A DNA stretch of 64,000 nt from Subsaxibacter sp. CAU 1640 (GTDB taxonomy: Bacteria > Bacteroidota > Bacteroidia > Flavobacteriales > Flavobacteriaceae): NCBI RefSeq assembly GCF_023156585.1, contig NZ_JALNMI010000005.1, forward strand, positions 248,001-312,000, given 5' to 3'. The notes below the pieces were generated by a model. That model was not told the origin of the DNA. It saw only the letters and a program-made list of their open reading frames with translations, and ran no database searches. Positions 1 through 64,000 of the stretch are shown piece by piece. Position 1 is the stretch's first letter, and each line of letters begins with the position of its first letter. A program made the position numbers and the translations under genes.

Positions 1-656
1 ATTACATTTTGAACTATCAGTATAATTCCGAAGGTAAAATATTTAGAGCAGAAGCTTATTTCAAAGATTATCACGATTTGGTGAAGTATGATACCGATTT
101 TGTGAGCTTTGACAGCAACTTTGATAATTCAGGTGATGGCTATGCCAAAGGATTTGATTTGTTTTGGAGAGATAACAAATCTGTGAAGAATGTCGATTAT
201 TGGGTTAGCTATTCCTATTTGGATACCGAAAGAGATTACCGCAACTTCCCGACTGCTGCACAGCCTAACTTTGCCAACACACATAATCTGTCATTAGTTG
301 GAAAATATTGGATTGATAGCTGGAAAAGTCAAGTAGGTTTCAGTTACGGATTTGCTTCTGGAAGAACGTATACAGACCCGAATATGGAAGGCTTTTTGAA
401 TGCCAAAACCAAATCGTACAATAGTTTGAGTGTCAATTGGGCTTATTTGATTGACCAACAGAAAATCCTTTACTTTTCTGTGAACAATGTGTTGGGTTTT
501 AAAAACGTGAATGGTTATGAATATGCCAATGTACCAGATATGAATGGTAACTTTGCACGAAGAAGTCTGCGCCCTGCAGCTGATCAATTCTTCTTTGTTG
601 GCTTCTTCTGGACCATCAGCGATAAAGGAACCGATAATCAGTTGGATAAGCTATAG
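1..656 (+). CDS. TonB-dependent receptor, C-terminal part (cut by window edge)
   Basis: The reading frame enters from the left edge without a start codon and ends at TAG 654-656, leaving about 217 residues. They show the alternating aromatic/polar pattern of outer-membrane beta strands, for example YWVSYSYLD, VGFSYGFASGRTY and LYFSVNNVLGF, separated by Asn/Asp-rich loops. The last strand (FFFVGFFWTI) is followed by a short hydrophilic tail, somewhat unusual because many barrels end on an aromatic residue. This fits the barrel end of a TonB-dependent receptor taking up a siderophore, cofactor or carbohydrate across the outer membrane. The plug domain and signal peptide lie outside the window, so the substrate cannot be guessed. 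The next gene converges on it with 4 bp between stops. Confidence 0.8.
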   Translation, partial: YILNYQYNSEGKIFRAEAYFKDYHDLVKYDTDFVSFDSNFDNSGDGYAKGFDLFWRDNKSVKNVDYWVSYSYLDTERDYRNFPTAAQPNFANTHNLSLVGKYWIDSWKSQVGFSYGFASGRTYTDPNMEGFLNAKTKSYNSLSVNWAYLIDQQKILYFSVNNVLGFKNVNGYEYANVPDMNGNFARRSLRPAADQFFFVGFFWTISDKGTDNQLDKL

Positions 657-660
657 ATTT

Positions 661-1866
661 TTACCTTCTGAATTTATAATAAGGCTCCAAAGGATGCGTG
701 TTGCCCTTCAGTAAGTTCGCAATAACATTCGCACCAATCACTGAAAAGGTAATACCGTTACCGCCAAAACCAAGCAGGAAGTAAGTGCTGGGAAAATCAG
801 GATGTTCACCAATATAAGGCAAGCCATCTTTGGTTTCTCCAAACGTTCCAGCCCAAGCAAAGTCGGCACGAAACTCATATTCAGGTAAGAGACGTTTCAA
901 TTTCTTTTGGAGCGTCTTTTCTTTTTTGCAAATCAATGAGTCACGCTTATCATCGTCTACAAAATCCTCATCTTCACCACCAATCAAGATACGATGGTCG
1001 TCAGTAGTGCGCATATACAGGTAAGGGTCAGCTGTATTCCAAAACAAAGTGTCGCACAAGTGTTTTTGCTTTTTGTCGATACGCTCGCCCACAATGGCAT
1101 AGGTAGATAAAAGTTTGACAAAATCGTCCTTGATGATTTCAGTACTCTCAAAACCATTGCAATAGATAAGCTTTTTAGCCTTGATGGTGTTACCGTAATC
1201 AGTTTTGACCTTAACGCCATTTTTGGTATAGTCCATAGATGCTATTTCCGTTTTATCAAACACTTTCAAGCCTTTTTTGCAATTATACTGCAGCGCATCG
1301 TGTGCGAACTTAAAAGCGTCCATACTGCCGCCTTGTTGAGAAAGGATGCCAGCATAAGCGTCTTTGAGATGGTATTTTTTCTGAAGTTGTTCCTCTGTCA
1401 ACCATTTAACGGGTAAACCAGCTTCTTTTCGTGCATCAAATTCCTTTTGAAGCATAGGAACATCCTTTTTGTAAGCTGCAAAGTAGAGCGATTCTTTTTT
1501 GTCGAATCCACAGTCAGATTTGATGTGCTTTACAATACTTCCCAGTTCATCAATCGAATCATAACACGCCCAATAATTAGCTTCAGCGGCGTCTTTGCCA
1601 ATCATTTCCGTTAGTTCAAACAACGGTACGTCAATTTCATATTGCAACATAGAGGTGGTTGCCGAGGTGCTGCCGTTGGCGATTTCACGTCGGTCAATCA
1701 ATACGGTGTTGTAGTCTTCGCTGATGCATTTGTGCGCCATCAAGCTTCCGGTGATGCCACCACCAACAATTAGAATGTCGATATCCAAATCTTCAGCAAG
1801 GGAAGGGTAAGACTCCAAAAGTCCGTTTTTCACCAACCAGAACGGTTCATTCGATGTTAAATCCAT
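661..1866 (-). CDS. FAD-dependent oxidoreductase, DAO family
   Basis: A 401-residue protein with an N-terminal Rossmann motif, VGGGITGS at about residues 34-41, that binds the ADP part of FAD. It is followed by ADRR-type context (VLIDRREIANGSTSA) and the C-terminal GFGGNGITFS segment typical of D-amino-acid oxidase / glycine oxidase-like enzymes. These oxidise amines or amino acids, releasing imine and hydrogen peroxide. The NGSTSATTSM stretch after the flavin motif resembles gamma-glutamylputrescine oxidoreductase-type members, but the substrate is not determined. No signal peptide is seen, so it is probably cytosolic. No operon partner: it converges with the receptor to the left and a 452-bp gene-free stretch lies to its right. 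Confidence 0.85.
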   Translation of the reverse strand: MDLTSNEPFWLVKNGLLESYPSLAEDLDIDILIVGGGITGSLMAHKCISEDYNTVLIDRREIANGSTSATTSMLQYEIDVPLFELTEMIGKDAAEANYWACYDSIDELGSIVKHIKSDCGFDKKESLYFAAYKKDVPMLQKEFDARKEAGLPVKWLTEEQLQKKYHLKDAYAGILSQQGGSMDAFKFAHDALQYNCKKGLKVFDKTEIASMDYTKNGVKVKTDYGNTIKAKKLIYCNGFESTEIIKDDFVKLLSTYAIVGERIDKKQKHLCDTLFWNTADPYLYMRTTDDHRILIGGEDEDFVDDDKRDSLICKKEKTLQKKLKRLLPEYEFRADFAWAGTFGETKDGLPYIGEHPDFPSTYFLLGFGGNGITFSVIGANVIANLLKGNTHPLEPYYKFRR

Positions 1867-2046
1867 AGTTTGATTACAATTAGAATTGAAAATTAAAGGT
1901 TATCTATTTCAATAGTTAATTGAAAAACTAAAAAGATTAACACGGTTAGCACTTTGGGTGCTTTTACAAGAGACTTTTATTTCACGGAAAAATTGTTTAA
2001 AAATATCATTTATCAAAGGTTTAAATTTCACAAAAAAACTCACCTT

Positions 2047-2142
2047 TTGTTCGAGTGTTGTTCGACATTTGTTCGGGTATCCTTCGGTAAAAACGCCTTT
2101 TTCCGCACAACACCCGAAGGACACCCGAACATCACCCGAACA
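2047..2142. repeat. Inverted pair of 11-bp repeat arrays in a gene-free stretch
   Basis: The 452-bp gap 1867-2318 holds no convincing gene but contains two facing arrays. The left arm has four 11-bp units at 2047-2057, 2058-2068, 2069-2079 and 2080-2090 built on TTGTTCGGGTA. The right arm has three units at 2110-2120, 2121-2131 and 2132-2142 built on ACACCCGAACA, the reverse complement of the same motif. The arms could pair into a long imperfect hairpin or cruciform around a 19-bp centre. Short open frames across it have no codon bias or ribosome-binding context and are not called. The rest of the gap shows nothing recognisable. Confidence 0.75.
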
Positions 2143-2318
2143 AGTGTCAGAGGAAACTGTCAGAAATGTTTAATGTATTTGGTCGCATAATTATTTGAAA
2201 AATTGTGCTTTGCTTCCTCTTATTTTCCATTGGCATCAAAACAAATAGGATATGAACAAATTTTTACAATAGACTTTTTAGAACTTATGGTTTGAATTGA
2301 TTTTAAAAATTACTGATT

Positions 2319-2636
2319 ATGAATAATTCTTATCAAAAATGTATTGAAGCGTGTCAAAAGTGCTTGGTCGATTGCCAAAACTGCCTCATAGAAATGGCTG
2401 GAATGAAAAGTATGAACGATTGCCCTAAATGCTGCGTGCAGTGTATTGATGCTTGTCTATCAAGTATTAAAATGATGGCTGCCGATAGCAAATATGCATC
2501 ACAATATTGTATGCTTTGTGCTTTGGTATGCGAATGGTGTGCCGAGCAATGTGGTGAACACGACCACGAACATTGCAAAGTCTGTGCAGAATCTTGCAGA
2601 GTATGTGCTGAAGAATGCCGTAAGATGGCAGCTTAA
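2319..2636 (+). CDS. Cysteine-rich four-helix copper-binding protein (DUF326)
   Basis: A 105-residue protein with 20 cysteines, mostly in CxxC and CxxxC spacings along predicted helices (C8, C12, C15, C19, C22, then C35-C46, C64-C78 and C86-C100), plus an HDHEH cluster at 81-85. This is the layout of DUF326 / Csp-type four-helix-bundle proteins, whose known members load many Cu(I) ions inside the bundle. No signal peptide is present, so it should be a cytosolic copper store or buffer. It stands alone; no copper ATPase or metal-responsive regulator is nearby. Family assignment is strong, copper binding is inferred from the family. Confidence 0.85.
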   Translation: MNNSYQKCIEACQKCLVDCQNCLIEMAGMKSMNDCPKCCVQCIDACLSSIKMMAADSKYASQYCMLCALVCEWCAEQCGEHDHEHCKVCAESCRVCAEECRKMAA

Positions 2637-2747
2637 TAGGTTATACAATATGTTCGATGTAACGAGACCTAAAGAACATAGTATTACTTATAATCAAAAA
2701 CTTTTATAGAAGTTTTTTAATTAGCTCTGATGTTCTCATGCCTTTTT

Positions 2748-3584
2748 TTACGCTGAATATTTGGATTTGACTAAATCGTATTCAAAGAAATTTAACACAG
2801 CGAGATTTTTTGAAAAAACTTGATTAATCGCTTTTATATCTTTTTCTGCGAGCTTATTAATTTTATCTGTATTTAAATTTTCAATTCCCATACTTTTCGA
2901 CATATAATTATGGGCCGAGAATGATTGCAAATGATTTAAGTCATTTAATTCAGGAATAAATTTTTGAATTCGCTGAATTGTTTCTTCAGGTGTATCTACA
3001 AGATGCTCATAAGAAACCTGAATATGGTTTGGTAGGTAGAGAATATTTTCCATTTGATATTTCAAGCATTGAATAGCAAATTCAGCAGCATCACTTGCTG
3101 TGTAGTTTTCTCTTCTCATTAAGCTCTCGCAATGCGCATAGGGGTTTCTATAAAAAACGATAAAGAAACTTGGGTTAAACACTTTGAGTAAAGATTTTGT
3201 TCTTATAATGTTTGGAGGGCTTTTCTCCAATAAAATAGGATGGGTAATATCCCAGTATTTCAGCCATTGACGTTTTATAATTTTCCAATTAAAATCTATA
3301 TCTTCATTCCAACGGTTATCGTTGAACATAATTTTGCGAACTTTAGGTAGAGTTTGTCCTTCTCTTGTACCAAAGGAATTGTTAACAGAAACAGCTTTTG
3401 AAGTTGAGATAAGTTCATTAAACATGGTAGATCCACAATAAGGAGGAGAAAGAATGAACAAAAACTTGTTGTTTTTCTTCACTGCAAAGGTCCTTTTGAC
3501 TTTATTCCGTGTTAATGTTGGCAAATATTTCCAAGAAGGTGGAACTAACCGTGAAGCAAGAATCAAGTATGTCTTTTTCTGCAA
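2748..3584 (-). CDS. Sulfotransferase-like protein
   Basis: A 278-residue protein with the two cofactor motifs of PAPS-dependent sulfotransferases: a P-loop-like phosphosulfate motif ILSPPYCGSTMFN at about residues 44-56 and a 3'-phosphate motif around FYRNPYAHCESLMRR at about 143-157. It probably transfers sulfate to a small molecule or glycan; no substrate can be read. The start is uncertain: the reading begins at TTG 3584, but the same bases lie in a TAGTTTTG promoter-like element on the minus strand, so the real start may be the second TTG (3566). It is isolated on both sides. The phosphosulfate motif is somewhat degenerate, so another P-loop transferase remains possible. Confidence 0.65.
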   Translation of the reverse strand: MQKKTYLILASRLVPPSWKYLPTLTRNKVKRTFAVKKNNKFLFILSPPYCGSTMFNELISTSKAVSVNNSFGTREGQTLPKVRKIMFNDNRWNEDIDFNWKIIKRQWLKYWDITHPILLEKSPPNIIRTKSLLKVFNPSFFIVFYRNPYAHCESLMRRENYTASDAAEFAIQCLKYQMENILYLPNHIQVSYEHLVDTPEETIQRIQKFIPELNDLNHLQSFSAHNYMSKSMGIENLNTDKINKLAEKDIKAINQVFSKNLAVLNFFEYDLVKSKYSA

Positions 3585-3717
3585 AACTAAAGTACTGTAA
3601 TTTGAAACATGTTAAGCAACATGACGCCTTGATCGGGTTTAATGGCGAAAGTGAAGCTTAAAAGAGCTGATTAAAGTGCAAATTAACGGTAAATTAATTT
3701 ATTTGAACGAAAAGATT

Positions 3718-4992
3718 TTATTTTTTAATCTCAATACATTCAAAACATTTTAAAAGGTAAGAATTTTCATAGTTTAAATCTTCCGAACCTTTCAACGGCT
3801 CGGTGAGCAATGGTTTTTTGTCCAACACTTTTTTAAAGCCTTTGGCGTATTCCACCAAGTGGTCTCTGCGACTTTTGAGTTTTGTTGCAATTTTTTCGGC
3901 ATCGAGGTCGTAGATGTCCTTTGGCCATTGACGTAAGGCATTTTCGATGACTTCGTCAGTCAGTTTATCTTGTAGAATTTTGGCTTGTTTGATATACACA
4001 TCTTCTGAAATATTCTGAAGAAAATATACATCAAATGGCTGAACCAGTCCAGGTAAATAATCAATGTCATCATCAAAAGGTCGCATTTCGGGTTTGACGT
4101 TTTTATTCGAAATGATATTAGGGATGACACCTCCTAGATTGAAAAAGGCATTATCTCTATCGGCAGGCAACGGAATTGCATTTATGTATTTACCTTGTAG
4201 TTGCAAAACCCAGCCCCATTGTTTGGCGTGACGGTCCCAATCACCAATGATTATGTCGAAAAGACGTGCTCTGACCAAAGCATTTTGGTCTATCTGCAAA
4301 TGTTCTCCGTGCTCTTGTTTAAGTTCTTGTAAATCATCAGTGTCTACAATCTCAATGACGTTCTGGTAATTCGTCCAATTGACCTTACTTTCTGTCTCGT
4401 ACTCAAAAAGAAACAATTTATTGCCGTAATTATCGCTGTAACCTTCCAAAGCGTCTTGTTTTGGAACAAACACAATTTTTGGTTTGGTGTGCAGAATGCC
4501 TACAGCATCTGCCAATTGAGATACCACAACGGCACCATAAGGATGCTGTGCAGAAATACCATCGACTACAATATTCTCAAGTCCCAATGTTTTGGCAAAC
4601 TCTGGTACCAAAGGTGCAGGATTTTTGTTAATGCCTCGTAAGGTATAGTGGATGCCGCTTGGCCCTTCCAATTCCAAAGATTTGGTTTGTTTGCCACCGC
4701 CTTCATCTATCACTTTCAACGTATCCAAAAACATCACAGGAGCTTTAATAGGTGTGGACCAAGCCTTGCGATAATGTTCACCCTGCATCAAACGTTTCAA
4801 CTCATTGCTTTTATATTGCGTAGTGGCAGCAACACTTACCGAATCTAATTTTGTGAAATCAATTTCTTCAATGTCGTCGAAATTGGCTAGAATTGAAGTC
4901 TCGGGTTGCTCTGGCGATGAATTTAGAGACCAATACATCAAAATGATGAAAAGTATGAGGAGTGCTGCGATAAGTCCTAAAACTTTTTTCAT
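3718..4992 (-). CDS. Membrane-anchored protein with kinase-like (HipA/Fam20-type) motifs
   Basis: 424 residues. One N-terminal hydrophobic segment (about 5-20, ending in YWSLN) should anchor the rest outside the cytoplasm. A glycine-rich stretch GGGKQTKSLELEG (98-110) followed by YTLRGINKNP looks like a kinase N-lobe. DWDRHAKQWGW (251-261) and PADRDNAFF (276-284) have the D-x-x-R-H and D-R-D patterns seen in catalytic and metal-binding loops of HipA/Fam20/CotH-like kinases. The two motif pairs are also familiar from C-terminal regions of some Bacteroidota metallophosphoesterase proteins, absent here. I infer an atypical extracytoplasmic kinase or phosphotransferase-like domain; its substrate and activity are unknown. 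No partner gene is evident. Confidence 0.5.
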   Translation of the reverse strand: MKKVLGLIAALLILFIILMYWSLNSSPEQPETSILANFDDIEEIDFTKLDSVSVAATTQYKSNELKRLMQGEHYRKAWSTPIKAPVMFLDTLKVIDEGGGKQTKSLELEGPSGIHYTLRGINKNPAPLVPEFAKTLGLENIVVDGISAQHPYGAVVVSQLADAVGILHTKPKIVFVPKQDALEGYSDNYGNKLFLFEYETESKVNWTNYQNVIEIVDTDDLQELKQEHGEHLQIDQNALVRARLFDIIIGDWDRHAKQWGWVLQLQGKYINAIPLPADRDNAFFNLGGVIPNIISNKNVKPEMRPFDDDIDYLPGLVQPFDVYFLQNISEDVYIKQAKILQDKLTDEVIENALRQWPKDIYDLDAEKIATKLKSRRDHLVEYAKGFKKVLDKKPLLTEPLKGSEDLNYENSYLLKCFECIEIKK

Positions 4993-5092
4993 AAATAGGT
5001 TGTTTGGTTTTAAGTCGAATTTAGAGTAAGCTTTTTAAAAACAATACCCTATATAAAACAAAAAATAACTCTATTCCTAGAGTCATTTGTCT

Positions 5093-5659
5093 TTATCTGT
5101 TTTCGGGTTTCCATTTGATATTGCACCCAATGCTTGGCTTTTGCTCTGGGCTGACAGGCTGGTTATTCAGTAAGGCATTTAGTGCATTTCTGATATCCTT
5201 TCCGTCTACTGGAACGCCATTGCTAGGGCGCGAATCATCTAATTGTCCTCGGTATATCAATTTCAATTTTTCATCAAACATATAAAAATCAGGAGTGCAA
5301 GCGGCTTTATAGGCTTTGGCAACCTGTTGGGACGCATCATAAAGATATGGAAAGATATAACCTTCGGCTTTAGCAGTTTCCTTCATTTTATCAGGAGCAT
5401 CCTGCGGATAGTTTTCCACATCATTGCTTGAAATGGCGATAAAATTAATTCCTTTTGGTTTATAATCTTTGGCCAAACGTACCAGCTGTGCGTTGATGTG
5501 TTTAACGAAAGGGCAGTGGTTGCAAATAAACATAATAACGGTGCCTTTAAGGCCTTTAGCCTCGTCTAGGGAAACATTTTGTTCGGTTACTGTGTCCAAC
5601 AATTTGAAATCAGGCGCTTTGGTGCCAAGAGGCAGCATATTTGATGGTGTCTGGGCCAT
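5093..5659 (-). CDS. Thioredoxin-fold redoxin (AhpC/TSA-like)
   Basis: 188 residues with the N-terminal LGTKAPDFKLLDTV segment of the AhpC/TSA-Redoxin group and a CNHC motif (CNHCPFVKHI, about residues 46-55) at the position of the thioredoxin active site. The conserved Thr-Pro loop is present as CTPDFYMFD. There is no signal peptide, so it should act in the cytosol as a thiol-disulfide or peroxide reductase; the CNHCPxVKH form is a well-known uncharacterised clade. It is divergent from csaA with about 40 bp between the starts, which may share regulatory sequence. Family is clear, physiological substrate is not. Confidence 0.85.
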   Translation of the reverse strand: MAQTPSNMLPLGTKAPDFKLLDTVTEQNVSLDEAKGLKGTVIMFICNHCPFVKHINAQLVRLAKDYKPKGINFIAISSNDVENYPQDAPDKMKETAKAEGYIFPYLYDASQQVAKAYKAACTPDFYMFDEKLKLIYRGQLDDSRPSNGVPVDGKDIRNALNALLNNQPVSPEQKPSIGCNIKWKPENR

Positions 5660-5701
5660 TTTAATGTTTTTTATTTAGGGTTAAAATTATAATTTTATGG
5701 A

Positions 5702-6037
5702 ATGAATAAGATAATAACTTTTGAAGACTTCTCCAAAGTCGATTTACGAGTAGGAACCATCATTGAAGTCAATGATTTTCCGGAAGCGCGAAACCCAGCG
5801 TATCAATTGACCATTGATTTTGGAGGCTTGGGAATCAAGAAATCATCAGCACAAATCACAACGCTTTATACAAAGGAGCAATTGCTCAACCGTCAGATTG
5901 TTGCCGTCGTGAATTTCCCAAAAAAACAGATTGCCAAGTTTATGAGTGAATGTTTGGTAGTGGGAGCAGTAGATGGTAAAGATGTCATTTTATTGAATCC
6001 GGAACAGAAAGTAAAAAACGGCTCAACCGTAAGCTAA
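5702..6037 (+). CDS. csaA: CsaA-like tRNA-binding domain protein
   Basis: 111 residues, the full length of the stand-alone tRNA-binding (EMAP-II/Trbp111) family. The opening TFEDFSKVDLRVGTI, the AYQLTIDFG strand, the KKSSAQIT segment and the final ECLVVGAVDG are the family hallmarks of CsaA, an OB-fold dimer that binds tRNA and has chaperone-like export activity in Bacillus. It is transcribed away from the redoxin gene and ends just before a strong bidirectional terminator. Assignment to the CsaA family is confident; the chaperone role in this organism is inferred from the family. Confidence 0.9.
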   Translation: MNKIITFEDFSKVDLRVGTIIEVNDFPEARNPAYQLTIDFGGLGIKKSSAQITTLYTKEQLLNRQIVAVVNFPKKQIAKFMSECLVVGAVDGKDVILLNPEQKVKNGSTVS

Positions 6038-6039
6038 AA

Positions 6040-6068
6040 AAAACCGTTGTTTGAAAAACAACGGTTTT
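6040..6068. terminator. Bidirectional intrinsic terminator between csaA and DUF3276 gene
   Basis: A 13-bp perfect stem (AAAACCGTTGTTT at 6040-6052 with its complement at 6056-6068) closes a 3-base loop. A-tract on the left and T-tract on the right make it functional in both directions, as expected between the convergent genes ending at 6037 and 6093. Confidence 0.85.
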
Positions 6069-6092
6069 TATATGGTATGTCAACTTCAGTTA

Positions 6093-6494
6093 TTAAATAT
6101 CTTCAAAGCTGATATCTGTAAAATTATCAGTGCTTTTTGCAGCTCCACTTGCTACTGCAGCGTCAGAATCATCAGAGGAATCGTAATCATCTTTTTTGTA
6201 ATCTTTTTGGTGACGCTCGCTGATGACTTCATCTCCTTTTTCATCAACAATGTAATCTGTCATTTCCCTTAAGATATCATTGAACTCTGCAAAGTCTTCT
6301 TTGTATAGATAGATTTTGTGTTTTTTGTAATGAAAAGAACCGTCATCATTGGTGAACTTTTTGCTTTCTGTGATGGTTAGGTAATAATCATCTGCTTTTG
6401 TAGATCTTACATCAAAAAAATAAGTTCTTCGTCCTGCTCTCAATACTTTGGAGTATATCTCTTCTTTCTCCATCATTCCATTATTATCACTCAT
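6093..6494 (-). CDS. DUF3276 family protein (PUR-alpha-like)
   Basis: 133 residues. The core, about residues 10-85 (IYSKVLRAGRRTYFFDVRST, then YYLTITESKKF and HKIYLYKEDFAEF), matches DUF3276, a Bacteroidota/spirochaete family with the PUR-alpha nucleic-acid-binding fold. The tail is acidic and Ser/Asp-rich and probably disordered. Known PUR-alpha proteins bind single-stranded DNA/RNA or RNA duplexes. It stands alone, ends into the shared terminator, and has no sign of an operon. Family clear, role unproven. Confidence 0.88.
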   Translation of the reverse strand: MSDNNGMMEKEEIYSKVLRAGRRTYFFDVRSTKADDYYLTITESKKFTNDDGSFHYKKHKIYLYKEDFAEFNDILREMTDYIVDEKGDEVISERHQKDYKKDDYDSSDDSDAAVASGAAKSTDNFTDISFEDI

Positions 6495-6616
6495 AATTTT
6501 TTAATTAATTTGATTTAGCGTCTCAAAAATCTAAAAAAAAAGAATAGTAACCAACTAAATATGTCATTTCTTTTGAATGAAACTAATTGAAGAATGCTTC
6601 AAGTAGCCTTATTACT

Positions 6617-8377
6617 TTAATTGGATGATGATTCCGTGAGCTGTTTTAGGTACAGATTCTTGTAGTAGCCATCGGTATTTATCAGGCTGTCGTGCGTACC
6701 TTGCTGTATGATATTGCCATCTTCCAGAACAATAATTTTATCAGCATTTTTTGCAGAAGACACTCGGTGACTGACAATGATGGTGGTTTTATCTTCCGTC
6801 ACCTTGATGAGGTTTTTAAGTATTTTTTCTTCTGTCTCTGTATCAACGGCAGATAAACAATCGTCAAACAATAAAATAGTCGGTTCTTTGATGATGGCTC
6901 TGGCTATGGAGATACGCTGCTTTTGTCCTCCAGAAAGTGTAATGCCTCGTTCGCCCAAAACGGTATCATAGCCATTGGTAAACTTCTTGATGTTTTTATG
7001 AACGTCCGCATTTTTTGCAGCATTGATGACGTCCTCTTCAGTGGCGTCTTCTTTTCCGAACATAATATTGTTCTTTATGGTGTCGGAAAAAAGGAAGGCA
7101 TCTTGTGGTACATAGCCAATGCTCTTTCTTAAATCGTTGAGATTTAATTGGTCTATCTGCGTGCCATCAATGGTGATTTGACCTTGCTGAACATCGTAAA
7201 GTCTGCCAATCAAATCGAGAATAGTGGACTTCCCAGAGCCCGTTTTTCCAAGAATGGCCAAGGTTTCACCTTTATTCAATTTAAAACTGACATTTTTTAA
7301 GGCTTGAATATTGGTGTCGGGATACACGAATGACACATTTTTGAATTCAATTTCGCCTTGAATATTAGAATGAGTTGAGACTTTGTTTTTGATTTCAGGC
7401 TCTTGTTTCAAGAACTCGTTGATACGCTTTTGTGACGCTTCAGCTCTTTGAATGACCGAAGTAACCCAGCCAACTGTAGCCACAGGCCAAGTCAACAAAT
7501 TGACATATATGATGAATTTTGCAATGACACCAAGGCTTGCAATTTCACCATTCATATATTGAACACCACCTATGTAAATCACGATGATGTTACTCAAGCC
7601 AATCAGAAAAATCATCAACGGGAAAAACAAGGCTTGAACTTTTACAAGATCGAGGTTCTTTTGTCTGTTCTCTAAAGAAAGTGTTTCAAAATCAGAATTG
7701 ATTTGTGGCTCAATTCCATACGATTTGATAACCGAAATCCCGCTGAAAGTTTCTTGCGAAAATGTTGAAAGTTTTGATAGCCAAACCTGTACAATAGTAC
7801 TTTTTTTATGGATTTTTCTGCTCAATACATAAATAAAATAGGAGAGTACCGGAAGAGGAATTATGGTATAAAGTGTCAGTACAGGTGCTTCTCTAAACAT
7901 CAAATACAATGCAATGATAAAGAGCGTCAGTGTATTGATACTATACATAATGGCAGGACCTACGTACTCACGGACTTTTCCAACGTCTTCGCTGATTCGG
8001 TTCATCAAATCTCCTGTACGATTGGATTTATAGAAATTAAGAGATAGGCGTTGGTATTGCTGATAAACTTCATTCTTTAAATCGTATTCCACATATCGAG
8101 ATACATTTATCAGCGTTTGACGCATCAAGAACGTAAAAATTCCTCCAATGATAGCTGCGCCAACGATGTATAGGATGTTCATCAAGAGCTCTGTCTTTAC
8201 AATATCAACATCAGTAATGACACCTTTGCGATATTCATCGATGACATCTACAGAAGAACCTACCAATTCAGGTGTAAATAAGAGAAATATTCGTGCAATA
8301 ATTGTGATAACTATACCAGATAGCATTTGGTATCGATACTTATAGAAATATTTATTGATGTGTTTTAATTCTTTCAT
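6617..8377 (-). CDS. ABC exporter half-transporter (MsbA/MdlB type)
   Basis: 586 residues: six predicted membrane helices in the first 330 residues (ABC type-1 exporter domain), then a nucleotide-binding domain with Walker A GKTGSGKST (about 376), signature LSGGQKQR, Walker B ILLFDDCLSAVD and switch histidine in IIVSHRVSS. Walker B is followed by Asp rather than the usual catalytic Glu (LLFDD), a variation found in one half of some heterodimeric exporters, so this subunit may have a degenerate site or need a partner. Such proteins export lipids, drugs or peptides. No partner half-transporter is adjacent. The protein is full length. Confidence 0.9.
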   Translation of the reverse strand: MKELKHINKYFYKYRYQMLSGIVITIIARIFLLFTPELVGSSVDVIDEYRKGVITDVDIVKTELLMNILYIVGAAIIGGIFTFLMRQTLINVSRYVEYDLKNEVYQQYQRLSLNFYKSNRTGDLMNRISEDVGKVREYVGPAIMYSINTLTLFIIALYLMFREAPVLTLYTIIPLPVLSYFIYVLSRKIHKKSTIVQVWLSKLSTFSQETFSGISVIKSYGIEPQINSDFETLSLENRQKNLDLVKVQALFFPLMIFLIGLSNIIVIYIGGVQYMNGEIASLGVIAKFIIYVNLLTWPVATVGWVTSVIQRAEASQKRINEFLKQEPEIKNKVSTHSNIQGEIEFKNVSFVYPDTNIQALKNVSFKLNKGETLAILGKTGSGKSTILDLIGRLYDVQQGQITIDGTQIDQLNLNDLRKSIGYVPQDAFLFSDTIKNNIMFGKEDATEEDVINAAKNADVHKNIKKFTNGYDTVLGERGITLSGGQKQRISIARAIIKEPTILLFDDCLSAVDTETEEKILKNLIKVTEDKTTIIVSHRVSSAKNADKIIVLEDGNIIQQGTHDSLINTDGYYKNLYLKQLTESSSN

Positions 8378-8458
8378 TCCAATAACTTGGGGCGCATTAA
8401 GTTTTTAACAATATTGCATTTTAACAGCTATATTTTTGCTAATACTCCAATATTGATT

Positions 8459-8466
8459 TATTTTTG
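8459..8466 (+). promoter_or_regulatory. Promoter -7 element for leucine dehydrogenase-type gene
   Basis: TATTTTTG fits the Bacteroidota -7 consensus TAnnTTTG; a TTG lies 20 bp upstream (8436-8438) at the -33 position. The gene starts 48 bp downstream. A second TATTTTTG at 8431-8438 could be an alternative. Confidence 0.6.
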
Positions 8467-8514
8467 CAGGCTGTTTTTAGATAATCTACAAACGCTAGTT
8501 TAAATAATAATGAT

Positions 8515-9615
8515 ATGACTTCAGAGATCATAAGCCCTAAAGAGCTATATAAAGTTGATCCAGTCTTTGGTCAAGTTTCGTTTGATGACCACGAGCAAAT
8601 CGTATTTTGCAACGACAAAGATAATGGTTTAAAAGCAATAATTGGTATTCATAACACAGTTTTAGGGCCTGCCTTGGGAGGTACCAGAATGTGGAGCTAC
8701 GGCAACGAGTGGGAAGCATTGAATGACGTATTGCGTCTTTCAAGAGGAATGACTTTTAAATCAGCTATTACAGGATTGAATCTCGGTGGTGGAAAGGCAG
8801 TTATCATCGGTGATGCCAAGACTCAAAAAACACCAGAATTGATGCGTAAATTCGGTGAGTTTGTTCATTCTTTAAGCGGAAAATACATTACTGCGGAAGA
8901 TGTTGGGATGACCACCGAAGATATGGACACTGTAAGAGAAGTAACACCTTATGTTACTGGTATTTCTGAAAGCAAAGGAGGCGCTGGAAATCCTTCTCCT
9001 ATAACGGCTTACGGTGTTTTTATGGGTATGAAAGCGGCAGCCAAATTTAGATTTGGTTCAGATGTGTTGGAAGACAAATCTGTTTTTGTGCAAGGTATAG
9101 GCCACGTTGGTGAGGCTTTGGTAGAACATTTGGTCAACGAAGGTGCAAAAGTGACGATAGCAGATATCAGTCAAGAACGTTTGGAGAATGTACGTTCTAA
9201 ATATAATGTTACCATTTATGGAGGAAATGATATTTATAGTGAAGAAATGGATATCTATGCACCTTGCGCACTTGGTGCAACGATCAATGACCAAACTATT
9301 GATAAAATTAAGGCAAAAATCATCGCTGGAGCTGCTAACAATCAGTTGGCAGAAGATAAACACGGTAAAATGCTTCAAGATAAGGGCATTGTTTATGCTC
9401 CGGATTTCTTGATCAATGCAGGTGGTATCATCAATGTATATGCCGAGTTGGAAAATTATGGCAAAAGAGAAATCATCCGCAAAACAGAGAATATTTACAA
9501 TACCACTTTAGAGATATTGGAACGCGCTAAAGCAAATGATGTTACTACTAATACAGCTGCTGTAAATATTGCAAAAGAACGAATTGAAACACGTAGAAAA
9601 GAAAATTCAAAATAA
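8515..9615 (+). CDS. Leucine (Glu/Leu/Phe/Val) dehydrogenase
   Basis: 366 residues. Conserved substrate and catalytic features of amino acid dehydrogenases are visible: GPALGGTRMW (51-60), MTFK with K82, LNLGGGK with K94, and TAEDVGM with the metal/amide Asp. The C-terminal half has the NAD-binding VQGIGHVGEALVEHL segment. Length and the GGTRMW and SPITAYGV motifs match leucine dehydrogenase, which oxidatively deaminates branched-chain amino acids to 2-oxo acids with NAD+. It would feed the branched-chain dehydrogenase complex, of which an E2-like subunit is encoded at 46435. Glutamate dehydrogenases are longer, so the leucine/valine/phenylalanine group is preferred. Confidence 0.88.
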   Translation: MTSEIISPKELYKVDPVFGQVSFDDHEQIVFCNDKDNGLKAIIGIHNTVLGPALGGTRMWSYGNEWEALNDVLRLSRGMTFKSAITGLNLGGGKAVIIGDAKTQKTPELMRKFGEFVHSLSGKYITAEDVGMTTEDMDTVREVTPYVTGISESKGGAGNPSPITAYGVFMGMKAAAKFRFGSDVLEDKSVFVQGIGHVGEALVEHLVNEGAKVTIADISQERLENVRSKYNVTIYGGNDIYSEEMDIYAPCALGATINDQTIDKIKAKIIAGAANNQLAEDKHGKMLQDKGIVYAPDFLINAGGIINVYAELENYGKREIIRKTENIYNTTLEILERAKANDVTTNTAAVNIAKERIETRRKENSK

Positions 9616-9659
9616 ATAGATTTCAATCGGATTTGATTTCCTGAATTATAAAATAACAC

Positions 9660-9697
9660 TATTTTTGCAGGGCGAAAGTTTAAAAAACCTTCGCCCT
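9660..9697 (+). promoter_or_regulatory. nusB promoter element overlapping a terminator-like hairpin
   Basis: TATTTTTG at 9660-9667 fits the -7 consensus. Directly after it comes a hairpin, AGGGCGAA (9669-9676) with TTCGCCCT (9690-9697), followed by TTTTAAC. It may simply terminate the upstream dehydrogenase gene 54 bp earlier, or, if the promoter is real, lie at the very 5' end of the nusB transcript. Confidence 0.55.
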
Positions 9698-9721
9698 TTT
9701 TAACTGTAAAGTTCTTTGCAA

Positions 9722-10666
9722 ATGCTAAATAGAAGACACATACGTATCAAAGTGATGCAAACCCTGTATGCCTTTGACGGTTCTGAAAGTGATGATTTTA
9801 AAAAAGAGGAGAAGTTCTTGCTGCAAAGCTTGGAGCATATGTATGACCTTTATTTGATGCAATTATCATTGTTGATAGAAATACAGAAACGCGCTGAAGA
9901 TCATCAAGAGAAAATCCAAAAAAAGCATCTTGCCACTCAAGAAGAAAAAAATCCGAATAAAAAGTTTGTAAACAATGAGATTCTTCAACTATTGAAGAAT
10001 AATGAGCCACTTAAAAACGAGCTGGAAAATCGTAAAATCGATTTCTGGTATCTCGATTTTGAGTATATAGAAATCATTTACAAAGCGATACTTGAGAGTG
10101 ATTTATATAAGGAATATATGTCTACAAGAACTTCAGATGTTAATCAAGATAAAATCTTTATTGTCGATGTGTTTTCAGAAATCATTGCGCCAAATGACAA
10201 GCTTTACGAATATATAGAAGACAAAAAACTCACTTGGATTGACGATTTACCAGTTATCAATACAATTCTTCAGAAATTGCTTCGTAAGGTCAAAAAGAGT
10301 TCTACTGATTTTCATTTTACACCGAAGCTTTACAAAGATGAGGAAGATAGAGATTTTGCTAGAGACCTTTTCAAGAAAACCTTGCTCAATCGTTCAAAGT
10401 TTAATGAGGAAATTTCAAAGAAAACGGTTAATTGGGATTCGGACCGTATTGCAAATTTAGATGCAATCTTGCTTCAAATGGCTATTTGTGAATTCCAAAA
10501 ATTTCCTTCTATACCCACAAAAGTGACTATCAATGAGTATTTGGAGATAGCGAAAGAATACTCAACACCTAAAAGTAGTATCTTCATTAATGGCATTTTG
10601 GACAAAATTGTAAAGGAGTATACAGAAGAAGGGAAGTTAAATAAAATAGGTAGAGGATTGATGTAG
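9722..10666 (+). CDS. nusB: Transcription antitermination factor NusB (extended form)
   Basis: 314 residues from ATG 9722 (MLNRRHIRIKVMQTLYAFDG); a TTG two codons upstream is less likely. The N-terminal RRHxRxxxxQxLYA helix and the C-terminal part (RIANLDAILLQMAICEF, then IPTKVTINEYLEIAKEYS and FINGILDKI) are NusB hallmarks: an all-helical factor that binds boxA RNA with NusE and suppresses termination in rRNA operons. Classical NusB is about 140 residues; the extra charged middle section (about 50-210) is the form common in Bacteroidota. It is followed by DUF1573 and yajC in the same direction, 59 and 8 bp apart. A weak hairpin lies just after the stop. Confidence 0.92.
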   Translation: MLNRRHIRIKVMQTLYAFDGSESDDFKKEEKFLLQSLEHMYDLYLMQLSLLIEIQKRAEDHQEKIQKKHLATQEEKNPNKKFVNNEILQLLKNNEPLKNELENRKIDFWYLDFEYIEIIYKAILESDLYKEYMSTRTSDVNQDKIFIVDVFSEIIAPNDKLYEYIEDKKLTWIDDLPVINTILQKLLRKVKKSSTDFHFTPKLYKDEEDRDFARDLFKKTLLNRSKFNEEISKKTVNWDSDRIANLDAILLQMAICEFQKFPSIPTKVTINEYLEIAKEYSTPKSSIFINGILDKIVKEYTEEGKLNKIGRGLM

Positions 10667-10725
10667 TGATAAAAAATCATTACTTTTATGCCCTCAAATT
10701 TTAATAATAATTAAATATTCATACC

Positions 10726-11298
10726 ATGAAAAAAGTAATTTTAGGTTTAAGTGCACTTTGTATGGTCGCTTTTACTTCATGTAAAGACAATGCTGAAAAC
10801 AAGGTTCAATCGGATAACGTAGCAGCTGCTGCTGAAAGAGATGCAAATTCTGGGAAGTTACCAAAAATTGAATTCAATGAAACAGAACATGATTTCGGGA
10901 CTATTCCTAATGGTATTCCTGTATCTACAGTTTTTAAGTATAAAAATGTTGGATCATCTCCATTGGTCGTAAGTGATATCAAAAGTACTTGTGGATGTAC
11001 AGTTCCGTCTAATTGGACAAAAGAAGTAATGCCAGGGGAAACAGGTGAATTCACAGTGGAGTTCAATGGAAAAGGAAACGGTAACCAAGTGAGTAAAACT
11101 ATCACTATGACTACCAATACTGAAAAAGGTTCTGAAGCTGTTACCATCAAAGCATTTGTAGAAGCAGACCCAAATGCTCCTAAAAAAGAAGCTGGTTCTG
11201 CTACAATAATGCAGCAACCCAACCCAACTCCTATGGGAGCTGCAGCAACTGTAAAGAGCAGCACGCAACCCGGACACGAAGGACATAACCACGATTAA
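10726..11298 (+). CDS. DUF1573 lipoprotein
   Basis: 190 residues with a lipoprotein signal (MKKVILGLSALCMVAFTSC, lipidated Cys19) followed by a charged linker. Residues about 45-140 are a DUF1573 domain, seen in EFNETEHDFGTIPNG, the YKNVGSSPLVVSDIKSTCGC segment and TITMTTNTEKG. DUF1573 is an immunoglobulin-like/ASPM-SPD-2-Hydin-like beta fold common on Bacteroidota envelopes. The tail is Pro/Ala-rich and ends in HEGHNHD, a possible metal-binding run. Position between nusB and yajC (8 bp before it) suggests co-transcription. Function unknown. Confidence 0.87.
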   Translation: MKKVILGLSALCMVAFTSCKDNAENKVQSDNVAAAAERDANSGKLPKIEFNETEHDFGTIPNGIPVSTVFKYKNVGSSPLVVSDIKSTCGCTVPSNWTKEVMPGETGEFTVEFNGKGNGNQVSKTITMTTNTEKGSEAVTIKAFVEADPNAPKKEAGSATIMQQPNPTPMGAAATVKSSTQPGHEGHNHD

Positions 11299-11306
11299 TT
11301 AGTAGA

Positions 11307-11591
11307 ATGGGAGATTTAGGTTCTTTTTTACCAATTATCGCAATGTTCGCCGTGGTGTATTTCTTTATGATCGCACCTCAAATGAAACGCGCTAAACAGG
11401 AAAAAAAGTTTGCAAGTGAACTAAAGGTTGGTGACAAAGTAGTTACCAAAAGTGGAATGTATGGTAAGATTGCTAGTTTGAATGACAAAGACAATAGTTG
11501 TGTCATCGAAACCTTGGCTGGAAAAATTAAATTTGATAGAGCAGCCATCTCAATGGAATCTAGCAAGAAAATCAATTCCTTATCCGAATAA
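11307..11591 (+). CDS. yajC: Preprotein translocase subunit YajC
   Basis: 94 residues: one N-terminal membrane helix (LPIIAMFAVVYFFMIAPQMK) followed by the cytoplasmic domain with KVGDKVVTKSGMYGKI, the family signature. YajC associates with SecDF and the Sec translocon in the inner membrane. It is the last gene of nusB-DUF1573-yajC and is followed by a strong terminator. Full length and clear. Confidence 0.95.
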   Translation: MGDLGSFLPIIAMFAVVYFFMIAPQMKRAKQEKKFASELKVGDKVVTKSGMYGKIASLNDKDNSCVIETLAGKIKFDRAAISMESSKKINSLSE

Positions 11592-11612
11592 GTTCAAAAT
11601 AGAATAAAAAAG

Positions 11613-11638
11613 AAAAGCCACTTTTTAAAGTGGCTTTT
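11613..11638. terminator. Bidirectional terminator after yajC
   Basis: A 12-bp perfect stem AAAAGCCACTTT (11613-11624) with AAAGTGGCTTTT (11627-11638), loop TT, flanked by A- and T-tracts. It sits between the convergent genes ending at 11591 and 11645. Confidence 0.85.
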
Positions 11639-11644
11639 TTATTG

Positions 11645-12241
11645 CTAACAGTTTTTATACTTGTCATTGAGACCAATGCCTTTCAGAATCATTGGTTTTA
11701 TTTTTTCCAGTCTTGAGAGTTTGGTATCTTCCCTTTTGGCGGTTTCGATATATTCTGCATACTCTCGCTGCTTTCCAGGTGTCAATAATTTGAAAGCATC
11801 GTGAAATACGGAGTTTTCTTTTAATGCAGTATTCAGTTCTTTTGGGATGCTCACTTTTTTGCCTTTTCGTTCCGGTTTAAGTTCTTTGCCCAGCTTTTGA
11901 TTTTCAATAGCTTCTTTGACATAGCTTAAAACCGCGTTCTTGTCAATTTCAGCCATTGAATTAAATCGCATCTGCCGCAATCCTTTGGTTTTTTCTTGTG
12001 CTTGCTCAAGAAGGTTTTGTTCGTCTTTTAAGAATACACCATTAAAAAACCAAATACCAAAATGATTCTTGAATGCACCCAATCCCACCACATTTTTTCC
12101 ATCAAGAGAATAAACAGGAGCGCTCCATTTAAGATTTTCTATCAGTTCTGTGGAATTAATAATGTCTCTCAATAAAGTCAATTCTTCACCAAAATGTGAG
12201 TTGACTTCGATATACTCTTCAACGGAACTTACTTTTTTCAT
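11645..12241 (-). CDS. DUF1801 / YdeI-OmdA family protein
   Basis: 198 residues in two parts. Residues about 15-115 match DUF1801 (LKWSAPVYSLDGKNVVGLGAFKNH split by a conserved FGIWFFNG strand), a small YjdI/frataxin-like fold. Residues about 130-198 match the bacteriocin-protection YdeI/OmpD-associated C-terminal helix pair (LTPGKQREYAEYIETAKRED, then RLEKIKPMI). The fusion is common in Flavobacteria. No enzymatic function is established. It starts 3 bp from the peptidase T stop on the same strand, so the two are probably co-transcribed. Confidence 0.8.
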   Translation of the reverse strand: MKKVSSVEEYIEVNSHFGEELTLLRDIINSTELIENLKWSAPVYSLDGKNVVGLGAFKNHFGIWFFNGVFLKDEQNLLEQAQEKTKGLRQMRFNSMAEIDKNAVLSYVKEAIENQKLGKELKPERKGKKVSIPKELNTALKENSVFHDAFKLLTPGKQREYAEYIETAKREDTKLSRLEKIKPMILKGIGLNDKYKNC

Positions 12242-12244
12242 AAT

Positions 12245-13507
12245 CTAATGATCTTCTTCTATGGTTTCAAAATTTTCAGTAGCTGTCAATTCAGCAATCT
12301 TACAAATAACTTCAGTAGCTTTTATCATACTTTCCACAGGAACATATTCATAACGACCGTGAAAATTATGGCCACCAGCGAAAATATTAGGACAAGGTAA
12401 TCCCATATAACTCAATTGCGCACCATCTGTACCGCCTCTAATAGGTTTGATGATAGGCTTCACGCCAACTTGCTTCATAGCTTCTTCTGCAATGTCGATG
12501 ATATGCATCACTGGCTCAACTTTCTCTTTCATATTGAAATATTGATCCTTGATTTCAATCACGATTACCTCACGTTCGTACTGCGAATTGATTTCATCAG
12601 CAAGATTCTGCATCATTGCTTTTCGAGCTTCAAAATGCTTTTTGTCGTGATCACGGATGATATAATTTAAAACCGTTTCCTCAACCTTTCCTTCCACACT
12701 TGTCAAATGGAAAAAACCTTGATAATCTTCTGTATGTTCAGGTTTCTCTAGTTCAGGCAGTGAATTGATAAATTCAGTAGCGATGTACATAGAGTTCACC
12801 ATTTTTCCTTTGGCATAACCTGGATGCACAATCTTGCCTTTAACTTTCACTTCTGCGCTGGCAGCATTGAAGTTTTCAAATTCCAATTCGCCTATCTGGC
12901 TTCCATCCATTGTGTATGCCCATTCAGCTCCAAACTTTTCAATATCAAATTTATGTGCACCTCTACCAATTTCTTCATCAGGCGTAAAACAAACTCTAAT
13001 GGTTCCGTGTTTGATTTCCGGATGTTGAATAAGATATTCCATCGCAGAAACGATTTCAGTGATTCCAGCCTTGTCATCTGCACCCAAAAGCGTGGTGCCA
13101 TCAGTAGTGATAAGTGTTTGCCCTTTATATTGAAGCAAATCATCAAAATAATCGGGAGACAACACAATGTCCAATGCCTCGTTCAGAACAATATCTTTTC
13201 CATTGTAATTTTCAACAATTTGCGGGTTGACATTCGCTCCAGTAAAATCTGGTGATGTATCAAAGTGAGACACAAAACCAATGGTAGGCACCTCGTGGTC
13301 CACATTGCTCGGTAAGGTCGCCATCACATAGGCATTTGGGTCAATAGTCACATCCTTCATTCCTATGGAAATCAATTCCTTGGTCAAGGCTTGCGCTAAA
13401 TCCCATTGCTTCGAAGTACTTGGTGTGGTGTCAGATTTTGGATCAGATTCGGTGTCAACCGTTACGTAACTGATGAAACGTTTGATTATATGTTCTTTGG
13501 ATATCAT
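12245..13507 (-). CDS. pepT: Peptidase T (tripeptide aminopeptidase)
   Basis: 420 residues, normal length for M20B peptidase T. Visible zinc and catalytic features: [10 protein letters not shown] (metal His and catalytic Asp), LLGADDKAG (bridging Asp), [11 protein letters not shown] (catalytic Glu-Glu) and the C-terminal GGTDGAQLS and [11 protein letters not shown] segments. It removes the N-terminal residue from tripeptides in the cytosol. A TACTTTTG element on the minus strand at 13568-13561 is a plausible promoter. The gene downstream on the same strand is the DUF1801/YdeI protein. Confidence 0.95.
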
Positions 13508-13615
13508 AATATGATGGTTTTGAGGGTTCGTGTCAGATAATTTGTAAACCCTTTAGAGTTCAAAAGTACCACTATTTTTCAAATTGAAGAATGGGGTTTT
13601 TTATGAAATGAATGG

Positions 13616-13623
13616 TATTTTTG
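13616..13623 (+). promoter_or_regulatory. pyrD promoter -7 element
   Basis: TATTTTTG fits TAnnTTTG and lies 18 bp before the pyrD ATG at 13642. It overlaps a longer possible upstream start (13612), which is why the shorter start was chosen. Confidence 0.55.
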
Positions 13624-13641
13624 CACAACACTATCAACATT

Positions 13642-14658
13642 ATGTACAAACTCTTCATTAGACCGCTGCTATTTTGTTTCGACCCTGAAAAAGTCCATCA
13701 TTTCACCTTCGGAATGATTAGAACCTTGTGCAAATTCCCAGGAATGAAGGCTTTGTTTCGAAGTTTGTACCTCGTCGAAGACAAACGTTTGGAGCGACAA
13801 TTGTTTGGCTTGACTTTCAAAAATCCTGTTGGACTCGCTGCAGGTTTTGATAAGGATGCCAAGCTGTACAATGAATTGAGCAACTTCGGATTCGGCTTTA
13901 TTGAGATTGGTACGTTGACGCCAAAACCACAAGATGGCAATCCGAAAAAGAGATTGTTTCGCTTAAAAGCAGACCAAGCGATTATCAACAGAATGGGTTT
14001 CAACAATGGTGGTGTCGAGCAGGCTGTTTTAAGATTGAAGGAAAACGAGGGTGTACTGATTGGTGGCAACATCGGGAAAAATAAAATCACGCCCAATGAT
14101 GAAGCTGTTGAAGACTATAAAATATGCTTCCAAGCCTTGTTTGACTATGTCGATTATTTTGTGGTGAATGTGAGTTCGCCAAATACGCCCAATTTGAGAG
14201 CGCTTCAGGACAAAGAGCCATTAACCAAGCTTCTCAACGACCTGCAACATCTCAATTCTACCAAAACAGCAAGAAAACCAATTCTCTTAAAAATTGCTCC
14301 AGATTTGACAGACGATCAATTGATGGATATTATTGACATTGTTTCAGATACCAAAATAGATGGTGTCATCGCTACGAACACGACCATTTCACGTGAAGGC
14401 TTAAAATCTGAAAATAAATCTGAAACAGGCGGATTGAGCGGAAAACCTTTGACCAATCGTTCCACAGAAGTCATTCGGTTTTTGGCGGAAAAAAGCAACA
14501 AAGCATTCCCAATTATTGGCGTTGGAGGCATTCATTCAGCCACAGATGCTCTTGAAAAATTGGATGCTGGTGCTGATTTGGTCCAATTGTACACTGGTTT
14601 TATTTATGAAGGTCCGAAATTGATAAAAGACATCAACAAAGCATTAATGAAGAAATAA
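13642..14658 (+). CDS. pyrD: Dihydroorotate dehydrogenase (quinone), class 2
   Basis: 338 residues from ATG 13642. The N-terminal amphipathic helices ([20 protein letters not shown]) that contact the membrane quinone pool mark class 2. FMN and substrate residues are in [33 protein letters not shown] (catalytic Ser) and [11 protein letters not shown]. It oxidises dihydroorotate to orotate in pyrimidine synthesis at the inner membrane. It stands alone and meets the GNAT gene tail to tail with 4 bp between stops. Confidence 0.95.
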
Positions 14659-14662
14659 GCGT

Positions 14663-15154
14663 CTAAATAGGTTTCTCCATCAAATAATCATCCATAATAA
14701 AGCCGTTCCCAATATCTATTTGAATGGCTTCCTTGACGTTAAATCCAAGGTATTTATACCATTCAATGGAGTTGGTATTGTATTTATTCACTGTCAACCA
14801 AAGTGTTTTCAAGTGTTTTTCTCTGCCTCTTTCAATTGCAAAATCCATCAGTTGCTTACCTAATCCAAGTCCTCTAAAATCAGCATCCACATAGATTTTA
14901 CTGATCATCAATTTTTCAGCTGCTTCATCAACTACTAAAGCCAAATACCCACAAAAGTCTTCCTCGTGTTGAATCAAAAAATAAAGATACCCTTCGTCGA
15001 TTTGTTTTGTAAAAGCATTTGTACTCTGGAATTTATCCACCATATAATCCACTTGATCTTGACCGATGATGGCAACATAATGTTGATTCCAAATCTTCTT
15101 GGCCAAGGCGGCAGTGATTTCAATCTGTTCGTCGGTGGTAACAGGAATTATCAA
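14663..15154 (-). CDS. GNAT family N-acetyltransferase
   Basis: 163 residues with the acetyl-CoA-binding motif A, SKIYVDADFRGLGLGKQLMD (about 103-122), and the later NKYNTNSIEWYKYLGF motif B. The N-terminal part (ITAALAKKIWNQHYVAIIG) resembles the spermidine/spermine and small-molecule acetyltransferase group, but the acceptor cannot be told. Cytosolic, monocistronic, convergent with pyrD. Confidence 0.85.
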   Translation of the reverse strand: MIIPVTTDEQIEITAALAKKIWNQHYVAIIGQDQVDYMVDKFQSTNAFTKQIDEGYLYFLIQHEEDFCGYLALVVDEAAEKLMISKIYVDADFRGLGLGKQLMDFAIERGREKHLKTLWLTVNKYNTNSIEWYKYLGFNVKEAIQIDIGNGFIMDDYLMEKPI

Positions 15155-15247
15155 TGAATGAATGATTTAAGTTGAAAAATGAAATTACTAAAACAGACCA
15201 CAATTTAAGTAAACTTTGAAAATAGTTTTGCTCATCACATTCTTTAT

Positions 15248-15255
15248 TATCTTTG
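15248..15255 (+). promoter_or_regulatory. Promoter -7 element of HMG-CoA lyase gene
   Basis: TATCTTTG fits TAnnTTTG and ends only 6 bp before the ATG at 15262, implying a leader of a few bases if this promoter is used. Confidence 0.5.
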
Positions 15256-15261
15256 AAGCAT

Positions 15262-16125
15262 ATGAACGACCAAATAAAGATCATCGAATGTCCGCGTGAT
15301 GCAATGCAAGGCATCAAGGATTTCATTCCGACGGAAAAGAAAGTGCAGTACATTCAGTCCTTGTTGCGCGTGGGTTTCGATACCATCGACTTTGGTAGTT
15401 TTGTATCTCCAAAAGCCATTCCGCAAATGGTAGATACGGCTGAAGTACTCTCGCGTCTCGATTTATCAAATACAAAGAGCAAGCTATTGGCAATAATCGC
15501 CAACACAAGAGGCGCCGAAGATGCATCAGTGCATCCAGAAATCAACTATTTGGGATATCCGTTCTCGATTTCTGAAAACTTTCAGATGCGTAATACCCAC
15601 AAAACCATTGCGCAGTCGGTGGAGACGCTTAAAGAAATCCTTGACATTGCCAGCAAGGTCAACAAGGAAGTGGTTGTTTACATTTCTATGGGCTTTGGAA
15701 ATCCGTATGGCGACCCTTGGAACGTGGACATCGTAGGAGATTGGACGGAACGCTTGGCGCAAATGGGAGTGAAGATTTTATCCTTGAGCGATACCGTTGG
15801 TACTTCAAACCCAGAAAATATAGATTATTTGTTTTCTAATTTGATTCCAAAATATCCTCACATCGAGTTCGGCGCACATTTACATACCACGCCTACCACG
15901 TGGCACGAAAAGGTTGATGCGGCTTACAAGGCTGGCTGTTTGCGTTTTGATGGAGCGATTCAAGGCTTTGGTGGTTGCCCAATGGCGAAAGATGAATTGA
16001 CAGGAAATATGCCTACGGAAAAACTCCTATCTTATTTTACGTCGAAAAAGAACAATAATCTGAATGCCTTGAGTTTTGAAAGTGCTTATAACGAAGCCAC
16101 GAAGATTTTTACGATGTACCATTAG
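15262..16125 (+). CDS. Hydroxymethylglutaryl-CoA lyase
   Basis: 287 residues from ATG 15262 (MNDQIKIIECPRDAMQGI); a TTG three codons earlier overlaps the promoter element and was not used. The HMGL-like TIM barrel is shown by ECPRDAMQG, DFGSFVSPKAIPQM, the metal-binding AHLHTTP, and the catalytic GFGGCPMAKDELTGN with the active-site Cys. It cleaves HMG-CoA to acetoacetate and acetyl-CoA, the last step of leucine breakdown. A secreted hypothetical gene starts 27 bp after it. Confidence 0.92.
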   Translation: MNDQIKIIECPRDAMQGIKDFIPTEKKVQYIQSLLRVGFDTIDFGSFVSPKAIPQMVDTAEVLSRLDLSNTKSKLLAIIANTRGAEDASVHPEINYLGYPFSISENFQMRNTHKTIAQSVETLKEILDIASKVNKEVVVYISMGFGNPYGDPWNVDIVGDWTERLAQMGVKILSLSDTVGTSNPENIDYLFSNLIPKYPHIEFGAHLHTTPTTWHEKVDAAYKAGCLRFDGAIQGFGGCPMAKDELTGNMPTEKLLSYFTSKKNNNLNALSFESAYNEATKIFTMYH

Positions 16126-16152
16126 GTAGAAGGCAATCGTAAAAGAGCATGG

Positions 16153-16875
16153 ATGAAAATGAATTCGATAAAACTTGTAGTGTTTGTAGCGGTTTGCTTA
16201 TCGTCATTCAAGAGCGTGGCAAAAGAATACAAGTCGCTAAAATCATATCAAAAAGAAACAAATAATAGCACATTACAGCCTCAAGATTGGTTGAAATCTG
16301 ACAGAAAACATAACACTTTAGTTTGGATGAACGCTAATCGACACAACCTGCTCAACAACAATCCTCAAGAATATCAAACCATCAAGCAGCGAAAGGATTT
16401 TTTCCTTTGGATGGACACCGAACTCAATTTAAAAGGCCACGAAGTGGTCTGGCCAAGAATGGCATATTTCATTTCCAACAAATTACGACTCTTGGAATCG
16501 TTCCCATATCAAACCTTGACCAGCCGTAAAATCAAAGACTATGCAATGGATGGCAGCAATGCAGTATTCTTCAATTCCTTTGTAATGCTGAAAGAATTAT
16601 ATGAATCCGAAGAAATTTTAAAAGGTACCAAGGCTGAAGGATGGGACAAAGAAATCCTGAAAAAGGAGCAGCATTACTGGATTTCCGACGTCTATAAAAC
16701 CATTGATGACAAGAGTCTCAAGCACATTGAACGCATTGCCAAGGGAAAATCCTTGTACAGTATTTTTGTACCGAAACAGATTCGCTTTGAAGGTGATATT
16801 GCCAATGCGGATGACAGATATTCCTACGCATTCCATAAGCTTCGCGACTACTGCAAATACTTAAAAAATAAATAA
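16153..16875 (+). CDS. Secreted protein of unknown function
   Basis: 240 residues with a Sec signal peptide (MKMNSIKLVVFVAVCLSSFKSVA). The mature part is charged and mostly helical with many Trp/Tyr residues (LVWMNANRHNL, FLWMDTELNLKG, VVWPRMAYFISNKL) and no recognised catalytic motif. The start could be the second ATG, 2 codons on. It follows the HMG-CoA lyase gene by 27 bp and may be read through from it. Not recognised; probably periplasmic or envelope associated. Confidence 0.65.
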   Translation: MKMNSIKLVVFVAVCLSSFKSVAKEYKSLKSYQKETNNSTLQPQDWLKSDRKHNTLVWMNANRHNLLNNNPQEYQTIKQRKDFFLWMDTELNLKGHEVVWPRMAYFISNKLRLLESFPYQTLTSRKIKDYAMDGSNAVFFNSFVMLKELYESEEILKGTKAEGWDKEILKKEQHYWISDVYKTIDDKSLKHIERIAKGKSLYSIFVPKQIRFEGDIANADDRYSYAFHKLRDYCKYLKNK

Positions 16876-16877
16876 AG

Positions 16878-16931
16878 TTGTAATCGCAATTTTAATCGTA
16901 TATTTGCATGCAATTAAATCCTAATTGCGAT
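16878..16931 (+). promoter_or_regulatory. guaB promoter with nested palindromes
   Basis: TTG (16878-16880) and TATATTTG (16899-16906) with an 18-bp spacer form a good Bacteroidota promoter. A 9-bp inverted repeat, ATCGCAATT (16883-16891) and AATTGCGAT (16923-16931), brackets it, and TTGCATGCAA (16904-16913) is a perfect palindrome at the expected start of transcription. They are candidate operator sites. Confidence 0.6.
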
Positions 16932-18402
16932 GACATCACATCAAAATAAAATTCTGGGAGAAGGGCTTACTTACGACGACGTCCTTTTGGTTCCAGCATT
17001 TTCAGAAGTACTTCCAAGAGAGGTCAATATCCAAACTCAATTTACACGCAACATCAAAATCAATATCCCCATTGTGTCCGCTGCTATGGATACGGTCACG
17101 GAAAGCGCTATGGCTATCGCCATTGCACGCGAGGGTGGAATAGGTGTGTTGCATAAAAATATGACCATTGCCGACCAAGCTGCCGAAGTCCGAAAGGTAA
17201 AGCGTGCCGAAAGCGGTATGATTACCGATCCTGTGACCTTGCCTTTGACAGCCAAGGTTCTGGATGCAAAACAGAATATGGCAGAGCACAGTATCGGTGG
17301 CATTCCCATTGTGGACGACAGCGGTATCTTGAAAGGAATTGTCACCAATCGCGATTTGCGCTTCGAAAAAGACAATTCGCGTCCTATTGTCGATGTAATG
17401 ACCAAAGACAATCTCATCACGGCGCCTATCGGCACCTCCTTGGAAGACGCAGAAGGAATTCTACAACAGAATAAAATCGAAAAACTTCTCATTGTCGACG
17501 ACAATTACAAGTTGGCTGGATTAATTACCTTCCGTGATATCACAAAGCTGACCACAAAACCTATTTCCAATAAAGACAGCTTCGGTCGTTTAAGAGTGGC
17601 TGCCGCGTTGGGCGTCACTGCCGATGCTGTAGAGAGGGCAGAAGCGCTTGTCAATTCGGGTGTCGATGCAGTCATCATCGATACAGCGCACGGACATACC
17701 AAAGGTGTGGTATCCATCTTGAAGTCCATCAAAAGTAAATTCCCAAACCTCGAAGTAGTGGTCGGTAACATCGCTACGGGCGAAGCGGCCAAGTATTTGG
17801 TAGAAGCAGGTGCCGATGCCGTCAAGGTTGGTATTGGTCCAGGCTCTATTTGTACCACAAGGGTCGTGGCTGGTGTTGGGTTTCCACAGTTTTCTGCAGT
17901 ATTAGAGGTCGCTGCTGCCATTAAAGGCACTGGTGTGCCGGTCATTGCAGATGGTGGTATCCGTTACACAGGCGATATCCCTAAAGCCATCGCAGCTGGT
18001 GCCGATACAGTGATGTTGGGCTCCTTGTTGGCTGGTACTAAAGAATCTCCTGGCGAAACAATTATCTACGAAGGAAGAAAATTCAAGTCCTATCGTGGTA
18101 TGGGTTCTGTAGAGGCCATGAAACAAGGCAGTAAAGACCGTTACTTTCAGGATGTCGAAGACGATATCAAAAAACTGGTGCCAGAAGGTATCGTAGGTCG
18201 CGTACCTTACAAAGGCGATTTGTTCGAGAGCATCCATCAGTTTGTCGGCGGACTCCGTGCAGGTATGGGCTATTGCGGTGCCAAGGACATTGCAACTTTA
18301 AAAGAGAAAGGCCAATTCGTAAAGATCACCGCATCAGGTATCAACGAGAGCCATCCTCACGATGTCACCATCACAAAGGAGTCTCCTAACTATTCAAGGT
18401 AA
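16930..18402 (+). CDS. guaB: Inosine-5'-monophosphate dehydrogenase
   Basis: 490 residues, standard length. TIM-barrel catalytic domain split by a CBS pair (about residues 95-215; [31 protein letters not shown] divided between two repeats, and [17 protein letters not shown]). The catalytic loop [15 protein letters not shown] carries the active-site Cys, and [10 protein letters not shown] with the late [14 protein letters not shown] complete the flap. It oxidises IMP to XMP, the committed step to GTP; CBS domains bind adenine/guanine nucleotides. Strong promoter with palindromes upstream; a long 21-bp repeat array begins 72 bp after the stop. Confidence 0.97.
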
Positions 18403-18473
18403 CAGAGCGTAACCAAGTAGTACCGTCAGTTCATAGCATCCACCATAATGCAATGATGTTCTCGTATGGATAT

Positions 18474-18977
18474 CGTGTGTTATGTCATATCGGGCGTGTG
18501 TTCCGTCTATCCATTCATGTGTTGCGGTACATCGGGCGTGTGTTGTCCCTTACCCGACGTGTGTTGCCCTTATCCCGTCATGTGTTGTCCCTTACCCGAC
18601 GTGTGTTCTCCTTATCCCGTCATGTGTTGCCCCTTACCCGACATGTGTTGTCCTTATCCCGTCATGTGTTGTCACTTACCCGGCGTGTGTTGTCCTTAAC
18701 CCGACGTGTGTTGTCCTTCATCTGTCATATGTTCCGTCTTCCCAGTCATGTGTTGCGGTACATCTGGCGTGTGTTGTCCTTCACCCGACGTGTGTTGCCC
18801 TTATCCCGTCATGTGTTTTAACTTTCCCGACATGCGTTCTCCTTATCCCGTCGTGTGTTTTGACTTTCCCGACGTGTGTTGTCCTTTACCCGACATGTGT
18901 TCTCGCTTTCCCGTCGTGCGTTCTCGCTTTCCCGACGTGTGTTCTCCTTATCCCGTCGTTACAGGACAGTTTCCCGT
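18474..18977. repeat. Tandem array: 24 units of a 21-bp repeat
   Basis: The 764-bp gap 18403-19166 after guaB holds 24 contiguous 21-bp units (504 bp exactly), with a decayed 25th unit at 18978-18998. A 13-base core spanning unit joints, CCCG[A/T]C[G/A]TGTGTT, is conserved while the other 8 bases drift (for example GTCCCTTA, GCCCTTAT, CTCGCTTT). Units 1-5 (18474-18578) resemble units 12-16 (18705-18809), with unit 5 identical to unit 16, showing an 11-unit (231-bp) internal duplication. Because 21 is divisible by three, all forward frames stay open for up to 179 codons (18482-19021) but lack start context. There are no spacers, so it is not CRISPR. Confidence 0.9.
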
Positions 18978-19166
18978 GGTTACGGAACAAGTTCTCTAAA
19001 CATATGGTTGAAAAAATCTAGAAAATATCACTTCGTCATCCATCACATCTTCATAAAGAACCCTAAAACCACACTAAAAAACATTATATCCCATTAATTA
19101 ATCCATTAAATGAGTATTTTAGTGTTGATATAATGAGTTTTGCAAAATTTCTAACCGAGATCGAGA

Positions 19167-20414
19167 ATGAAATTTATTACCAAATTTATTTTACTATTTA
19201 CAATACTATCTTTCTTGAATTGTTTGTCGGAAAAAGAACAACTACTAAGGATAAGTGGAAAAACAGTAGGAACAGATACAAAATCAATCATTTTAGTGAA
19301 ACCTAATCAAGATACAAGGTTTGATTCAATAATAGAGATTCCAGTTATAGATGGCAAATTTCATTATGAGTCTAAACTTGATCACCCAGAATATGTAACT
19401 CTTTTTCTAACTAAAGATTTAGGAAGGTTTATGCCACTATTTTTAGAGAATGAAAAAATTGATTTAACAATTTATCCCGAAGAAGAGTTTGATAAAAACA
19501 TAGTCGAAGGTGGAAAACTAAATGATGAATACAGAAAATATAAAGAACGTTTTGATGATAAATTTAACAATAGAATAAAGCCGCTTCAAGATATCATCAA
19601 AGCACTTTTTAAAAGTGACGAATATAACAGCGATAAAACAAAACTACTTTACACGGAATTAAAAAAAGCCAAAGATCAAGATGAGAAAGTAGTCATTTAC
19701 AAAAAGCTTAATGATTTAGAAAAATCAGGCGAAAATTTAAGTCCTAAAGCCAAAGAGCTAGACAATAAAATAAAACCAATTTACGAGGAGCAAAAGATGT
19801 TTCAGCAGAATTATATTGAAAGCAATCCTAATCTTGTGTCATATTCCTTTTTATTAGACAACTTAATTTTTAATAAAGAAAATCTTGATGTTAATTCTGC
19901 TAAAAAAAATTACAAAATATTGTCAGACGCCAACCCGACACATCCATATAATGAACTTGCTTCAAACTTAATTAATGCAATTGAAAACATAAAAATTGGA
20001 AAAAAATATACTGACTTTTCCGCACCTGATTTAAATGGAACCGAAATAAAACTTTCTGAAAAAATTAATGGGAAAATAGCGTTATTAGATCTATGGGCTA
20101 CTTGGTGTGGACCTTGCATAGCCAAAAGTAGAACAATGGTTCCTCTCTACAACGAATACAAAGACAAAGGATTTACAATTATTGGAGTTGCTGGAGAATT
20201 TAAAAATACAGATAGACTTGTAAAATTCCTTGAAAAAGAAAAATGGGAATGGACAAACCTTGTTGAGTTGGACAGACAAAATAATATTTGGCAAAAATAT
20301 GGAGTCGATGGTGGTGGCGGTGGAATATTCCTAATTGACGAAAACGGACTGATTTTGGCAAAAGACCCGACAGCAGAGGAGGTGAGAATTGAATTAGAAT
20401 CTCGACTGAATTAA
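19167..20414 (+). CDS. TlpA-like thioredoxin lipoprotein with DUF4369-type N-terminal domain
   Basis: 415 residues. Lipoprotein signal ending LSFLNC (Cys19). Residues about 25-115 resemble DUF4369 (LLRISGKTVGTDTKSIILVK, IPVIDGKFHYESKL, FLENEKIDLTIYPEE). A helical, Lys/Glu-rich middle follows, then a thioredoxin domain (about 275-410) with active site ATWCGPCIAKS and a thioredoxin-like end. It is a periplasmic, lipid-anchored thiol-disulfide reductase of the Bacteroidota TlpA/ResA group. The odd GVDGGGGGIFLI replaces the usual cis-Pro loop wording (normally xxPTxxLI), so the cis-proline seems to be missing. Neighbours are orphan small genes. Confidence 0.85.
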   Translation: MKFITKFILLFTILSFLNCLSEKEQLLRISGKTVGTDTKSIILVKPNQDTRFDSIIEIPVIDGKFHYESKLDHPEYVTLFLTKDLGRFMPLFLENEKIDLTIYPEEEFDKNIVEGGKLNDEYRKYKERFDDKFNNRIKPLQDIIKALFKSDEYNSDKTKLLYTELKKAKDQDEKVVIYKKLNDLEKSGENLSPKAKELDNKIKPIYEEQKMFQQNYIESNPNLVSYSFLLDNLIFNKENLDVNSAKKNYKILSDANPTHPYNELASNLINAIENIKIGKKYTDFSAPDLNGTEIKLSEKINGKIALLDLWATWCGPCIAKSRTMVPLYNEYKDKGFTIIGVAGEFKNTDRLVKFLEKEKWEWTNLVELDRQNNIWQKYGVDGGGGGIFLIDENGLILAKDPTAEEVRIELESRLN

Positions 20415-20493
20415 AAAAAACTGGTTACAACAATTACAATATATACTTGCTCATTCTCGCATACTTCTGACACAAGCTAAAACTCACTCGAAC
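20415..20493 (+). other. Intergenic motif shared between small orphan genes
   Basis: Contains an ATATATA then CTTGCTCATT stretch with a possible CTTG/CAAG stem-loop. A related TATATAGCTCATTGC stretch follows the next gene (20920-20960), and a CTTATA/TATAAG stem follows the third (21436-21462). The shared layout hints at a cassette-like origin of this stretch. Confidence 0.3.
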
Positions 20494-20907
20494 TTGAAAA
20501 AAAAAACACTGATAGGAATTTTAATAATCGCACTTTTGACGATTATTGGATTTTTTGTTTTAATGACAAACTTTGAGATTTTTGACCAACCGTTCGAAAC
20601 TGAATTGAAAGCCGAATGTGATTTCCAAAAAACGCGTAAAATTAAATTGACTGAAAGGGATGGAAATGCAGTGACAAATAGATCATTGCACATTTACGCG
20701 ACATATTGTAATAATATTGATGATACAATTTCAGAACCTATTTTCGTGGTGGATGCGCCATTTGTAAATCGAAATGATGTTAGTTTTAAATGGAAAAGCT
20801 TTGATACATTGACAATAAAATATGATAAAAGATTAAAAGTAATTGAGCAAAAAACGGAATCGGAATTAATAAATCCAAGAATAGTGATTAAATACACATC
20901 TAAATAA
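20494..20907 (+). CDS. Small membrane-anchored protein, unknown
   Basis: 137 residues starting at TTG (KKKT after it, no ATG in frame upstream). One N-terminal membrane helix (LIGILIIALLTIIGFFVLM) and a roughly 110-residue extracytoplasmic domain rich in beta strands (LHIYATYCNNIDDTISEPIF divided by loops, then VSFKWKSFDTLTIKYDKRL). Two cysteines (C43 and C72 by eye) could pair. No family recognised. It lies in a run of orphan genes with long AT-rich spacers, and its base composition looks more AT-rich than the housekeeping genes. Confidence 0.6.
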   Translation: MKKKTLIGILIIALLTIIGFFVLMTNFEIFDQPFETELKAECDFQKTRKIKLTERDGNAVTNRSLHIYATYCNNIDDTISEPIFVVDAPFVNRNDVSFKWKSFDTLTIKYDKRLKVIEQKTESELINPRIVIKYTSK

Positions 20908-20919
20908 AAAACATTTTAC

Positions 20920-20970
20920 CATAACATATATAGCTCATTGCAGCTGATTCCTAATCAGATACGAGCTATG
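20920..20970 (+). repeat. Nested palindrome between orphan genes
   Basis: ATAGCTC and GAGCTAT form an outer 7-bp stem and CTGATT/AATCAG an inner 6-bp stem with loop CCT, in the spacer after the 20494-20907 gene. The fold resembles a bulged single-strand recombination-site hairpin, but no integrase-type core site (GTTRRRY) could be confirmed. Confidence 0.4.
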
Positions 20971-21030
20971 CGAACTGGCGCAGCAAACCATACATTAACC
21001 TCTATACAACATTTAAAAAAAACAAAACCA

Positions 21031-21414
21031 ATGAACCTATTTGGAAATATAAAATCTCTATTAAAAAAAGATGAGTTATGGGGAGAATGGAATTCCGATG
21101 ATGGAAGTGGTTTTATGATGATTATGGGTTCGTGGATGAAAATTAACTCTGACGGAACTGGGAAATATGAAAGTTGGTCAGAAGGAGATGATGAAACAGG
21201 AGGTTATAATTACAGTGGGGAATTTGAATGGGAAAGAATCGGGGAAAAGAATATCAGAATTAGAGAAAACGAAACTGAAAAAACAGAGGAGATTGAGTAT
21301 AAATTGGAAAGGAAAAATGGGCGAATCGAATTGACCAGTCCTCAACCTGAATTAGAGAAATTCGGAATTGATGCTTTTTGGAATTTTGCCCAAAAAATGT
21401 TTAAAAAGGAATAA
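21031..21414 (+). CDS. Small acidic protein, unknown
   Basis: 127 residues from ATG 21031; a longer frame back to 20938 runs through the spacer hairpin and is not credible. Short Trp/Gly-rich beta strands (WGEWNSDDGSGFMMIMGSW, MKINSDGTGKYESW, GEFEWERIGEKNIRI) resemble a small lipocalin-like or DUF-type antiparallel sheet in which a signal of the form 'G.W...GSG.Y..W' repeats. No signal peptide, so cytosolic. It resembles standalone barrel proteins frequently found in orphan gene runs. Function unknown. Confidence 0.6.
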   Translation: MNLFGNIKSLLKKDELWGEWNSDDGSGFMMIMGSWMKINSDGTGKYESWSEGDDETGGYNYSGEFEWERIGEKNIRIRENETEKTEEIEYKLERKNGRIELTSPQPELEKFGIDAFWNFAQKMFKKE

Positions 21415-21541
21415 AAACTACTATCGACACCTTATATAAAATATATTTTTATAAGTCCTCAATTGACGAAATCAAAGCTGAGACAATTAGCAACAATTAA
21501 AAATCATAAGATAAATACAAAGCAATTACGATAGATAAACA

Positions 21542-22012
21542 ATGCAGATAAACTATTTAAAAGGAGACGCAACGCAACCCGTAGGACAAGGTAATAAGAT
21601 TATTGTTCATGTCTGCAACGATGTAGGTGGTTGGGGAAAAGGGTTCGTGATGGCAATTTCAAAAAGATGGAAAGAACCTGAAAAAAATTATAGAGAATGG
21701 GCTAGTCACGGCAATGATTTTGATTTGGGAGAAGTACAGTTTGTACAGGTTGAACCAACACTTTGGATAGCCAATTTAATTGGGCAACGAAATATCAAAA
21801 AAAGTAAGGATGGATTGCCTCCTGTAAGATATAATGCTATTAGAAAAGGACTTTCAAAAGTTAGTGTTTTCGCTAGAGAAATAAATGCATCCGTTCATAT
21901 GCCTCACATTGGATGTGGACTCGCTGGAGGTAAATGGGATCAAATTGAACCTTCCATAACTCACGAATTAACTGGAGCAGGAGTTCAAACATATGTCTAT
22001 GATTTTGAGTGA
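21542..22012 (+). CDS. Macrodomain protein, TARG1/DarG-like
   Basis: 156 residues, a single macrodomain. The ADP-ribose pocket is seen in INYLKGDAT, VHVCNDVGGWGKGFVMAI (loop 1) and VHMPHIGCGLAGGKWDQI (loop 2). These sequences match the TARG1/ALC1-like and DarG macrodomains, which hydrolyse ADP-ribose from glutamate residues or from DNA bases. DarG antitoxins pair with DarT; no DarT-like gene adjoins this one and the C-terminal DarT-binding extension is missing, so it is an orphan de-ADP-ribosylase or a phage-defence/anti-toxin remnant. It lies in the orphan gene run. Confidence 0.82.
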   Translation: MQINYLKGDATQPVGQGNKIIVHVCNDVGGWGKGFVMAISKRWKEPEKNYREWASHGNDFDLGEVQFVQVEPTLWIANLIGQRNIKKSKDGLPPVRYNAIRKGLSKVSVFAREINASVHMPHIGCGLAGGKWDQIEPSITHELTGAGVQTYVYDFE

Positions 22013-22165
22013 AGTTCAGTTCTGTTTCTTCCTTATGCAACCCACTGAATCTCACTCAATTCTCCGTCATAAAACCTAGTATTCCTAAATCAGGATGCAA
22101 TTAAAATATGTCAATTGTACAACATTTCCTATAAATTGTGTAAAACGCTGCCAAGCACTCTAACC

Positions 22166-22173
22166 TATCTTTG
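22166..22173 (+). promoter_or_regulatory. Promoter -7 element for small membrane protein
   Basis: TATCTTTG fits TAnnTTTG and lies 44 bp upstream of the ATG at 22218, the only plus-strand gene after it. Confidence 0.45.
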
Positions 22174-22217
22174 AAACACATTATAAGAGAGAACTTATAA
22201 TACCTAAAATAAACGAA

Positions 22218-22388
22218 ATGAAAATGTCCCTCAGTAGAATCGTAGCCTTATATTTAGCCTTGTGGTTGGTCAGCGTAGTAGTCGTTGACAATTTCCAATT
22301 TATCAATATCGCCTTTCTCGTAGTCAGCATCGTCACCTTACTGTTACTTTTTGCAGTAAAAGGAAAAAAGCTATTCGAAGCCTGGTAA
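22218..22388 (+). CDS. Small two-helix membrane protein (56 aa)
   Basis: Short reading frame ATG 22218 to TAA 22386-22388. It encodes 56 residues with two hydrophobic segments, about residues 7-23 (IVALYLALWLVSVVVV) and 31-47 (IAFLVVSIVTLLLLFAV), joined by a short DNFQF turn, and a basic KGKKLFEAW tail. A promoter element lies 44 bp upstream. It ends directly against the stop of the convergent gene (22389) with no spacing. Hydrophobic content, promoter and clean start support a real small membrane protein; function unknown. Confidence 0.6.
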   Translation: MKMSLSRIVALYLALWLVSVVVVDNFQFINIAFLVVSIVTLLLLFAVKGKKLFEAW

Positions 22389-23048
22389 TTATTTAAACCT
22401 CCGCAACATAAAATGCCACTGAAACTTCTTGAATAACTCGATATTCATATACAGTTTCAAGTGTCTAGAGTTCAGCTTTTCCTTAAATCGAATGGCCGAT
22501 TTATTAAAATAATTGCTGATACTGTATTTCTTATGGATGCCTTTGTCGTTTAGATAACGGTAGCTCAAATATCGCAGATACGGAGCCAAGTTCTTGCCTC
22601 TGAAATCATCAAAAGTATACATGTTGAGTAAATAAGCTTCGTCAGAATTGATCCTAAACAGCTTATTCTTAAAGGTCAAGTCATCATATTTTATAAACAT
22701 ATAGGCAGCAACAGTGCCATTTTGGATGAGTCCTATACATTCCTGTCCATCTGCAATACTGATGTTTATTTTCTCTTGATTCAAATGGTCCGAAGCATTC
22801 AATAGGCTTTGCACCTGCGCTTCGTTTAAGGAAGTAAACTCAAAGTCGTCAGACTCCGATCTTAAAACAGGTTTGTCAGATGGCCTTACTTCTTCCGCTA
22901 CCCAATAATAGGGCATAATGTCAATACCAATTTTTGCCAAGGCATGCCGAAGTCCTTGAAAGAACAGACCATGTCGTATAGTGTTCCAAATGACCGACAG
23001 GCTGTAGGAAGACTTGTTTTTTCCGTTATGTGCGATTGCTTGTGGCAT
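22389..23048 (-). CDS. GNAT-like acetyltransferase
   Basis: 219 residues. The last 90 residues look like a GNAT fold: EAYLLNMYTFDDFRGKNLAP (acetyl-CoA motif A, about 139-158, in the degenerate FRGKNLAP form) and SNYFNKSAIRFKEKLN (motif B). The first 60 residues carry a possible amphipathic segment. This pattern matches acyl/acetyltransferase members used in polysaccharide or peptidoglycan-precursor modification, but no substrate is read. It starts 6 bp after the BKACE gene on the same strand, so both are probably one transcript. Confidence 0.6.
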   Translation of the reverse strand: MPQAIAHNGKNKSSYSLSVIWNTIRHGLFFQGLRHALAKIGIDIMPYYWVAEEVRPSDKPVLRSESDDFEFTSLNEAQVQSLLNASDHLNQEKINISIADGQECIGLIQNGTVAAYMFIKYDDLTFKNKLFRINSDEAYLLNMYTFDDFRGKNLAPYLRYLSYRYLNDKGIHKKYSISNYFNKSAIRFKEKLNSRHLKLYMNIELFKKFQWHFMLRRFK

Positions 23049-23054
23049 GGCTAC

Positions 23055-23924
23055 CTATGTAAAGTCTCGACCATAAGATCCATTCCCTGGATTCATGTTC
23101 ATTTTCTTCCGGAATTCTTCCGGCGTCATAATACCGCGTTCATTGGCTTCGGCAATCACATGAATACGTTCTATCATCTCATAGTTGGTAGCGAGTTTGG
23201 TCCTCGACGTGTCATACCAGATATTATCCTCAATGCCCACACGCACACCACCACCTACAGCGACGGCTAGAGAATTCATTTTAAGCTGATTGTTACCGAT
23301 GCCTGCCAAGCTCCAAAAAGAATTTTTCGGCAAATCGTTGATCATCACACCTGTGTGAAGCAAGTCAGCCTGTGCACAGGCAATATTTCCAAAAAGAAGA
23401 TTAAAGTAGTAAGGTGGTTGAATCAGTTTTTTCACCTCAAGGTATTTGGCATAGTTGATCATTCCATTGTCAAAAACTTCCAGTTCGGGTACCACACCGT
23501 TCTCTTTCATCACCCTTGCTAAATCCTGCACCATTTGAGGGCTATTGATACTCGCTTGCGTATTAAAATTTAGGGAACTCAAGGTCAAGCTACCCATGTC
23601 GGGTTTCAAATCGCCTTTGAGCAATACTGCATCGCTGCGTTGTTCCAGTTCACTAAAGTCGCGTCCGCTTAAAGACACGCATAGCACCAGCGTTGGTGCA
23701 TATTTTCTAATACCCGCCAGTATATCAGCATAGATCTCTTTCTCATAAGCAGGTTTTCCTGTCACGGCATCTCTTGCGTGCAAGTGAGCCATGGTGATGC
23801 CTAATTCACTCACCCGATGAACATCTTCCACTATTTCTGATACACTTACGGGAACGTGAGGTGTCATTTCTTTAGTAGGGATCATTCCGGTGGGAGTGAA
23901 ATTAATGATTAGTTTCTCTTCCAA
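23055..23924 (-). CDS. BKACE family enzyme (3-keto-5-aminohexanoate cleavage enzyme type, DUF849)
   Basis: 289 residues. The zinc-binding HLHARD (about 48-53) and the TIM-barrel motifs FNLLFGNIA, GGGVRVGIEDN and EVFDNGM are hallmarks of BKACE enzymes, which cleave a beta-keto acid with acetyl-CoA to acetoacetate and a CoA ester. The characterised member acts in lysine fermentation, but the family is functionally broad and no lysine-degradation gene is nearby. Downstream GNAT-like gene (6 bp) may act on the same pathway. Substrate unknown. Confidence 0.87.
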   Translation of the reverse strand: MEEKLIINFTPTGMIPTKEMTPHVPVSVSEIVEDVHRVSELGITMAHLHARDAVTGKPAYEKEIYADILAGIRKYAPTLVLCVSLSGRDFSELEQRSDAVLLKGDLKPDMGSLTLSSLNFNTQASINSPQMVQDLARVMKENGVVPELEVFDNGMINYAKYLEVKKLIQPPYYFNLLFGNIACAQADLLHTGVMINDLPKNSFWSLAGIGNNQLKMNSLAVAVGGGVRVGIEDNIWYDTSRTKLATNYEMIERIHVIAEANERGIMTPEEFRKKMNMNPGNGSYGRDFT

Positions 23925-24165
23925 AATTAGAACGTTTAGGGTGATTATCGCTTCACAAAATAGGGAAACTATTGTTTATTTTAACTTTTTGTTATGATTA
24001 TTTTTGATTCTATCTAAAAATATGGCCTCTTTTTTTCAATATTCACAACCTTTAAAAATCATCAAATCTTCTTAAATGGAACAACAAAAAGCATTAATGT
24101 CCTCAAAAAATATTGTCGTAAATAATTATATTTATGCTAAATCCAACCATTAATAGCAAAATCAT

Positions 24166-24615
24166 TTGGACACTATAAAATTAATTCCAAGAAAACTACC
24201 AGGCAATACCAAAGAAAGAATTATTGAACGAAACGTATTTGATATTGTTATAAATGGTAAATCTCTGACTGATAAACTAATTGAAGGTAAATTAGACACC
24301 ATCCCAGTATTTGGATTCTACGGTCAAACTAACTATGAATTGGAAACCATAATGGAATTTATGCTAGAAAAAGATTCTGATTTGGACTCTGAAAGAATTA
24401 AATTATTCATTTGTAGAGAATGCGGAGATGTTGGATGTGGAGCTATCACAGTAGAAATTGAAAAAACCGATAAAACATTTAAGTGGAATTCATTTATGTG
24501 GGAAAATGGATTTGAAAAAATGAAAGAGCATGATCGTATTCAAACTGAACCTCTAGAGTTTATGAAATCTCAATATGAAGATGAATTCAATAAATTAAGG
24601 GGCTTTTGGTTGTAA
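24166..24615 (+). CDS. Protein of unknown function with Cys-rich core
   Basis: 149 residues starting at TTG 24166; no in-frame ATG precedes it. The core FICRECGDVGCGAITVEI (about 83-100) has three close cysteines in a CxxC-x4-C pattern, and FKWNSFMWENGF is Trp-rich. No known family is recognised with confidence; the length, orphan state and lack of signal peptide are similar to immunity or accessory proteins. Flanked by AT-rich gaps of 241 and 263 bp with no other gene. Confidence 0.55.
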   Translation: MDTIKLIPRKLPGNTKERIIERNVFDIVINGKSLTDKLIEGKLDTIPVFGFYGQTNYELETIMEFMLEKDSDLDSERIKLFICRECGDVGCGAITVEIEKTDKTFKWNSFMWENGFEKMKEHDRIQTEPLEFMKSQYEDEFNKLRGFWL

Positions 24616-24878
24616 GACCTGCTCCTCAAAACCTCCCAACCTCATATCCACTAATACCAAAACAAAACCATTAGTGTATTCGTGGTACTCTTTTCAACCA
24701 TAAGTCATAAATAGCAAATCGACCATCATCATTATTCATAATTGTTAATTATTAATTATTCATTATTAATTGAGAAAACCAATGTCAACAAATCATCACT
24801 CTATTGTTAATATATAATCAATTTTCTGTGGCATTTAAAAGCATAAAAATGTATGTTTGTTTTCTTAAAATAGTTTAA

Positions 24879-25649
24879 ATGACAGTGACGGAGTTCGAAC
24901 CTATCATAAAGGTCATTGAGGAAGCTTATGAGATACCACACCTCAATGCCACACGCAAAATATCAGCCCTTCTACCACACGATTATTACCAGTCAGATAA
25001 AAGATATCCAGTACTCTATCTACAAGACGGACAAAATTTATTCAATCCCTATGCGCCTTTTGGAGATTGGGCGATTGATAAATCATTGGGCAAACTAGCC
25101 CAGCAAGGCATGAGCGATATCATCATTATTGCTATAGATCATGGTGAGCAAGAGCGTATCAGTGAGTATTTGCCATATTATCATCCACGTTTTGGTGAAG
25201 GAAAAGGCAATTTTTACATTCAGTTTATGATAGAAAAATTGATACCTTACATCAATAACAACTATCGAACGCTGCCCGATTTTCACAACACAGGCATTGG
25301 CGGTAGTTCAATGGGAGCGCTGATTAGTCTGCACGCAGGCTTGTCAAATCCAGGCGTGTTCGGTAAAATGATGGTGTTTTCACCGAGTCTCTGGATTTCA
25401 AAAAAGATTTTCAAGAACATCAAATCCTTTAAACCTCTTGAAAAATCCAAGATTTACATGTATTCGGGTGGTCAGGAAAGCGCAGAACACCTGCCGAATG
25501 CGCGTAAACTTGAGAAAATTATCAATAAAAAAATGGGGAAAGGTCATAATATAGAGTTCCATTTTTCTGTAAATGAACATGGCAATCATTCAGAAATGCA
25601 TTGGAGGGAAGAATTCCCAAAAGCAGTGGAATGGCTATTTTTTAAATAA
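24879..25649 (+). CDS. Alpha/beta-hydrolase esterase A (Fes/IroE-like) of ligase cluster
   Basis: 256 residues of the putative esterase family: RYPVLYLQDGQNLF (oxyanion region), nucleophile motif GGSSMG with Ser144, and late EHGNHSEMHWREEFP that supplies the histidine. No signal peptide, so cytosolic. This family hydrolyses esters such as enterobactin, S-formylglutathione and feruloyl esters. It is the first gene of a three-gene run (6 bp to the aminopeptidase) in the ATP-grasp/GCS2 locus, so it probably hydrolyses an ester or amide made by the cluster. Confidence 0.85.
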   Translation: MTVTEFEPIIKVIEEAYEIPHLNATRKISALLPHDYYQSDKRYPVLYLQDGQNLFNPYAPFGDWAIDKSLGKLAQQGMSDIIIIAIDHGEQERISEYLPYYHPRFGEGKGNFYIQFMIEKLIPYINNNYRTLPDFHNTGIGGSSMGALISLHAGLSNPGVFGKMMVFSPSLWISKKIFKNIKSFKPLEKSKIYMYSGGQESAEHLPNARKLEKIINKKMGKGHNIEFHFSVNEHGNHSEMHWREEFPKAVEWLFFK

Positions 25650-25655
25650 AAACCA

Positions 25656-27068
25656 ATGGACTACAAACACATTCAAAACATAGACAAAACCAAGGATTTG
25701 ATTGTTCCTGTTAAAAAGAATGATTCAAAATCCTTGAAAAAATATACTTCGGTAAAAGACGTGAACTTCAATGGCGACTTCGGCAGCATTTCAACGCTGT
25801 ATGGCGCCAAAGGAAATAAGATATATCTGTTGGGCATTGGCGAAGACAAAGACAACGTAAAGCTGGTCGAGGCCTTCAGAAAACTGTGTTTTGAAACAAA
25901 AAAGTATTGGAGCAAAAGCATTCAGTTGGTAGGTGAGGAGCTGTCTGAAGACGATATCCGTAAGGCGGTGACAGGCTTGGAATTGGGAACCTATGACATA
26001 GGCCAATTCAAATCAAAAAAGGAAAAAGCTACCAAATTCACGGTGGAAGTCTCCTCATCAAAAAACATCATATCCCAGTTGCAAGAAGGCAAACTGACAG
26101 GCGAAACGGTCAATCGCATCAAAGCCTTGGTCGATGCACCTGCCAATCATAAAACCCCTGAATTCCTTGGTAACTGGGCAAAAGAGTCTTCAAAGGCGTC
26201 AAATTACAAATGCACAGTGTTGCATCAAGATGAACTGAAAAAACAAGGCTTCGATGCGGTGATGGCTGTCGGTCAAGGCAGTGCAAATCCGCCTGTGGTC
26301 ATCATCAATGAGTATATGCCGAAGAAAGGCAAAAAGGTCGATATTGGCTTGGTCGGTAAGGGCATCACCTTCGATACGGGTGGTCTCTCCATCAAATCCT
26401 CCACAAATCTGCACTATATGAAAAGTGATATGGGTGGTGCAGCTGTGGTGTTGGGTGTGGTGGAATTGGTCGCCAAACTAAAATTGAATGTCAACATAGT
26501 AGGAGTCGTGTGCTCTGCCGAAAATGCGGTAGACAGCAACAGTTACCGTCCTGGTGATGTCATCAATTCGTATTCTGGCAAAACCATCGAAATCATTGAT
26601 ACCGATGCCGAAGGACGTTTGGTCTTGGCAGATGGCTTGAATTACATCATCAAAAAGTTCAAACCAGAACAAGTAATTGACTTGGCAACCTTAACGGGAA
26701 GCGTGGTGCAGACCTTGGGCTATTTTGCAGCAGGTATGTTCTCAAACAATACCGAAATGTCCAATCAAATGTCAAAAGTAGGCTATGAAACCAACGAGCG
26801 TGTGTGGCCATTGCCATTGTTTGAAGATTACGAAAGCGACCTGCACAGCGATGTGGCCGATTTACGCAACTTCAGTGGCAAACCAATTGCAGGTGCCATC
26901 ACGGCTGCAAAGTTTTTGGAAGCCTTTACAGAAGAACACAAAAGTTGGATGCACTTGGATATCGCTGGCGTATCCTTTGGCGATTCACCCTATGCAAAGA
27001 TGAAAAGCGCATCAGGCTATGGCGTACAATTGATTACCAATTATATTAAAACAAAAGTTGCGGAATAA
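25656..27068 (+). CDS. Leucyl aminopeptidase family (M17)
   Basis: 470 residues. N-terminal regulatory domain, then the M17 catalytic domain with the metal ligands: GKGITFDTGGLSIKSS (Lys/Asp), MKSDMGGAA, NTDAEGR in IIDTDAEGRLVLADGL, and the final AGVSFGDSPYAK. These use two divalent metals to remove N-terminal residues from peptides. The signature Glu/Arg of the DAEGR loop is intact, so the enzyme should be active. It lies 6 bp after esterase A and 84 bp before an ATP-grasp ligase, which suggests the cluster product contains a peptide bond. Confidence 0.92.
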   Translation: MDYKHIQNIDKTKDLIVPVKKNDSKSLKKYTSVKDVNFNGDFGSISTLYGAKGNKIYLLGIGEDKDNVKLVEAFRKLCFETKKYWSKSIQLVGEELSEDDIRKAVTGLELGTYDIGQFKSKKEKATKFTVEVSSSKNIISQLQEGKLTGETVNRIKALVDAPANHKTPEFLGNWAKESSKASNYKCTVLHQDELKKQGFDAVMAVGQGSANPPVVIINEYMPKKGKKVDIGLVGKGITFDTGGLSIKSSTNLHYMKSDMGGAAVVLGVVELVAKLKLNVNIVGVVCSAENAVDSNSYRPGDVINSYSGKTIEIIDTDAEGRLVLADGLNYIIKKFKPEQVIDLATLTGSVVQTLGYFAAGMFSNNTEMSNQMSKVGYETNERVWPLPLFEDYESDLHSDVADLRNFSGKPIAGAITAAKFLEAFTEEHKSWMHLDIAGVSFGDSPYAKMKSASGYGVQLITNYIKTKVAE

Positions 27069-27152
27069 CTCGATTTATTTTCCTATTTTTAAATCAATCA
27101 AGCTCATCTTGAGTCTAACAGCGTAGCTGTCTAACTTTCTAACAATCTAATT

Positions 27153-28355
27153 ATGTCTAATAACCATCCTCTCAACTTCCTTTGCATTACCACTTACCAT
27201 AAAGGTCAGGATTTTATGAAAAGCTGTAAAGCTGAAGGCAATAATGTTTATTTATTGACGAAAAAGAAACTCGAAAACGAGATTTGGCCTTGGGAATCGA
27301 TTGATGATGTGTTTTGGATTGACGACTGGAATCAAAATGACGTCGTAAAGGGAATTGCCTATAAGTTCAGAAACATTAAGTTTGATCGATTTGTGGCATT
27401 GGATGATTTTGATGTGGAAAAGGTAGCAATGCTTCGTGAACATTTCCGAATGGCTGGAATGGGTAGGACCACCGCACATTATTTCAGGGACAAGTTGGCG
27501 ATGCGTATGAAGGCAAAAGAAGAAGGCGTTAATGTGCCTGCATTTACATCTTTATTTCACGATGGAGACATCAATGAGTATGCAGATACGGTAAGTCCAC
27601 CTTGGCTGTTGAAACCGCGTATGGAAGCCTCGGCAACAGGCATCAAGAAAATTCACAGTAAAGATGAACTGTGGCAAATTGTTCACGGATTGGGCGATGA
27701 GCGCGATAATTATTTGGTGGAAAAGTTCGCACCAGGTGATGTCTACCACGTGGATGGATTGACTGTAGATGGAAAAGTAGTATTCTCTCGAGTAAGTAAA
27801 TATTTAGACACACCGTTTGAAGTGGCACACGGAGGCGGCATTTTTCGTTCGGCAAGTTGCGAGATAGGAAGCAAGGTCGAAAAAGGATTGACCAAGATGA
27901 ATGCTGACGTGATGAAAGCCTTCGGAATGCAATTTGGCGCGTCGCATACAGAGTTCATTCAAAATAGGGAATCTGGAGAGTTGTTCTTCTTGGAAACATC
28001 GTCTAGGGTAGGAGGCGCCAATTTGGCGGAGATGGTAGAGTTTGCCTCTGGCATCAACCTTTGGGGCGAATGGGCAAAAATCGAATCAAAAAACCTTAAA
28101 AAGCAAAAATACACACTTCCAAAAGCCAATAACAAATACGCTGGAATCGTAGTGTCCTTAAGCCGTTATGAGCATCCAGATACCTCCAGTTTTATGGATA
28201 AGGAAATCGTGTGGCGTATGCAAAAACCTTGGCACATTGGTTTAATCGTAGTATCCGACAGCAGCGAGCGTGTTATGGAATTGCTGGATAATTACACAAA
28301 GCGTATTTCAGAAGAATTCCACGCTAGCTTACCTGCACCGCCAAAGTCGTTGTAA
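27153..28355 (+). CDS. ATP-grasp ligase 1 of cluster
   Basis: 400 residues. ATP-grasp features can be followed in order: FRDKLAM (K114), WLLKPRMEASATG (K154, ATP lysine), YLVEKFAPGDVYHVDG (E190, adenine clamp), SHTEF (H265, E267) and FFLETSSRVGG (E281, R285, magnesium and phosphate). It is the carboxylate-amine/thiol ligase type that activates an acid as acyl phosphate. No biotin or known acceptor motif identifies the substrate. It is the third gene of the plus-strand run and meets the minus-strand operon tail to tail with 4 bp between stops. Confidence 0.88.
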   Translation: MSNNHPLNFLCITTYHKGQDFMKSCKAEGNNVYLLTKKKLENEIWPWESIDDVFWIDDWNQNDVVKGIAYKFRNIKFDRFVALDDFDVEKVAMLREHFRMAGMGRTTAHYFRDKLAMRMKAKEEGVNVPAFTSLFHDGDINEYADTVSPPWLLKPRMEASATGIKKIHSKDELWQIVHGLGDERDNYLVEKFAPGDVYHVDGLTVDGKVVFSRVSKYLDTPFEVAHGGGIFRSASCEIGSKVEKGLTKMNADVMKAFGMQFGASHTEFIQNRESGELFFLETSSRVGGANLAEMVEFASGINLWGEWAKIESKNLKKQKYTLPKANNKYAGIVVSLSRYEHPDTSSFMDKEIVWRMQKPWHIGLIVVSDSSERVMELLDNYTKRISEEFHASLPAPPKSL

Positions 28356-28359
28356 AAAA

Positions 28360-29520
28360 TTACTCTTTATCTGCCCAGTAGGAGATTTCAAATTCAAAGG
28401 AACTTGTCTTTTCGGGGTTGATGTAGACATTATCAGAGCCACCATTCAATTTTACGCCGCCTTCAGTTTCCCAATTGCCTCGGGTAAATTTAAATTCAGC
28501 TGGAGATTTTAAATTGAGTTTAATGCTTCTCTGAAAATCAGATATACGTTGCATTTTAACTTCACTAGGGTTCCAATTCCCTAAAGCCTGTTGATTTCCT
28601 GTGATATAAACATCATCTTCCTTATTCAGGACTTTCAAGTTAATTGTGACTTCATAAGATTTTGAAGAAAGATTCGGAAGAAATTCATCACGCATCTTAA
28701 AATAGGATTTGAAGCCATACATTAAACTTGGTGCAAAAGTAGGCCAATGGCTTTCTTCTGGAAATTCTTTGATGACGCTAGTCAATTTGTCTGATGGCAC
28801 TGAATTATTTAAAAATTCATAGACTTTATTTCTTGCAGGCAACCATTCTTTCCAATAATTGATACCTTCATCAGCATTACTTAAATAAACAAAGTTTTTA
28901 TGAGCTAGTTTTTGATAATCAAATTGTTTAAACTCATCGACCATCCGTTCTTTATCAAATGCAAAATTTGGTGAAATTGCAAAGTAAGCATCAAACAGAT
29001 TTGGGCTTTTAAACATTGAATATAATATGAATGAGGCACTTAAGGAATGCCCTATAGCGATACGGCTATGTTTGGTTCGATAATGACTATACATATAAGG
29101 AATAACTTCTTTTTCTACGTATCCTAAAAAATTGTCAGCATTGCCACTGTATCCGTTATAAAAAGTCTTTGGGTCTTCGTGTAATGGAGCAGGCAACATA
29201 TCATTGTTTCTGCTATAATCCAAACTTTCAATATAGGTTGACATAATACCAACAACTATAAAATTGCTGGAAGGAGCAGTAAAATTCAACAATGAATGTA
29301 CCAAATCAAAAAACTCCCTACTTTGAGCATCAAAAACATAGACGACTTCATAATGTGTCAATGAATTATCATCATAATAACTAGGTGTGTAAATCAACAT
29401 ATGCCTTTGTTGATTCAATTGCTTCGAATCAATGGTAATCTCTTCGATGCGAGGCATCTCTTGGCTGAAAACAGAACTGAATGCTAGAAAAAGCATCAAA
29501 AAGAAAAAACGGAAATTCAT
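28360..29520 (-). CDS. Secreted esterase C with C-terminal CBM20-like domain
   Basis: 386 residues with a Sec signal (MNFRFFFLMLFLAFSSVFSQ). Residues about 30-270 are an Fes/IroE-like alpha/beta hydrolase: QRHMLIYTPSYY, YVFDAQSREF, and nucleophile loop GHSLSA with Ser159, where the last Gly of GxSxG is Ser. The C-terminal about 95 residues (EVTINLKVLN, DDVYITGNQQALGNW, EFKFTRGNW) resemble a CBM20-type starch-binding/carbohydrate domain. It is the last gene of the minus-strand operon (24 bp after the previous gene) and the only member predicted to leave the cytoplasm. Confidence 0.8.
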   Translation of the reverse strand: MNFRFFFLMLFLAFSSVFSQEMPRIEEITIDSKQLNQQRHMLIYTPSYYDDNSLTHYEVVYVFDAQSREFFDLVHSLLNFTAPSSNFIVVGIMSTYIESLDYSRNNDMLPAPLHEDPKTFYNGYSGNADNFLGYVEKEVIPYMYSHYRTKHSRIAIGHSLSASFILYSMFKSPNLFDAYFAISPNFAFDKERMVDEFKQFDYQKLAHKNFVYLSNADEGINYWKEWLPARNKVYEFLNNSVPSDKLTSVIKEFPEESHWPTFAPSLMYGFKSYFKMRDEFLPNLSSKSYEVTINLKVLNKEDDVYITGNQQALGNWNPSEVKMQRISDFQRSIKLNLKSPAEFKFTRGNWETEGGVKLNGGSDNVYINPEKTSSFEFEISYWADKE

Positions 29521-29544
29521 AAGCGATATATTAAAAATGGAAAT

Positions 29545-30744
29545 TTATCCTTCAAAAAACCCAGTACTGCCGCCTACCCAAGTTTTGTCTTTGTTGTATT
29601 TGACACCGACCATTTCGCCTTTGCTCAAGCGCATTAGATTACTTACGATTTGGGTTTTGTTGGTTTGAGAATTGTGAAGCAACATCATTCGGATTTCACA
29701 TTTGGCTGGCACATCCATTGTTTCAATGATAGGAGCGTAAGCCACCTTTTCTTGAAGCAAGTAATTCGATTTGTCTTTGATGTCGTCAATCATTTCCTTG
29801 GTAACGTGAATCTGTACACCTGCACCAGCAAAGGAATATAATGGCTTCAAAACATAATTTTCCAAGTCAGAAGGGATGGTTTCGAGTTTGTTGAGGTAAT
29901 AGGATTTCGGCACATAATCGCCTTTCAAAAGAGGCATCGTGTATTTACTAATACGGAAGAACCAATTGGGATGTCCTACCCATTCAATGTCCACATCATC
30001 CTGAAAACTGAATTCCGTCTTTAAATCTTGTCGCTGATTCAGTTCGTCAAAAATGATTCGGTTGTAAACTCTTTTAATTTGAATGTCATTGCCATTATCA
30101 TCTTTGTAAAACAGATTTTTGCCACGTTTGATTAGTTTGGTAATGCATAACACCTTGATGCCAAGCGCTTTTTCTGTCGCAAAGAAATCGATAGCTGTGG
30201 CTTGTTTTTCTGGTTCTATCTCAAGCAATACGACTTGTTTTGGGTCAGCATCGCCTACAATTTCCTGTCGTAATAATTCCACATAATCAGTACTGGTCAT
30301 TCCATATAAATGCTGTGAAAAATCCTTTGGAATACCATCATAATGCTTGCGGTACATACGTCCCAATAACTCCTGAAAAAAATATAGGGAAGGAAATCCT
30401 TGAAGCTCTATCAACTTCGGTGTTGGGTTGCCATCTTCATCAAGGCAGATTCCAAAATCCAGCTGAATAAATTTGGACTGTGCATCTTCATTGGGAACAC
30501 GCATACTGTCCTCAAAAAAGGCACCTTCGGTCAATTCTTTAAAATTCGGCTGATTGATGACTTTCATAATATCATCACAAGCCGTTACCAGTCGCTCTTT
30601 CAATTCCTTCGGAATAAATGCAGGCGTTTCACAAATCTTAAATGCGGGTTTGTAATTGTAAGTCGTTACAATATCATCTTGAAGATTTTGGTATTTTTCT
30701 TCAGAAAACTGTGCATTAAACGCTTTGCGAATGGCTGGTATCAT
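29545..30744 (-). CDS. ATP-grasp-like ligase 2 (circularly permuted or divergent)
   Basis: 399 residues. A pre-ATP-grasp-like part contains KQVVLLEIEPEKQATAIDFF, LGIKVLCITKL and KRVYNRIIFDEL. The later part has VLKPLYSFAGAGVQIHV (about 303-320; lysine and Gly-rich loop) and LLQEKV...KCEIRMMLLH (about 340-367), consistent with ATP-grasp strands. Resembles glutathionylspermidine synthase/carboxylate-amine ligase relatives; I am sure of the fold family only moderately. It starts 7 bp after the amidotransferase gene and ends 24 bp before the secreted esterase, clearly in the operon. Confidence 0.65.
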   Translation of the reverse strand: MIPAIRKAFNAQFSEEKYQNLQDDIVTTYNYKPAFKICETPAFIPKELKERLVTACDDIMKVINQPNFKELTEGAFFEDSMRVPNEDAQSKFIQLDFGICLDEDGNPTPKLIELQGFPSLYFFQELLGRMYRKHYDGIPKDFSQHLYGMTSTDYVELLRQEIVGDADPKQVVLLEIEPEKQATAIDFFATEKALGIKVLCITKLIKRGKNLFYKDDNGNDIQIKRVYNRIIFDELNQRQDLKTEFSFQDDVDIEWVGHPNWFFRISKYTMPLLKGDYVPKSYYLNKLETIPSDLENYVLKPLYSFAGAGVQIHVTKEMIDDIKDKSNYLLQEKVAYAPIIETMDVPAKCEIRMMLLHNSQTNKTQIVSNLMRLSKGEMVGVKYNKDKTWVGGSTGFFEG

Positions 30745-30751
30745 CAGTAAA

Positions 30752-31570
30752 TCAAGAAATTAGTTGATGTGTGTTGTGGTGAATGGCTTCGGTGATGAAT
30801 TTTGGCAAAATCACACTATAAGTTCTGATGATTTTATCCTCATCATCCATTTTGTCCATCATATCATTGTATTTGGCTTCGCCATAATTTGTAATCACTT
30901 TTTGGCGATTGACTGCTTCCGAAAAATGGGCATACATACCCACTGGGTCGGCTTCCGGATGGAATTGCGTACCGACAAACTCTTCAGAAAATCGAACAGC
31001 CATAATGGCACGTTCATACTCCACGTGTGTTCTTATTTTTTCAAGGCTCAAAATCTTACAGCCTTTTTCCTTAAAAACTTTCAATCGAGGTTGAATCAAC
31101 TGCCAACTTCTGGAATCTACTGCCCAAAATGGGTCGTCCAGTCCGTCAAGCATTCGGTCTTTAATACCTTCTTTAGTTTTATGTACAGGCATAATTCCGA
31201 AAGACGTGCTCTTTCTTGGTTTCATCTCACCCAATTGAAAATAATCACAAACCACTTGGAATGAATAGCAAATCAAGAAGACATATTTTTTCTCTTCGGA
31301 TGAATTCTTATTGAAATCCCATAGATTTTGAATCAAATCTAGATAAGGCTGCCTCCAAGTGCCTTCTTCTAAAGGGCTTCCTGGTCCACCACTGGAAATA
31401 TAAATGTCATAAGATAAATCGGGCAATTCATTCTTTGCCCTTACATTGTAGATTTTAAAATCAACTTCCTTGTTGAATGATTTGGCAATATCCGCAATAC
31501 AACGCAACCCTTGGTTGGGCTCATCGTTGTTCATATCCAAAATTGCCATTTTTACTTTTTGCTTCTGCAT
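30752..31570 (-). CDS. Class I glutamine amidotransferase domain protein of cluster
   Basis: 272 residues, a stand-alone GATase1 fold. Nucleophile elbow LICYSFQVV with Cys101 (the classical GxCxG is altered to ICYSF) and catalytic HPEADP with His204 and Glu206; oxyanion loop SSGGPGSP (59-66). Amidotransferases hydrolyse glutamine to ammonia or, as gamma-glutamyl hydrolases, cleave gamma-glutamyl peptides. Position between the GCS2 ligase (10 bp) and ATP-grasp 2 (7 bp) suggests a nitrogen-supply or gamma-glutamyl-removal step. All catalytic residues are present. Confidence 0.88.
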   Translation of the reverse strand: MQKQKVKMAILDMNNDEPNQGLRCIADIAKSFNKEVDFKIYNVRAKNELPDLSYDIYISSGGPGSPLEEGTWRQPYLDLIQNLWDFNKNSSEEKKYVFLICYSFQVVCDYFQLGEMKPRKSTSFGIMPVHKTKEGIKDRMLDGLDDPFWAVDSRSWQLIQPRLKVFKEKGCKILSLEKIRTHVEYERAIMAVRFSEEFVGTQFHPEADPVGMYAHFSEAVNRQKVITNYGEAKYNDMMDKMDDEDKIIRTYSVILPKFITEAIHHNTHQLIS

Positions 31571-31580
31571 CTTCTCTTTT

Positions 31581-32675
31581 CTATGTTCCCAAAATAGTTT
31601 GCTCTACAATGTAGTCAACCACTTTGGTCAAATCTTTTGTCTCTGCAAAGATAGCCAATTGTCGGTCAGCACCTGTACCATTTTTGATCATAGTTTTAAC
31701 GTGCTCAATCTCTTTTCTGGAACCTAATTCATCTACCACATCATCCACAAAATCAAGAAGTTCTTGCATCAATTCTCGAGTATCAACTTCACATTCCTTA
31801 CCAAAATCAATCATCCTGCCATCAAGACCATAACGGCTGGCACGCCATTTATTTTCGTTGATAAGTGCTCTGTGGTACAACATAAAATTGAGGTTTTGAG
31901 TGCGCAACTTATACAGTTTTGCCACCAATGCCTGTATCAATGCCGAAATGCTCAAAGTTTCTTCAATGGTCATTGGCACATCACAAATTCGAACTTCCAA
32001 AGTCGGAAAGAATGGATGCATACGAATGTCCCACCAAATTTTCTTCGGATTATCGATACATTTTGTTTTGACAAGCAAATCTATATAATGATGATATTCT
32101 GCAACCGTCTGAAAAACGCCAGGTATACCGGTTCTAGGGAATTTATCAAAAACCTTCGAACGAAAGGACTTGAAACCTGTATTTCGACCTTCCCAAAATG
32201 GTGAGTTAGTTGACAATGCATACAAATGGGGTAAAAAGTAACGCATAGCGTTGGTCAAATGCAGGCACATTTGTTTATCCTCAATCCCAACGTGCACGTG
32301 CAATCCGAAAATCAAATTGGAACGAGCCGTATCCTGCAATTCATTGACAATCTCGTCATAGCGTGGATTGGGTGTAATGAGCTGTGTCTCCCATTTGGTA
32401 AAAGGATGTGTTCCAGCAGCTCCAATGTTGAATCCCAAATCTTTGGCAATGCTCGATATGGATTTGCGAAGATGAGTAATCTCTTGGCGTGCTTCGGTGA
32501 TGTCGTTGCAAATATTAGTACCTACTTCCACCACAGCTTGGTGCATTTCAGCCTTTACTTGCTCATTCAATACTTTCGCCGCTTCGGTAACAATCTGCTG
32601 GTCGTGAGATACTAATTCTCTGGTATTCGGGCAGATGACCTGATACTCTTCTTCAATACCTATTGTGAAGTTCAT
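31581..32675 (-). CDS. Carboxylate-amine ligase (GCS2/YbdK family)
   Basis: 364 residues with the GCS2 signature: IGIEEEYQV (metal-binding glutamates 8-10), FGLHVHVGIED, NSPFWEGRNTGFKSFRS, and VRICDVPMTIEE. GCS2 members ligate an acid such as glutamate to an amine such as cysteine, using ATP in a glutamine-synthetase-like fold. The E. coli relative YbdK has weak glutamate-cysteine ligase activity, so the true substrate here may differ. It is tightly packed (11 bp upstream to ATP-grasp 3, 10 bp downstream to the amidotransferase). Confidence 0.9.
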   Translation of the reverse strand: MNFTIGIEEEYQVICPNTRELVSHDQQIVTEAAKVLNEQVKAEMHQAVVEVGTNICNDITEARQEITHLRKSISSIAKDLGFNIGAAGTHPFTKWETQLITPNPRYDEIVNELQDTARSNLIFGLHVHVGIEDKQMCLHLTNAMRYFLPHLYALSTNSPFWEGRNTGFKSFRSKVFDKFPRTGIPGVFQTVAEYHHYIDLLVKTKCIDNPKKIWWDIRMHPFFPTLEVRICDVPMTIEETLSISALIQALVAKLYKLRTQNLNFMLYHRALINENKWRASRYGLDGRMIDFGKECEVDTRELMQELLDFVDDVVDELGSRKEIEHVKTMIKNGTGADRQLAIFAETKDLTKVVDYIVEQTILGT

Positions 32676-32686
32676 AGAGAAATCTA

Positions 32687-33649
32687 TTATTTAAAAGTTG
32701 TCTTTTTGCCAGTAATTTGGTCTTTTACAAAAGTTCCCCAAGTAAGGTTCATTTTGCCTTTTTTGTACTGTTTTGCTTTTTCAATGGCCATATTGGCTGC
32801 ATTCTCAACAATCCAATCAAAATTTTCTTGACCTACTGAATTGACATCAGCATCTGGCGCAGGATTACAGAAATCAATCGCATAAGGAATGCCATCTCTT
32901 ACGGCAAACTCTACGGTATTGAAATCATAACCCAATGCTTTATTTAAGCGAATGCAATACTTTCTAACCGTATCAAGTAATTTCTTTTGAACCGGTGGAC
33001 CATCAATCACATATCTTAAATGATGCGGATTTCTCGGTTCATACTGCATAATATGTACATTTTCAGTATTTAAAACATAACATCTGAAATATTCGGTAAA
33101 GATGATTTCCTCTTGAAGCATCATTACCAAATGTTCAGTTTCGCCGTGTTTTTTCCATAAATCCTCTGGGCTTTCAACTTTATAAACACTTTTCCAACCA
33201 CCACCATCGTGTGGTTTCATATAGGCAGGAAAACCGATGGTTTCAAACATATGTTCCCAAGCAAAAGGGAATTTCATATTTCTAAATGATGTTTCTTGTG
33301 TATTTGGCGGACGATGGGATGTTGGTAAAATAAAGGTTTTCGGTACAGGAACACCAACGGTTTCTGCCAATCCGTTATTAAAGAACTTTTCATCAGCACT
33401 CCACCAGAATGGATTATTGATGACAGCAGTTCCTGAAAGTGCAGCATTCTTTAGGTATGCTCTATAAAAAGGCACGTCTTGGGAGATTCTATCAATAATG
33501 ACTGCATAATCGGTAGGTTTTGCTTGCTCAACCATTTCGATGGAAACAGCTTCTGCCTTTATGTCTTTCAAACCTTTTTCATTGACTCTATCTATAAATG
33601 CCTGCGGAAAGGTATTCTCCATTCCGAATAAGATGCCTATTTTTTTCAT
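32687..33649 (-). CDS. ATP-grasp ligase 3 of cluster
   Basis: 320 residues. Pre-ATP-grasp domain with KKIGILFGMENTFP and DYAVIIDRISQDVPFYRAYL (an Asp-Arg loop like RimK/GshB). ATP-binding loop YMKPHDGGGWKSVYKV (about 143-158), hinge MLQEEIIFTEYFRCY, and metal ligands EFAVRDGIPYAIDFCNPAPD (about 242-261). This is a RimK/D-Ala-D-Ala-ligase-like carboxylate-amine ligase. It lies 30 bp after esterase B and 11 bp before the GCS2 gene, placing two ligases back to back. Confidence 0.87.
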   Translation of the reverse strand: MKKIGILFGMENTFPQAFIDRVNEKGLKDIKAEAVSIEMVEQAKPTDYAVIIDRISQDVPFYRAYLKNAALSGTAVINNPFWWSADEKFFNNGLAETVGVPVPKTFILPTSHRPPNTQETSFRNMKFPFAWEHMFETIGFPAYMKPHDGGGWKSVYKVESPEDLWKKHGETEHLVMMLQEEIIFTEYFRCYVLNTENVHIMQYEPRNPHHLRYVIDGPPVQKKLLDTVRKYCIRLNKALGYDFNTVEFAVRDGIPYAIDFCNPAPDADVNSVGQENFDWIVENAANMAIEKAKQYKKGKMNLTWGTFVKDQITGKKTTFK

Positions 33650-33679
33650 AATGTATTAAGATGTAATGTTAGTTGATGA

Positions 33680-34384
33680 TTATAATTTTGATAAATAGTG
33701 TGGAAACATATCTCTCCAAATGGGCCAGTCGTGTTTGGCCCATTTGCGTTCGTCATACCAGAAAGGAATGTTTTTAGAGCGTAAAATATCGGCCATTTGC
33801 TTATTGGCGTCCAAACAAATATCCCATTCGCCTACGCCAAGAATGATTTTCATATTCCAAAGGTCCGGATGGTCATTGCCAGGCATAAAATCAACAGGAT
33901 TATTAAAGTAAGCATTGGTATCATAATAACCATCCAGAAATGATTTGATGTCAAAAGCACCACTCATACTGAACATATGACTGACACTTTCGGGATGTCG
34001 AAATGCGAAATTAGCAGCCTGATAGCCTCCAAAACTTGGTCCTGCCACAGCTACTTTTGGTATTTTTTTCTCCTCACGAATGCGATGTACAAGTTCATTC
34101 ATAATGAATTCATCATACCACATATGATTTCTTATTCGGTCAGCAGGATGGATATTTTTATTATACCAACTTAACTCGTTGATACTATCTGGGCAATAGA
34201 TTTGAACAAGACCTTCGTTGAGAAACCACGCAACAGAGTCTATCAATTTCATATCATAACATTCGTTGTGTTTCCCCATTGTGGTAGGGAACAAAATCAC
34301 TGGATAGCCTGCGTGCCCAAATACAAGCATTTCTATGTCGGTACTCAAGGTTGGTGAATACCATTTAAAATGTTCTTTTTTCAA
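33680..34384 (-). CDS. Cytosolic esterase B, first gene of ligase operon
   Basis: 234 residues of the D-esterase/putative-esterase type: MKKEHFKWYSPTLSTDIEML, FPTTMGKHNECYDM, nucleophile GPSFGG with Ser117, and the C-terminal KWAKHDWPIW giving the histidine. No signal peptide. Most likely hydrolyses or transfers an acyl group, perhaps with release of a ligated product. It begins the six-gene minus-strand operon; 246 bp of AT-rich DNA with no gene separates it from the LETM1-related gene, and no clear promoter element was found there. Confidence 0.85.
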   Translation of the reverse strand: MKKEHFKWYSPTLSTDIEMLVFGHAGYPVILFPTTMGKHNECYDMKLIDSVAWFLNEGLVQIYCPDSINELSWYNKNIHPADRIRNHMWYDEFIMNELVHRIREEKKIPKVAVAGPSFGGYQAANFAFRHPESVSHMFSMSGAFDIKSFLDGYYDTNAYFNNPVDFMPGNDHPDLWNMKIILGVGEWDICLDANKQMADILRSKNIPFWYDERKWAKHDWPIWRDMFPHYLSKL

Positions 34385-34630
34385 AAAAAGTGAGTTTTTA
34401 GTTAATTAATTTAAAATCAAAGCAAATTTGAAAATGTGCCAGCTTTCTCTTTTCTCTATCAATTTATGATTATTTAGTTTCTAATCAAAATATGTAGAAC
34501 AATATAGGTTTTTTAACTGAAATTGTAATTGAATGGCAATGCTTTATTTTAGAATTATGAAAAAGAGAATAATCAACTTTAAATAGATTGATTTTTTAGA
34601 TAGAAATCAATAAATGTGGATATTTCTTCC

Positions 34631-35803
34631 TTAATCTTCAATTCTGTTTTCGTCAAATGATGATGGCAATAGTTTTGGAATGAACTTTACAAAGAGAGGC
34701 AAAAGAATGGCACCACCTGGCAGCATAAATATGGCAAGACTTGGAATGGACTTGATGATGTCTAGCAACTGTTCATTTACCTTTTTTTGTTCTTCAGGAG
34801 AAAGCGTCTTGGTTGTGGATTTAGTAAGTAGGTACATCAACTCTTTGCTTTCTCTCAATTCCTTTAAAAGACGTTTACTGTTTCTATTTATTAGTTTTAT
34901 GACCATTTTACTCGAATTGTCATAAAAACTTTGGGCAAGATTTTTTTTGGTCAACAATGGGATTTGGTCTTTATTACTGATGTAAAATATGTTGATGTCA
35001 TTAATGGCGTGCAATATGACTTCTTCTTTCAACTCTAAATCGTTTCCTAACTGATTCAAAAACTCAAGTTCTTTGTGGTCAATCTCCTTATCCGTCCACG
35101 AAGCCATACAGGCGATGTCTAAAGCATAATATTTTTCTAATGGATTCTGGATATATTTTATTACATCATTATAAGTGGTATTTTCAGCATATTGATAACG
35201 AAGCGATGATTCAAAAAGTTTGATGAGACTCTCATCATATTTGGTTTTATTGGTTTTCAGTTCGAATAAAGTAAGAGCAATTGTTTCAATGGTCAATTCC
35301 ATATCCTTTAAATAAGTGTCAGAAATGGAACTAGAAGATAAATACTTTTGATATGCCAAAATATCTATAAATAACAGAGCATTTGTGATAAAATAGCTGA
35401 AGTTTTTGGTCAATAAATTATCGTCAATATGAATCCTTTTATTGATAATGCCCTCCAGCAACATTGATGATTGTTTTTTACCCAATAGCCCTTGGATAAA
35501 CGATTCTTTATATTCTTCGATGGCATTATAGAATTGGATGACGGATTCTACAAAATTCTTCTCTGAAGATTGTGAATTATGTATATAAAGAAGTGCCAAA
35601 ATATGATTCACCTTACATAATTCTTCATCGGTCCAATCATTTTTATCAAAAACTTCATGCACAACAGCTACATTATTTCCATAGATGTAACCGCTCAACT
35701 TTAGATGATGATAAAAAGTATTGATTGGTAGTTGAAGAAAAGTTTCGTTTTTGGAAACGTCTTTGAGAAGTTTTTTTATCCAGCCGTCAGCAGAAGGATT
35801 CAT
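34631..35803 (-). CDS. LETM1-related (biofilm-associated type) protein
   Basis: 390 residues. The C-terminal part (MVIKLINRNSKRLLKELRES, then LLDIIKSIPSLAIFMLPGGA and LLPLFVKFIPKLLPSSFD) matches the LETM1-like segment seen in Flavobacterial proteins annotated as LETM1-related biofilm-associated, with one hydrophobic stretch near residues 360-376. The middle (about 215-285, ALDIACMASWTDKEIDHKELEF) looks like a TerB-type helical domain. Probably membrane-associated; its role is unproven. It is separate from the ligase operon by 246 bp. Confidence 0.75.
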   Translation of the reverse strand: MNPSADGWIKKLLKDVSKNETFLQLPINTFYHHLKLSGYIYGNNVAVVHEVFDKNDWTDEELCKVNHILALLYIHNSQSSEKNFVESVIQFYNAIEEYKESFIQGLLGKKQSSMLLEGIINKRIHIDDNLLTKNFSYFITNALLFIDILAYQKYLSSSSISDTYLKDMELTIETIALTLFELKTNKTKYDESLIKLFESSLRYQYAENTTYNDVIKYIQNPLEKYYALDIACMASWTDKEIDHKELEFLNQLGNDLELKEEVILHAINDINIFYISNKDQIPLLTKKNLAQSFYDNSSKMVIKLINRNSKRLLKELRESKELMYLLTKSTTKTLSPEEQKKVNEQLLDIIKSIPSLAIFMLPGGAILLPLFVKFIPKLLPSSFDENRIED

Positions 35804-35935
35804 TTTGTTATAAAAAGTTTTGGCAAAGATACTTTTAAAAAGGTTTATGGTGAAAATGCCACATTTATAATTTTAACATTTTTTACAAAACTGCATCGGC
35901 ATTAAGTACGTAGGTATTTTAAAACTCGAAACTTA

Positions 35936-35943
35936 TAGTTTTG
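35936..35943 (+). promoter_or_regulatory. Candidate promoter -7 element of an RNA gene
   Basis: TAGTTTTG fits TAnnTTTG on the plus strand. No gene starts downstream before 36219, where a strong plus-strand terminator lies. Confidence 0.35.
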
Positions 35944-35946
35944 ATT

Positions 35947-36219
35947 TTTGTTTGAATTAGCTGAAAAATAAGGCTTTAGGGGTTTTGATTTGGTAATGAA
36001 TTCGCATTCAAGGCCTTATTTTTCTTTTAATAAAAAAATATAATGAAAAATCTAGCTGTTAATTTAGAGGGAATTGACTGATTAGTTGCTAACAAAAAGA
36101 ATTTCGCTTGAATCCTACATTCAGCGACAAGAAACCACGAGTGTGGTGGTAGTTTTTTTAGAGTTTTTTGTTAGTGGAAGGTGTCTAATTGTACTATGCA
36201 ATTGGGCACTTTCTTTTTT
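35947..36219 (+). ncRNA. Candidate structured non-coding RNA with own terminator
   Basis: In the 501-bp gap 35804-36304 there are nested helices: GAAAAATAAGGC (35963-35974) with GCCTTATTTTTC (36013-36024); CTAACAAAAA (36089-36098) with TTTTTGTTAG (36165-36174), extended by three G-U pairs; inside it an 8-bp stem with one bulge, CGCT(T)GAAT with ATTCAGCG; and ACCAC/GTGGT. A 14-bp terminator stem, AAGGTGTCTAATTG (36178-36191) with CAATTGGGCACTTT (36199-36212), has three G-U pairs that only pair in a plus-strand RNA, followed by a T-tract. No coding frame fits. RNA family not recognised. Confidence 0.5.
36178..36219 (+). terminator. Plus-strand intrinsic terminator of RNA candidate
   Basis: 14-bp stem with a 7-base loop and TTCTTTTTT tail. 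The G-U pairs give it a direction: it works on the plus strand but would have A-C mismatches on the minus strand. Confidence 0.75.
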
Positions 36220-36250
36220 CTAATATTTAAGACTCACAAAATAAGTTTAT

Positions 36251-36284
36251 AAAAAAACCACTTCGGAAGTCCAAAGTGGCTTTT
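36251..36284 (-). terminator. htpG terminator
   Basis: Read on the minus strand, CCACTT pairs with AAGTGG across a 10-base loop, with flanking A and T tracts extending the stem around a single-base bulge, ending in seven T. It lies about 20 bp after the htpG stop. Confidence 0.75.
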
Positions 36285-36304
36285 AAATATATAATTGAAG
36301 GGGA

Positions 36305-38215
36305 TTATTTGATCATCTCGTAAGAACGTTTTATGAATTCACTCAATTCCTTACCTTTCAATAAACCTTGAGAAAGTCTTGCCAAGTCGAGACTTTGAGA
36401 AATCAATCGTTCTTGTTTTTTCTTTGTTTTGGTATTCAAAATTTCGCCCACTAGTTCTGAATTAGTATTCACTACAAGATTGTACATCTCTGGAAAGTTA
36501 CCCATTCCGAACATTCCACCGCCACCAGTAGCTTGCATTTCTTTCATACGACGCATAAATTCTGGTTGCGTGATGATAAACGGTGAAGCGTTGCTATCCA
36601 TAGCTTCCAATTGTACCATAAACTTTTCTGATGGAATGACTTCTTTCAAAACGTCTTCAAGCTCTTTTTTCTGCTCATCAGATAGCTTCGAAATCTTGGT
36701 GTCTTCTTTTTTGATGAGGTTATCTATATGGTCTGCATCCACACGGGCGAATGAAATGTTCTCTTTGGATGTTTCCAGTTTTTGCATCAAATGGCTCACA
36801 ATCGGCGAATCGAGCAACAACACCTCATATCCTTTCGCTTTTGCAGCTTCAATGTAGCTGTGTTGTGCATCTTCGTTTGAAGCGTAAAGAATTACGGTTT
36901 TGTTATCTTTATCTGTTTGGCTGTCCTTGATTTTTTCAATCAATTCATCCCAAATGTAATGTTTGCCATCAACTGTTGGATACAATGCAAAAGCATCAGC
37001 TTTTTCAAAGAATTTATCTTCTGACAACATTCCGTATTCGATAACTATTTTGATATCGTCCCATTTCTTTTCAAAATCTTCGCGATTTTCATTGAAAAGC
37101 GATTTCAATTTATCGGCAACTTTACGAGTAATGTAAGATGAAATCTTTTTCACGTTGCCATCAGCCTGAAGGTACGAACGCGAAACGTTCAAAGGAATGT
37201 CTGGTGAATCGATAACACCACGTAGCATCGTCAAGAATTCTGGTACAATGCCTTCAACATTGTCAGTAACGAACACTTGATTTTGATACAATTGAATTTT
37301 ATCCTTTTGAATGTTTAAATCATTCGTCATTTTAGGGAAATATAAAATTCCCGTTAGGTTGAATGGATAATCCACATTTAAATGAATGTTGAATAATGGT
37401 TCCTCAAATTGCATAGGATACAATTCTCTGTAGAACTCTTTATAATCTTCATCTTTTAGATCCGTTGGTTGTTTTGTCCAAGCTGGATTTGGATTATTGA
37501 TGATGTCATCAACAGTGATTTTTTTGTGAGGTTCTTTAGTTTCCTTTCCATCTTTGTCTTGTATGGTTTTTGGTTCAAAGTCTGGGTCGTTGATCTCCTT
37601 GGTTCCAAACTTGATTGGAATAGGCATAAACTTATTGTATTTCATCAACAAACCTCTGATTTTTGATTCTTCCAAGAACTCGGTTGAATCATCAGCAATA
37701 TGAAGGATGATTTCTGTGCCTCTGTCAGTTTTGTCAGAAGGTTCAAGTGTAAATTCTGGAGAACCATCACAAATCCAATGCGCAGCTGGTTCATCTTTGT
37801 AAGATTTGGTGATGATTTCAACTTTATTGGCAACCATGAAAGCTGAATAAAAACCTAAACCAAAATGTCCGATGATGCCTGCATCTTTTCCAGCATCTTT
37901 GTATTTATCCAAAAACTCTTCTGCTCCAGAAAAAGCGATTTGATTGATATATTTTTCAACCTCTTCTGCAGTCATACCAATACCTTGGTCGATGATGTGA
38001 AGTTTTTTACCTTCTTTATCAATTTTAACTTCGATCATTGGCTTGCCATATTCAACTTTAGCTTCGCCAATGCTGGTCAAATGTTTAAGTTTTAAGGTTG
38101 CATCAGTCGCATTACTGATAAGCTCGCGCAAGAAAATTTCGTGGTCACTGTAAAGAAATTTTTTAATCAGCGGAAAGATGTTTTCTACCGAAACGTTGAT
38201 ATTTCCTTTTGTCAT
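36305..38215 (-). CDS. htpG: Molecular chaperone HtpG (Hsp90)
   Basis: 636 residues from ATG 38215 (MTKGNINVSVENIFPLI); a frame extending 32 codons upstream is hydrophobic, non-homologous and lies in the promoter region. The GHKL ATPase motifs are present: EIFLRELISNATDA, DQGIGMTAEEV, IGHFGLGFYSAFMV and GTEIILHI. The middle domain includes NVSRSYLQ with the catalytic Arg. Full-length chaperone for stress-damaged proteins, cytosolic dimer. Repeated TGACA boxes upstream may carry heat control. Confidence 0.97.
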   Translation of the reverse strand: MTKGNINVSVENIFPLIKKFLYSDHEIFLRELISNATDATLKLKHLTSIGEAKVEYGKPMIEVKIDKEGKKLHIIDQGIGMTAEEVEKYINQIAFSGAEEFLDKYKDAGKDAGIIGHFGLGFYSAFMVANKVEIITKSYKDEPAAHWICDGSPEFTLEPSDKTDRGTEIILHIADDSTEFLEESKIRGLLMKYNKFMPIPIKFGTKEINDPDFEPKTIQDKDGKETKEPHKKITVDDIINNPNPAWTKQPTDLKDEDYKEFYRELYPMQFEEPLFNIHLNVDYPFNLTGILYFPKMTNDLNIQKDKIQLYQNQVFVTDNVEGIVPEFLTMLRGVIDSPDIPLNVSRSYLQADGNVKKISSYITRKVADKLKSLFNENREDFEKKWDDIKIVIEYGMLSEDKFFEKADAFALYPTVDGKHYIWDELIEKIKDSQTDKDNKTVILYASNEDAQHSYIEAAKAKGYEVLLLDSPIVSHLMQKLETSKENISFARVDADHIDNLIKKEDTKISKLSDEQKKELEDVLKEVIPSEKFMVQLEAMDSNASPFIITQPEFMRRMKEMQATGGGGMFGMGNFPEMYNLVVNTNSELVGEILNTKTKKKQERLISQSLDLARLSQGLLKGKELSEFIKRSYEMIK

Positions 38216-38275
38216 GATATATATGTTTATATTAAATTTTAATGATTTTTCCTGTAAGGACAAAAAAAGTACCAA

Positions 38276-38299
38276 TGACAAAAATGTGACAAACTGACA
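38276..38299 (-). promoter_or_regulatory. Repeated TGACA boxes upstream of htpG
   Basis: Three TGACA copies at 38276-38280, 38287-38291 and 38295-38299 (TGTCA on the htpG strand) lie 61-84 bp before the htpG start, in the divergent region shared with the FabH-like gene. They may be sites for a stress regulator. Confidence 0.4.
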
Positions 38300-38405
38300 T
38301 TTTTGGGTCAAAATTTTATGAACATTGCATTATTCATTAACTTGAGAAGCTTATTTTTACGTCATTCACAATGAATAAAGCTTATATTTATTAAAACTAA
38401 TAAGG

Positions 38406-39416
38406 ATGTACAATTCTAAAATAATCGGTTTAGGGCATTATGTGCCTGATAATGTGGTCACCAATGATGATTTATCCAAGCTTATGGATACTAATAATGA
38501 ATGGATTCAGGAACGAACAGGTATCAAAGAGCGTCGTTGGGTAAAACCAAATTCTGATGATACAACAGCAACCATGGGTGTCAAAGCTGCAAAAGTAGCT
38601 ATTGAGAAAGCTGGCATCGATAAAGATGATATAGATTTTATTGTGTTCGCTACTTTGAGTCCTGATATGTATTTTCCTGGCCCTGGAGTACAGGTTCAAC
38701 ACGCCTTGGACATAAAAACTGTAGGCGCCATCGATATCAGAAATCAATGTTCCGGATTTGTGTATGGCTTGTCGGTCGCGGACCAATTCATCAAAACTGG
38801 CATGTATAAAACCGTTCTGGTTATTGGTAGTGAATTACATTCTCGTGGTTTGGATAAAACTACCAGAGGAAGAGGAGTATCTGTGATTTTTGGTGATGGA
38901 GCGGGAGCAGCAATTTTGACCAGAGAGGAAGATACATCCAAAGGGATTTTATCTACACATTTACACTCACAAGGAGAACACGCCGAAGAGTTGGTTGTTA
39001 AGGCTCCAGGAATGGGCACACGCTGGGTAACTGATATTTTAGAGGATGATGATGCCAACGATGAAAGCTATTTTCCATATATGAATGGTCAATTTGTGTT
39101 CAAAAATGCGGTGGTTCGCTTTAGTGAAGTCATAATGGAGGGTTTGATAAAAAATAATTTGAAGAAGGAAGATATCGATATGTTGATTCCTCATCAAGCC
39201 AATTTAAGGATTGCACAATTCATTCAGAATAAATTTGGGTTGAATGATGACCAAGTATTCAACAATATCCAAAAATATGGAAATACCACAGCAGCTTCCA
39301 TTCCAATCGCTTTAACGGAAGCTTGGGAAGAAGGCAAAATAAAAGATGGTGACAGTGTAGTACTGGCGGCTTTCGGCAGTGGTTTTACTTGGGGAAGTGT
39401 GATTATCAAATGGTAA
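38406..39416 (+). CDS. 3-oxoacyl-ACP synthase III (FabH-like)
   Basis: 336 residues. Opening KIIGLGHYVPDNVVTN, the RTGIKERRW loop, catalytic Cys115 in DIRNQCSGFVYGL, His in LIPHQANLRI and Asn in KYGNTTAAS give the Cys-His-Asn triad of KASIII enzymes, which condense acyl-CoA with malonyl-ACP. A small Ser/Gly-containing end (AAFGSGFTWGSVIIKW) is standard. The acidic LEDDDANDESYFPYMNG insert suggests a member with different acyl specificity than housekeeping FabH, which usually sits beside plsX and is absent here. Divergent from htpG. Confidence 0.9.
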   Translation: MYNSKIIGLGHYVPDNVVTNDDLSKLMDTNNEWIQERTGIKERRWVKPNSDDTTATMGVKAAKVAIEKAGIDKDDIDFIVFATLSPDMYFPGPGVQVQHALDIKTVGAIDIRNQCSGFVYGLSVADQFIKTGMYKTVLVIGSELHSRGLDKTTRGRGVSVIFGDGAGAAILTREEDTSKGILSTHLHSQGEHAEELVVKAPGMGTRWVTDILEDDDANDESYFPYMNGQFVFKNAVVRFSEVIMEGLIKNNLKKEDIDMLIPHQANLRIAQFIQNKFGLNDDQVFNNIQKYGNTTAASIPIALTEAWEEGKIKDGDSVVLAAFGSGFTWGSVIIKW

Positions 39417-39423
39417 AATGAAA

Positions 39424-39938
39424 AAAATCCGAAACATAAATGCTTCGGATTTTCCTACTATTAATCAACTTAACTAACACTTAAACTAATTAACTATTAA
39501 AACTTATCACTTATTATTAGACGTTGAAATCTTTTATTTATTATACTGATTTTCAACTTTAACTATCAATTAACATAACAATAGAAAACCCGAAGAACTT
39601 CTTCGGGTTTTCCTCTTTTGCTATCAATCAACTTTAATCAAATTATTAGGGCATTTATGAAGTTGATAGGTTATTAGTCGGTAGATATAAAATTCGATTA
39701 CGCTCAAAAATCAACTTTAACACAGTTATAACAAAAGTCCGAAGCAAACGCTTCGGACTTCATATATAAAACACTTTGTAGGACTGAACTTTAATTAAAA
39801 AAGAAGGCTAATTCAAATTAATTTAAATTCGTTAGGAGTGCTTATATAAAAGACGGGTCAGAATTAACTTTATTACAGTTGTTTAAAAACTTTAACACTT
39901 TTTGATTAAAAACCCGAAACGGTGAAGCTTCGGGTTTT
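39424..39938. repeat. Four serial terminator-like hairpins between convergent genes
   Basis: The 584-bp gap 39417-40000 contains four related stem-loops: 39424-39453 (TCCGAA...TTCGGA), 39585-39611 (11-bp stem AAAACCCGAAG), 39735-39760 (11-bp stem AAGTCCGAAGC) and 39909-39938 (10-bp stem AAAACCCGAA). Centres are about 150-176 bp apart. Each later stem is preceded by a TTAACTTTA or CAACTTTAAC stretch, giving a repeating unit of spacer plus hairpin. Only the first is needed for the FabH gene and only the last for the receptor gene on the other strand. No reading frame or promoter element is evident inside. Confidence 0.8.
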
Positions 39939-40000
39939 CTATTCGATAACCAAACATTAACACTAACCATCAACTATTATGTTAGCTATCAAATGTAATT

Positions 40001-42487
40001 TTACATAAAGCCTCCGCCTCCAGAGGCTTCATTGTCATCTCTATTTTTTCGCTGTAAAGCTCTGTATTTGTTGCCTCCAAAACGATACGAGAAACCAATA
40101 TTCCATGCATTGCTTTCCCAATTAAACTGTCCTACTTGTGGTGTAGGTCTATCGCCTTCAAACTCAAACTTCATAGTGTTGAAAATGTCACTGTAGTTGA
40201 AGCTAAATGTTGCTCTCTGGTCTTCCATAAAGGAATAGCGCAGTCCTGTATTGACCATAAACATTGGTTTTCTGTTGAATTGCAGCCCTTCTTCGCGTCC
40301 ACGATACATTCCAAAAATAGATAGATTGAGTTTTTTAGTGACGCTGAAATTATTGAACATTCTAAAATTATAAACCACATTGTCCGCTTCGACGGTTTGT
40401 CTAATGATGTCGTCTGCAGTTGCAACTTCTGTTGGAACGGTCAATACCTCTGCAATACCTTTTTGTTTTCTTGAATAAAGGTCAAAACTTGCATTGAAAT
40501 TCCACCATTTGGTAGGCCTCATATTTCCACTTAATTCCAATCCAAAAGCAGTGGTATTGTCAAAATTATCATAGGTCAAGATATTCTTATTGACATCCAA
40601 TCGGTCGATAAACACGGCTCTATTAATTTCATCTTCCACAATTCTGTAAAAAACACCTGCTGTGATGGAACCTTTTTCAAGTTTTCTGGTATAATTCGCC
40701 TCCATAGAGTTGGTGAATTGTGGCTGCAATTCTGTATTTCCAAAAGATGAGATAAGCGGTGTGCTCCATTCTCTAATGGGATTCACTTGTTGCAGACCTG
40801 GTCTATCGACACGGCGACTGTAGCTTACTTGATATGAATTTTTTTCACTAGGATTATATGTAACAAAAACCGATGGATATACCTGAAAGTAATCATTTTC
40901 AAAAGGAACTATATCTGTAGAATTTTCAAGAGTTCTTACGGCATTCGCATCTTCCATAACACTTTCGGCTCTTAAACCTACTTGATAACTCCACTTCTCA
41001 AAAGTTTTGCCATATGTGGCATATAATGAATAGATATCTCTTTTATAATCAAAATCAGTTTGAGGCGTTGGGATATATTCGTCTCCGTTGTTTGGAATAT
41101 TGTCCTGATTTTCGTTTACAGAAAGTCCTGTTGAAGAATAATCGATTTTTGTGTCAAACAATCTAGCTTCTCCACCAAATTCCAATTTCGCTTTTTCAGA
41201 TAACGGGTTGACATAATCCACATTGATTGTGGTTTGATCTCTCTCTGTATCAACGAAATCTTGATAGTTCGGAGGAAAAGAGAAATTTACAAAGCTGAAA
41301 TTAGAGTCTTCATTTTGTTCAAACACATTATAGTCAACTTCAACATCTAGTTTTTCGCCTTCTTTCTTGAACTTATGATTGTATACCGCATTATATTGAG
41401 ACGAAATATTATCTGCGACGTTATCAAACAATTGATATTGCAATGGTTCGTCTACGTATTCTACTGTTGTTAAACCAGTAGCTTTACCATCATAAATATT
41501 CTGATTTGTAAAAAACGAAATAGTGTTGTTGTCATTCATATAAAAATCCAATCCAACTTTATATAAGTGCGATTTGTTGTTGTTGAAGAAATTGAAACCT
41601 TGCACAGAATTATCATCTAGACGTTCGATAGTACCAAAGTTGTCATATTTACCTGTATTGTTTCCATAGTTACCATAAAGATTGAACTTTCCATTTCGGT
41701 AATTTACATCGACAGAACCATTGAATTTTGCATAAATTTCTTTTGTGAGGCCCAAATTTACGTTGCCATTAAATCCAATATTGGTGTTCTTGTGAAGAAT
41801 GATATTGATGATACCACTCATTCCCTCTGGATTGTATTTGGCTGAAGGATTGGTAATCAATTCAATTTGTTTTATGGAGCTTGATGGTATTTGTTTGAGG
41901 AGTTGCGCTACAGGAACATTTGATAGTTTCCCGTCGACCATAACTCTTACATTTTCATTTCCTCGAAGACTGATGTTCCCTGTTTGTTGGTCGACGTTTA
42001 CAGACGGCAGATTGTTCATAATATCTGAAGCTGATGCACCAGCAGTTGTCAAGTCTTTTCCTATAGTTATAACCTTTCTGTCTACCTTTTGTTGAATAGT
42101 ACTGACTTCGGCTACAACGGTCACTTCATCTAAACTCGCAACATCTTCTTCCAGAAGAATATCTCCTAAATTGATATCATAACTCTTATTCCCAATTTCA
42201 ATAGCTTTTGATATAGTTTTAAAACCTATATATTGAATGCTTACAGTAACTTTTCCTTCTGGAATTTTCTTGATTTCAAATGTTCCGTCATCTTTGGTAA
42301 TTCCTCCAGTAATGGTCTCATTGGAAGAAGATTTAATAATGACATTTACGTAAGGAAGCGGCTCGTTTAAAGAGGCATCCATAACACGTCCAGAAACTGA
42401 ACCATCTCGAAGGTCTGTTTGAGATGGTGGTTGCGCGTTCATGATAATTGAAAACATAAACGCACACAAAAGAATAATTTTTTTCAT
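40001..42487 (-). CDS. TonB-dependent outer-membrane receptor (CarboxypepD_reg-like type)
   Basis: 828 residues from ATG 42487; a frame 12 codons longer precedes the signal peptide (MKKIILLCAFMFSIIMNAQ). Residues about 30-110 are a carboxypeptidase-regulatory-like beta-sandwich (SGRVMDASLNEPLPYVNV, GTFEIKKIPEGKV). A plug follows (LDEVTVVAE, MNNLPSVNVDQQTGNISLRG, IIDNIL-type SGIINIILHK), then a long barrel with many Tyr/Asn loops, ending FGGNKYRAL... and a Gly-rich GGGGFM tail. It takes up an unknown ligand or resembles the outer-membrane beta-barrel-3 family. No SusD partner adjoins it, so it is probably not a polysaccharide-utilisation receptor. Confidence 0.85.
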   Translation of the reverse strand: MKKIILLCAFMFSIIMNAQPPSQTDLRDGSVSGRVMDASLNEPLPYVNVIIKSSSNETITGGITKDDGTFEIKKIPEGKVTVSIQYIGFKTISKAIEIGNKSYDINLGDILLEEDVASLDEVTVVAEVSTIQQKVDRKVITIGKDLTTAGASASDIMNNLPSVNVDQQTGNISLRGNENVRVMVDGKLSNVPVAQLLKQIPSSSIKQIELITNPSAKYNPEGMSGIINIILHKNTNIGFNGNVNLGLTKEIYAKFNGSVDVNYRNGKFNLYGNYGNNTGKYDNFGTIERLDDNSVQGFNFFNNNKSHLYKVGLDFYMNDNNTISFFTNQNIYDGKATGLTTVEYVDEPLQYQLFDNVADNISSQYNAVYNHKFKKEGEKLDVEVDYNVFEQNEDSNFSFVNFSFPPNYQDFVDTERDQTTINVDYVNPLSEKAKLEFGGEARLFDTKIDYSSTGLSVNENQDNIPNNGDEYIPTPQTDFDYKRDIYSLYATYGKTFEKWSYQVGLRAESVMEDANAVRTLENSTDIVPFENDYFQVYPSVFVTYNPSEKNSYQVSYSRRVDRPGLQQVNPIREWSTPLISSFGNTELQPQFTNSMEANYTRKLEKGSITAGVFYRIVEDEINRAVFIDRLDVNKNILTYDNFDNTTAFGLELSGNMRPTKWWNFNASFDLYSRKQKGIAEVLTVPTEVATADDIIRQTVEADNVVYNFRMFNNFSVTKKLNLSIFGMYRGREEGLQFNRKPMFMVNTGLRYSFMEDQRATFSFNYSDIFNTMKFEFEGDRPTPQVGQFNWESNAWNIGFSYRFGGNKYRALQRKNRDDNEASGGGGFM

Positions 42488-42637
42488 TTTTTGATTGATA
42501 GTTAGTGCCATGAGGTCGGTCAAAGCAAGTTAATTTTAATACAACTGATTAGGTTGTTACTTCATAGACGCTTAAATTTGAATCGTGTTACTCTTTTTAA
42601 CAGAACTTAACACGCTTTTAACATAGCTTACTATTTT

Positions 42638-43000
42638 ATGAAAAAGAAAACATTGGTTTTTGGAGCCTCAACAAATCCAAGCAGATATTCTTATTTAGCA
42701 ATTAATAGATTGGTAAATAACGGTCATGAAGTCGTGGCATTTGGCTTGAAAGAAGGAACGGTTGCAGGGACTTCGATTGATATCTCATTGCAACAATATA
42801 ATGATGTTGATACCATAACACTTTATATGAATCCGCAACGTCAGAAGGAATTTTATAAGTATTTAGTTTCATTGAAGCCAAATCGGATCATCTTTAATCC
42901 AGGAACAGAAAATCCCGAATTCTATAATATATTGAAGGAACATGGTATTGATTACGAAGTGGCTTGTACACTAGTGCTTTTAAGCATTAATCAATATTAA
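42638..43000 (+). CDS. CoA-binding domain protein (YccU-like)
   Basis: 120 residues with the Rossmann opening KTLVFGASTNPSRYSYLA, the GHEVVAFGLKEG strand-loop and IIFNPGTENPEF. This is the small CoA_binding_2 family, which binds CoA-type nucleotides. Its 3' end overlaps the symporter gene on the opposite strand by 14 bp. Function unknown beyond ligand binding. Confidence 0.88.
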   Translation: MKKKTLVFGASTNPSRYSYLAINRLVNNGHEVVAFGLKEGTVAGTSIDISLQQYNDVDTITLYMNPQRQKEFYKYLVSLKPNRIIFNPGTENPEFYNILKEHGIDYEVACTLVLLSINQY

Positions 43001-44456
43001 TAACTGGTTCTATTTTTGTTTTTATAGAAATTATCAAAAGTCCAATAAAGGTTAGGAAACCATTCAATATAAGTATGAAAAATCCAAATTCGAAGCCAAA
43101 CCACTTAAGGCTATTCACACTTATGATATAGGATAGGATAGGCGACAAAATTGCAATGATTGGCACAAATACATCTTTTACATTTAGTCTTGTGAAAAGC
43201 CCGAAGGCATAAAGGCCCAAAAGAGGTCCATAAGTATATCCAGCAAATACAAATAAACGTTCTATCACTGATGCATCATCTACCAAATATTTGAAACCTA
43301 CCATAATGATTATAAAAAGTATTGAAAATCCTATATGTATAAGCTTTCTTACTTTTTCCTGAAGCATTTTATCATATTTCTTCTCGATATCAATAATATC
43401 AATACAAAAGGATGTAGTCAGTGCTGTCAAGGCACCATCAGCGCTGCTATAAGCTGCCGCAATAAGTCCCAAAATGAAAACGGTTGCCAATCCAATACCT
43501 AGATCAGACTGTGTGGCGATTGTAGGGAACAATAAATCCTTCTGTGCATCAATTCCTTGTTGTTTTGCATAAAGGGTCAGCAATAAACCTAGAACCAAAA
43601 AGAGCATATTGGCAAGCACTAAAATCCCTGTAAACCAGAACATGTTTTTTTGGGCGTCCTTAAGATTTCTACAAGTTAAATTTTTCTGCATCATATCTTG
43701 GTCAAGTCCAGTCATCACGATTGTAATGAAGGCTCCACTCAAAAACTGTTTCCAAAAATAATTAGCGCTTTTGATATCATCAAAAAAGAAAATTTGTGAC
43801 AATTCACTTTCACTTACATAACTAATCAAATTTGAGCCAGAAACTCCTAAACCGTCAGAAACATAATAAATGGCATAACCAACAGCAGATAACATAAATA
43901 ATGTTTGAAGTGTGTCTGTCCAAACAATTGTTTTAATCCCACTTCTGAAGGTGTAAAGCCATATTAGGGCAATGGTAATTGAAACCGTCGCCCAAAAAGG
44001 AATGTTCATACTGTCAAAAACTAAACTTTGCAATACAATGGCCACCAAATAAAGTCTAAAACTTGCGCCGATGGTTCTTGAAAGTATGAAAAATGAAGCA
44101 CCTGTTTTATATGAAAACCTACCAAATCGTTCTTCGAGATAGGTATAAATTGTGGTAAGGTTTAAACGATAATATAACGGCAAAAGCACAAGCCCAACAA
44201 CCAGGTAGCCTAAAATGTAACCCAAAACCACTTGGTAATAACCGAACTTTGATGCTTCAACCCATCCAGGCACTGATATAAAGGTAACTCCAGATAAAGA
44301 TGCACCTATCATCCCAAAAGCGACAACATACCATGGTGACTGTCTATTTGCCTTAAAAAATGTATCATTGTCTGCGGTTTTACCGGTAAAATAGGATATC
44401 AGAATCAGGACTCCGAAGTAAGCGGCAATCAACAATAAAATAAATGTAGGAGACAT
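42987..44456 (-). CDS. Sodium:solute symporter family protein
   Basis: 489 residues with about 13 hydrophobic segments. Family patterns include VAFGMIGASLSGVTFISVPGW, the FRLYLVAIVLQ helix, and DQDMMQKNLTC followed by the LGLIAAAYSSADGALTALTT segment of the sodium site. It imports a solute driven by sodium; the solute could be an amino acid, sugar or vitamin. Divergent from recR; convergent and slightly overlapping with the CoA-binding gene. Confidence 0.88.
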   Translation of the reverse strand: MSPTFILLLIAAYFGVLILISYFTGKTADNDTFFKANRQSPWYVVAFGMIGASLSGVTFISVPGWVEASKFGYYQVVLGYILGYLVVGLVLLPLYYRLNLTTIYTYLEERFGRFSYKTGASFFILSRTIGASFRLYLVAIVLQSLVFDSMNIPFWATVSITIALIWLYTFRSGIKTIVWTDTLQTLFMLSAVGYAIYYVSDGLGVSGSNLISYVSESELSQIFFFDDIKSANYFWKQFLSGAFITIVMTGLDQDMMQKNLTCRNLKDAQKNMFWFTGILVLANMLFLVLGLLLTLYAKQQGIDAQKDLLFPTIATQSDLGIGLATVFILGLIAAAYSSADGALTALTTSFCIDIIDIEKKYDKMLQEKVRKLIHIGFSILFIIIMVGFKYLVDDASVIERLFVFAGYTYGPLLGLYAFGLFTRLNVKDVFVPIIAILSPILSYIISVNSLKWFGFEFGFFILILNGFLTFIGLLIISIKTKIEPVINID

Positions 44457-44593
44457 AGATTTGTGTTTTCAGAAACAATATTAAGTAATTTTAAAAGAAG
44501 TTGAACTGCATTTCAACAATTGATTGTGTATTGCACACCAAAACATTCTTGAATTCGTGGAATTATTTTCCTTAAAATCGTAATTTCGCAACC

Positions 44594-45211
44594 ATGGAAT
44601 TTTCTTCAAAACTTCTCGAAAAAGCAGTCAACGAAATGTCTCAATTGCCAGGAGTTGGTAAGCGTACAGCATTGCGTTTGGTGCTGCATTTATTGCGTCA
44701 ACCTGCAGATCAAACTAATTTGTTGGCATCTGCGTTACAAACAATGCGTAGTGAGATTAAGTTCTGTAAAAGTTGTCACAATATCAGTGACACAAATCTT
44801 TGCGACATTTGTGCCAATCCGCATAGAACAGAAGATATTGTTTGTGTTGTTGAAGATATAAGAGATGTAATGGCCATTGAAAATACTAGCTCTTTCAGAG
44901 GATTGTATCACGTGTTAGGTGGAAAAATTTCTCCGATGGATGGCATCGGTCCAAACGATTTGAATATCGCTTCATTGGTCGAAAAAGTAAAACAAGGAAA
45001 AATAAAGGAACTTATTTTTGCGTTAAGTTCCACTATGGAAGGTGATACTACAAACTTTTACATATTCAAACAAATTCAAGGGCTTGATGTCGTTACTACC
45101 ACCATCGCTCGTGGCATTTCTGTTGGCAATGAATTGGAGTATACAGACGAGGTAACACTCGGTCGTAGTATAATGAATCGCATTCCTTTTGAATCTTCAC
45201 TAAAACTTTGA
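44594..45211 (+). CDS. recR: Recombination protein RecR
   Basis: 205 residues. N-terminal helix-hairpin-helix ([17 protein letters not shown]), a four-cysteine zinc finger ([16 protein letters not shown]), then a Toprim domain ([14 protein letters not shown]) and the GDTTNFYI...TTTIARGIS end typical of RecR. It works with RecF/RecO in RecA loading for gap repair. A TAATTTCG variant of the -7 element lies at 44581-44588. The glycosyltransferase starts 6 bp after it. Confidence 0.97.
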
Positions 45212-45217
45212 TGTTTC

Positions 45218-46315
45218 TTGCAGCTTTCGGTTGTCATACTCAATTATAATGTTCGCTACTTTTTGGAGCTATGCCTGAAAAGTGTGGAGGCTGCCATTAA
45301 AGATTTGGATGCTGAAATCATTGTGGTTGACAATCATTCGAGCGATGATAGCTGTCAAATGGTGAAAAATCTTTTCCCAAAGGTTGTTTTAATTGAAAAC
45401 AAAGAAAATTATGGGTTTTCAAAAGGAAATAATCTAGGTGTTGCTAAAGCGACAGGGGACTATGTGTGTATTCTCAATCCTGATACGGTTGTGGCTGAAG
45501 ATACATTCAAAATTTTGCTGAATTACGCACAGTCCATTCCGAGATTGGGAATTGTTGGTTGCAAACTCATTGATGGTAAAGGTCATTTTCTTCCAGAAAG
45601 CAAACGAAATGTTCCAACGCCTTGGGTTTCCATCAAGAAGATTTTGGGAAGCTCAAATTCTTATTACGCAAATCATTTAAATGAAAATGAAACAGGCGAG
45701 GTTGATATTCTTGTTGGTGCGTTTATGCTATTAAAGCGAAATGCATACAATGAAATCAATGGTTTTGACGAGGACTATTTTATGTATGGAGACGATATGG
45801 ATTTGTCTTATCGCGTCAGCAAAGCTGGATATCAAAACTATTATAATCCTTCAACCACAATCATTCATTTTAAGGGTGAAAGTACACTTAAGGATAAAGT
45901 GTATGCCAAGCGTTTTAACGAAGCAATGCAGATTTTCTTTAAGAAACATTTCAAGCCAAATACGATTTACAACACCTTAATATGGTTTGGTGTAAAAGTA
46001 ATAACCCTTTTAAATCTTCAGCCGAAAACAAAGGAAACTATTGTGAATGAATATATGTTGATGAGTGATGTCCCAAACGATGCTCTAAATTCAAAATTGA
46101 GGAAACCAATTCGTTTATATTCAAAAGATTCAGAATTAAAAGACAATCAGCAAATCATTTTTGATGCAAATTTTATCTCTTTCAAAGACATCATAGATTT
46201 CATTCACACCTCAAGAAAAGAGGCCGAATTAAGTTATAAGATTCTACCTCAAAATGCTCAATTTATTATTGGTAGCAATAGTTCGAAAGGCAGAGGAGAA
46301 GTTCTTGAATTTTAA
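45218..46315 (+). CDS. Glycosyltransferase family 2 protein
   Basis: 365 residues from TTG 45218 (QLSVVILNYNVRYFL follows directly, which is the normal family start, and no ATG fits). GT2 features: VDNHSSDDS with the nucleotide-sugar Asp, LNPDTV (DxD-like), and GGFDEDYFMYGDDMDLSYR-type motif, seen here as NGFDEDYFMYGDDMDLSYRV split across loop and strand. It transfers a sugar onto an envelope or surface glycan. One hydrophobic segment near residue 265 may tether it. Follows recR by 6 bp, so it may be in the same transcript. Confidence 0.9.
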   Translation: MQLSVVILNYNVRYFLELCLKSVEAAIKDLDAEIIVVDNHSSDDSCQMVKNLFPKVVLIENKENYGFSKGNNLGVAKATGDYVCILNPDTVVAEDTFKILLNYAQSIPRLGIVGCKLIDGKGHFLPESKRNVPTPWVSIKKILGSSNSYYANHLNENETGEVDILVGAFMLLKRNAYNEINGFDEDYFMYGDDMDLSYRVSKAGYQNYYNPSTTIIHFKGESTLKDKVYAKRFNEAMQIFFKKHFKPNTIYNTLIWFGVKVITLLNLQPKTKETIVNEYMLMSDVPNDALNSKLRKPIRLYSKDSELKDNQQIIFDANFISFKDIIDFIHTSRKEAELSYKILPQNAQFIIGSNSSKGRGEVLEF

Positions 46316-46389
46316 AAAAGTGAAGTTTTTATATGGATTACATCGTTGTAAATTCTGATGAATTTATAAGGAAGTCTGTCATTTTTCAT

Positions 46390-46397
46390 TAATTTTG
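46390..46397 (+). promoter_or_regulatory. Promoter -7 element of E2 gene
   Basis: TAATTTTG fits TAnnTTTG, 37 bp before the E2 ATG at 46435. Confidence 0.5.
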
Positions 46398-46434
46398 CAG
46401 TGCGATTAAATAAAATTACCATTACAATACATAT

Positions 46435-47820
46435 ATGGCAAAATTTGAACTGAAGCTCCCTAAAATGGGAGAGAGTGTTGCAGAAGCAACTATCACATCT
46501 TGGTTGAAAAATGTTGGAGATACCATAGAGGCTGATGAGGCTGTGTTGGAAATTGCTACAGATAAAGTTGATAGTGAAGTGCCAAGTGAAGTTGAAGGTA
46601 TATTGGTGGAAAAACTCTTTAATGTTGATGATGTTGTCCAAGTTGGTCAAACCATCGCCATCATTGAAACTGAAGCTTCTGGAGCAGTTGCTGAATCAGC
46701 TCCAAAAGTAGAAAAAACGGAAACGGTTGCAGCAGAATCTGCTTCAGTTGCGCAAGTTGCCCAAACTGTTGAAACTGCAAAGACAGCTGTAGCTGCGGTA
46801 ACGTCTTCAGAAGACCGTTTTTATTCACCATTGGTAAGAAATATTGCAAAACAAGAAGGAATTTCTCAAGCTGAATTGGATGCTATTTCAGGTACAGGAA
46901 AGGATGGACGTGTTACGAAAGATGACATTCTTTCTTACTTAGATAATAAAGACAAGCAGCCAGTTCAAGTTCAACAAGCTGTTCAAACTCCTGCAGCGAA
47001 GGCGCCAGAACAAGGACAACCCGCTAAAGTTCAGGATGCTCCAAAAGTGGCTGCTCAACAAGCAAATGGTGCTGAAAAACCAAAAGCTGCGCCAGCGATT
47101 GCAAGTGGTGATGACGAAATAATAGAAATGACCAGAATGGGCAAATTGATTGCACATCATATGGTGGAATCGGTTCAAACGTCGGCACACGTACAAAGTT
47201 TTATTGAAGCTGATGTAACTGAAATTTGGAATTGGAGAAATAAAGTTAAAGATGAATTCTTGAAGCGTGAAGGTGAAAACCTGACATTTACGCCAATATT
47301 TATGGAAGCCGTGGCGAAAGCTTTGAAAAAGTTTCCAATGATGAATATTTCAGTTCAAGGAGATAGCATTATCAAAAGAAAGCATATCAATCTTGGTATG
47401 GCTGCAGCCTTGCCAGATGGTAACCTGATTGTTCCTGTCATCAAGGATGCAGACCAACTTAATTTGGTCGGAATGACCAAACGTGTGAATGATTTGGCAA
47501 ACAGAGCCAGATTGAATCAATTGAAACCAGATGACATTCAAGGCGGCACTTATACCGTGACAAATGTGGGAACCTTCGGAAGCATTATGGGAACTCCAAT
47601 CATTAACCAGCCTCAAGTGGGTATTTTGGCGCTTGGTGCCATCAGAAAAATGCCTGCTGTAATCGAATCTCCAACAGGAGATTACGTTGGTATTCGATAC
47701 AAAATGTTCTTGTCGCATTCATACGATCATCGCGTTGTAAATGGTGCGCTTGGTGGGCAATTTGTGAAAGCAGTCAAGGATTATTTGGAAGCTTGGGATG
47801 CCAATAGAGAAATATACTAG
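46435..47820 (+). CDS. 2-oxo acid dehydrogenase E2 (dihydrolipoamide acyltransferase)
   Basis: 461 residues. Lipoyl domain 1-75 with lipoylated Lys44 in EIATDKVDSE; Ala/Glu/Gln/Pro-rich linkers; E1/E3-binding domain about 126-166 (YSPLVRNIAKQEGI, GRVTKDDILSYL); catalytic CAT domain from about 225 with the late active-site DHRVVNGALGG. EIATDKVDSEVPSEVEG points to the branched-chain or general 2-oxo acid complex. It would oxidise the 2-oxo acids produced by the dehydrogenase encoded at 8515. E1 and E3 genes are not adjacent. Its own promoter and terminator frame it. Confidence 0.93.
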   Translation: MAKFELKLPKMGESVAEATITSWLKNVGDTIEADEAVLEIATDKVDSEVPSEVEGILVEKLFNVDDVVQVGQTIAIIETEASGAVAESAPKVEKTETVAAESASVAQVAQTVETAKTAVAAVTSSEDRFYSPLVRNIAKQEGISQAELDAISGTGKDGRVTKDDILSYLDNKDKQPVQVQQAVQTPAAKAPEQGQPAKVQDAPKVAAQQANGAEKPKAAPAIASGDDEIIEMTRMGKLIAHHMVESVQTSAHVQSFIEADVTEIWNWRNKVKDEFLKREGENLTFTPIFMEAVAKALKKFPMMNISVQGDSIIKRKHINLGMAAALPDGNLIVPVIKDADQLNLVGMTKRVNDLANRARLNQLKPDDIQGGTYTVTNVGTFGSIMGTPIINQPQVGILALGAIRKMPAVIESPTGDYVGIRYKMFLSHSYDHRVVNGALGGQFVKAVKDYLEAWDANREIY

Positions 47821-47841
47821 TTTGATAAACGATTAAATTTT

Positions 47842-47869
47842 AAAAGCACAGTTTTAAGTCTGTGCTTTT
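47842..47869 (+). terminator. Terminator after E2 gene
   Basis: 10-bp stem AAAAGCACAG (47842-47851) with CTGTGCTTTT (47860-47869), 8-base loop, followed by a T-tract. Confidence 0.85.
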
Positions 47870-47880
47870 TTATTTCTGCC

Positions 47881-47888
47881 TATCTTTG
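47881..47888 (+). promoter_or_regulatory. Promoter -7 element of exonuclease gene
   Basis: TATCTTTG fits TAnnTTTG, 13 bp before the ATG at 47902 and after the E2 terminator. Confidence 0.5.
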
Positions 47889-47901
47889 CCAAAAATAAAA
47901 A

Positions 47902-48681
47902 ATGATGAATCTCAATCTCACAAAACCCATCTGCTTTTTTGACCTCGAAACCACAGGAATCAATATTACAAATGATAGAATTGTAGAGATTGCTGTGTTG
48001 AAAGTGTATCCTGATGGAAGAGAGGAGCGAAAAGTTTGGGTGGTCAATCCTACCATTCCTATTCCGAAAGAAGTTAGCGAAATCCACGGAATTTGGGATG
48101 CTGATGTGGTGGATAAGCCTACTTTCAAGGAAATCTCCAAAGAGGTTTACAATATGATCAAGGACTCTGATTTGGGCGGATTTAATTCTGATAGATTCGA
48201 CATTCCATTATTGGCTGAAGAAATGTTGCGTTCCGATGTCGATTTTGATATGAAAAACCGAGTTGCCATCGATGTTCAGACCATTTTCCATAAAATGGAA
48301 CAACGCACCTTGGCTGCAGCTTACAAATTTTATTGTGACAAAAACCTCGATGATGCTCACAGTGCAGAGGCAGATACAAATGCTACTTATGAAGTACTAA
48401 AAGCGCAGTTGGCGAAATATGAAGAACTAGAAAACGATACCAAGTTTTTGGCAGAATTCAGTTCGCGTAAAAAATTCGCCGATTTTGCTGGATTCATCAC
48501 GTTCAATAAAAAAGGGGAAGAATGTTTCTCCTTCGGAAAGCATAAGGGCAAAAAGGTTGAGGACGTGCTTAATGAAGAACCAGGTTATTTTGGTTGGTTA
48601 TTGAATGCAGACTTTCCATTGTATACTAAAAAGGTATTGACTGCCATTAAGTTGAGAAATTTTAATAATAAGTTGGGTTAA
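47902..48681 (+). CDS. 3'-5' exonuclease (DnaQ-like, DEDDh)
   Basis: 259 residues. DEDDh acid motifs: FFDLETTG (about 12-19), GFNSDRFDIPLL and HSAEADTNAT with the general-base His. It is a stand-alone proofreading-type exonuclease of the RNase T/DnaQ superfamily, about half the length of DNA polymerase III epsilon fusion forms. A C-terminal region (KKFADFAGFITFNKKGEE, FGKHKGKKVEDVL) is common in Bacteroidota copies. It starts its own transcript and the FAH hydrolase starts 35 bp after it. Confidence 0.88.
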   Translation: MMNLNLTKPICFFDLETTGINITNDRIVEIAVLKVYPDGREERKVWVVNPTIPIPKEVSEIHGIWDADVVDKPTFKEISKEVYNMIKDSDLGGFNSDRFDIPLLAEEMLRSDVDFDMKNRVAIDVQTIFHKMEQRTLAAAYKFYCDKNLDDAHSAEADTNATYEVLKAQLAKYEELENDTKFLAEFSSRKKFADFAGFITFNKKGEECFSFGKHKGKKVEDVLNEEPGYFGWLLNADFPLYTKKVLTAIKLRNFNNKLG

Positions 48682-48716
48682 TTCTATTGAGAATTGATAA
48701 ATCTTTTTTTGATGCT

Positions 48717-49328
48717 ATGAAAATTATTTGTATCGGACGAAATTATACTGAACACATCAAGGAACTGGCCAACGAAAAGCCATCAGATCCTGTGGTCTTT
48801 TTAAAGCCTGATACTTCTATTTTGGTCAAAAATCAACCATTTTTTATTCCTGATTTTTCCAATGATGTGCATCACGAAGTTGAACTTTTGGTTAAAATCA
48901 GTAAGGTTGGAAAGTATATCGATAAAAAATTTGCCCACAAATATTACGATCAAATAGGTTTAGGAATCGATTTTACAGCACGTGATTTGCAAAACGAATT
49001 GAAATCAAAAGGTTTGCCTTGGGAAAAAGCTAAAGGCTTTGATGGTGCCGCAGTAATAGGTGAGTGGTCGCCAAAATCTGATTTCCAGGATTTGAACAAC
49101 ATCAATTTTTCAATGAAAAAGAATGGAGAAGTTGTTCAAAAAGGCAATACTTCGCAGATGCTTTGGAAAATCGATGAACTTATCGAATATATTTCAAAAT
49201 ATTTCACTTTAAAGATAGGAGATATTATCTTTACAGGAACGCCTTCCGGCGTTTCTAGAATAGATCCCGATGATGAGCTAGTTGGTTATATAGAAAACCA
49301 AGAAATGTTCAATCTAACAATAAAATAA
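48717..49328 (+). CDS. Fumarylacetoacetate hydrolase family protein
   Basis: 203 residues from ATG 48717 (MKIICIGRNYTEHIKELAN); a frame 10 codons longer begins with a weak start. FAH fold features: FLKPDTS, HHEVELLV (metal Glu), GIDFTARDLQ and FTGTPSGV. Such enzymes hydrolyse C-C bonds in acylpyruvates or act as oxaloacetate decarboxylase/ fumarylpyruvate hydrolase. The Hpt gene starts immediately at the next base, so they are translationally adjacent. Confidence 0.87.
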   Translation: MKIICIGRNYTEHIKELANEKPSDPVVFLKPDTSILVKNQPFFIPDFSNDVHHEVELLVKISKVGKYIDKKFAHKYYDQIGLGIDFTARDLQNELKSKGLPWEKAKGFDGAAVIGEWSPKSDFQDLNNINFSMKKNGEVVQKGNTSQMLWKIDELIEYISKYFTLKIGDIIFTGTPSGVSRIDPDDELVGYIENQEMFNLTIK

Positions 49329-49670
49329 ATGGAAACACACTATAAATTATTCAGAGTCCGTGAGTTGGCTGATGGTGATGAGGATTTCGTTATGGCTCTG
49401 GTGTCCGCATTTCTTGAGGAAGTACCCGAGGATGCAGCTCGTCTCAAAAAGGCAGTAGCAGAAAATGATTTCTACACAACGTATCAGGCAGCACATAAAA
49501 TGAAACCAACAGTCGATTTGTTCGAATTAGGGGTTTTGAATGACTTGATAGAGGTTCAAGATTGGGGGAAATTCGAGAAAAAAGGCGAAGATATTTCGGA
49601 TAAACTTGATATCGTACTTGCCGCTGTGGAAAACGCTTCCGAAGAAATCAAAACAGACTTCAATATATAA
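49329..49670 (+). CDS. Stand-alone histidine phosphotransfer (Hpt) domain protein
   Basis: 113 residues, all helix, with phosphoacceptor His56 in AAHKMKPTVDLFEL; the usual HxLKG continues as HKMKP. No kinase, receiver or signal domain. Hpt proteins shuttle phosphate between hybrid kinases and response regulators. It starts directly after the FAH gene and its TAA overlaps the cinA ATG by one base, so the three are co-transcribed. Partner kinase and regulator are not in the window. Confidence 0.82.
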   Translation: METHYKLFRVRELADGDEDFVMALVSAFLEEVPEDAARLKKAVAENDFYTTYQAAHKMKPTVDLFELGVLNDLIEVQDWGKFEKKGEDISDKLDIVLAAVENASEEIKTDFNI

Positions 49671-50917
49671 TGCAAGCTGAAATTATTACGATTGGCGATG
49701 AAATCTTGATTGGCCAAATCGTTGATACCAATTCGGCATTCATCGCAAAACAACTCAATAAAATTGGCTTAGCCGTTTATCAAATCACTTCTGTACAAGA
49801 TGATAGGGCTCATATTCTAAAATCTTTTAAGGAGGCGGAAGACAATGCAGATATCATCATCATTACTGGTGGTTTGGGTCCTACAAAAGATGATATCACA
49901 AAAAAAACCATTGCAGAATATTTTGATGATGAGTTGGTGCGTGACGATTCAGTTACCATAAACATTAAATCTATCTGGAAGAATTACATCAATCAAACGC
50001 CTTCACAAGTCAATTTAGACCAAGCACTAGTACCTTCTAAATCAAAAGTGCTGATGAACATTAATGGCAGTGCTCCAGGAATGTGGTTAGAAAGGAATGG
50101 TAAAGTGTTTATTTCCTTACCAGGAGTACCTTACGAAATGAAGGCATTAATGGATAATGAAGTCATTCCGAAACTGTGCAAAGCTTATAAGTTTCCTTTT
50201 ATTCTTCACAAAACAATTTTGACCTATGGTTTGGGTGAAAGTAATCTTGCTGCAAGAATTGAAGATTGGGAAAATAGTCTTCCTAATTTCATCAAACTTG
50301 CATATTTACCAAGTTTAGGAAGAGTGAGACTAAGATTGTCTGCAAAATCGATGGACAGGAATTTAGTTGAAACCGAAATGCAAAACCAAATAGATAGTTT
50401 GTTGCCACAGATTGAAGATGTCTTTGTAGGATATGAAGAAGATGAATCCTTGGAAGCAATCATTGCCCAACAATTGATTAAATCCAATAAAACGCTTGCA
50501 ACTGCCGAAAGCTGTACAGGTGGAAAGATTGCAGAATCATTTACCGCTATGGCTGGTGCCTCTAGTTATTTTAAAGGAAGTATTGTAAGCTATGCAACAG
50601 AGACAAAAATTGATATTCTCAAAGTAAATGAGTCTATTATAGATGAATATTCCGTGGTAAGTGGTCAAGTGGCTGAAGCTATGGCCAATTCGGTGCTTCA
50701 ATTGATGAGAGCAGATTTTGCAATAGCAACTACTGGTAATGCAGGTCCTGCAAAAGGAGATTCAGATGCCGAAGTGGGAACAGTTTTTATCGCCATTGCA
50801 AGCAAAAAAGGGGTATATTCCCAACAATTTAACTTTGGAAACCATAGAACGAAAGTTATAAATAGAGCCGTTAACAAGGCCTTTGAAATGCTTCAAAAAG
50901 AAATTTTAAAAAAGTAA
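49670..50917 (+). CDS. cinA: CinA family protein (NMN amidohydrolase/molybdopterin-binding)
   Basis: 415 residues, the full two-domain form. N-terminal COG1058/MoCF-like domain (EIITIGDEILIGQIVDTN, ITGGLGPTKDD) and C-terminal CinA domain (TAESCTGGKIAESFTAMAG, TTGNAGP) that deamidates nicotinamide mononucleotide in pyridine-nucleotide recycling. Start overlaps the Hpt stop. The L28 gene follows after 79 bp with its own promoter. Confidence 0.93.
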   Translation: MQAEIITIGDEILIGQIVDTNSAFIAKQLNKIGLAVYQITSVQDDRAHILKSFKEAEDNADIIIITGGLGPTKDDITKKTIAEYFDDELVRDDSVTINIKSIWKNYINQTPSQVNLDQALVPSKSKVLMNINGSAPGMWLERNGKVFISLPGVPYEMKALMDNEVIPKLCKAYKFPFILHKTILTYGLGESNLAARIEDWENSLPNFIKLAYLPSLGRVRLRLSAKSMDRNLVETEMQNQIDSLLPQIEDVFVGYEEDESLEAIIAQQLIKSNKTLATAESCTGGKIAESFTAMAGASSYFKGSIVSYATETKIDILKVNESIIDEYSVVSGQVAEAMANSVLQLMRADFAIATTGNAGPAKGDSDAEVGTVFIAIASKKGVYSQQFNFGNHRTKVINRAVNKAFEMLQKEILKK

Positions 50918-50950
50918 CAATATTAGTTTGTTGGTATTACAAAGTTTTAT

Positions 50951-50958
50951 TAAATTTG
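50951..50958 (+). promoter_or_regulatory. rpmB promoter -7 element
   Basis: TAAATTTG fits TAnnTTTG; TTG at 50928-50930 lies 20 bp upstream. It precedes rpmB (50997) by 38 bp. Confidence 0.6.
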
Positions 50959-50996
50959 CAGCCTGTTTTTGAATAACATATTTAAAGTTAAGAAGA

Positions 50997-51233
50997 ATGT
51001 CAAGAGTTTGTGAACTTACTGGAAAAAAAGCGATGGTCGGAAACAACGTTTCTCACGCTATGAATAAAACAAAACGTAAATTTGATGCAAATTTGATCAA
51101 AAAGCGTTTTTACATTCCTGAAGAGGATAAATGGGTAACTTTAAAAGTTTCTACAGCTGCATTGAAAACTATCAATAAAATTGGTATTTCTGCTGCAATC
51201 AAAGAAGCAAAAACCAAAGGATTTTTAAAATAA
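50997..51233 (+). CDS. rpmB: 50S ribosomal protein L28
   Basis: 78 residues, MSRVCELTGKKAMVGNNVSH with the conserved start, and the late KTINKIGISAAIKEA. Only one Cys, so it is the zinc-free form. First gene of the L28-L33-DUF4295-ftsY run, with a clear promoter in front. Confidence 0.98.
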   Translation: MSRVCELTGKKAMVGNNVSHAMNKTKRKFDANLIKKRFYIPEEDKWVTLKVSTAALKTINKIGISAAIKEAKTKGFLK

Positions 51234-51259
51234 TAGCCACAAGCTAAAAAGTTAAGATA

Positions 51260-51442
51260 ATGGCAAAGAAAGGCAATAGAATACAAGTAATTTTAGAATG
51301 TACCGAGCATAAAGAATCTGGTATGCCAGGAACATCTCGTTACGTTACAAAGAAAAACAAAAAGAATACGCCAGACCGTATGGAGTTGAAAAAATTCAAC
51401 CCTATCCTTAAGCGTATGACAGTTCATAAAGAGATAAAATAA
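51260..51442 (+). CDS. rpmG: 50S ribosomal protein L33
   Basis: 60 residues with the L33 core ([35 protein letters not shown]). Only one Cys, so the zinc-free variant. 26 bp after rpmB. Confidence 0.97.
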
Positions 51443-51449
51443 TTAAGTC

Positions 51450-51602
51450 ATGGCAAAGAAAACAGTAGCAACCTTACAGACATCTTCAAAAAGATTGACC
51501 AAAGCAATCAAAATGGTTAAATCTCCAAAAACAGGAGCCTATATGTTCGTTGAGTCAGTTATGGCACCGGAATTTGTGGACGAGTTTTTAAAGAAAAAAT
51601 AA
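51450..51602 (+). CDS. DUF4295 family protein
   Basis: 50 residues (MAKKTVATLQTSSKRLTKAI, then KMVKSPKTGAYMF and a final FLKKK). This basic, Bacteroidota-specific small protein always follows L33 and is thought to be ribosome associated. Starts 7 bp after rpmG and ends before a terminator. Confidence 0.92.
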   Translation: MAKKTVATLQTSSKRLTKAIKMVKSPKTGAYMFVESVMAPEFVDEFLKKK

Positions 51603-51626
51603 TTATATCATCATAGATGTATAAGG

Positions 51627-51657
51627 ACTGCCTTTCATTATGAAGGCAGTTTTTTTA
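51627..51657 (+). terminator. Terminator after L28-L33-DUF4295
   Basis: Stem ACTGCCTT(T)CA with TGAAGGCAGT (51641-51650), a one-base bulge, 3-base loop, followed by seven T. Confidence 0.85.
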
Positions 51658-51743
51658 TGTCTATATTTGACCTCAATCTGACAATACTTCAGCTTCTATG
51701 TCTGGCTTAATTGTTGACTAAACATCAAAAAATTAATAACACG

Positions 51744-52697
51744 ATGAGTTTTTTCAAAAAAATATTTTCTTCAGAAAAAAAGGAGACGTTAGATAAAGGT
51801 CTTGAGAAGTCGAAGACCACCTTTTTTTCAAAGCTCAATAAAGCCATTGCTGGTAAATCAAAAGTTGATGATGATGTTTTAGATAATCTTGAAGAAATTT
51901 TGGTTTCGAGTGATGTAGGTGTGAATACTACATTAAAAATTATTGAACGTATTGAAGCTCGTGTAGCCAAGGACAAATATCTCGGAACGTCAGAATTAAA
52001 TCAAATACTTCGAGAAGAGATTGCAGGCTTATTGTCTGAAGTTGATAGTGGCAACGCAACCGATTTTACGATTCCTCAAAATAAAAAACCCTATGTAATT
52101 ATGGTTGTAGGTGTCAATGGCGTTGGAAAAACTACTACCATTGGGAAATTGGCTTCTCAATTTAAAAAACAGGGATTGAAAGTTGTTTTGGGAGCTGCAG
52201 ATACGTTTAGGGCAGCAGCTATTGATCAATTACAAGTCTGGGCAGACAGAGTTCAAGTGCCAATGGTACGTCAAAATATGGGAAGTGACCCAGCATCTGT
52301 AGCCTTTGATACCATTAAAAGTGCGGTCAATCAAGATGCAGATGTGGTGATTATTGATACAGCTGGTCGTTTACACAATAAGGTGAACTTGATGAATGAG
52401 TTGACTAAAGTAAAACGTGTGATGCAAAAAGTGGTTGAAGATGCGCCTCACGATGTGTTATTGGTCTTGGACGGTTCCACAGGCCAGAATGCATTTGAGC
52501 AGGCAAAACAATTCACAGCGGCAACTGAAGTGACGTCGTTGGCAGTTACAAAACTTGATGGCACAGCCAAAGGTGGAGTTGTTATCGGTATATCTGACCA
52601 ATTTAAAATTCCTGTAAAATATATTGGAGTAGGCGAAGGAATAGATGACCTTCAAGTGTTCAATAAATTTGAATTTGTAGATTCTTTCTTCAAATAA
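51744..52697 (+). CDS. ftsY: Signal recognition particle receptor FtsY
   Basis: 317 residues from ATG 51744 (MSFFKKIFSSEKKE); an 11-codon longer reading lacks support. NG domain features: GVNGVGKTTTIGKLA (P-loop), ADTFRAAAIDQL, DTAGR and TKLDGTAKGG (G4/G5). Short N-terminal A domain, as in most Bacteroidota. It targets SRP-ribosome complexes to the Sec translocon. 141 bp after the DUF4295 gene, beyond its terminator. Confidence 0.96.
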   Translation: MSFFKKIFSSEKKETLDKGLEKSKTTFFSKLNKAIAGKSKVDDDVLDNLEEILVSSDVGVNTTLKIIERIEARVAKDKYLGTSELNQILREEIAGLLSEVDSGNATDFTIPQNKKPYVIMVVGVNGVGKTTTIGKLASQFKKQGLKVVLGAADTFRAAAIDQLQVWADRVQVPMVRQNMGSDPASVAFDTIKSAVNQDADVVIIDTAGRLHNKVNLMNELTKVKRVMQKVVEDAPHDVLLVLDGSTGQNAFEQAKQFTAATEVTSLAVTKLDGTAKGGVVIGISDQFKIPVKYIGVGEGIDDLQVFNKFEFVDSFFK

Positions 52698-52708
52698 TCT
52701 TACTAATT

Positions 52709-53788
52709 CTAGTCAGTAACTGCATTTATTTTTGTCCATAACTCATTATCAAAACCTGATAATGCGAAATTGGAACCATCTGCCGCGTCACCCATCCTGA
52801 TGACTACCAATTTTTTGCTTGGTACAACGTAAATCTTTTGGTCATTCTTGCCTAGAGCCGCATACATATCTGCTGGCGCATTCGGAATCAATTCTCCTGG
52901 AAATTGAACTTGGGTTTGTGGTAAATGATATGATGGTTTTCCATTCAGCCACCATAAATAGCCATAAGCTTGATTGATATTTTGAGAAGTGTTTGTGGCT
53001 CCATTAAGATAAGCTTCAGGTACGATTTGGGTATTTTGCCATTTGCCTTTGGCGTAAATCATCAAACCAAAACGAGCCATACTTCGGGTGTTGCTCCAAT
53101 ACACACTTAAATCATCAAGAGGCAACCAGGCACCTGTCATTCCTATTCTTTCTTTGAGGACTTCATTAAAATAATTGGTCCAAGTGGTGCCGCTGGCTTC
53201 GGCTACGACATCTTGCATAAGTACATAAACGTTATGGTAAGCCCAACGATTTCCGGCATCTGCGACATAGTGTAAATTGGATGGTGAAACATCATCGCCA
53301 GTAGTGTCGTCCAGTCCAGAGCTCATTGATAATAGATGTTTGCAGGTAATGAGATTTTCTTTATCCAATGGAGCGCTTGTCCAGCCTGTACCTAGATAAT
53401 CGGAAACTTGATCATTGATATTCAATAAATCTTCTTGTTGTGCAATGCCTGCAACAGTTGATGTCAATGTTTTACCTGCGCTTGCCCAGTACCAAGGAGT
53501 AATTGTGTCGTGTCCGTTCATATATTTTTCAACCACAATCTTTCCATCGTGGAGCATTATAAATCCTTTTGTGTTTTTTTCTTCCAAATAATTCATCAAG
53601 GGTTGCACTTGGTTTTCATTCCAGCCAGCTTCGGAAGTGGTTTTTGTTTCCCAAACATTTGAATTGATTGGTGGAAAGTAAATCTCTGTAGGCTGTGGTG
53701 TTTCATCAGAAGGTGTTGAATCATCTGAAGCGCAATTCAATATACATAAAAAGCTGAAGAAGAGTAAGAAGGATAATTTCGATTTCAT
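52709..53788 (-). CDS. Lipoprotein serine hydrolase (class C beta-lactamase-like)
   Basis: 359 residues with a lipoprotein signal ending FLCILNC (Cys19). Catalytic SxxK is ASAGK (about 131-135) and the YxN-type motif is YHN; GKNDQKIYV near the end may stand in for the KTG-like strand. This fold covers beta-lactamases, esterases and D-Ala-D-Ala peptidases; no beta-lactam resistance is implied. The substrate is unknown. Convergent with ftsY (11 bp). Confidence 0.83.
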   Translation of the reverse strand: MKSKLSFLLFFSFLCILNCASDDSTPSDETPQPTEIYFPPINSNVWETKTTSEAGWNENQVQPLMNYLEEKNTKGFIMLHDGKIVVEKYMNGHDTITPWYWASAGKTLTSTVAGIAQQEDLLNINDQVSDYLGTGWTSAPLDKENLITCKHLLSMSSGLDDTTGDDVSPSNLHYVADAGNRWAYHNVYVLMQDVVAEASGTTWTNYFNEVLKERIGMTGAWLPLDDLSVYWSNTRSMARFGLMIYAKGKWQNTQIVPEAYLNGATNTSQNINQAYGYLWWLNGKPSYHLPQTQVQFPGELIPNAPADMYAALGKNDQKIYVVPSKKLVVIRMGDAADGSNFALSGFDNELWTKINAVTD

Positions 53789-53876
53789 AAGGTTGGCTTT
53801 TAAATAGGACTATTCAATATACGAAAGGTTTAATCATTTTGGTTGTCAATTAACCATCAGATGTTAAATCATTATG

Positions 53877-53884
53877 TATCTTTG
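53877..53884 (+). promoter_or_regulatory. rimO promoter -7 element
   Basis: TATCTTTG fits TAnnTTTG, 59 bp before rimO. Confidence 0.5.
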
Positions 53885-53943
53885 CAGACTTAATTTTGAT
53901 TTTAAGATAATTAAAAAGATTCCCGCTTTCGTGGGAAGTTAAT

Positions 53944-55251
53944 ATGAGAACAAAATCGCGCAAGAAAAATAGAATCAATGTTGTAACGTTAGGCTGCAGC
54001 AAGAATGTGTACGACAGTGAGGTGCTGATGGGGCAGCTGAAGGCCAGTGGCAAGGATGTGGTGCACGAAGAAGAAGGCAACATTGTGGTCATCAATACCT
54101 GTGGTTTTATTAATAATGCCAAGGAGGAAAGCATCAACATCATTTTGGAGTTTATGCAGAAAAAGGAGGCAGGTGATGTGGATAAGGTGTTTGTGACTGG
54201 CTGTTTGAGTGAACGTTATAAGCCAGACCTTCAGAAGGAAATACCAAATGTGGACCAGTATTTTGGAACCACAGAACTTCCTGGTCTGTTGAAAGCCCTT
54301 GGTGCCGACTATAAGCACGAATTGATAGGTGAGCGATTGACCACTACTCCGAAGAATTACGCCTACTTAAAGATTGCCGAAGGATGTGATAGACCTTGCA
54401 GTTTCTGTGCGATTCCGTTGATGCGTGGTAAACATAAAAGTACGCCTATTGAAGACTTGGTGATTGAAGCCGAGAAGTTGGCTGCTACTGGTGTGAAAGA
54501 GTTGATTTTGATTGCACAAGATTTGACCTATTATGGTCTTGATTTATACAAAAAACGTAACCTTGCCGAGCTTTTGGAGGCTTTGGTGAAAGTAGAAGGT
54601 ATTGAGTGGATTCGTTTGCATTATGCATTTCCGACAGGTTTCCCGATGGATGTGCTGGAGGTGATGAAGCGTGAGCCGAAAATCTGTAATTATCTTGATA
54701 TTCCGTTGCAGCACATCAGTGATTCTATTTTGAAGAGTATGCGACGTGGAACTACGAAGGAAAAAACGACGAAGTTGCTTCAGGAATTTAGAAAAGCGGT
54801 GCCTGGTATGACGATTAGAACCACATTAATCGTGGGTTATCCTGGTGAAACGGAAGAAGACTATCAAATTTTGAAGCAGTGGGTGGAAGATATGCGTTTT
54901 GAGCGACTTGGTTGCTTTACGTACTCGCACGAAGAGAATACGCACGCTTATAATCTTGAGGATGATGTGCCAGAAGCGGTGAAACAGGAGCGTGCCAATG
55001 AGATTATGGAGCTGCAATCGCAAATCAGTTGGGAATTAAATCAGGAGAAGATAGGCCAGCGCTTTAAGGTGGTCATCGACCGTAAAGAGGGCAACTATTT
55101 TGTGGGCCGAACCGAGTTTGATTCGCCAGATGTGGATAATGAAGTGTTGATTGATGCCTCAAAATGTTATTTGAAGACCGGTGAATTTACAACAGTGGAG
55201 ATTACCGATGCTGCGGATTTTGATTTGTACGCGACAGTCGTTAGTGAATAG
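53944..55251 (+). CDS. rimO: Ribosomal protein S12 methylthiotransferase RimO
   Basis: 435 residues. Extra Cys-rich N-terminal UPF0004 domain (VVTLGCSKNVYDSEVL, INTCGFINNAKEES, VTGCLSERY), radical SAM cluster CDRPCSFC, and C-terminal TRAM domain (GQRFKVVIDRKEG). It methylthiolates Asp88 of ribosomal protein S12. It has its own promoter and a downstream hairpin. Confidence 0.97.
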   Translation: MRTKSRKKNRINVVTLGCSKNVYDSEVLMGQLKASGKDVVHEEEGNIVVINTCGFINNAKEESINIILEFMQKKEAGDVDKVFVTGCLSERYKPDLQKEIPNVDQYFGTTELPGLLKALGADYKHELIGERLTTTPKNYAYLKIAEGCDRPCSFCAIPLMRGKHKSTPIEDLVIEAEKLAATGVKELILIAQDLTYYGLDLYKKRNLAELLEALVKVEGIEWIRLHYAFPTGFPMDVLEVMKREPKICNYLDIPLQHISDSILKSMRRGTTKEKTTKLLQEFRKAVPGMTIRTTLIVGYPGETEEDYQILKQWVEDMRFERLGCFTYSHEENTHAYNLEDDVPEAVKQERANEIMELQSQISWELNQEKIGQRFKVVIDRKEGNYFVGRTEFDSPDVDNEVLIDASKCYLKTGEFTTVEITDAADFDLYATVVSE

Positions 55252-55283
55252 AGGTTAGAGGTTAGACATTACGATATTATATT

Positions 55284-55673
55284 TTAAGAAAGCTCGGCAG
55301 ATGTGTCGGGCTTTTGTGTTTTTGGGGTTTTGGCGTCTTCTATGTGCGCGGAAATTTTCATTAGCTCTTTATATGGTAGCGTTCTTAAGGAATTTTTGAT
55401 GTCTTTATTCTGTGTTTCGTTTTTGATGAGGTTATTCAGTGGATGATTGCTAGGCAATGGGTATTTGTTATCTGGATAAAAGGATACGAGATCGTTTGGG
55501 TCGCAGACCAATACGCGGCAAAGACGCTCGATATGATCGAGGCGAAAACTTTTTGTTTTTGAATTTAAAAGATTGTGAGCAGTAAAGTTTGTGAAGCCTG
55601 ATGTGGTAAGAAAGGTGAAATGATTATCGATACCTCTGGCGTTTAAAATGTGGGCAATCCTGATGGCTAGCAT
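55284..55673 (-). CDS. HTH-type (XRE-like) transcriptional regulator
   Basis: 129 residues. N-terminal DNA-binding region (HILNARGIDNHFTFLTTSGF, SKTKSFRLDHIERLCRVL) with the helix-turn-helix pattern of Cro/CI-type proteins, then CDPNDLVSFYP, then a helix and a polar tail. It lies 200 bp from the nearest end of a 21-bp repeat array (55873-56061), which is upstream of its start. Monocistronic on the minus strand. DNA binding is inferred from motif shape. Confidence 0.75.
   Translation of the reverse strand: MLAIRIAHILNARGIDNHFTFLTTSGFTNFTAHNLLNSKTKSFRLDHIERLCRVLVCDPNDLVSFYPDNKYPLPSNHPLNNLIKNETQNKDIKNSLRTLPYKELMKISAHIEDAKTPKTQKPDTSAELS
55289..55314 (+). terminator. Probable rimO terminator
   Basis: AAAGCTCG with TCGGGCTTT forms an 8-9 bp stem with one G-U pair readable only on the plus strand, then TTTT. 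It overlaps the 3' end of the convergent HTH gene. Confidence 0.5.
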
Positions 55674-55872
55674 AGTTTGGCAATTGGTTTTAGGTTAGTT
55701 GATGTTTGTTTTATGAACGTTATAGCTAATTTGTAGGTGGCTGATGCCTATTTGTTTAGCAATGATGAAAGATAGCAAAAAGATGATTTGATTTTCATAT
55801 GCGCACCTTAAATTTTTGGTGAGGATTATGACATTTACTTCGTGACACATCGCTGTTTCAGCTTGCAGCATT

Positions 55873-56061
55873 AAATATCACAAAAGATTGATTAAATAAC
55901 CCATAAGAACTATTAAATAATGCAAAACAAAGTTTAAATAATACAAAACAAACTTGATAACTCATAAATAAATCATTATATATCACAGAAGGAATATTAC
56001 ATATTCAAGAAGAAACATTATATATCACAAAAGAACTGTTATAGTTCATAAAAGAATTGTC
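55873..56061. repeat. AT-rich tandem array, nine 21-bp units
   Basis: The 665-bp gap 55674-56338 holds nine contiguous, strongly diverged 21-bp units ending exactly at 56061. They share an A(A/T)AT... start, CA near positions 9-10 and A-tracts around positions 11-16; the best-matching pair is units 6 and 8 (ATATATCACAGAAGG and ATATATCACAAAAGA). A possible tenth unit precedes at 55852-55872. Later in the same gap two 30-bp direct repeats (56152-56181, 56273-56302) flank a GC-richer stretch with hairpin potential. No gene or promoter is evident. Confidence 0.75.
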
Positions 56062-56151
56062 TTTAGTTTAGTTTGTGGTTAATGGTTTACAGTATTTAGT
56101 GTTTAGTGTGGAGAGGGTGGGGTGATTGATGTGGTGTTTGATATGATAGAG

Positions 56152-56302
56152 GGGATGGTTGTATGGGTTGATGGTGGGAAATTCTGGCAATTGCGAAAGC
56201 GAAAACTCACTGTTATGTGATGTGCTTCGCCAGTTCGCTGCGCTCGTGTCTCCTTCGTCGATAGGACAAAATGGGATGGTTGTATGAGTTGATGGTGGGA
56301 AA
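56152..56302. repeat. Two near-identical 30-bp direct repeats, 121 bp apart
   Basis: GGGATGGTTGTATG(G/A)GTTGATGG-type copies at 56152-56181 and 56273-56302 differ at one base. The DNA between them includes a GC-rich stretch at about 56222-56262 rich in TTCG. It ends just before the convergent secreted-protein gene. Confidence 0.7.
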
Positions 56303-56338
56303 CAGCAATGATCGAATTAAATGAGCATTGCTCCAGTA

Positions 56339-56800
56339 TTAATTTTTTAAACTTAAGTTTGGCACTTTCGCTGCTTCCTCCAACTCGTCGTCAATGTTGC
56401 CGTCATATTGAAAACTATGTGTTCGCCATTGATCATAGGGTTTATAGAACTGAAATGTAAAGCGTATAGGCTGACGATCAAATTTTACAAGATAGCTCAT
56501 CAGTATAAAACTATCTGAAAGTTTCTTCTCGGTAATTAACTCATAACCGTAGAATTTTCCAACATAATCTTCAGTTAAGGATGAAATCTTTTGCTTTAGA
56601 TCGGTAACGGCATCTTCTGCCTGCAAAATCCATTGGTTATTTGCATAAAGGTTGTCCAGAGCTATTGCAGCACCTTCAGTTTTATATTCGTTGAAAAATT
56701 TAGAAACAATTTCTTTAGGAGTATTTTGGGCAAATCCCATAAAAGAAAAGGATAGAAATGCTAATGTGATAAATGTTTTAAATAGTCTGGTAGTTTTCAT
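56339..56800 (-). CDS. Small secreted protein, unknown
   Basis: 153 residues from ATG 56800; a 17-codon longer frame precedes the signal. Signal peptide MKTTRLFKTFITLAFLSFSF...FAQ. The mature part is mixed helix then antiparallel strands (YGYELITEKKLSDSFILMSY, RFTFQFYKPYDQW) and could be an NTF2-like or small periplasmic fold. No recognised family. It follows the next secreted gene on the same strand with 105 bp between them. Confidence 0.6.
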   Translation of the reverse strand: MKTTRLFKTFITLAFLSFSFMGFAQNTPKEIVSKFFNEYKTEGAAIALDNLYANNQWILQAEDAVTDLKQKISSLTEDYVGKFYGYELITEKKLSDSFILMSYLVKFDRQPIRFTFQFYKPYDQWRTHSFQYDGNIDDELEEAAKVPNLSLKN

Positions 56801-56905
56801 TTCTAGTTTGTATTGATTTTCTGATTTATTTTGTGCTGTTTGTGAAAACACCTACAATGGAGGTAGTACTTACAGAGGTATTAAGCATTTAATAGTTATA
56901 AGGGC

Positions 56906-57571
56906 TTATAATAAGTAGTAATCTTTTAGAGCTTGCCATTTTCCGTTGATTTTTTCGAGTATAAGTACATGTTCGCTTTTGCATAAACCAATTTTCCCAC
57001 AATCTATCCAATAATACAGAGCTGCAAAATCTCCCTTGTACTTTATTTTTGAAAGTCCAAAGGCCATACTGTGCTTGAATTGGCGGTTTATTTTTTTCCA
57101 TCTTTTATTAAAATATCTTGTGGAATTGTCTAACGACTCCATAAAAACATCTTGATCCATGGTATAGGCTTTCACTGTTTTAGGATTTAGAGAATCGGCA
57201 TTAATATGTGGATGATTAGTAAACGTTGAGTCTAAATCTGGTAAAGTATCCATAACGTCTTTGTAGATTTTTTCTTTATTACTCATAAGAGTATCTCTGA
57301 ACAACCAATTCATAAGTTTATTTTTATCGCTAAAGACGGTGTCTTTGTAGCTTTGGAAAATCTGGTGGTCTTTTTTTAATTCGAACTCTAGACTCTCCAT
57401 GATTACCGCTATTTGAAATGGTTCTGTTGGTTCGTAGTGATTTAATTGATCTTCAATAGTATTGATTCCATAGTCAATGGCTCTTGAATATATTTCATAG
57501 TCATCTTGTGTGTTTTGTGCCGAGGAAAGAACACCGCTGAACCAAATTAGACATAGAATTACAGTTCTCAT
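56906..57571 (-). CDS. Secreted protein, unknown
   Basis: 221 residues with signal peptide MRTVILCLIWFSGVLSSAQ. Mature part is highly charged and largely helical, with a final LILEKINGKWQALKDYYLL strand. No family recognised. It lies beside a shorter secreted gene on the same strand and may share an envelope role with it. Confidence 0.6.
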   Translation of the reverse strand: MRTVILCLIWFSGVLSSAQNTQDDYEIYSRAIDYGINTIEDQLNHYEPTEPFQIAVIMESLEFELKKDHQIFQSYKDTVFSDKNKLMNWLFRDTLMSNKEKIYKDVMDTLPDLDSTFTNHPHINADSLNPKTVKAYTMDQDVFMESLDNSTRYFNKRWKKINRQFKHSMAFGLSKIKYKGDFAALYYWIDCGKIGLCKSEHVLILEKINGKWQALKDYYLL

Positions 57572-57628
57572 AGAACATTATTATCCGTACAAGTTATGAA
57601 TAATATCATATATATCTATACAAGTTTT

Positions 57629-58264
57629 TTAATTGTGATAATTAAAAAGACCTCCCTCCAAAAGCTCCAATTCAGTTTTAAGATTTTCTCTGGCTTGTGC
57701 CTCGTATTTGGTTATGAAGGTGTCGGTTTTGAAAATGGTGTCTTGTTGCAAGATGCTGTTCAGGGCTTTTGCCCTGCCTTTTCGGTACATGAAATTGGGG
57801 TAGATTTTATATTCTTTGCGGATATTGGCGCTGTAGGTTTGATATTCTTTTGGATCTTTGCCTAGGATGCTCAAGTCTAGATCGAGCAGGAGGTTTGTGT
57901 CTGGGTCTGTTGATAGTTTGTGCTCTTTGGTTGCTTCAATTTGTGCCTTGCATTTGTTGATATTGGGGAAGGTGGTTTTTGAGATTCTTTTTTCAAAGAG
58001 CAAAGCACTTTGATGTTCGTTGTCGGTCTTGGTGCTTTTATAAAAAATGTCGTGATAATATATTGCGAATAGTAGGGTGTCTAAATCTTGTACTTGGGAT
58101 TTGACACTTTCCAGTTCGTTTAGCATATGTTCTAAATGCTGGAGGTTGTGGTAATGGCGCGACTTTGAGGTGTAGTTTTTTTTAATTTCCTTCCAACATT
58201 CTAGATTGTAGCTTTTATTGTCGGAATAATTAGTAATCAAATCAATGAAAGTTTGTTCTAGCAT
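57629..58264 (-). CDS. HD-type predicted metal-dependent phosphohydrolase
   Basis: 211 residues. Metal-binding pattern RHYHNLQHLEHM and YYHDIFYKS (HD) with TKTDNEHQSALL and LLLDLDLSILG gives the COG4339-type HD fold. Such proteins hydrolyse nucleotides or nucleic-acid-related phosphates. No partner identified; monocistronic. Confidence 0.8.
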   Translation of the reverse strand: MLEQTFIDLITNYSDNKSYNLECWKEIKKNYTSKSRHYHNLQHLEHMLNELESVKSQVQDLDTLLFAIYYHDIFYKSTKTDNEHQSALLFEKRISKTTFPNINKCKAQIEATKEHKLSTDPDTNLLLDLDLSILGKDPKEYQTYSANIRKEYKIYPNFMYRKGRAKALNSILQQDTIFKTDTFITKYEAQARENLKTELELLEGGLFNYHN

Positions 58265-58359
58265 CGGAATCCTTACTTTTGATTGCTAGACCAATTTAGG
58301 GAATTTTGATGTGAATTATTAAAACTTTTCACTAAACATCTCCATGCTCATATCGCATA

Positions 58360-58794
58360 TTAAATAGTTTCAGGAACCGAAGGAGAACCGCCAAGAAGAA
58401 CCCTACGGACGTTGCCCCAAAAACTATAAAGTGAGCCTGATGATCTGTCAGTGATTTCAGAGAAAATCAATAGGTTATTGATGAATAGCTGTATCCCTTT
58501 GTTTTCTGGGTTGTGAAATGCCATGCTCCACTCTTCAAAATATCTGCCATTGACATTGTTTTCCCAAAGAAGGTGCACATCATAATGACGGGGATCGTTT
58601 TTTATTTTTTCGTAAACGTCTAGCACGTCTTCTTTTTTTCCTTCAAGTATTTGCACAAAACTGTCGTTGTGGTAGATGAGGCAACCTGTAATGTTTTTTT
58701 CTTCATTGACGGTCGTGGCCGTGTTGAGAATATTGTTGATGTCTTCTTGCGTAAGGTTTGGGGCTGCCTTGGAACGGTAATTTAATTGATACAT
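58360..58794 (-). CDS. BLUF domain photoreceptor
   Basis: 144 residues from ATG 58794 (MYQLNYRSKAAPNL), where the family normally begins; a 9-codon longer frame exists. The BLUF residues are present: Tyr6, Asn34, Gln48 in SFVQILEG, and Trp89 and Met91 in FEEWSMAF. BLUF proteins bind FAD and switch hydrogen bonding on blue light. No effector domain is fused and the last 45 residues form a short helical tail, so it probably acts through a partner. The light-sensing residues are complete. Confidence 0.88.
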   Translation of the reverse strand: MYQLNYRSKAAPNLTQEDINNILNTATTVNEEKNITGCLIYHNDSFVQILEGKKEDVLDVYEKIKNDPRHYDVHLLWENNVNGRYFEEWSMAFHNPENKGIQLFINNLLIFSEITDRSSGSLYSFWGNVRRVLLGGSPSVPETI

Positions 58795-58915
58795 ACAGGT
58801 GCTGCTGATTAAAGTGTGCAATGTACAATTAATAATTGACGTAAATGCTTAAAGATGTATCGTGAATGCGTGGGGAATGTTCGTTCTATAAAATATAAGT
58901 GTCTAATTTTTGTTA

Positions 58916-59341
58916 TTACTTTTTACTCAACATCACATCCACTTCCACATATTTTTCCTTAAAAGCACTTAAGGCAAAGGCAGCAGCAGCGGCTGTGAAT
59001 ACTGAATAGTCTAATGGTGCTTTAATTCCGAGGGAAAAGGTCATCGAAAAAGCAAATAGCAGTAAAAGAATACCACTCACTTTTGCCATGAATTCGGTCT
59101 TGAAACCTATGAGCAAACAGATGGCTAAAATAACTTCAACTGCTGTGGCAACTGCTCCTACGGCTGGAATCATCGCTTGGGGAAACCAAGGGTTGATGAG
59201 TGCGGTGTAGTCTAAAAAGTTCTGCCAGTTGCCCCAAACGGAGATGTCTTTTGGCCACATGCCAAAACGATCAGCCACCGCTGATAAAAATGCTATGGCG
59301 ATGGTAAGGCGTAAAAATAGTTTGATGTGTTTAGGTTTCAT
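58916..59341 (-). CDS. DoxX family membrane protein
   Basis: 141 residues with four hydrophobic segments (about 8-24, 55-77, 87-104, 111-127) and DRFGMWPKDISVWGNW in the first loop, characteristic of DoxX/YkgB-like proteins. Overlaps the SGNH gene by 4 bp on the same strand, so it is co-expressed with the acyl-transfer pair. Function of DoxX in this setting is unknown. Confidence 0.82.
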   Translation of the reverse strand: MKPKHIKLFLRLTIAIAFLSAVADRFGMWPKDISVWGNWQNFLDYTALINPWFPQAMIPAVGAVATAVEVILAICLLIGFKTEFMAKVSGILLLLFAFSMTFSLGIKAPLDYSVFTAAAAAFALSAFKEKYVEVDVMLSKK

Positions 59342-60216
59342 AGGTTGTTTTTAATGGAATTTATATAGTCATTCAATTCATTGGTAAATCTTTTGGCGCC
59401 ATATTCGTTTAAATGATCAGCGTTAAGAAGTAGTGAATCGGGATATTTATCAGTTGTTTTGTCAAACATTATGACAGATGTTTTATACTTTTCTTTTAGT
59501 TGATCATATCGTTTCATAATTTTTGGTGGTATTTTTTCAAGATATTTTTCATGTACAGGGTTGTTCACCATTACAGTCTTGATTTTTTTCGATTTAGCCA
59601 AGCTGACTATAGAGTCTAAATAATTGACAGCAACTTCAGAAACACCAAGGTTATTCCCGTTATAATAAAAATGTCTGTTCGAGGCTATCTCCCAATCTTT
59701 TACGTTGCTTTTAGTGTTATTAGTGTAACCGCCAATATAGTTAGCGTGGTTACGTTTGGGATAAAAAGCAGTTTGCTTCCATAGAACTTTATAGAATGTT
59801 TTGTAATCTATGAAGATGTTTTTTGGCAGATTCTTAAACTCCTCTATGGAGTAGCACATTTTAAATTGATGAGCAGACCAAAACCCATCGGACAATTTGA
59901 AATCATTGAATTCAGAGATGTTATGTGGTGCAAATCCTATTATTAAGGTATCGGGAGTATAGGATTGTGTGATTTTTTTTAATTTCCAAAATGTTATAAA
60001 ATAGGGTTCCGCTGGTTGCGATATATTTTGGGCACCACTCATATATTCTGGGTTTAGACTTCTTTGCGGATGAGAATCTCCAATAATCAAAATGTGTTTG
60101 TTTTTGACCAAATTCTGCTGGCTATTATATATAAAGTAATTGGTAGTCATCATGACTGCAAAATACACTACGGGAATCAACATAAAAAACAACAACTTTA
60201 CTAGAAATCTTTTCAT
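59338..60216 (-). CDS. Membrane-anchored SGNH-type protein (AlgX/J-like)
   Basis: 292 residues. N-terminal membrane helix (LLFFMLIPVVYFAVMMTTNYF) and an SGNH hydrolase-like domain: ILIIGDSHPQRSLNP (catalytic Ser in GDSH), TLIIGFAPHN, and late LNADHLNEYGAKRF with the Asp-x-x-His pair. In MBOAT systems this periplasmic partner delivers or accepts the acyl group on a polysaccharide or other envelope polymer. Lies 3 bp after the MBOAT gene and overlaps DoxX by 4 bp. Confidence 0.8.
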   Translation of the reverse strand: MKRFLVKLLFFMLIPVVYFAVMMTTNYFIYNSQQNLVKNKHILIIGDSHPQRSLNPEYMSGAQNISQPAEPYFITFWKLKKITQSYTPDTLIIGFAPHNISEFNDFKLSDGFWSAHQFKMCYSIEEFKNLPKNIFIDYKTFYKVLWKQTAFYPKRNHANYIGGYTNNTKSNVKDWEIASNRHFYYNGNNLGVSEVAVNYLDSIVSLAKSKKIKTVMVNNPVHEKYLEKIPPKIMKRYDQLKEKYKTSVIMFDKTTDKYPDSLLLNADHLNEYGAKRFTNELNDYINSIKNNL

Positions 60217-60218
60217 GC

Positions 60219-61664
60219 CTAAAATTGAAAATAAATGAATTGTTGCTCTTTACCACCAAACCAAAAGATTGCAATGAGAATGGCGTAGTACATGGCATAG
60301 CGAAACGGTCTTTTCCATTTTAAACCCAAATGAGATATAGCATATTGGCCATCCCTGCCTAACCATTCGACTGTAAGAAACATGATGATAAGTACCAAAA
60401 CAGTTTTGTACTTTAAATATGTTTTGAGCAGTATGAATGAGTTTGGATTTTTAAAGATATCTGAAATGTATTGAAAGGCATGTTCCATGTTTTCTGCTCT
60501 GAAGAATATCCATGCCAAAACAGTTAAGCTAAATGTTAAAAGCATTGCCGCAATGTCCCTAAAACTGGGTAAGATTTTGCCTTGCGCTACAATATCAAGA
60601 TTGTTACGGTTATTGTTGGTCAATAGCAAAGGCAAGAAATAAAAAGCGTTCAAAGCTCCCCATACAATGAATGTCCAATTGGCACCATGCCAAAAGCCAC
60701 TGACGATAAAGATGATGAATGTATTTCTTATCTTCATCCAGGTGCCACCACGACTGCCTCCCAATGGGATGTAAAGATAATCTCTGAACCATGTAGAAAG
60801 TGAGATGTGCCAACGTCTCCAGAACTCGGCAATATCTCTTGAAAAATAAGGGAAATTGAAGTTTCTCATCAAATCGAAACCAAACAATCGAGATGTGCCA
60901 ATGGCAATGTCAGAATACCCAGAAAAATCGCCATAAATCTGAAAGGTGAAAAACAGTGCGCCGAGTACTAAAGTTCCGCCTGAATAATCGGTAGAATTGT
61001 TGAAAATCTCGTTGGCGTATTGAGCGCAATTATCAGCAATGACAATTTTTTTGAAAAGTCCCCAAAGAATTTGGCGCAGGCCATCAACTGCCTTTGTATA
61101 ATTGAATGTACGTTTTTTATAGAATTGTGGCAGCAAATGAGTGGCTCTTTCTATCGGGCCAGCCACTAATTGAGGAAAGAAACTTATAAATGCTGAAAAT
61201 GCAATGAAATCATTTGTTGGTTCCAGCTTACGCCTGTACACATCAATGGTGTAGCTTAATGTTTGAAACGTATAAAAGCTGATACCTACGGGTAGAATGA
61301 TATTGAGAGAATTGGCTTTGATTTCAGAGCCAAAGAAAGAAAATGCTGTGATAAAATTGTCCAGAAAAAAATTATAATATTTAAAAAAGCCTAGAAATCC
61401 CAGATTGACTATGATACTGATGCTTAACAACAATTTTCGACGCTTTTGGTTTTCCTCTGATTTTAAACTTCTCCCTATGACATAATCTACAATGGTACTG
61501 AAGAATATGAGAGACAGAAATCGATAGTCCCACCAACCATAAAAGACATAGCTTGCGGCCACCACCAAAGCATTTTGCAGTTTGATGTTTTTGTTTGTAA
61601 CAAACCAATAAAGTATAAATACTATTGGTAGAAAAATTGCAAAATCTATGGAGTTAAAAAGCAT
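60219..61664 (-). CDS. MBOAT family membrane O-acyltransferase (AlgI-like)
   Basis: 481 residues with about 10 membrane segments. MBOAT motifs: FWRRWHISLSTWFRDYLYIPLGGSRGG (here seen in two runs around residues 280-305) and the catalytic His in SGFWHGANWTFIVWG (about residue 321). It transfers acyl groups, often acetyl, across the inner membrane onto a surface polymer. The SGNH gene follows by 3 bp, then DoxX, forming a compact operon. Confidence 0.92.
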   Translation of the reverse strand: MLFNSIDFAIFLPIVFILYWFVTNKNIKLQNALVVAASYVFYGWWDYRFLSLIFFSTIVDYVIGRSLKSEENQKRRKLLLSISIIVNLGFLGFFKYYNFFLDNFITAFSFFGSEIKANSLNIILPVGISFYTFQTLSYTIDVYRRKLEPTNDFIAFSAFISFFPQLVAGPIERATHLLPQFYKKRTFNYTKAVDGLRQILWGLFKKIVIADNCAQYANEIFNNSTDYSGGTLVLGALFFTFQIYGDFSGYSDIAIGTSRLFGFDLMRNFNFPYFSRDIAEFWRRWHISLSTWFRDYLYIPLGGSRGGTWMKIRNTFIIFIVSGFWHGANWTFIVWGALNAFYFLPLLLTNNNRNNLDIVAQGKILPSFRDIAAMLLTFSLTVLAWIFFRAENMEHAFQYISDIFKNPNSFILLKTYLKYKTVLVLIIMFLTVEWLGRDGQYAISHLGLKWKRPFRYAMYYAILIAIFWFGGKEQQFIYFQF

Positions 61665-61748
61665 TTGATGGTGGGTTGTACTAAATGTTTATAGCAAACA
61701 TAGGTAATTCAGGTTTATTTAATAGAAATTTAGGTTCATTATCATATA

Positions 61749-62312
61749 TTAAACCTCCAAAACCCCTCTAAACCCTCTGGCAGCATAATAGGAATCAGCG
61801 CCATTATGATAGATGAACACGGTGTCGAAGCGATTGTCACCAAAGATGGCACCACCGAGTTTTCTAATGTCATTAGGTGTTTTGAGCCAACTTGATGTTT
61901 TTGTGTCAAACTTGCCAAGGTCTTGCAGTTGATGGTATTGCTCTTTGTCTAGAAGCTCGATACCCATTTCATTGGCAACGTCCATTGCATTGTTTTTTGG
62001 TTTGTGGGCTTTGCGTTTTTCCCAAGCTTCCAAGTCATAACAAAGGCTGCGGCGTTCATTAGGGCTTTCGGGTGAACAATCAAAAAAGGTATAGGCATCT
62101 TTTGATTTGTCATAGGCTACCACATCTGGCTCGCCACCTGTTGCTTCCATTTGGTAAAGCGACCATAGTTTTTTTGGCTGTGCTTTTAGTTTGCTTTCGA
62201 CCTCATTCCATTCGAGGTCTTTATGTCTGTTGCTGTGTTTTTCAAAACGTGCCTTCAAAGTTTTGAGAAGGTCTTCTTGTTGTTGCGCAGTGAGTTCTTT
62301 TTGGGATTCCAT
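61749..62312 (-). CDS. DUF4256 family protein
   Basis: 187 residues. The whole length matches DUF4256, with KLWSLYQMEATGGEPDVV, FFDCSPESPNERRSLCYD and FDTVFIYHNGADSYYAARGF. A cytosolic family of unknown function found across bacteria. Monocistronic, 84 bp from the MBOAT gene start region on the same strand. Confidence 0.88.
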   Translation of the reverse strand: MESQKELTAQQQEDLLKTLKARFEKHSNRHKDLEWNEVESKLKAQPKKLWSLYQMEATGGEPDVVAYDKSKDAYTFFDCSPESPNERRSLCYDLEAWEKRKAHKPKNNAMDVANEMGIELLDKEQYHQLQDLGKFDTKTSSWLKTPNDIRKLGGAIFGDNRFDTVFIYHNGADSYYAARGFRGVLEV

Positions 62313-62473
62313 ATCTGATTGGGTTGAACTTTGCTAATATAGTTAATATCTCGATTGAAATATGTTTTTGGCGTTTGAGCAGATGAAATTTGATAGGTTT
62401 TGAATAGAAAAACTCATATATTTTTTACACAAAATAACTAAAAACAATAACGGAAAACTCTATTTAAATTTTG

Positions 62474-62481
62474 TAAATTTG
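62474..62481 (+). promoter_or_regulatory. pyrG promoter -7 element and leader hairpin
   Basis: TAAATTTG fits TAnnTTTG. Between it and the ATG at 62502 a TGCGTT/AACGCA stem with loop TAAC sits in the leader, a possible weak regulatory hairpin. Confidence 0.5.
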
Positions 62482-62492
62482 CCTGCGTTTAA

Positions 62493-64000
<1,508 letters not shown>

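What the first reader, a model, noticed from the sequence alone, without database searches (positions are those of the whole stretch)
24879..34384. Convergent nine-gene ATP-grasp/GCS2/amidotransferase/esterase locus
Two runs meet tail to tail 4 bp apart: plus strand esterase A, M17 aminopeptidase, ATP-grasp 1; minus strand esterase B, ATP-grasp 3, GCS2 ligase, class I amidotransferase, ATP-grasp-like 2, secreted esterase C. Inside the minus run gaps are 30, 11, 10, 7 and 24 bp, so it reads as one operon. Three carboxylate-amine ligase types, a glutaminase-type enzyme, an aminopeptidase and three hydrolases in one place look like a pathway that builds, trims and releases an amide- or peptide-linked molecule. 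Known families explain each part but I know of no characterised pathway with this exact set. Sequence shows the gene order and motifs; the pathway is inference.
Basis: partly seen in the sequence, partly recalled or inferred. Interest (0 to 1): 0.85.

Follow-up and report, generated by a model that had tools for sequence, protein, structure and literature searches.

The report
Widespread unknown peptide-ligase pathway in Bacteroidota
A set of three or four ATP-driven amide-bond-forming enzymes, with trimming peptidases and small esterases, travels together through many Bacteroidota and probably builds and recycles a small peptide-like molecule that has yet to be identified.

Summary
The nine genes are at the stated coordinates with the stated gaps, and the adjacency is not chance. 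Of the 80 best-scoring named relatives (of at least 585), 38 carry the whole core EstC-AG2-GCS2-GAT-AG3 on one strand in this order and none breaks the order. In 395 phylum genomes AG1, AG2, AG3 and GAT co-occur even when unlinked: AG1 is in 80 genomes, all among the 135 with AG2. The conserved unit is not nine genes: EstB was seen beside it in one same-genus genome only, EstA-M17-AG1 is a separable module, and GCS2 was not found in 13 of 13 tested genomes whose loci lack it (without a positive control). AG3 has the glutathione-synthetase/YgiC fold with altered motifs (columns aligned by eye). GAT has a Cys-His-Glu triad; in some lineages an M29 aminopeptidase stands in its place. In others a circularly permuted ATP-grasp stands in place of GCS2 plus AG3. 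Best reading: a cytosolic pathway that builds a small peptide or gamma-glutamyl amide by successive ATP-dependent ligations, with exchangeable trimming hydrolases. Product unknown. New variant of a known kind.

The parts
24879..25649 (+). EstA, 256 aa, PF00756 serine esterase (weakly enterochelin-esterase-like), GSSMG motif
   Evidence: found in 23 of 80 named loci
25656..27068 (+). M17 leucyl-type aminopeptidase, 470 aa, TDAEGRL motif; the only M17 match in this genome
   Evidence: 24 of 80 loci
27153..28355 (+). AG1, ATP-grasp of the L-amino-acid ligase type (closest solved: 4wd3)
   Evidence: E 5.6e-25; 80 of 395 genomes, all of them AG2-positive
28360..29520 (-). EstB, secreted-looking PF00756 esterase with CBM20; not part of the conserved unit
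   Evidence: (only in L013 of 10 loci)
29545..30744 (-). AG3, ATP-grasp of glutathione-synthetase/glutathionylspermidine-synthetase/YgiC fold
   Evidence: catalytic columns
30752..31570 (-). GAT, class I glutamine-amidotransferase-fold hydrolase; C101, H204 and E206 invariant in 20 rows; ICxS(F/Y)Q elbow
31581..32675 (-). GCS2, YbdK-type carboxylate-amine ligase (PRK13515)
32687..33649 (-). AG2, RimK/R2K/Ddl-like ATP-grasp ligase (weak matches); the most widespread of the four genes tallied
33680..34384 (-). EstC, 234 aa cytosolic-looking esterase; S117, D188 and H218 invariant in 18 rows

Best explanation
The locus encodes one cytosolic pathway, patchily spread through Bacteroidota, that makes and recycles a small non-ribosomal peptide or gamma-glutamyl-type amide. 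Shown: the genes co-occur and keep one order. Inferred: AG2 (a RimK/Ddl-like ATP-grasp and the hub) joins two small acids or amino acids through an acyl-phosphate. AG3 (glutathione-synthetase/YgiC fold) adds the next amine or amino acid. GCS2, where present, supplies a gamma-glutamyl-type building block. GAT hydrolyses an amide (gamma-glutamyl or terminal) of the intermediate or product, a step that an M29 aminopeptidase can take over. EstC, and EstA or its relatives, remove an ester or acyl group. AG1 (L-amino-acid ligase type) and M17 form a side module that makes and breaks a dipeptide precursor. Estimates: one pathway 0.9; successive amide ligation as its chemistry 0.8; GAT a peptidase rather than an ammonia donor 0.6; the exact step order 0.2.
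For: Core complete and in order in 38 of 80 loci, 0 order violations in 80 among the core genes present. The 10 same-family genomes with AG3, other than the window's own, all carry the five-gene core. Pairwise distances of the five core proteins correlate across 40 loci (Spearman 0.76-0.88, highest permutation 0.37). In 395 genomes: AG3 115, AG2 135, both 110; AG1 80, all with AG2; GAT 86, 84 with AG2. In 45 of the 110, AG2 and AG3 are over 30 kb apart or on different contigs, so co-occurrence is not only linkage. In the 7 same-order genomes of the sample that have AG3 (G155, G238, G350, G405, G417, G448, G471), AG1, AG2, GAT and AG3 lie on one strand within 7 kb (coordinates). AG3 fold: YgiC/YjfC Z 25.8, human glutathione synthetase Z 23.8. 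AG1: L-amino-acid ligase 4wd3, E 5.6e-25. M29: in 8 of 42 GAT-less genomes, within 1 kb upstream of AG3 on its strand in 7 of the 8 and between AG2 and AG3 in 6; in 0 of 20 GAT-positive genomes, picked by hand from 86. In 10 of 11 fetched AG3-less loci (of 25 AG2-positive, AG3-less genomes) an ATP-grasp homologous to that of L121 is found, by translated search, on the AG2 side of GAT where GAT is in the locus (52-64% identity in the nine others; L121's is the one scanned with Pfam, a circularly permuted ATP-grasp).
Against: No substrate or product is known and no assay bears on it. Shared ancestry inflates the co-occurrence P values. In AG3 the column that aligns by eye with the catalytic Arg of R-x-D holds Q, A, C or V, and the E-x-N motif reads E-x-Q in 25 of 25 rows, so its chemistry may differ from glutathione synthetase. 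Of 42 genomes with AG2 and AG3 but no GAT, only 8 have the M29 gene; in 34 no trimming hydrolase was identified. GCS2 not found in 13 of 13 tested genomes argues against GAT merely undoing GCS2; but that query was never run on a genome known to hold GCS2. 22 of 80 loci have AG3 without AG2 nearby. AG2 has no solved close relative and was not modelled.
Confidence: 0.55

Rival explanations
1. It makes a glutathione-like thiol: GCS2 forms gamma-Glu-Cys, AG3 or AG2 adds a third residue, M17 degrades Cys-Gly-like remnants, esterases cleave S-acyl adducts.
For: GCS2-type ligase plus a glutathione-synthetase-fold ligase in one operon; M17 and PF00756 esterases fit thiol turnover (family knowledge, recalled).
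Against: GCS2 is of the YbdK/PRK13515 type, far below the cut-off of the gshA_cyano equivalog (68 against 249 bits). GCS2 was not found in 13 of 13 tested genomes that keep AG3 (no positive control). The window's genome has the bacillithiol enzyme BshC (470.8 bits, cut-off 265.8), so a low-molecular-weight thiol route is probably already present. AG3 motif changes.
Confidence: 0.15
2. It makes a peptide-polyamine or other peptide-amine conjugate: AG3 works like YgiC/YjfC and couples a peptide carboxylate to spermidine or a similar amine.
For: Highest fold Z to YgiC/YjfC and GspS (25.8 to 24.0), and the only sequence-profile hit is YgiC (E 0.0068). PMC12568646 (passages) cites a paper on peptide-spermidine ligase activity of YgiC and YjfC.
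Against: Fold Z is nearly tied with glutathione synthetases (24.3 to 23.4); about 13% identity; outside the set no gene family recurs in more than 9 of 87 loci, so no conserved polyamine gene lies beside it.
Confidence: 0.2
3. GAT is a true glutaminase that feeds ammonia to one of the ligases, so the product carries a primary carboxamide.
For: C101/H204/E206 invariant in 20 rows; best Z to TM1158 and DnfC glutamine amidotransferases (23.2, 22.5).
Against: Gamma-glutamyl peptidase GGP1 is within about 1.3 Z units and ranks above TM1158 in Foldseek; the nucleophile elbow has Ser in the place of the usual second Gly (recalled motif); an M29 aminopeptidase, which is not known to make ammonia from glutamine (recalled), lies in its place in other lineages.
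Confidence: 0.3
4. The set modifies a protein or ribosomal target (RimK- or R2K-like tagging), and GAT, M17 and M29 remove the tag.
For: AG2 has weak RimK and R2K_2 matches; the R2K clade is proposed to modify proteins (PMC4431377, passages).
Against: Those AG2 matches are below cut-offs; the partners (glutathione-synthetase fold, GCS2, L-amino-acid ligase type) are mostly small-molecule enzymes; outside the set no gene family recurs in more than 9 of 87 loci.
Confidence: 0.08
5. Adjacency by chance of unrelated housekeeping genes.
For: None beyond the broad families involved.
Against: flanking genes serve as negative controls.
Confidence: 0.02

Closest known systems
Glutathione biosynthesis (GCL of GCS2 type + eukaryotic-type glutathione synthetase)
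   Same: A GCS2-fold carboxylate-amine ligase and a glutathione-synthetase-fold ATP-grasp in one operon
   Different: A second and third ATP-grasp (AG2, AG1), a GAT-fold hydrolase and esterases; GCS2 apparently optional; AG3 altered at two motif positions (by eye)
YgiC/YjfC/GspS peptide-polyamine ligases
   Same: Same fold over the whole AG3 chain (Z about 24-25.8)
   Different: 10-13% identity; no fused amidase domain; different gene context
Gamma-glutamyl peptidase GGP1 / standalone class I GATases (TM1158, DnfC)
   Same: GAT fold and, as recalled for these enzymes, a Cys-His-Glu triad
   Different: ICxS(F/Y)Q elbow, about 12-15% identity, part of a ligase operon
L-amino-acid ligases (4wd3, BL00235, BacD)
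   Same: AG1 profile similarity (E 5.6e-25, 3.3e-11 and 1.2e-6)
   Different: AG1 was found only in genomes with AG2 (80 of 80) and often beside M17
Amidoligase neighbourhoods predicted by Iyer et al. 2009 (recalled; not readable here)
   Same: Same general kind as I recall it: ATP-grasp and other ligases linked to peptidases
   Different: Could not be compared; this exact set may or may not be listed there

Membership tests
Glutathione biosynthesis | Dedicated glutamate-cysteine ligase | tested here: not met
   GCS2 passes PRK13515 (537 against 371 bits) and the YbdK-family model TIGR02050 (312 against 176) but not gshA_cyano (68 against 249)
Glutathione biosynthesis | Glutathione-synthetase fold | tested here: met
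   AG3 against 2hgs Z 23.8, rmsd 4.0, 371 aligned
Glutathione biosynthesis | R-x-D and E-x-N catalytic motifs | tested here: inconclusive
   Q/A/C/V-x-D and E-x-Q in 25 rows; equivalence of the columns is by eye, compared with R139/D141/E163/N165 of Cp1B (passage)
YgiC/GspS peptide-amine ligases | Fold over the full chain | tested here: met
   YgiC Z 25.8, rmsd 3.5, 342 aligned, 13% identity
YgiC/GspS peptide-amine ligases | Polyamine as amine substrate | not testable with these tools
   needs an assay
Class I glutamine amidotransferase | Cys-His-Glu triad | tested here: met
   C101, H204, E206 invariant in 20 rows
Class I glutamine amidotransferase | Glutamine hydrolysis coupled to a synthase | not testable with these tools
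   an M29 peptidase between AG2 and AG3 in 6 GAT-less genomes speaks against it
Gamma-glutamyl peptidase (GGP1-like) | Fold and triad | tested here: inconclusive
   Z 21.9 against 23.2 for TM1158
L-amino-acid ligase | ATP-grasp sequence similarity over the ligase core | tested here: met
   4wd3, E 5.6e-25, profile 49-305
M17 aminopeptidase | Catalytic domain and TDAEGRL motif | tested here: met
   378.9 bits; motif
Secreted secondary-metabolite cluster | Recurrent exporter, regulator or resistance gene beside the set | tested here: not met
   Outside the core, the trio and the F8 esterase no family recurs in more than 9 of 87 loci; those minor families were mostly not named, many loci are short, and an exporter elsewhere in the genome would be missed
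Graspetide (ATP-grasp RiPP) | Precursor peptide gene | tested here: inconclusive
   No room inside the runs (gaps 4-84 bp); the flanks were not scanned for short ORFs

The most novel reading that the evidence does not exclude
About a third of Bacteroidota make an undescribed small molecule with its own modular ligase chemistry, in which AG2 is constant while the second ligase (AG3 or a circularly permuted ATP-grasp), the GCS2 ligase (present or not) and the trimming hydrolase (GAT or M29) are swapped like cassettes: a phylum-wide cofactor, thiol, osmolyte or nitrogen-store analogue.
Probability: 0.35. Interest if true: 0.82.

Novelty: new variant of a known kind. Interest (0 to 1): 0.62.

Why it matters
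Mostly single-copy, cytosolic-looking, with no recurrent neighbour outside the set and a fixed gene order, it looks like core metabolism rather than a weapon (inference). AG2 was found in 135 and AG3 in 115 of 395 sampled genomes, and named strains of Algoriphagus, Chitinophaga, Spirosoma and Flavobacterium carry AG3 with core genes. A knock-out plus metabolomics could reveal the compound directly. The module swaps (GAT for M29; GCS2 plus AG3 for a circularly permuted ATP-grasp) are natural experiments that narrow down each step.

Tried and rejected
Chance adjacency: rejected (flanking genes as controls). Nine-gene unit: rejected (EstB not conserved, modules separable). Gene 34631 as a member: rejected (4 of 80 loci; LETM1-like domain). 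Plasmid-borne element: AG3 had no match in the plasmid collection (tblastn). Toxin or antibiotic cluster: nothing outside the set recurs in more than 9 of 87 loci. Histidine ammonia-lyase (L132, L136) and amidohydrolase (L133) beside AG2 or AG3 in split genomes: seen in one or two genomes each, named but not followed. Promoter and terminator scan: promoters near the shuffle background, 13 terminator-like sites against 7.7 expected; not used. Sequence search of AG2 against the PDB gave only weak hits; no structure was predicted for AG2, since both prediction jobs went to AG3 and GAT. Literature: searches (listings only) and passages of two papers gave no account of this set; most subscription papers are not held, so absence from print is not shown.

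Row choices: A3-A7 hold 10-20 sequences and A2 holds 25, taken from 23 hand-picked loci with an ORF within 20% of the window's length; L027 and L036 were then dropped by hand from A2-A6 as near-duplicates of other rows, and three AG3-only loci were added to A2. One search used 40 of 87 loci, those with all five core ORFs called at 80% length or more. One search counted hits covering at least 30% of a query. GAT and AG1 tallies used stricter E-values (1e-20, 1e-30) than AG2 and AG3 (1e-3); eight AG2-positive genomes with weaker best matches (G150, G230, G356, G427, G497, G508, G528, and G301 at 1e-108) may hold paralogues, and no row was removed for that. Of 25 AG2-positive, AG3-less genomes 11 were fetched.
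Full report
Observation. The nine ORFs are present at the stated coordinates, tail to tail 4 bp apart and with the gaps given. The window lies in a 3.47 Mb genome on contig 5.

Does the set travel? AG3 was found in 11 of 120 genomes of the family, the window's own included. The 10 others all carry EstC-AG2-GCS2-GAT-AG3 in that order, 5 of the 10 also have EstA-M17-AG1 tail to tail with it, and EstB is in one. Of these 80, 38 have the complete ordered core, 16 have AG2-GAT-AG3 without GCS2, 22 have no AG2 in the locus, 21 have the AG1-M17-EstA trio (AG1 and M17 on the opposite strand in all 21), and none breaks the order among the core genes present (many loci are cut by contig ends). In L041, L042 and L066 AG1 instead follows AG3 on the same strand. 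Flanking genes of the window act as controls: BKACE, GNAT, HtpG and FabH 0 of 80, the 34631 gene 4 of 80; a FabH paralogue does recur in 4 of 10 same-family loci. Distances between the five core proteins correlate across 40 loci, so they were probably inherited or transferred as a block. The window's AG3 is closer to that of MAGs labelled Saprospiraceae and Chitinophagales (65 and 64%) than to that of another clade of its own family (44-48%), which suggests horizontal transfer (inference).

Co-occurrence without linkage. In the same 395 phylum genomes AG3 is in 115, AG2 in 135, GAT in 86 and AG1 in 80. AG2 and AG3 share 110; all 80 AG1 genomes have AG2; 84 of 86 GAT genomes have AG2; 254 genomes have none of the four. 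Of the 110, 62 have AG2 and AG3 within 8 kb, 3 at 8-30 kb and 45 further apart or on different contigs. Of the 22 named loci without AG2, the genomes of 15 were searched: 13 have an AG2 elsewhere, one (L031) only a 75-residue remnant with a stop, one (L067, a MAG) none (the window's genome was the positive control). In the 7 same-order genomes of the sample that have AG3, AG1, AG2, GAT and AG3 are co-directional within 7 kb (coordinates). These facts tie AG1 to the pathway although it is convergent in the window. The P values ignore shared ancestry.

Parts. AG3 was modelled with high confidence (pLDDT 92) and matches YgiC, YjfC, GspS and glutathione synthetases over the whole chain (Z 25.8 to about 22). 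Its D96, E113, Q115, R229, K300, E350 and N369 are invariant in 25 rows; the column that aligns by eye with the catalytic Arg is Q, A, C or V, and the E-x-N motif reads E-x-Q. Cp1B residues R139, D141, E163 and N165, named in a passage of PMC12568646, are the comparison. GAT (pLDDT 90.8) has an invariant Cys-His-Glu triad and folds like TM1158, DnfC, GGP1 and homoserine transsuccinylase within about 1.5 Z units, so its reaction is not settled by fold. AG1 is of L-amino-acid ligase type. GCS2 is of YbdK type. EstC has invariant S117, D188 and H218. M17 is the only M17 match in the genome.

Swaps. (a) In two Ignavibacteria-labelled loci (L088, L090) the gene between GCS2 and AG3 is an M29 aminopeptidase. 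Of 62 genomes tested, 8 have this M29 at E 1e-40 or better: 8 of the 42 with AG2 and AG3 but no GAT, 0 of 20 with GAT, these 20 picked by hand (Fisher 0.046). In 7 of the 8 it lies upstream of AG3 on the same strand, 19 to 959 bp away, and in 6 of these AG2 lies on its other side. One of the 8 (G236) is 98% identical to the L090 query and so not independent of it. This points to a peptidase role for GAT but leaves 34 of 42 GAT-less genomes unexplained. (b) GCS2 was not found in 13 of 13 genomes of loci lacking it; the tool warns that an empty answer without a positive control shows nothing, and only the Pfam model, not this alignment, was shown to ring in the window's genome. (c) Eleven AG2-positive, AG3-less loci were fetched. 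In 10 of them tblastn with the L121 protein finds an ATP-grasp beside AG2 (52-64% in the nine others), on the AG2 side of GAT where GAT is in the locus; L131 has none. The L121 protein passes PF14403, circularly permuted ATP-grasp (37.3 against 32 bits), matches a putative glutathionylspermidine synthase (3n6x, E 9.9e-10) and reads R-x-D and E-x-N by eye. Whether GCS2 lies elsewhere in those genomes was not tested. (d) A PF00756 esterase follows GAT in the four such loci scanned (L121, L122, L124, L128), so esterases recur in differing forms.

Explanation. The most economical reading is successive ATP-dependent amide ligations (AG2, then AG3 or its replacement, with GCS2 and AG1 as suppliers), trimming by GAT or M29 and by M17, and ester removal by EstC and EstA. 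Co-occurrence, order and folds are shown; substrates, step order and direction are inferred. A glutathione-like thiol is possible but less likely, because GCS2 appears optional and the host has BshC; the genome also has one GSH-S_ATP match (75 bits) whose role was not examined. A peptide-polyamine product is possible from the YgiC-like fold.

Known or new. No paper found describes the set (searches, listings only; passages), but the library lacks most subscription papers and the 2009 amidoligase survey, which I recall as predicting neighbourhoods of this kind. I therefore class it as a new variant of a known kind.

Noticed in passing
window 18482-19021 (array 18537-18959): A tandem repeat of 21-bp units (also fitted as 42 and 84 bp), about 20 copies at 72% match, right after an IMP-dehydrogenase-like ORF (named by eye); the ORF over it is low-complexity Cys/Pro/Val and may not be a gene.
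   Followed up: partly
L031 (Polaribacter filamentus) and its genome: The cassette looks decayed: no EstC, M17 or EstA in the locus, AG1 only as a partial match, and AG2 only as a 75-residue remnant with a stop.
   Followed up: no
L132:8650-10182, L136:8726-10228: A histidine ammonia-lyase gene lies directly behind AG2 in two genomes of one family where AG2 and AG3 are separated.
   Followed up: partly
L133:5957-7423: An Amidohydro_3 gene abuts or overlaps the start of AG3 in a genome where AG2 is on another contig.
   Followed up: no
L019-L022: A FabH-like gene (36-38% to the window's FabH) recurs 2.8-3.5 kb downstream of AG3 in four of five loci of the second clade of the family.
   Followed up: no
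window 22389-23924: BKACE (beta-keto acid cleavage enzyme) beside a GNAT-like protein, just before the locus; neither was found in the 80 relative loci.
   Followed up: partly
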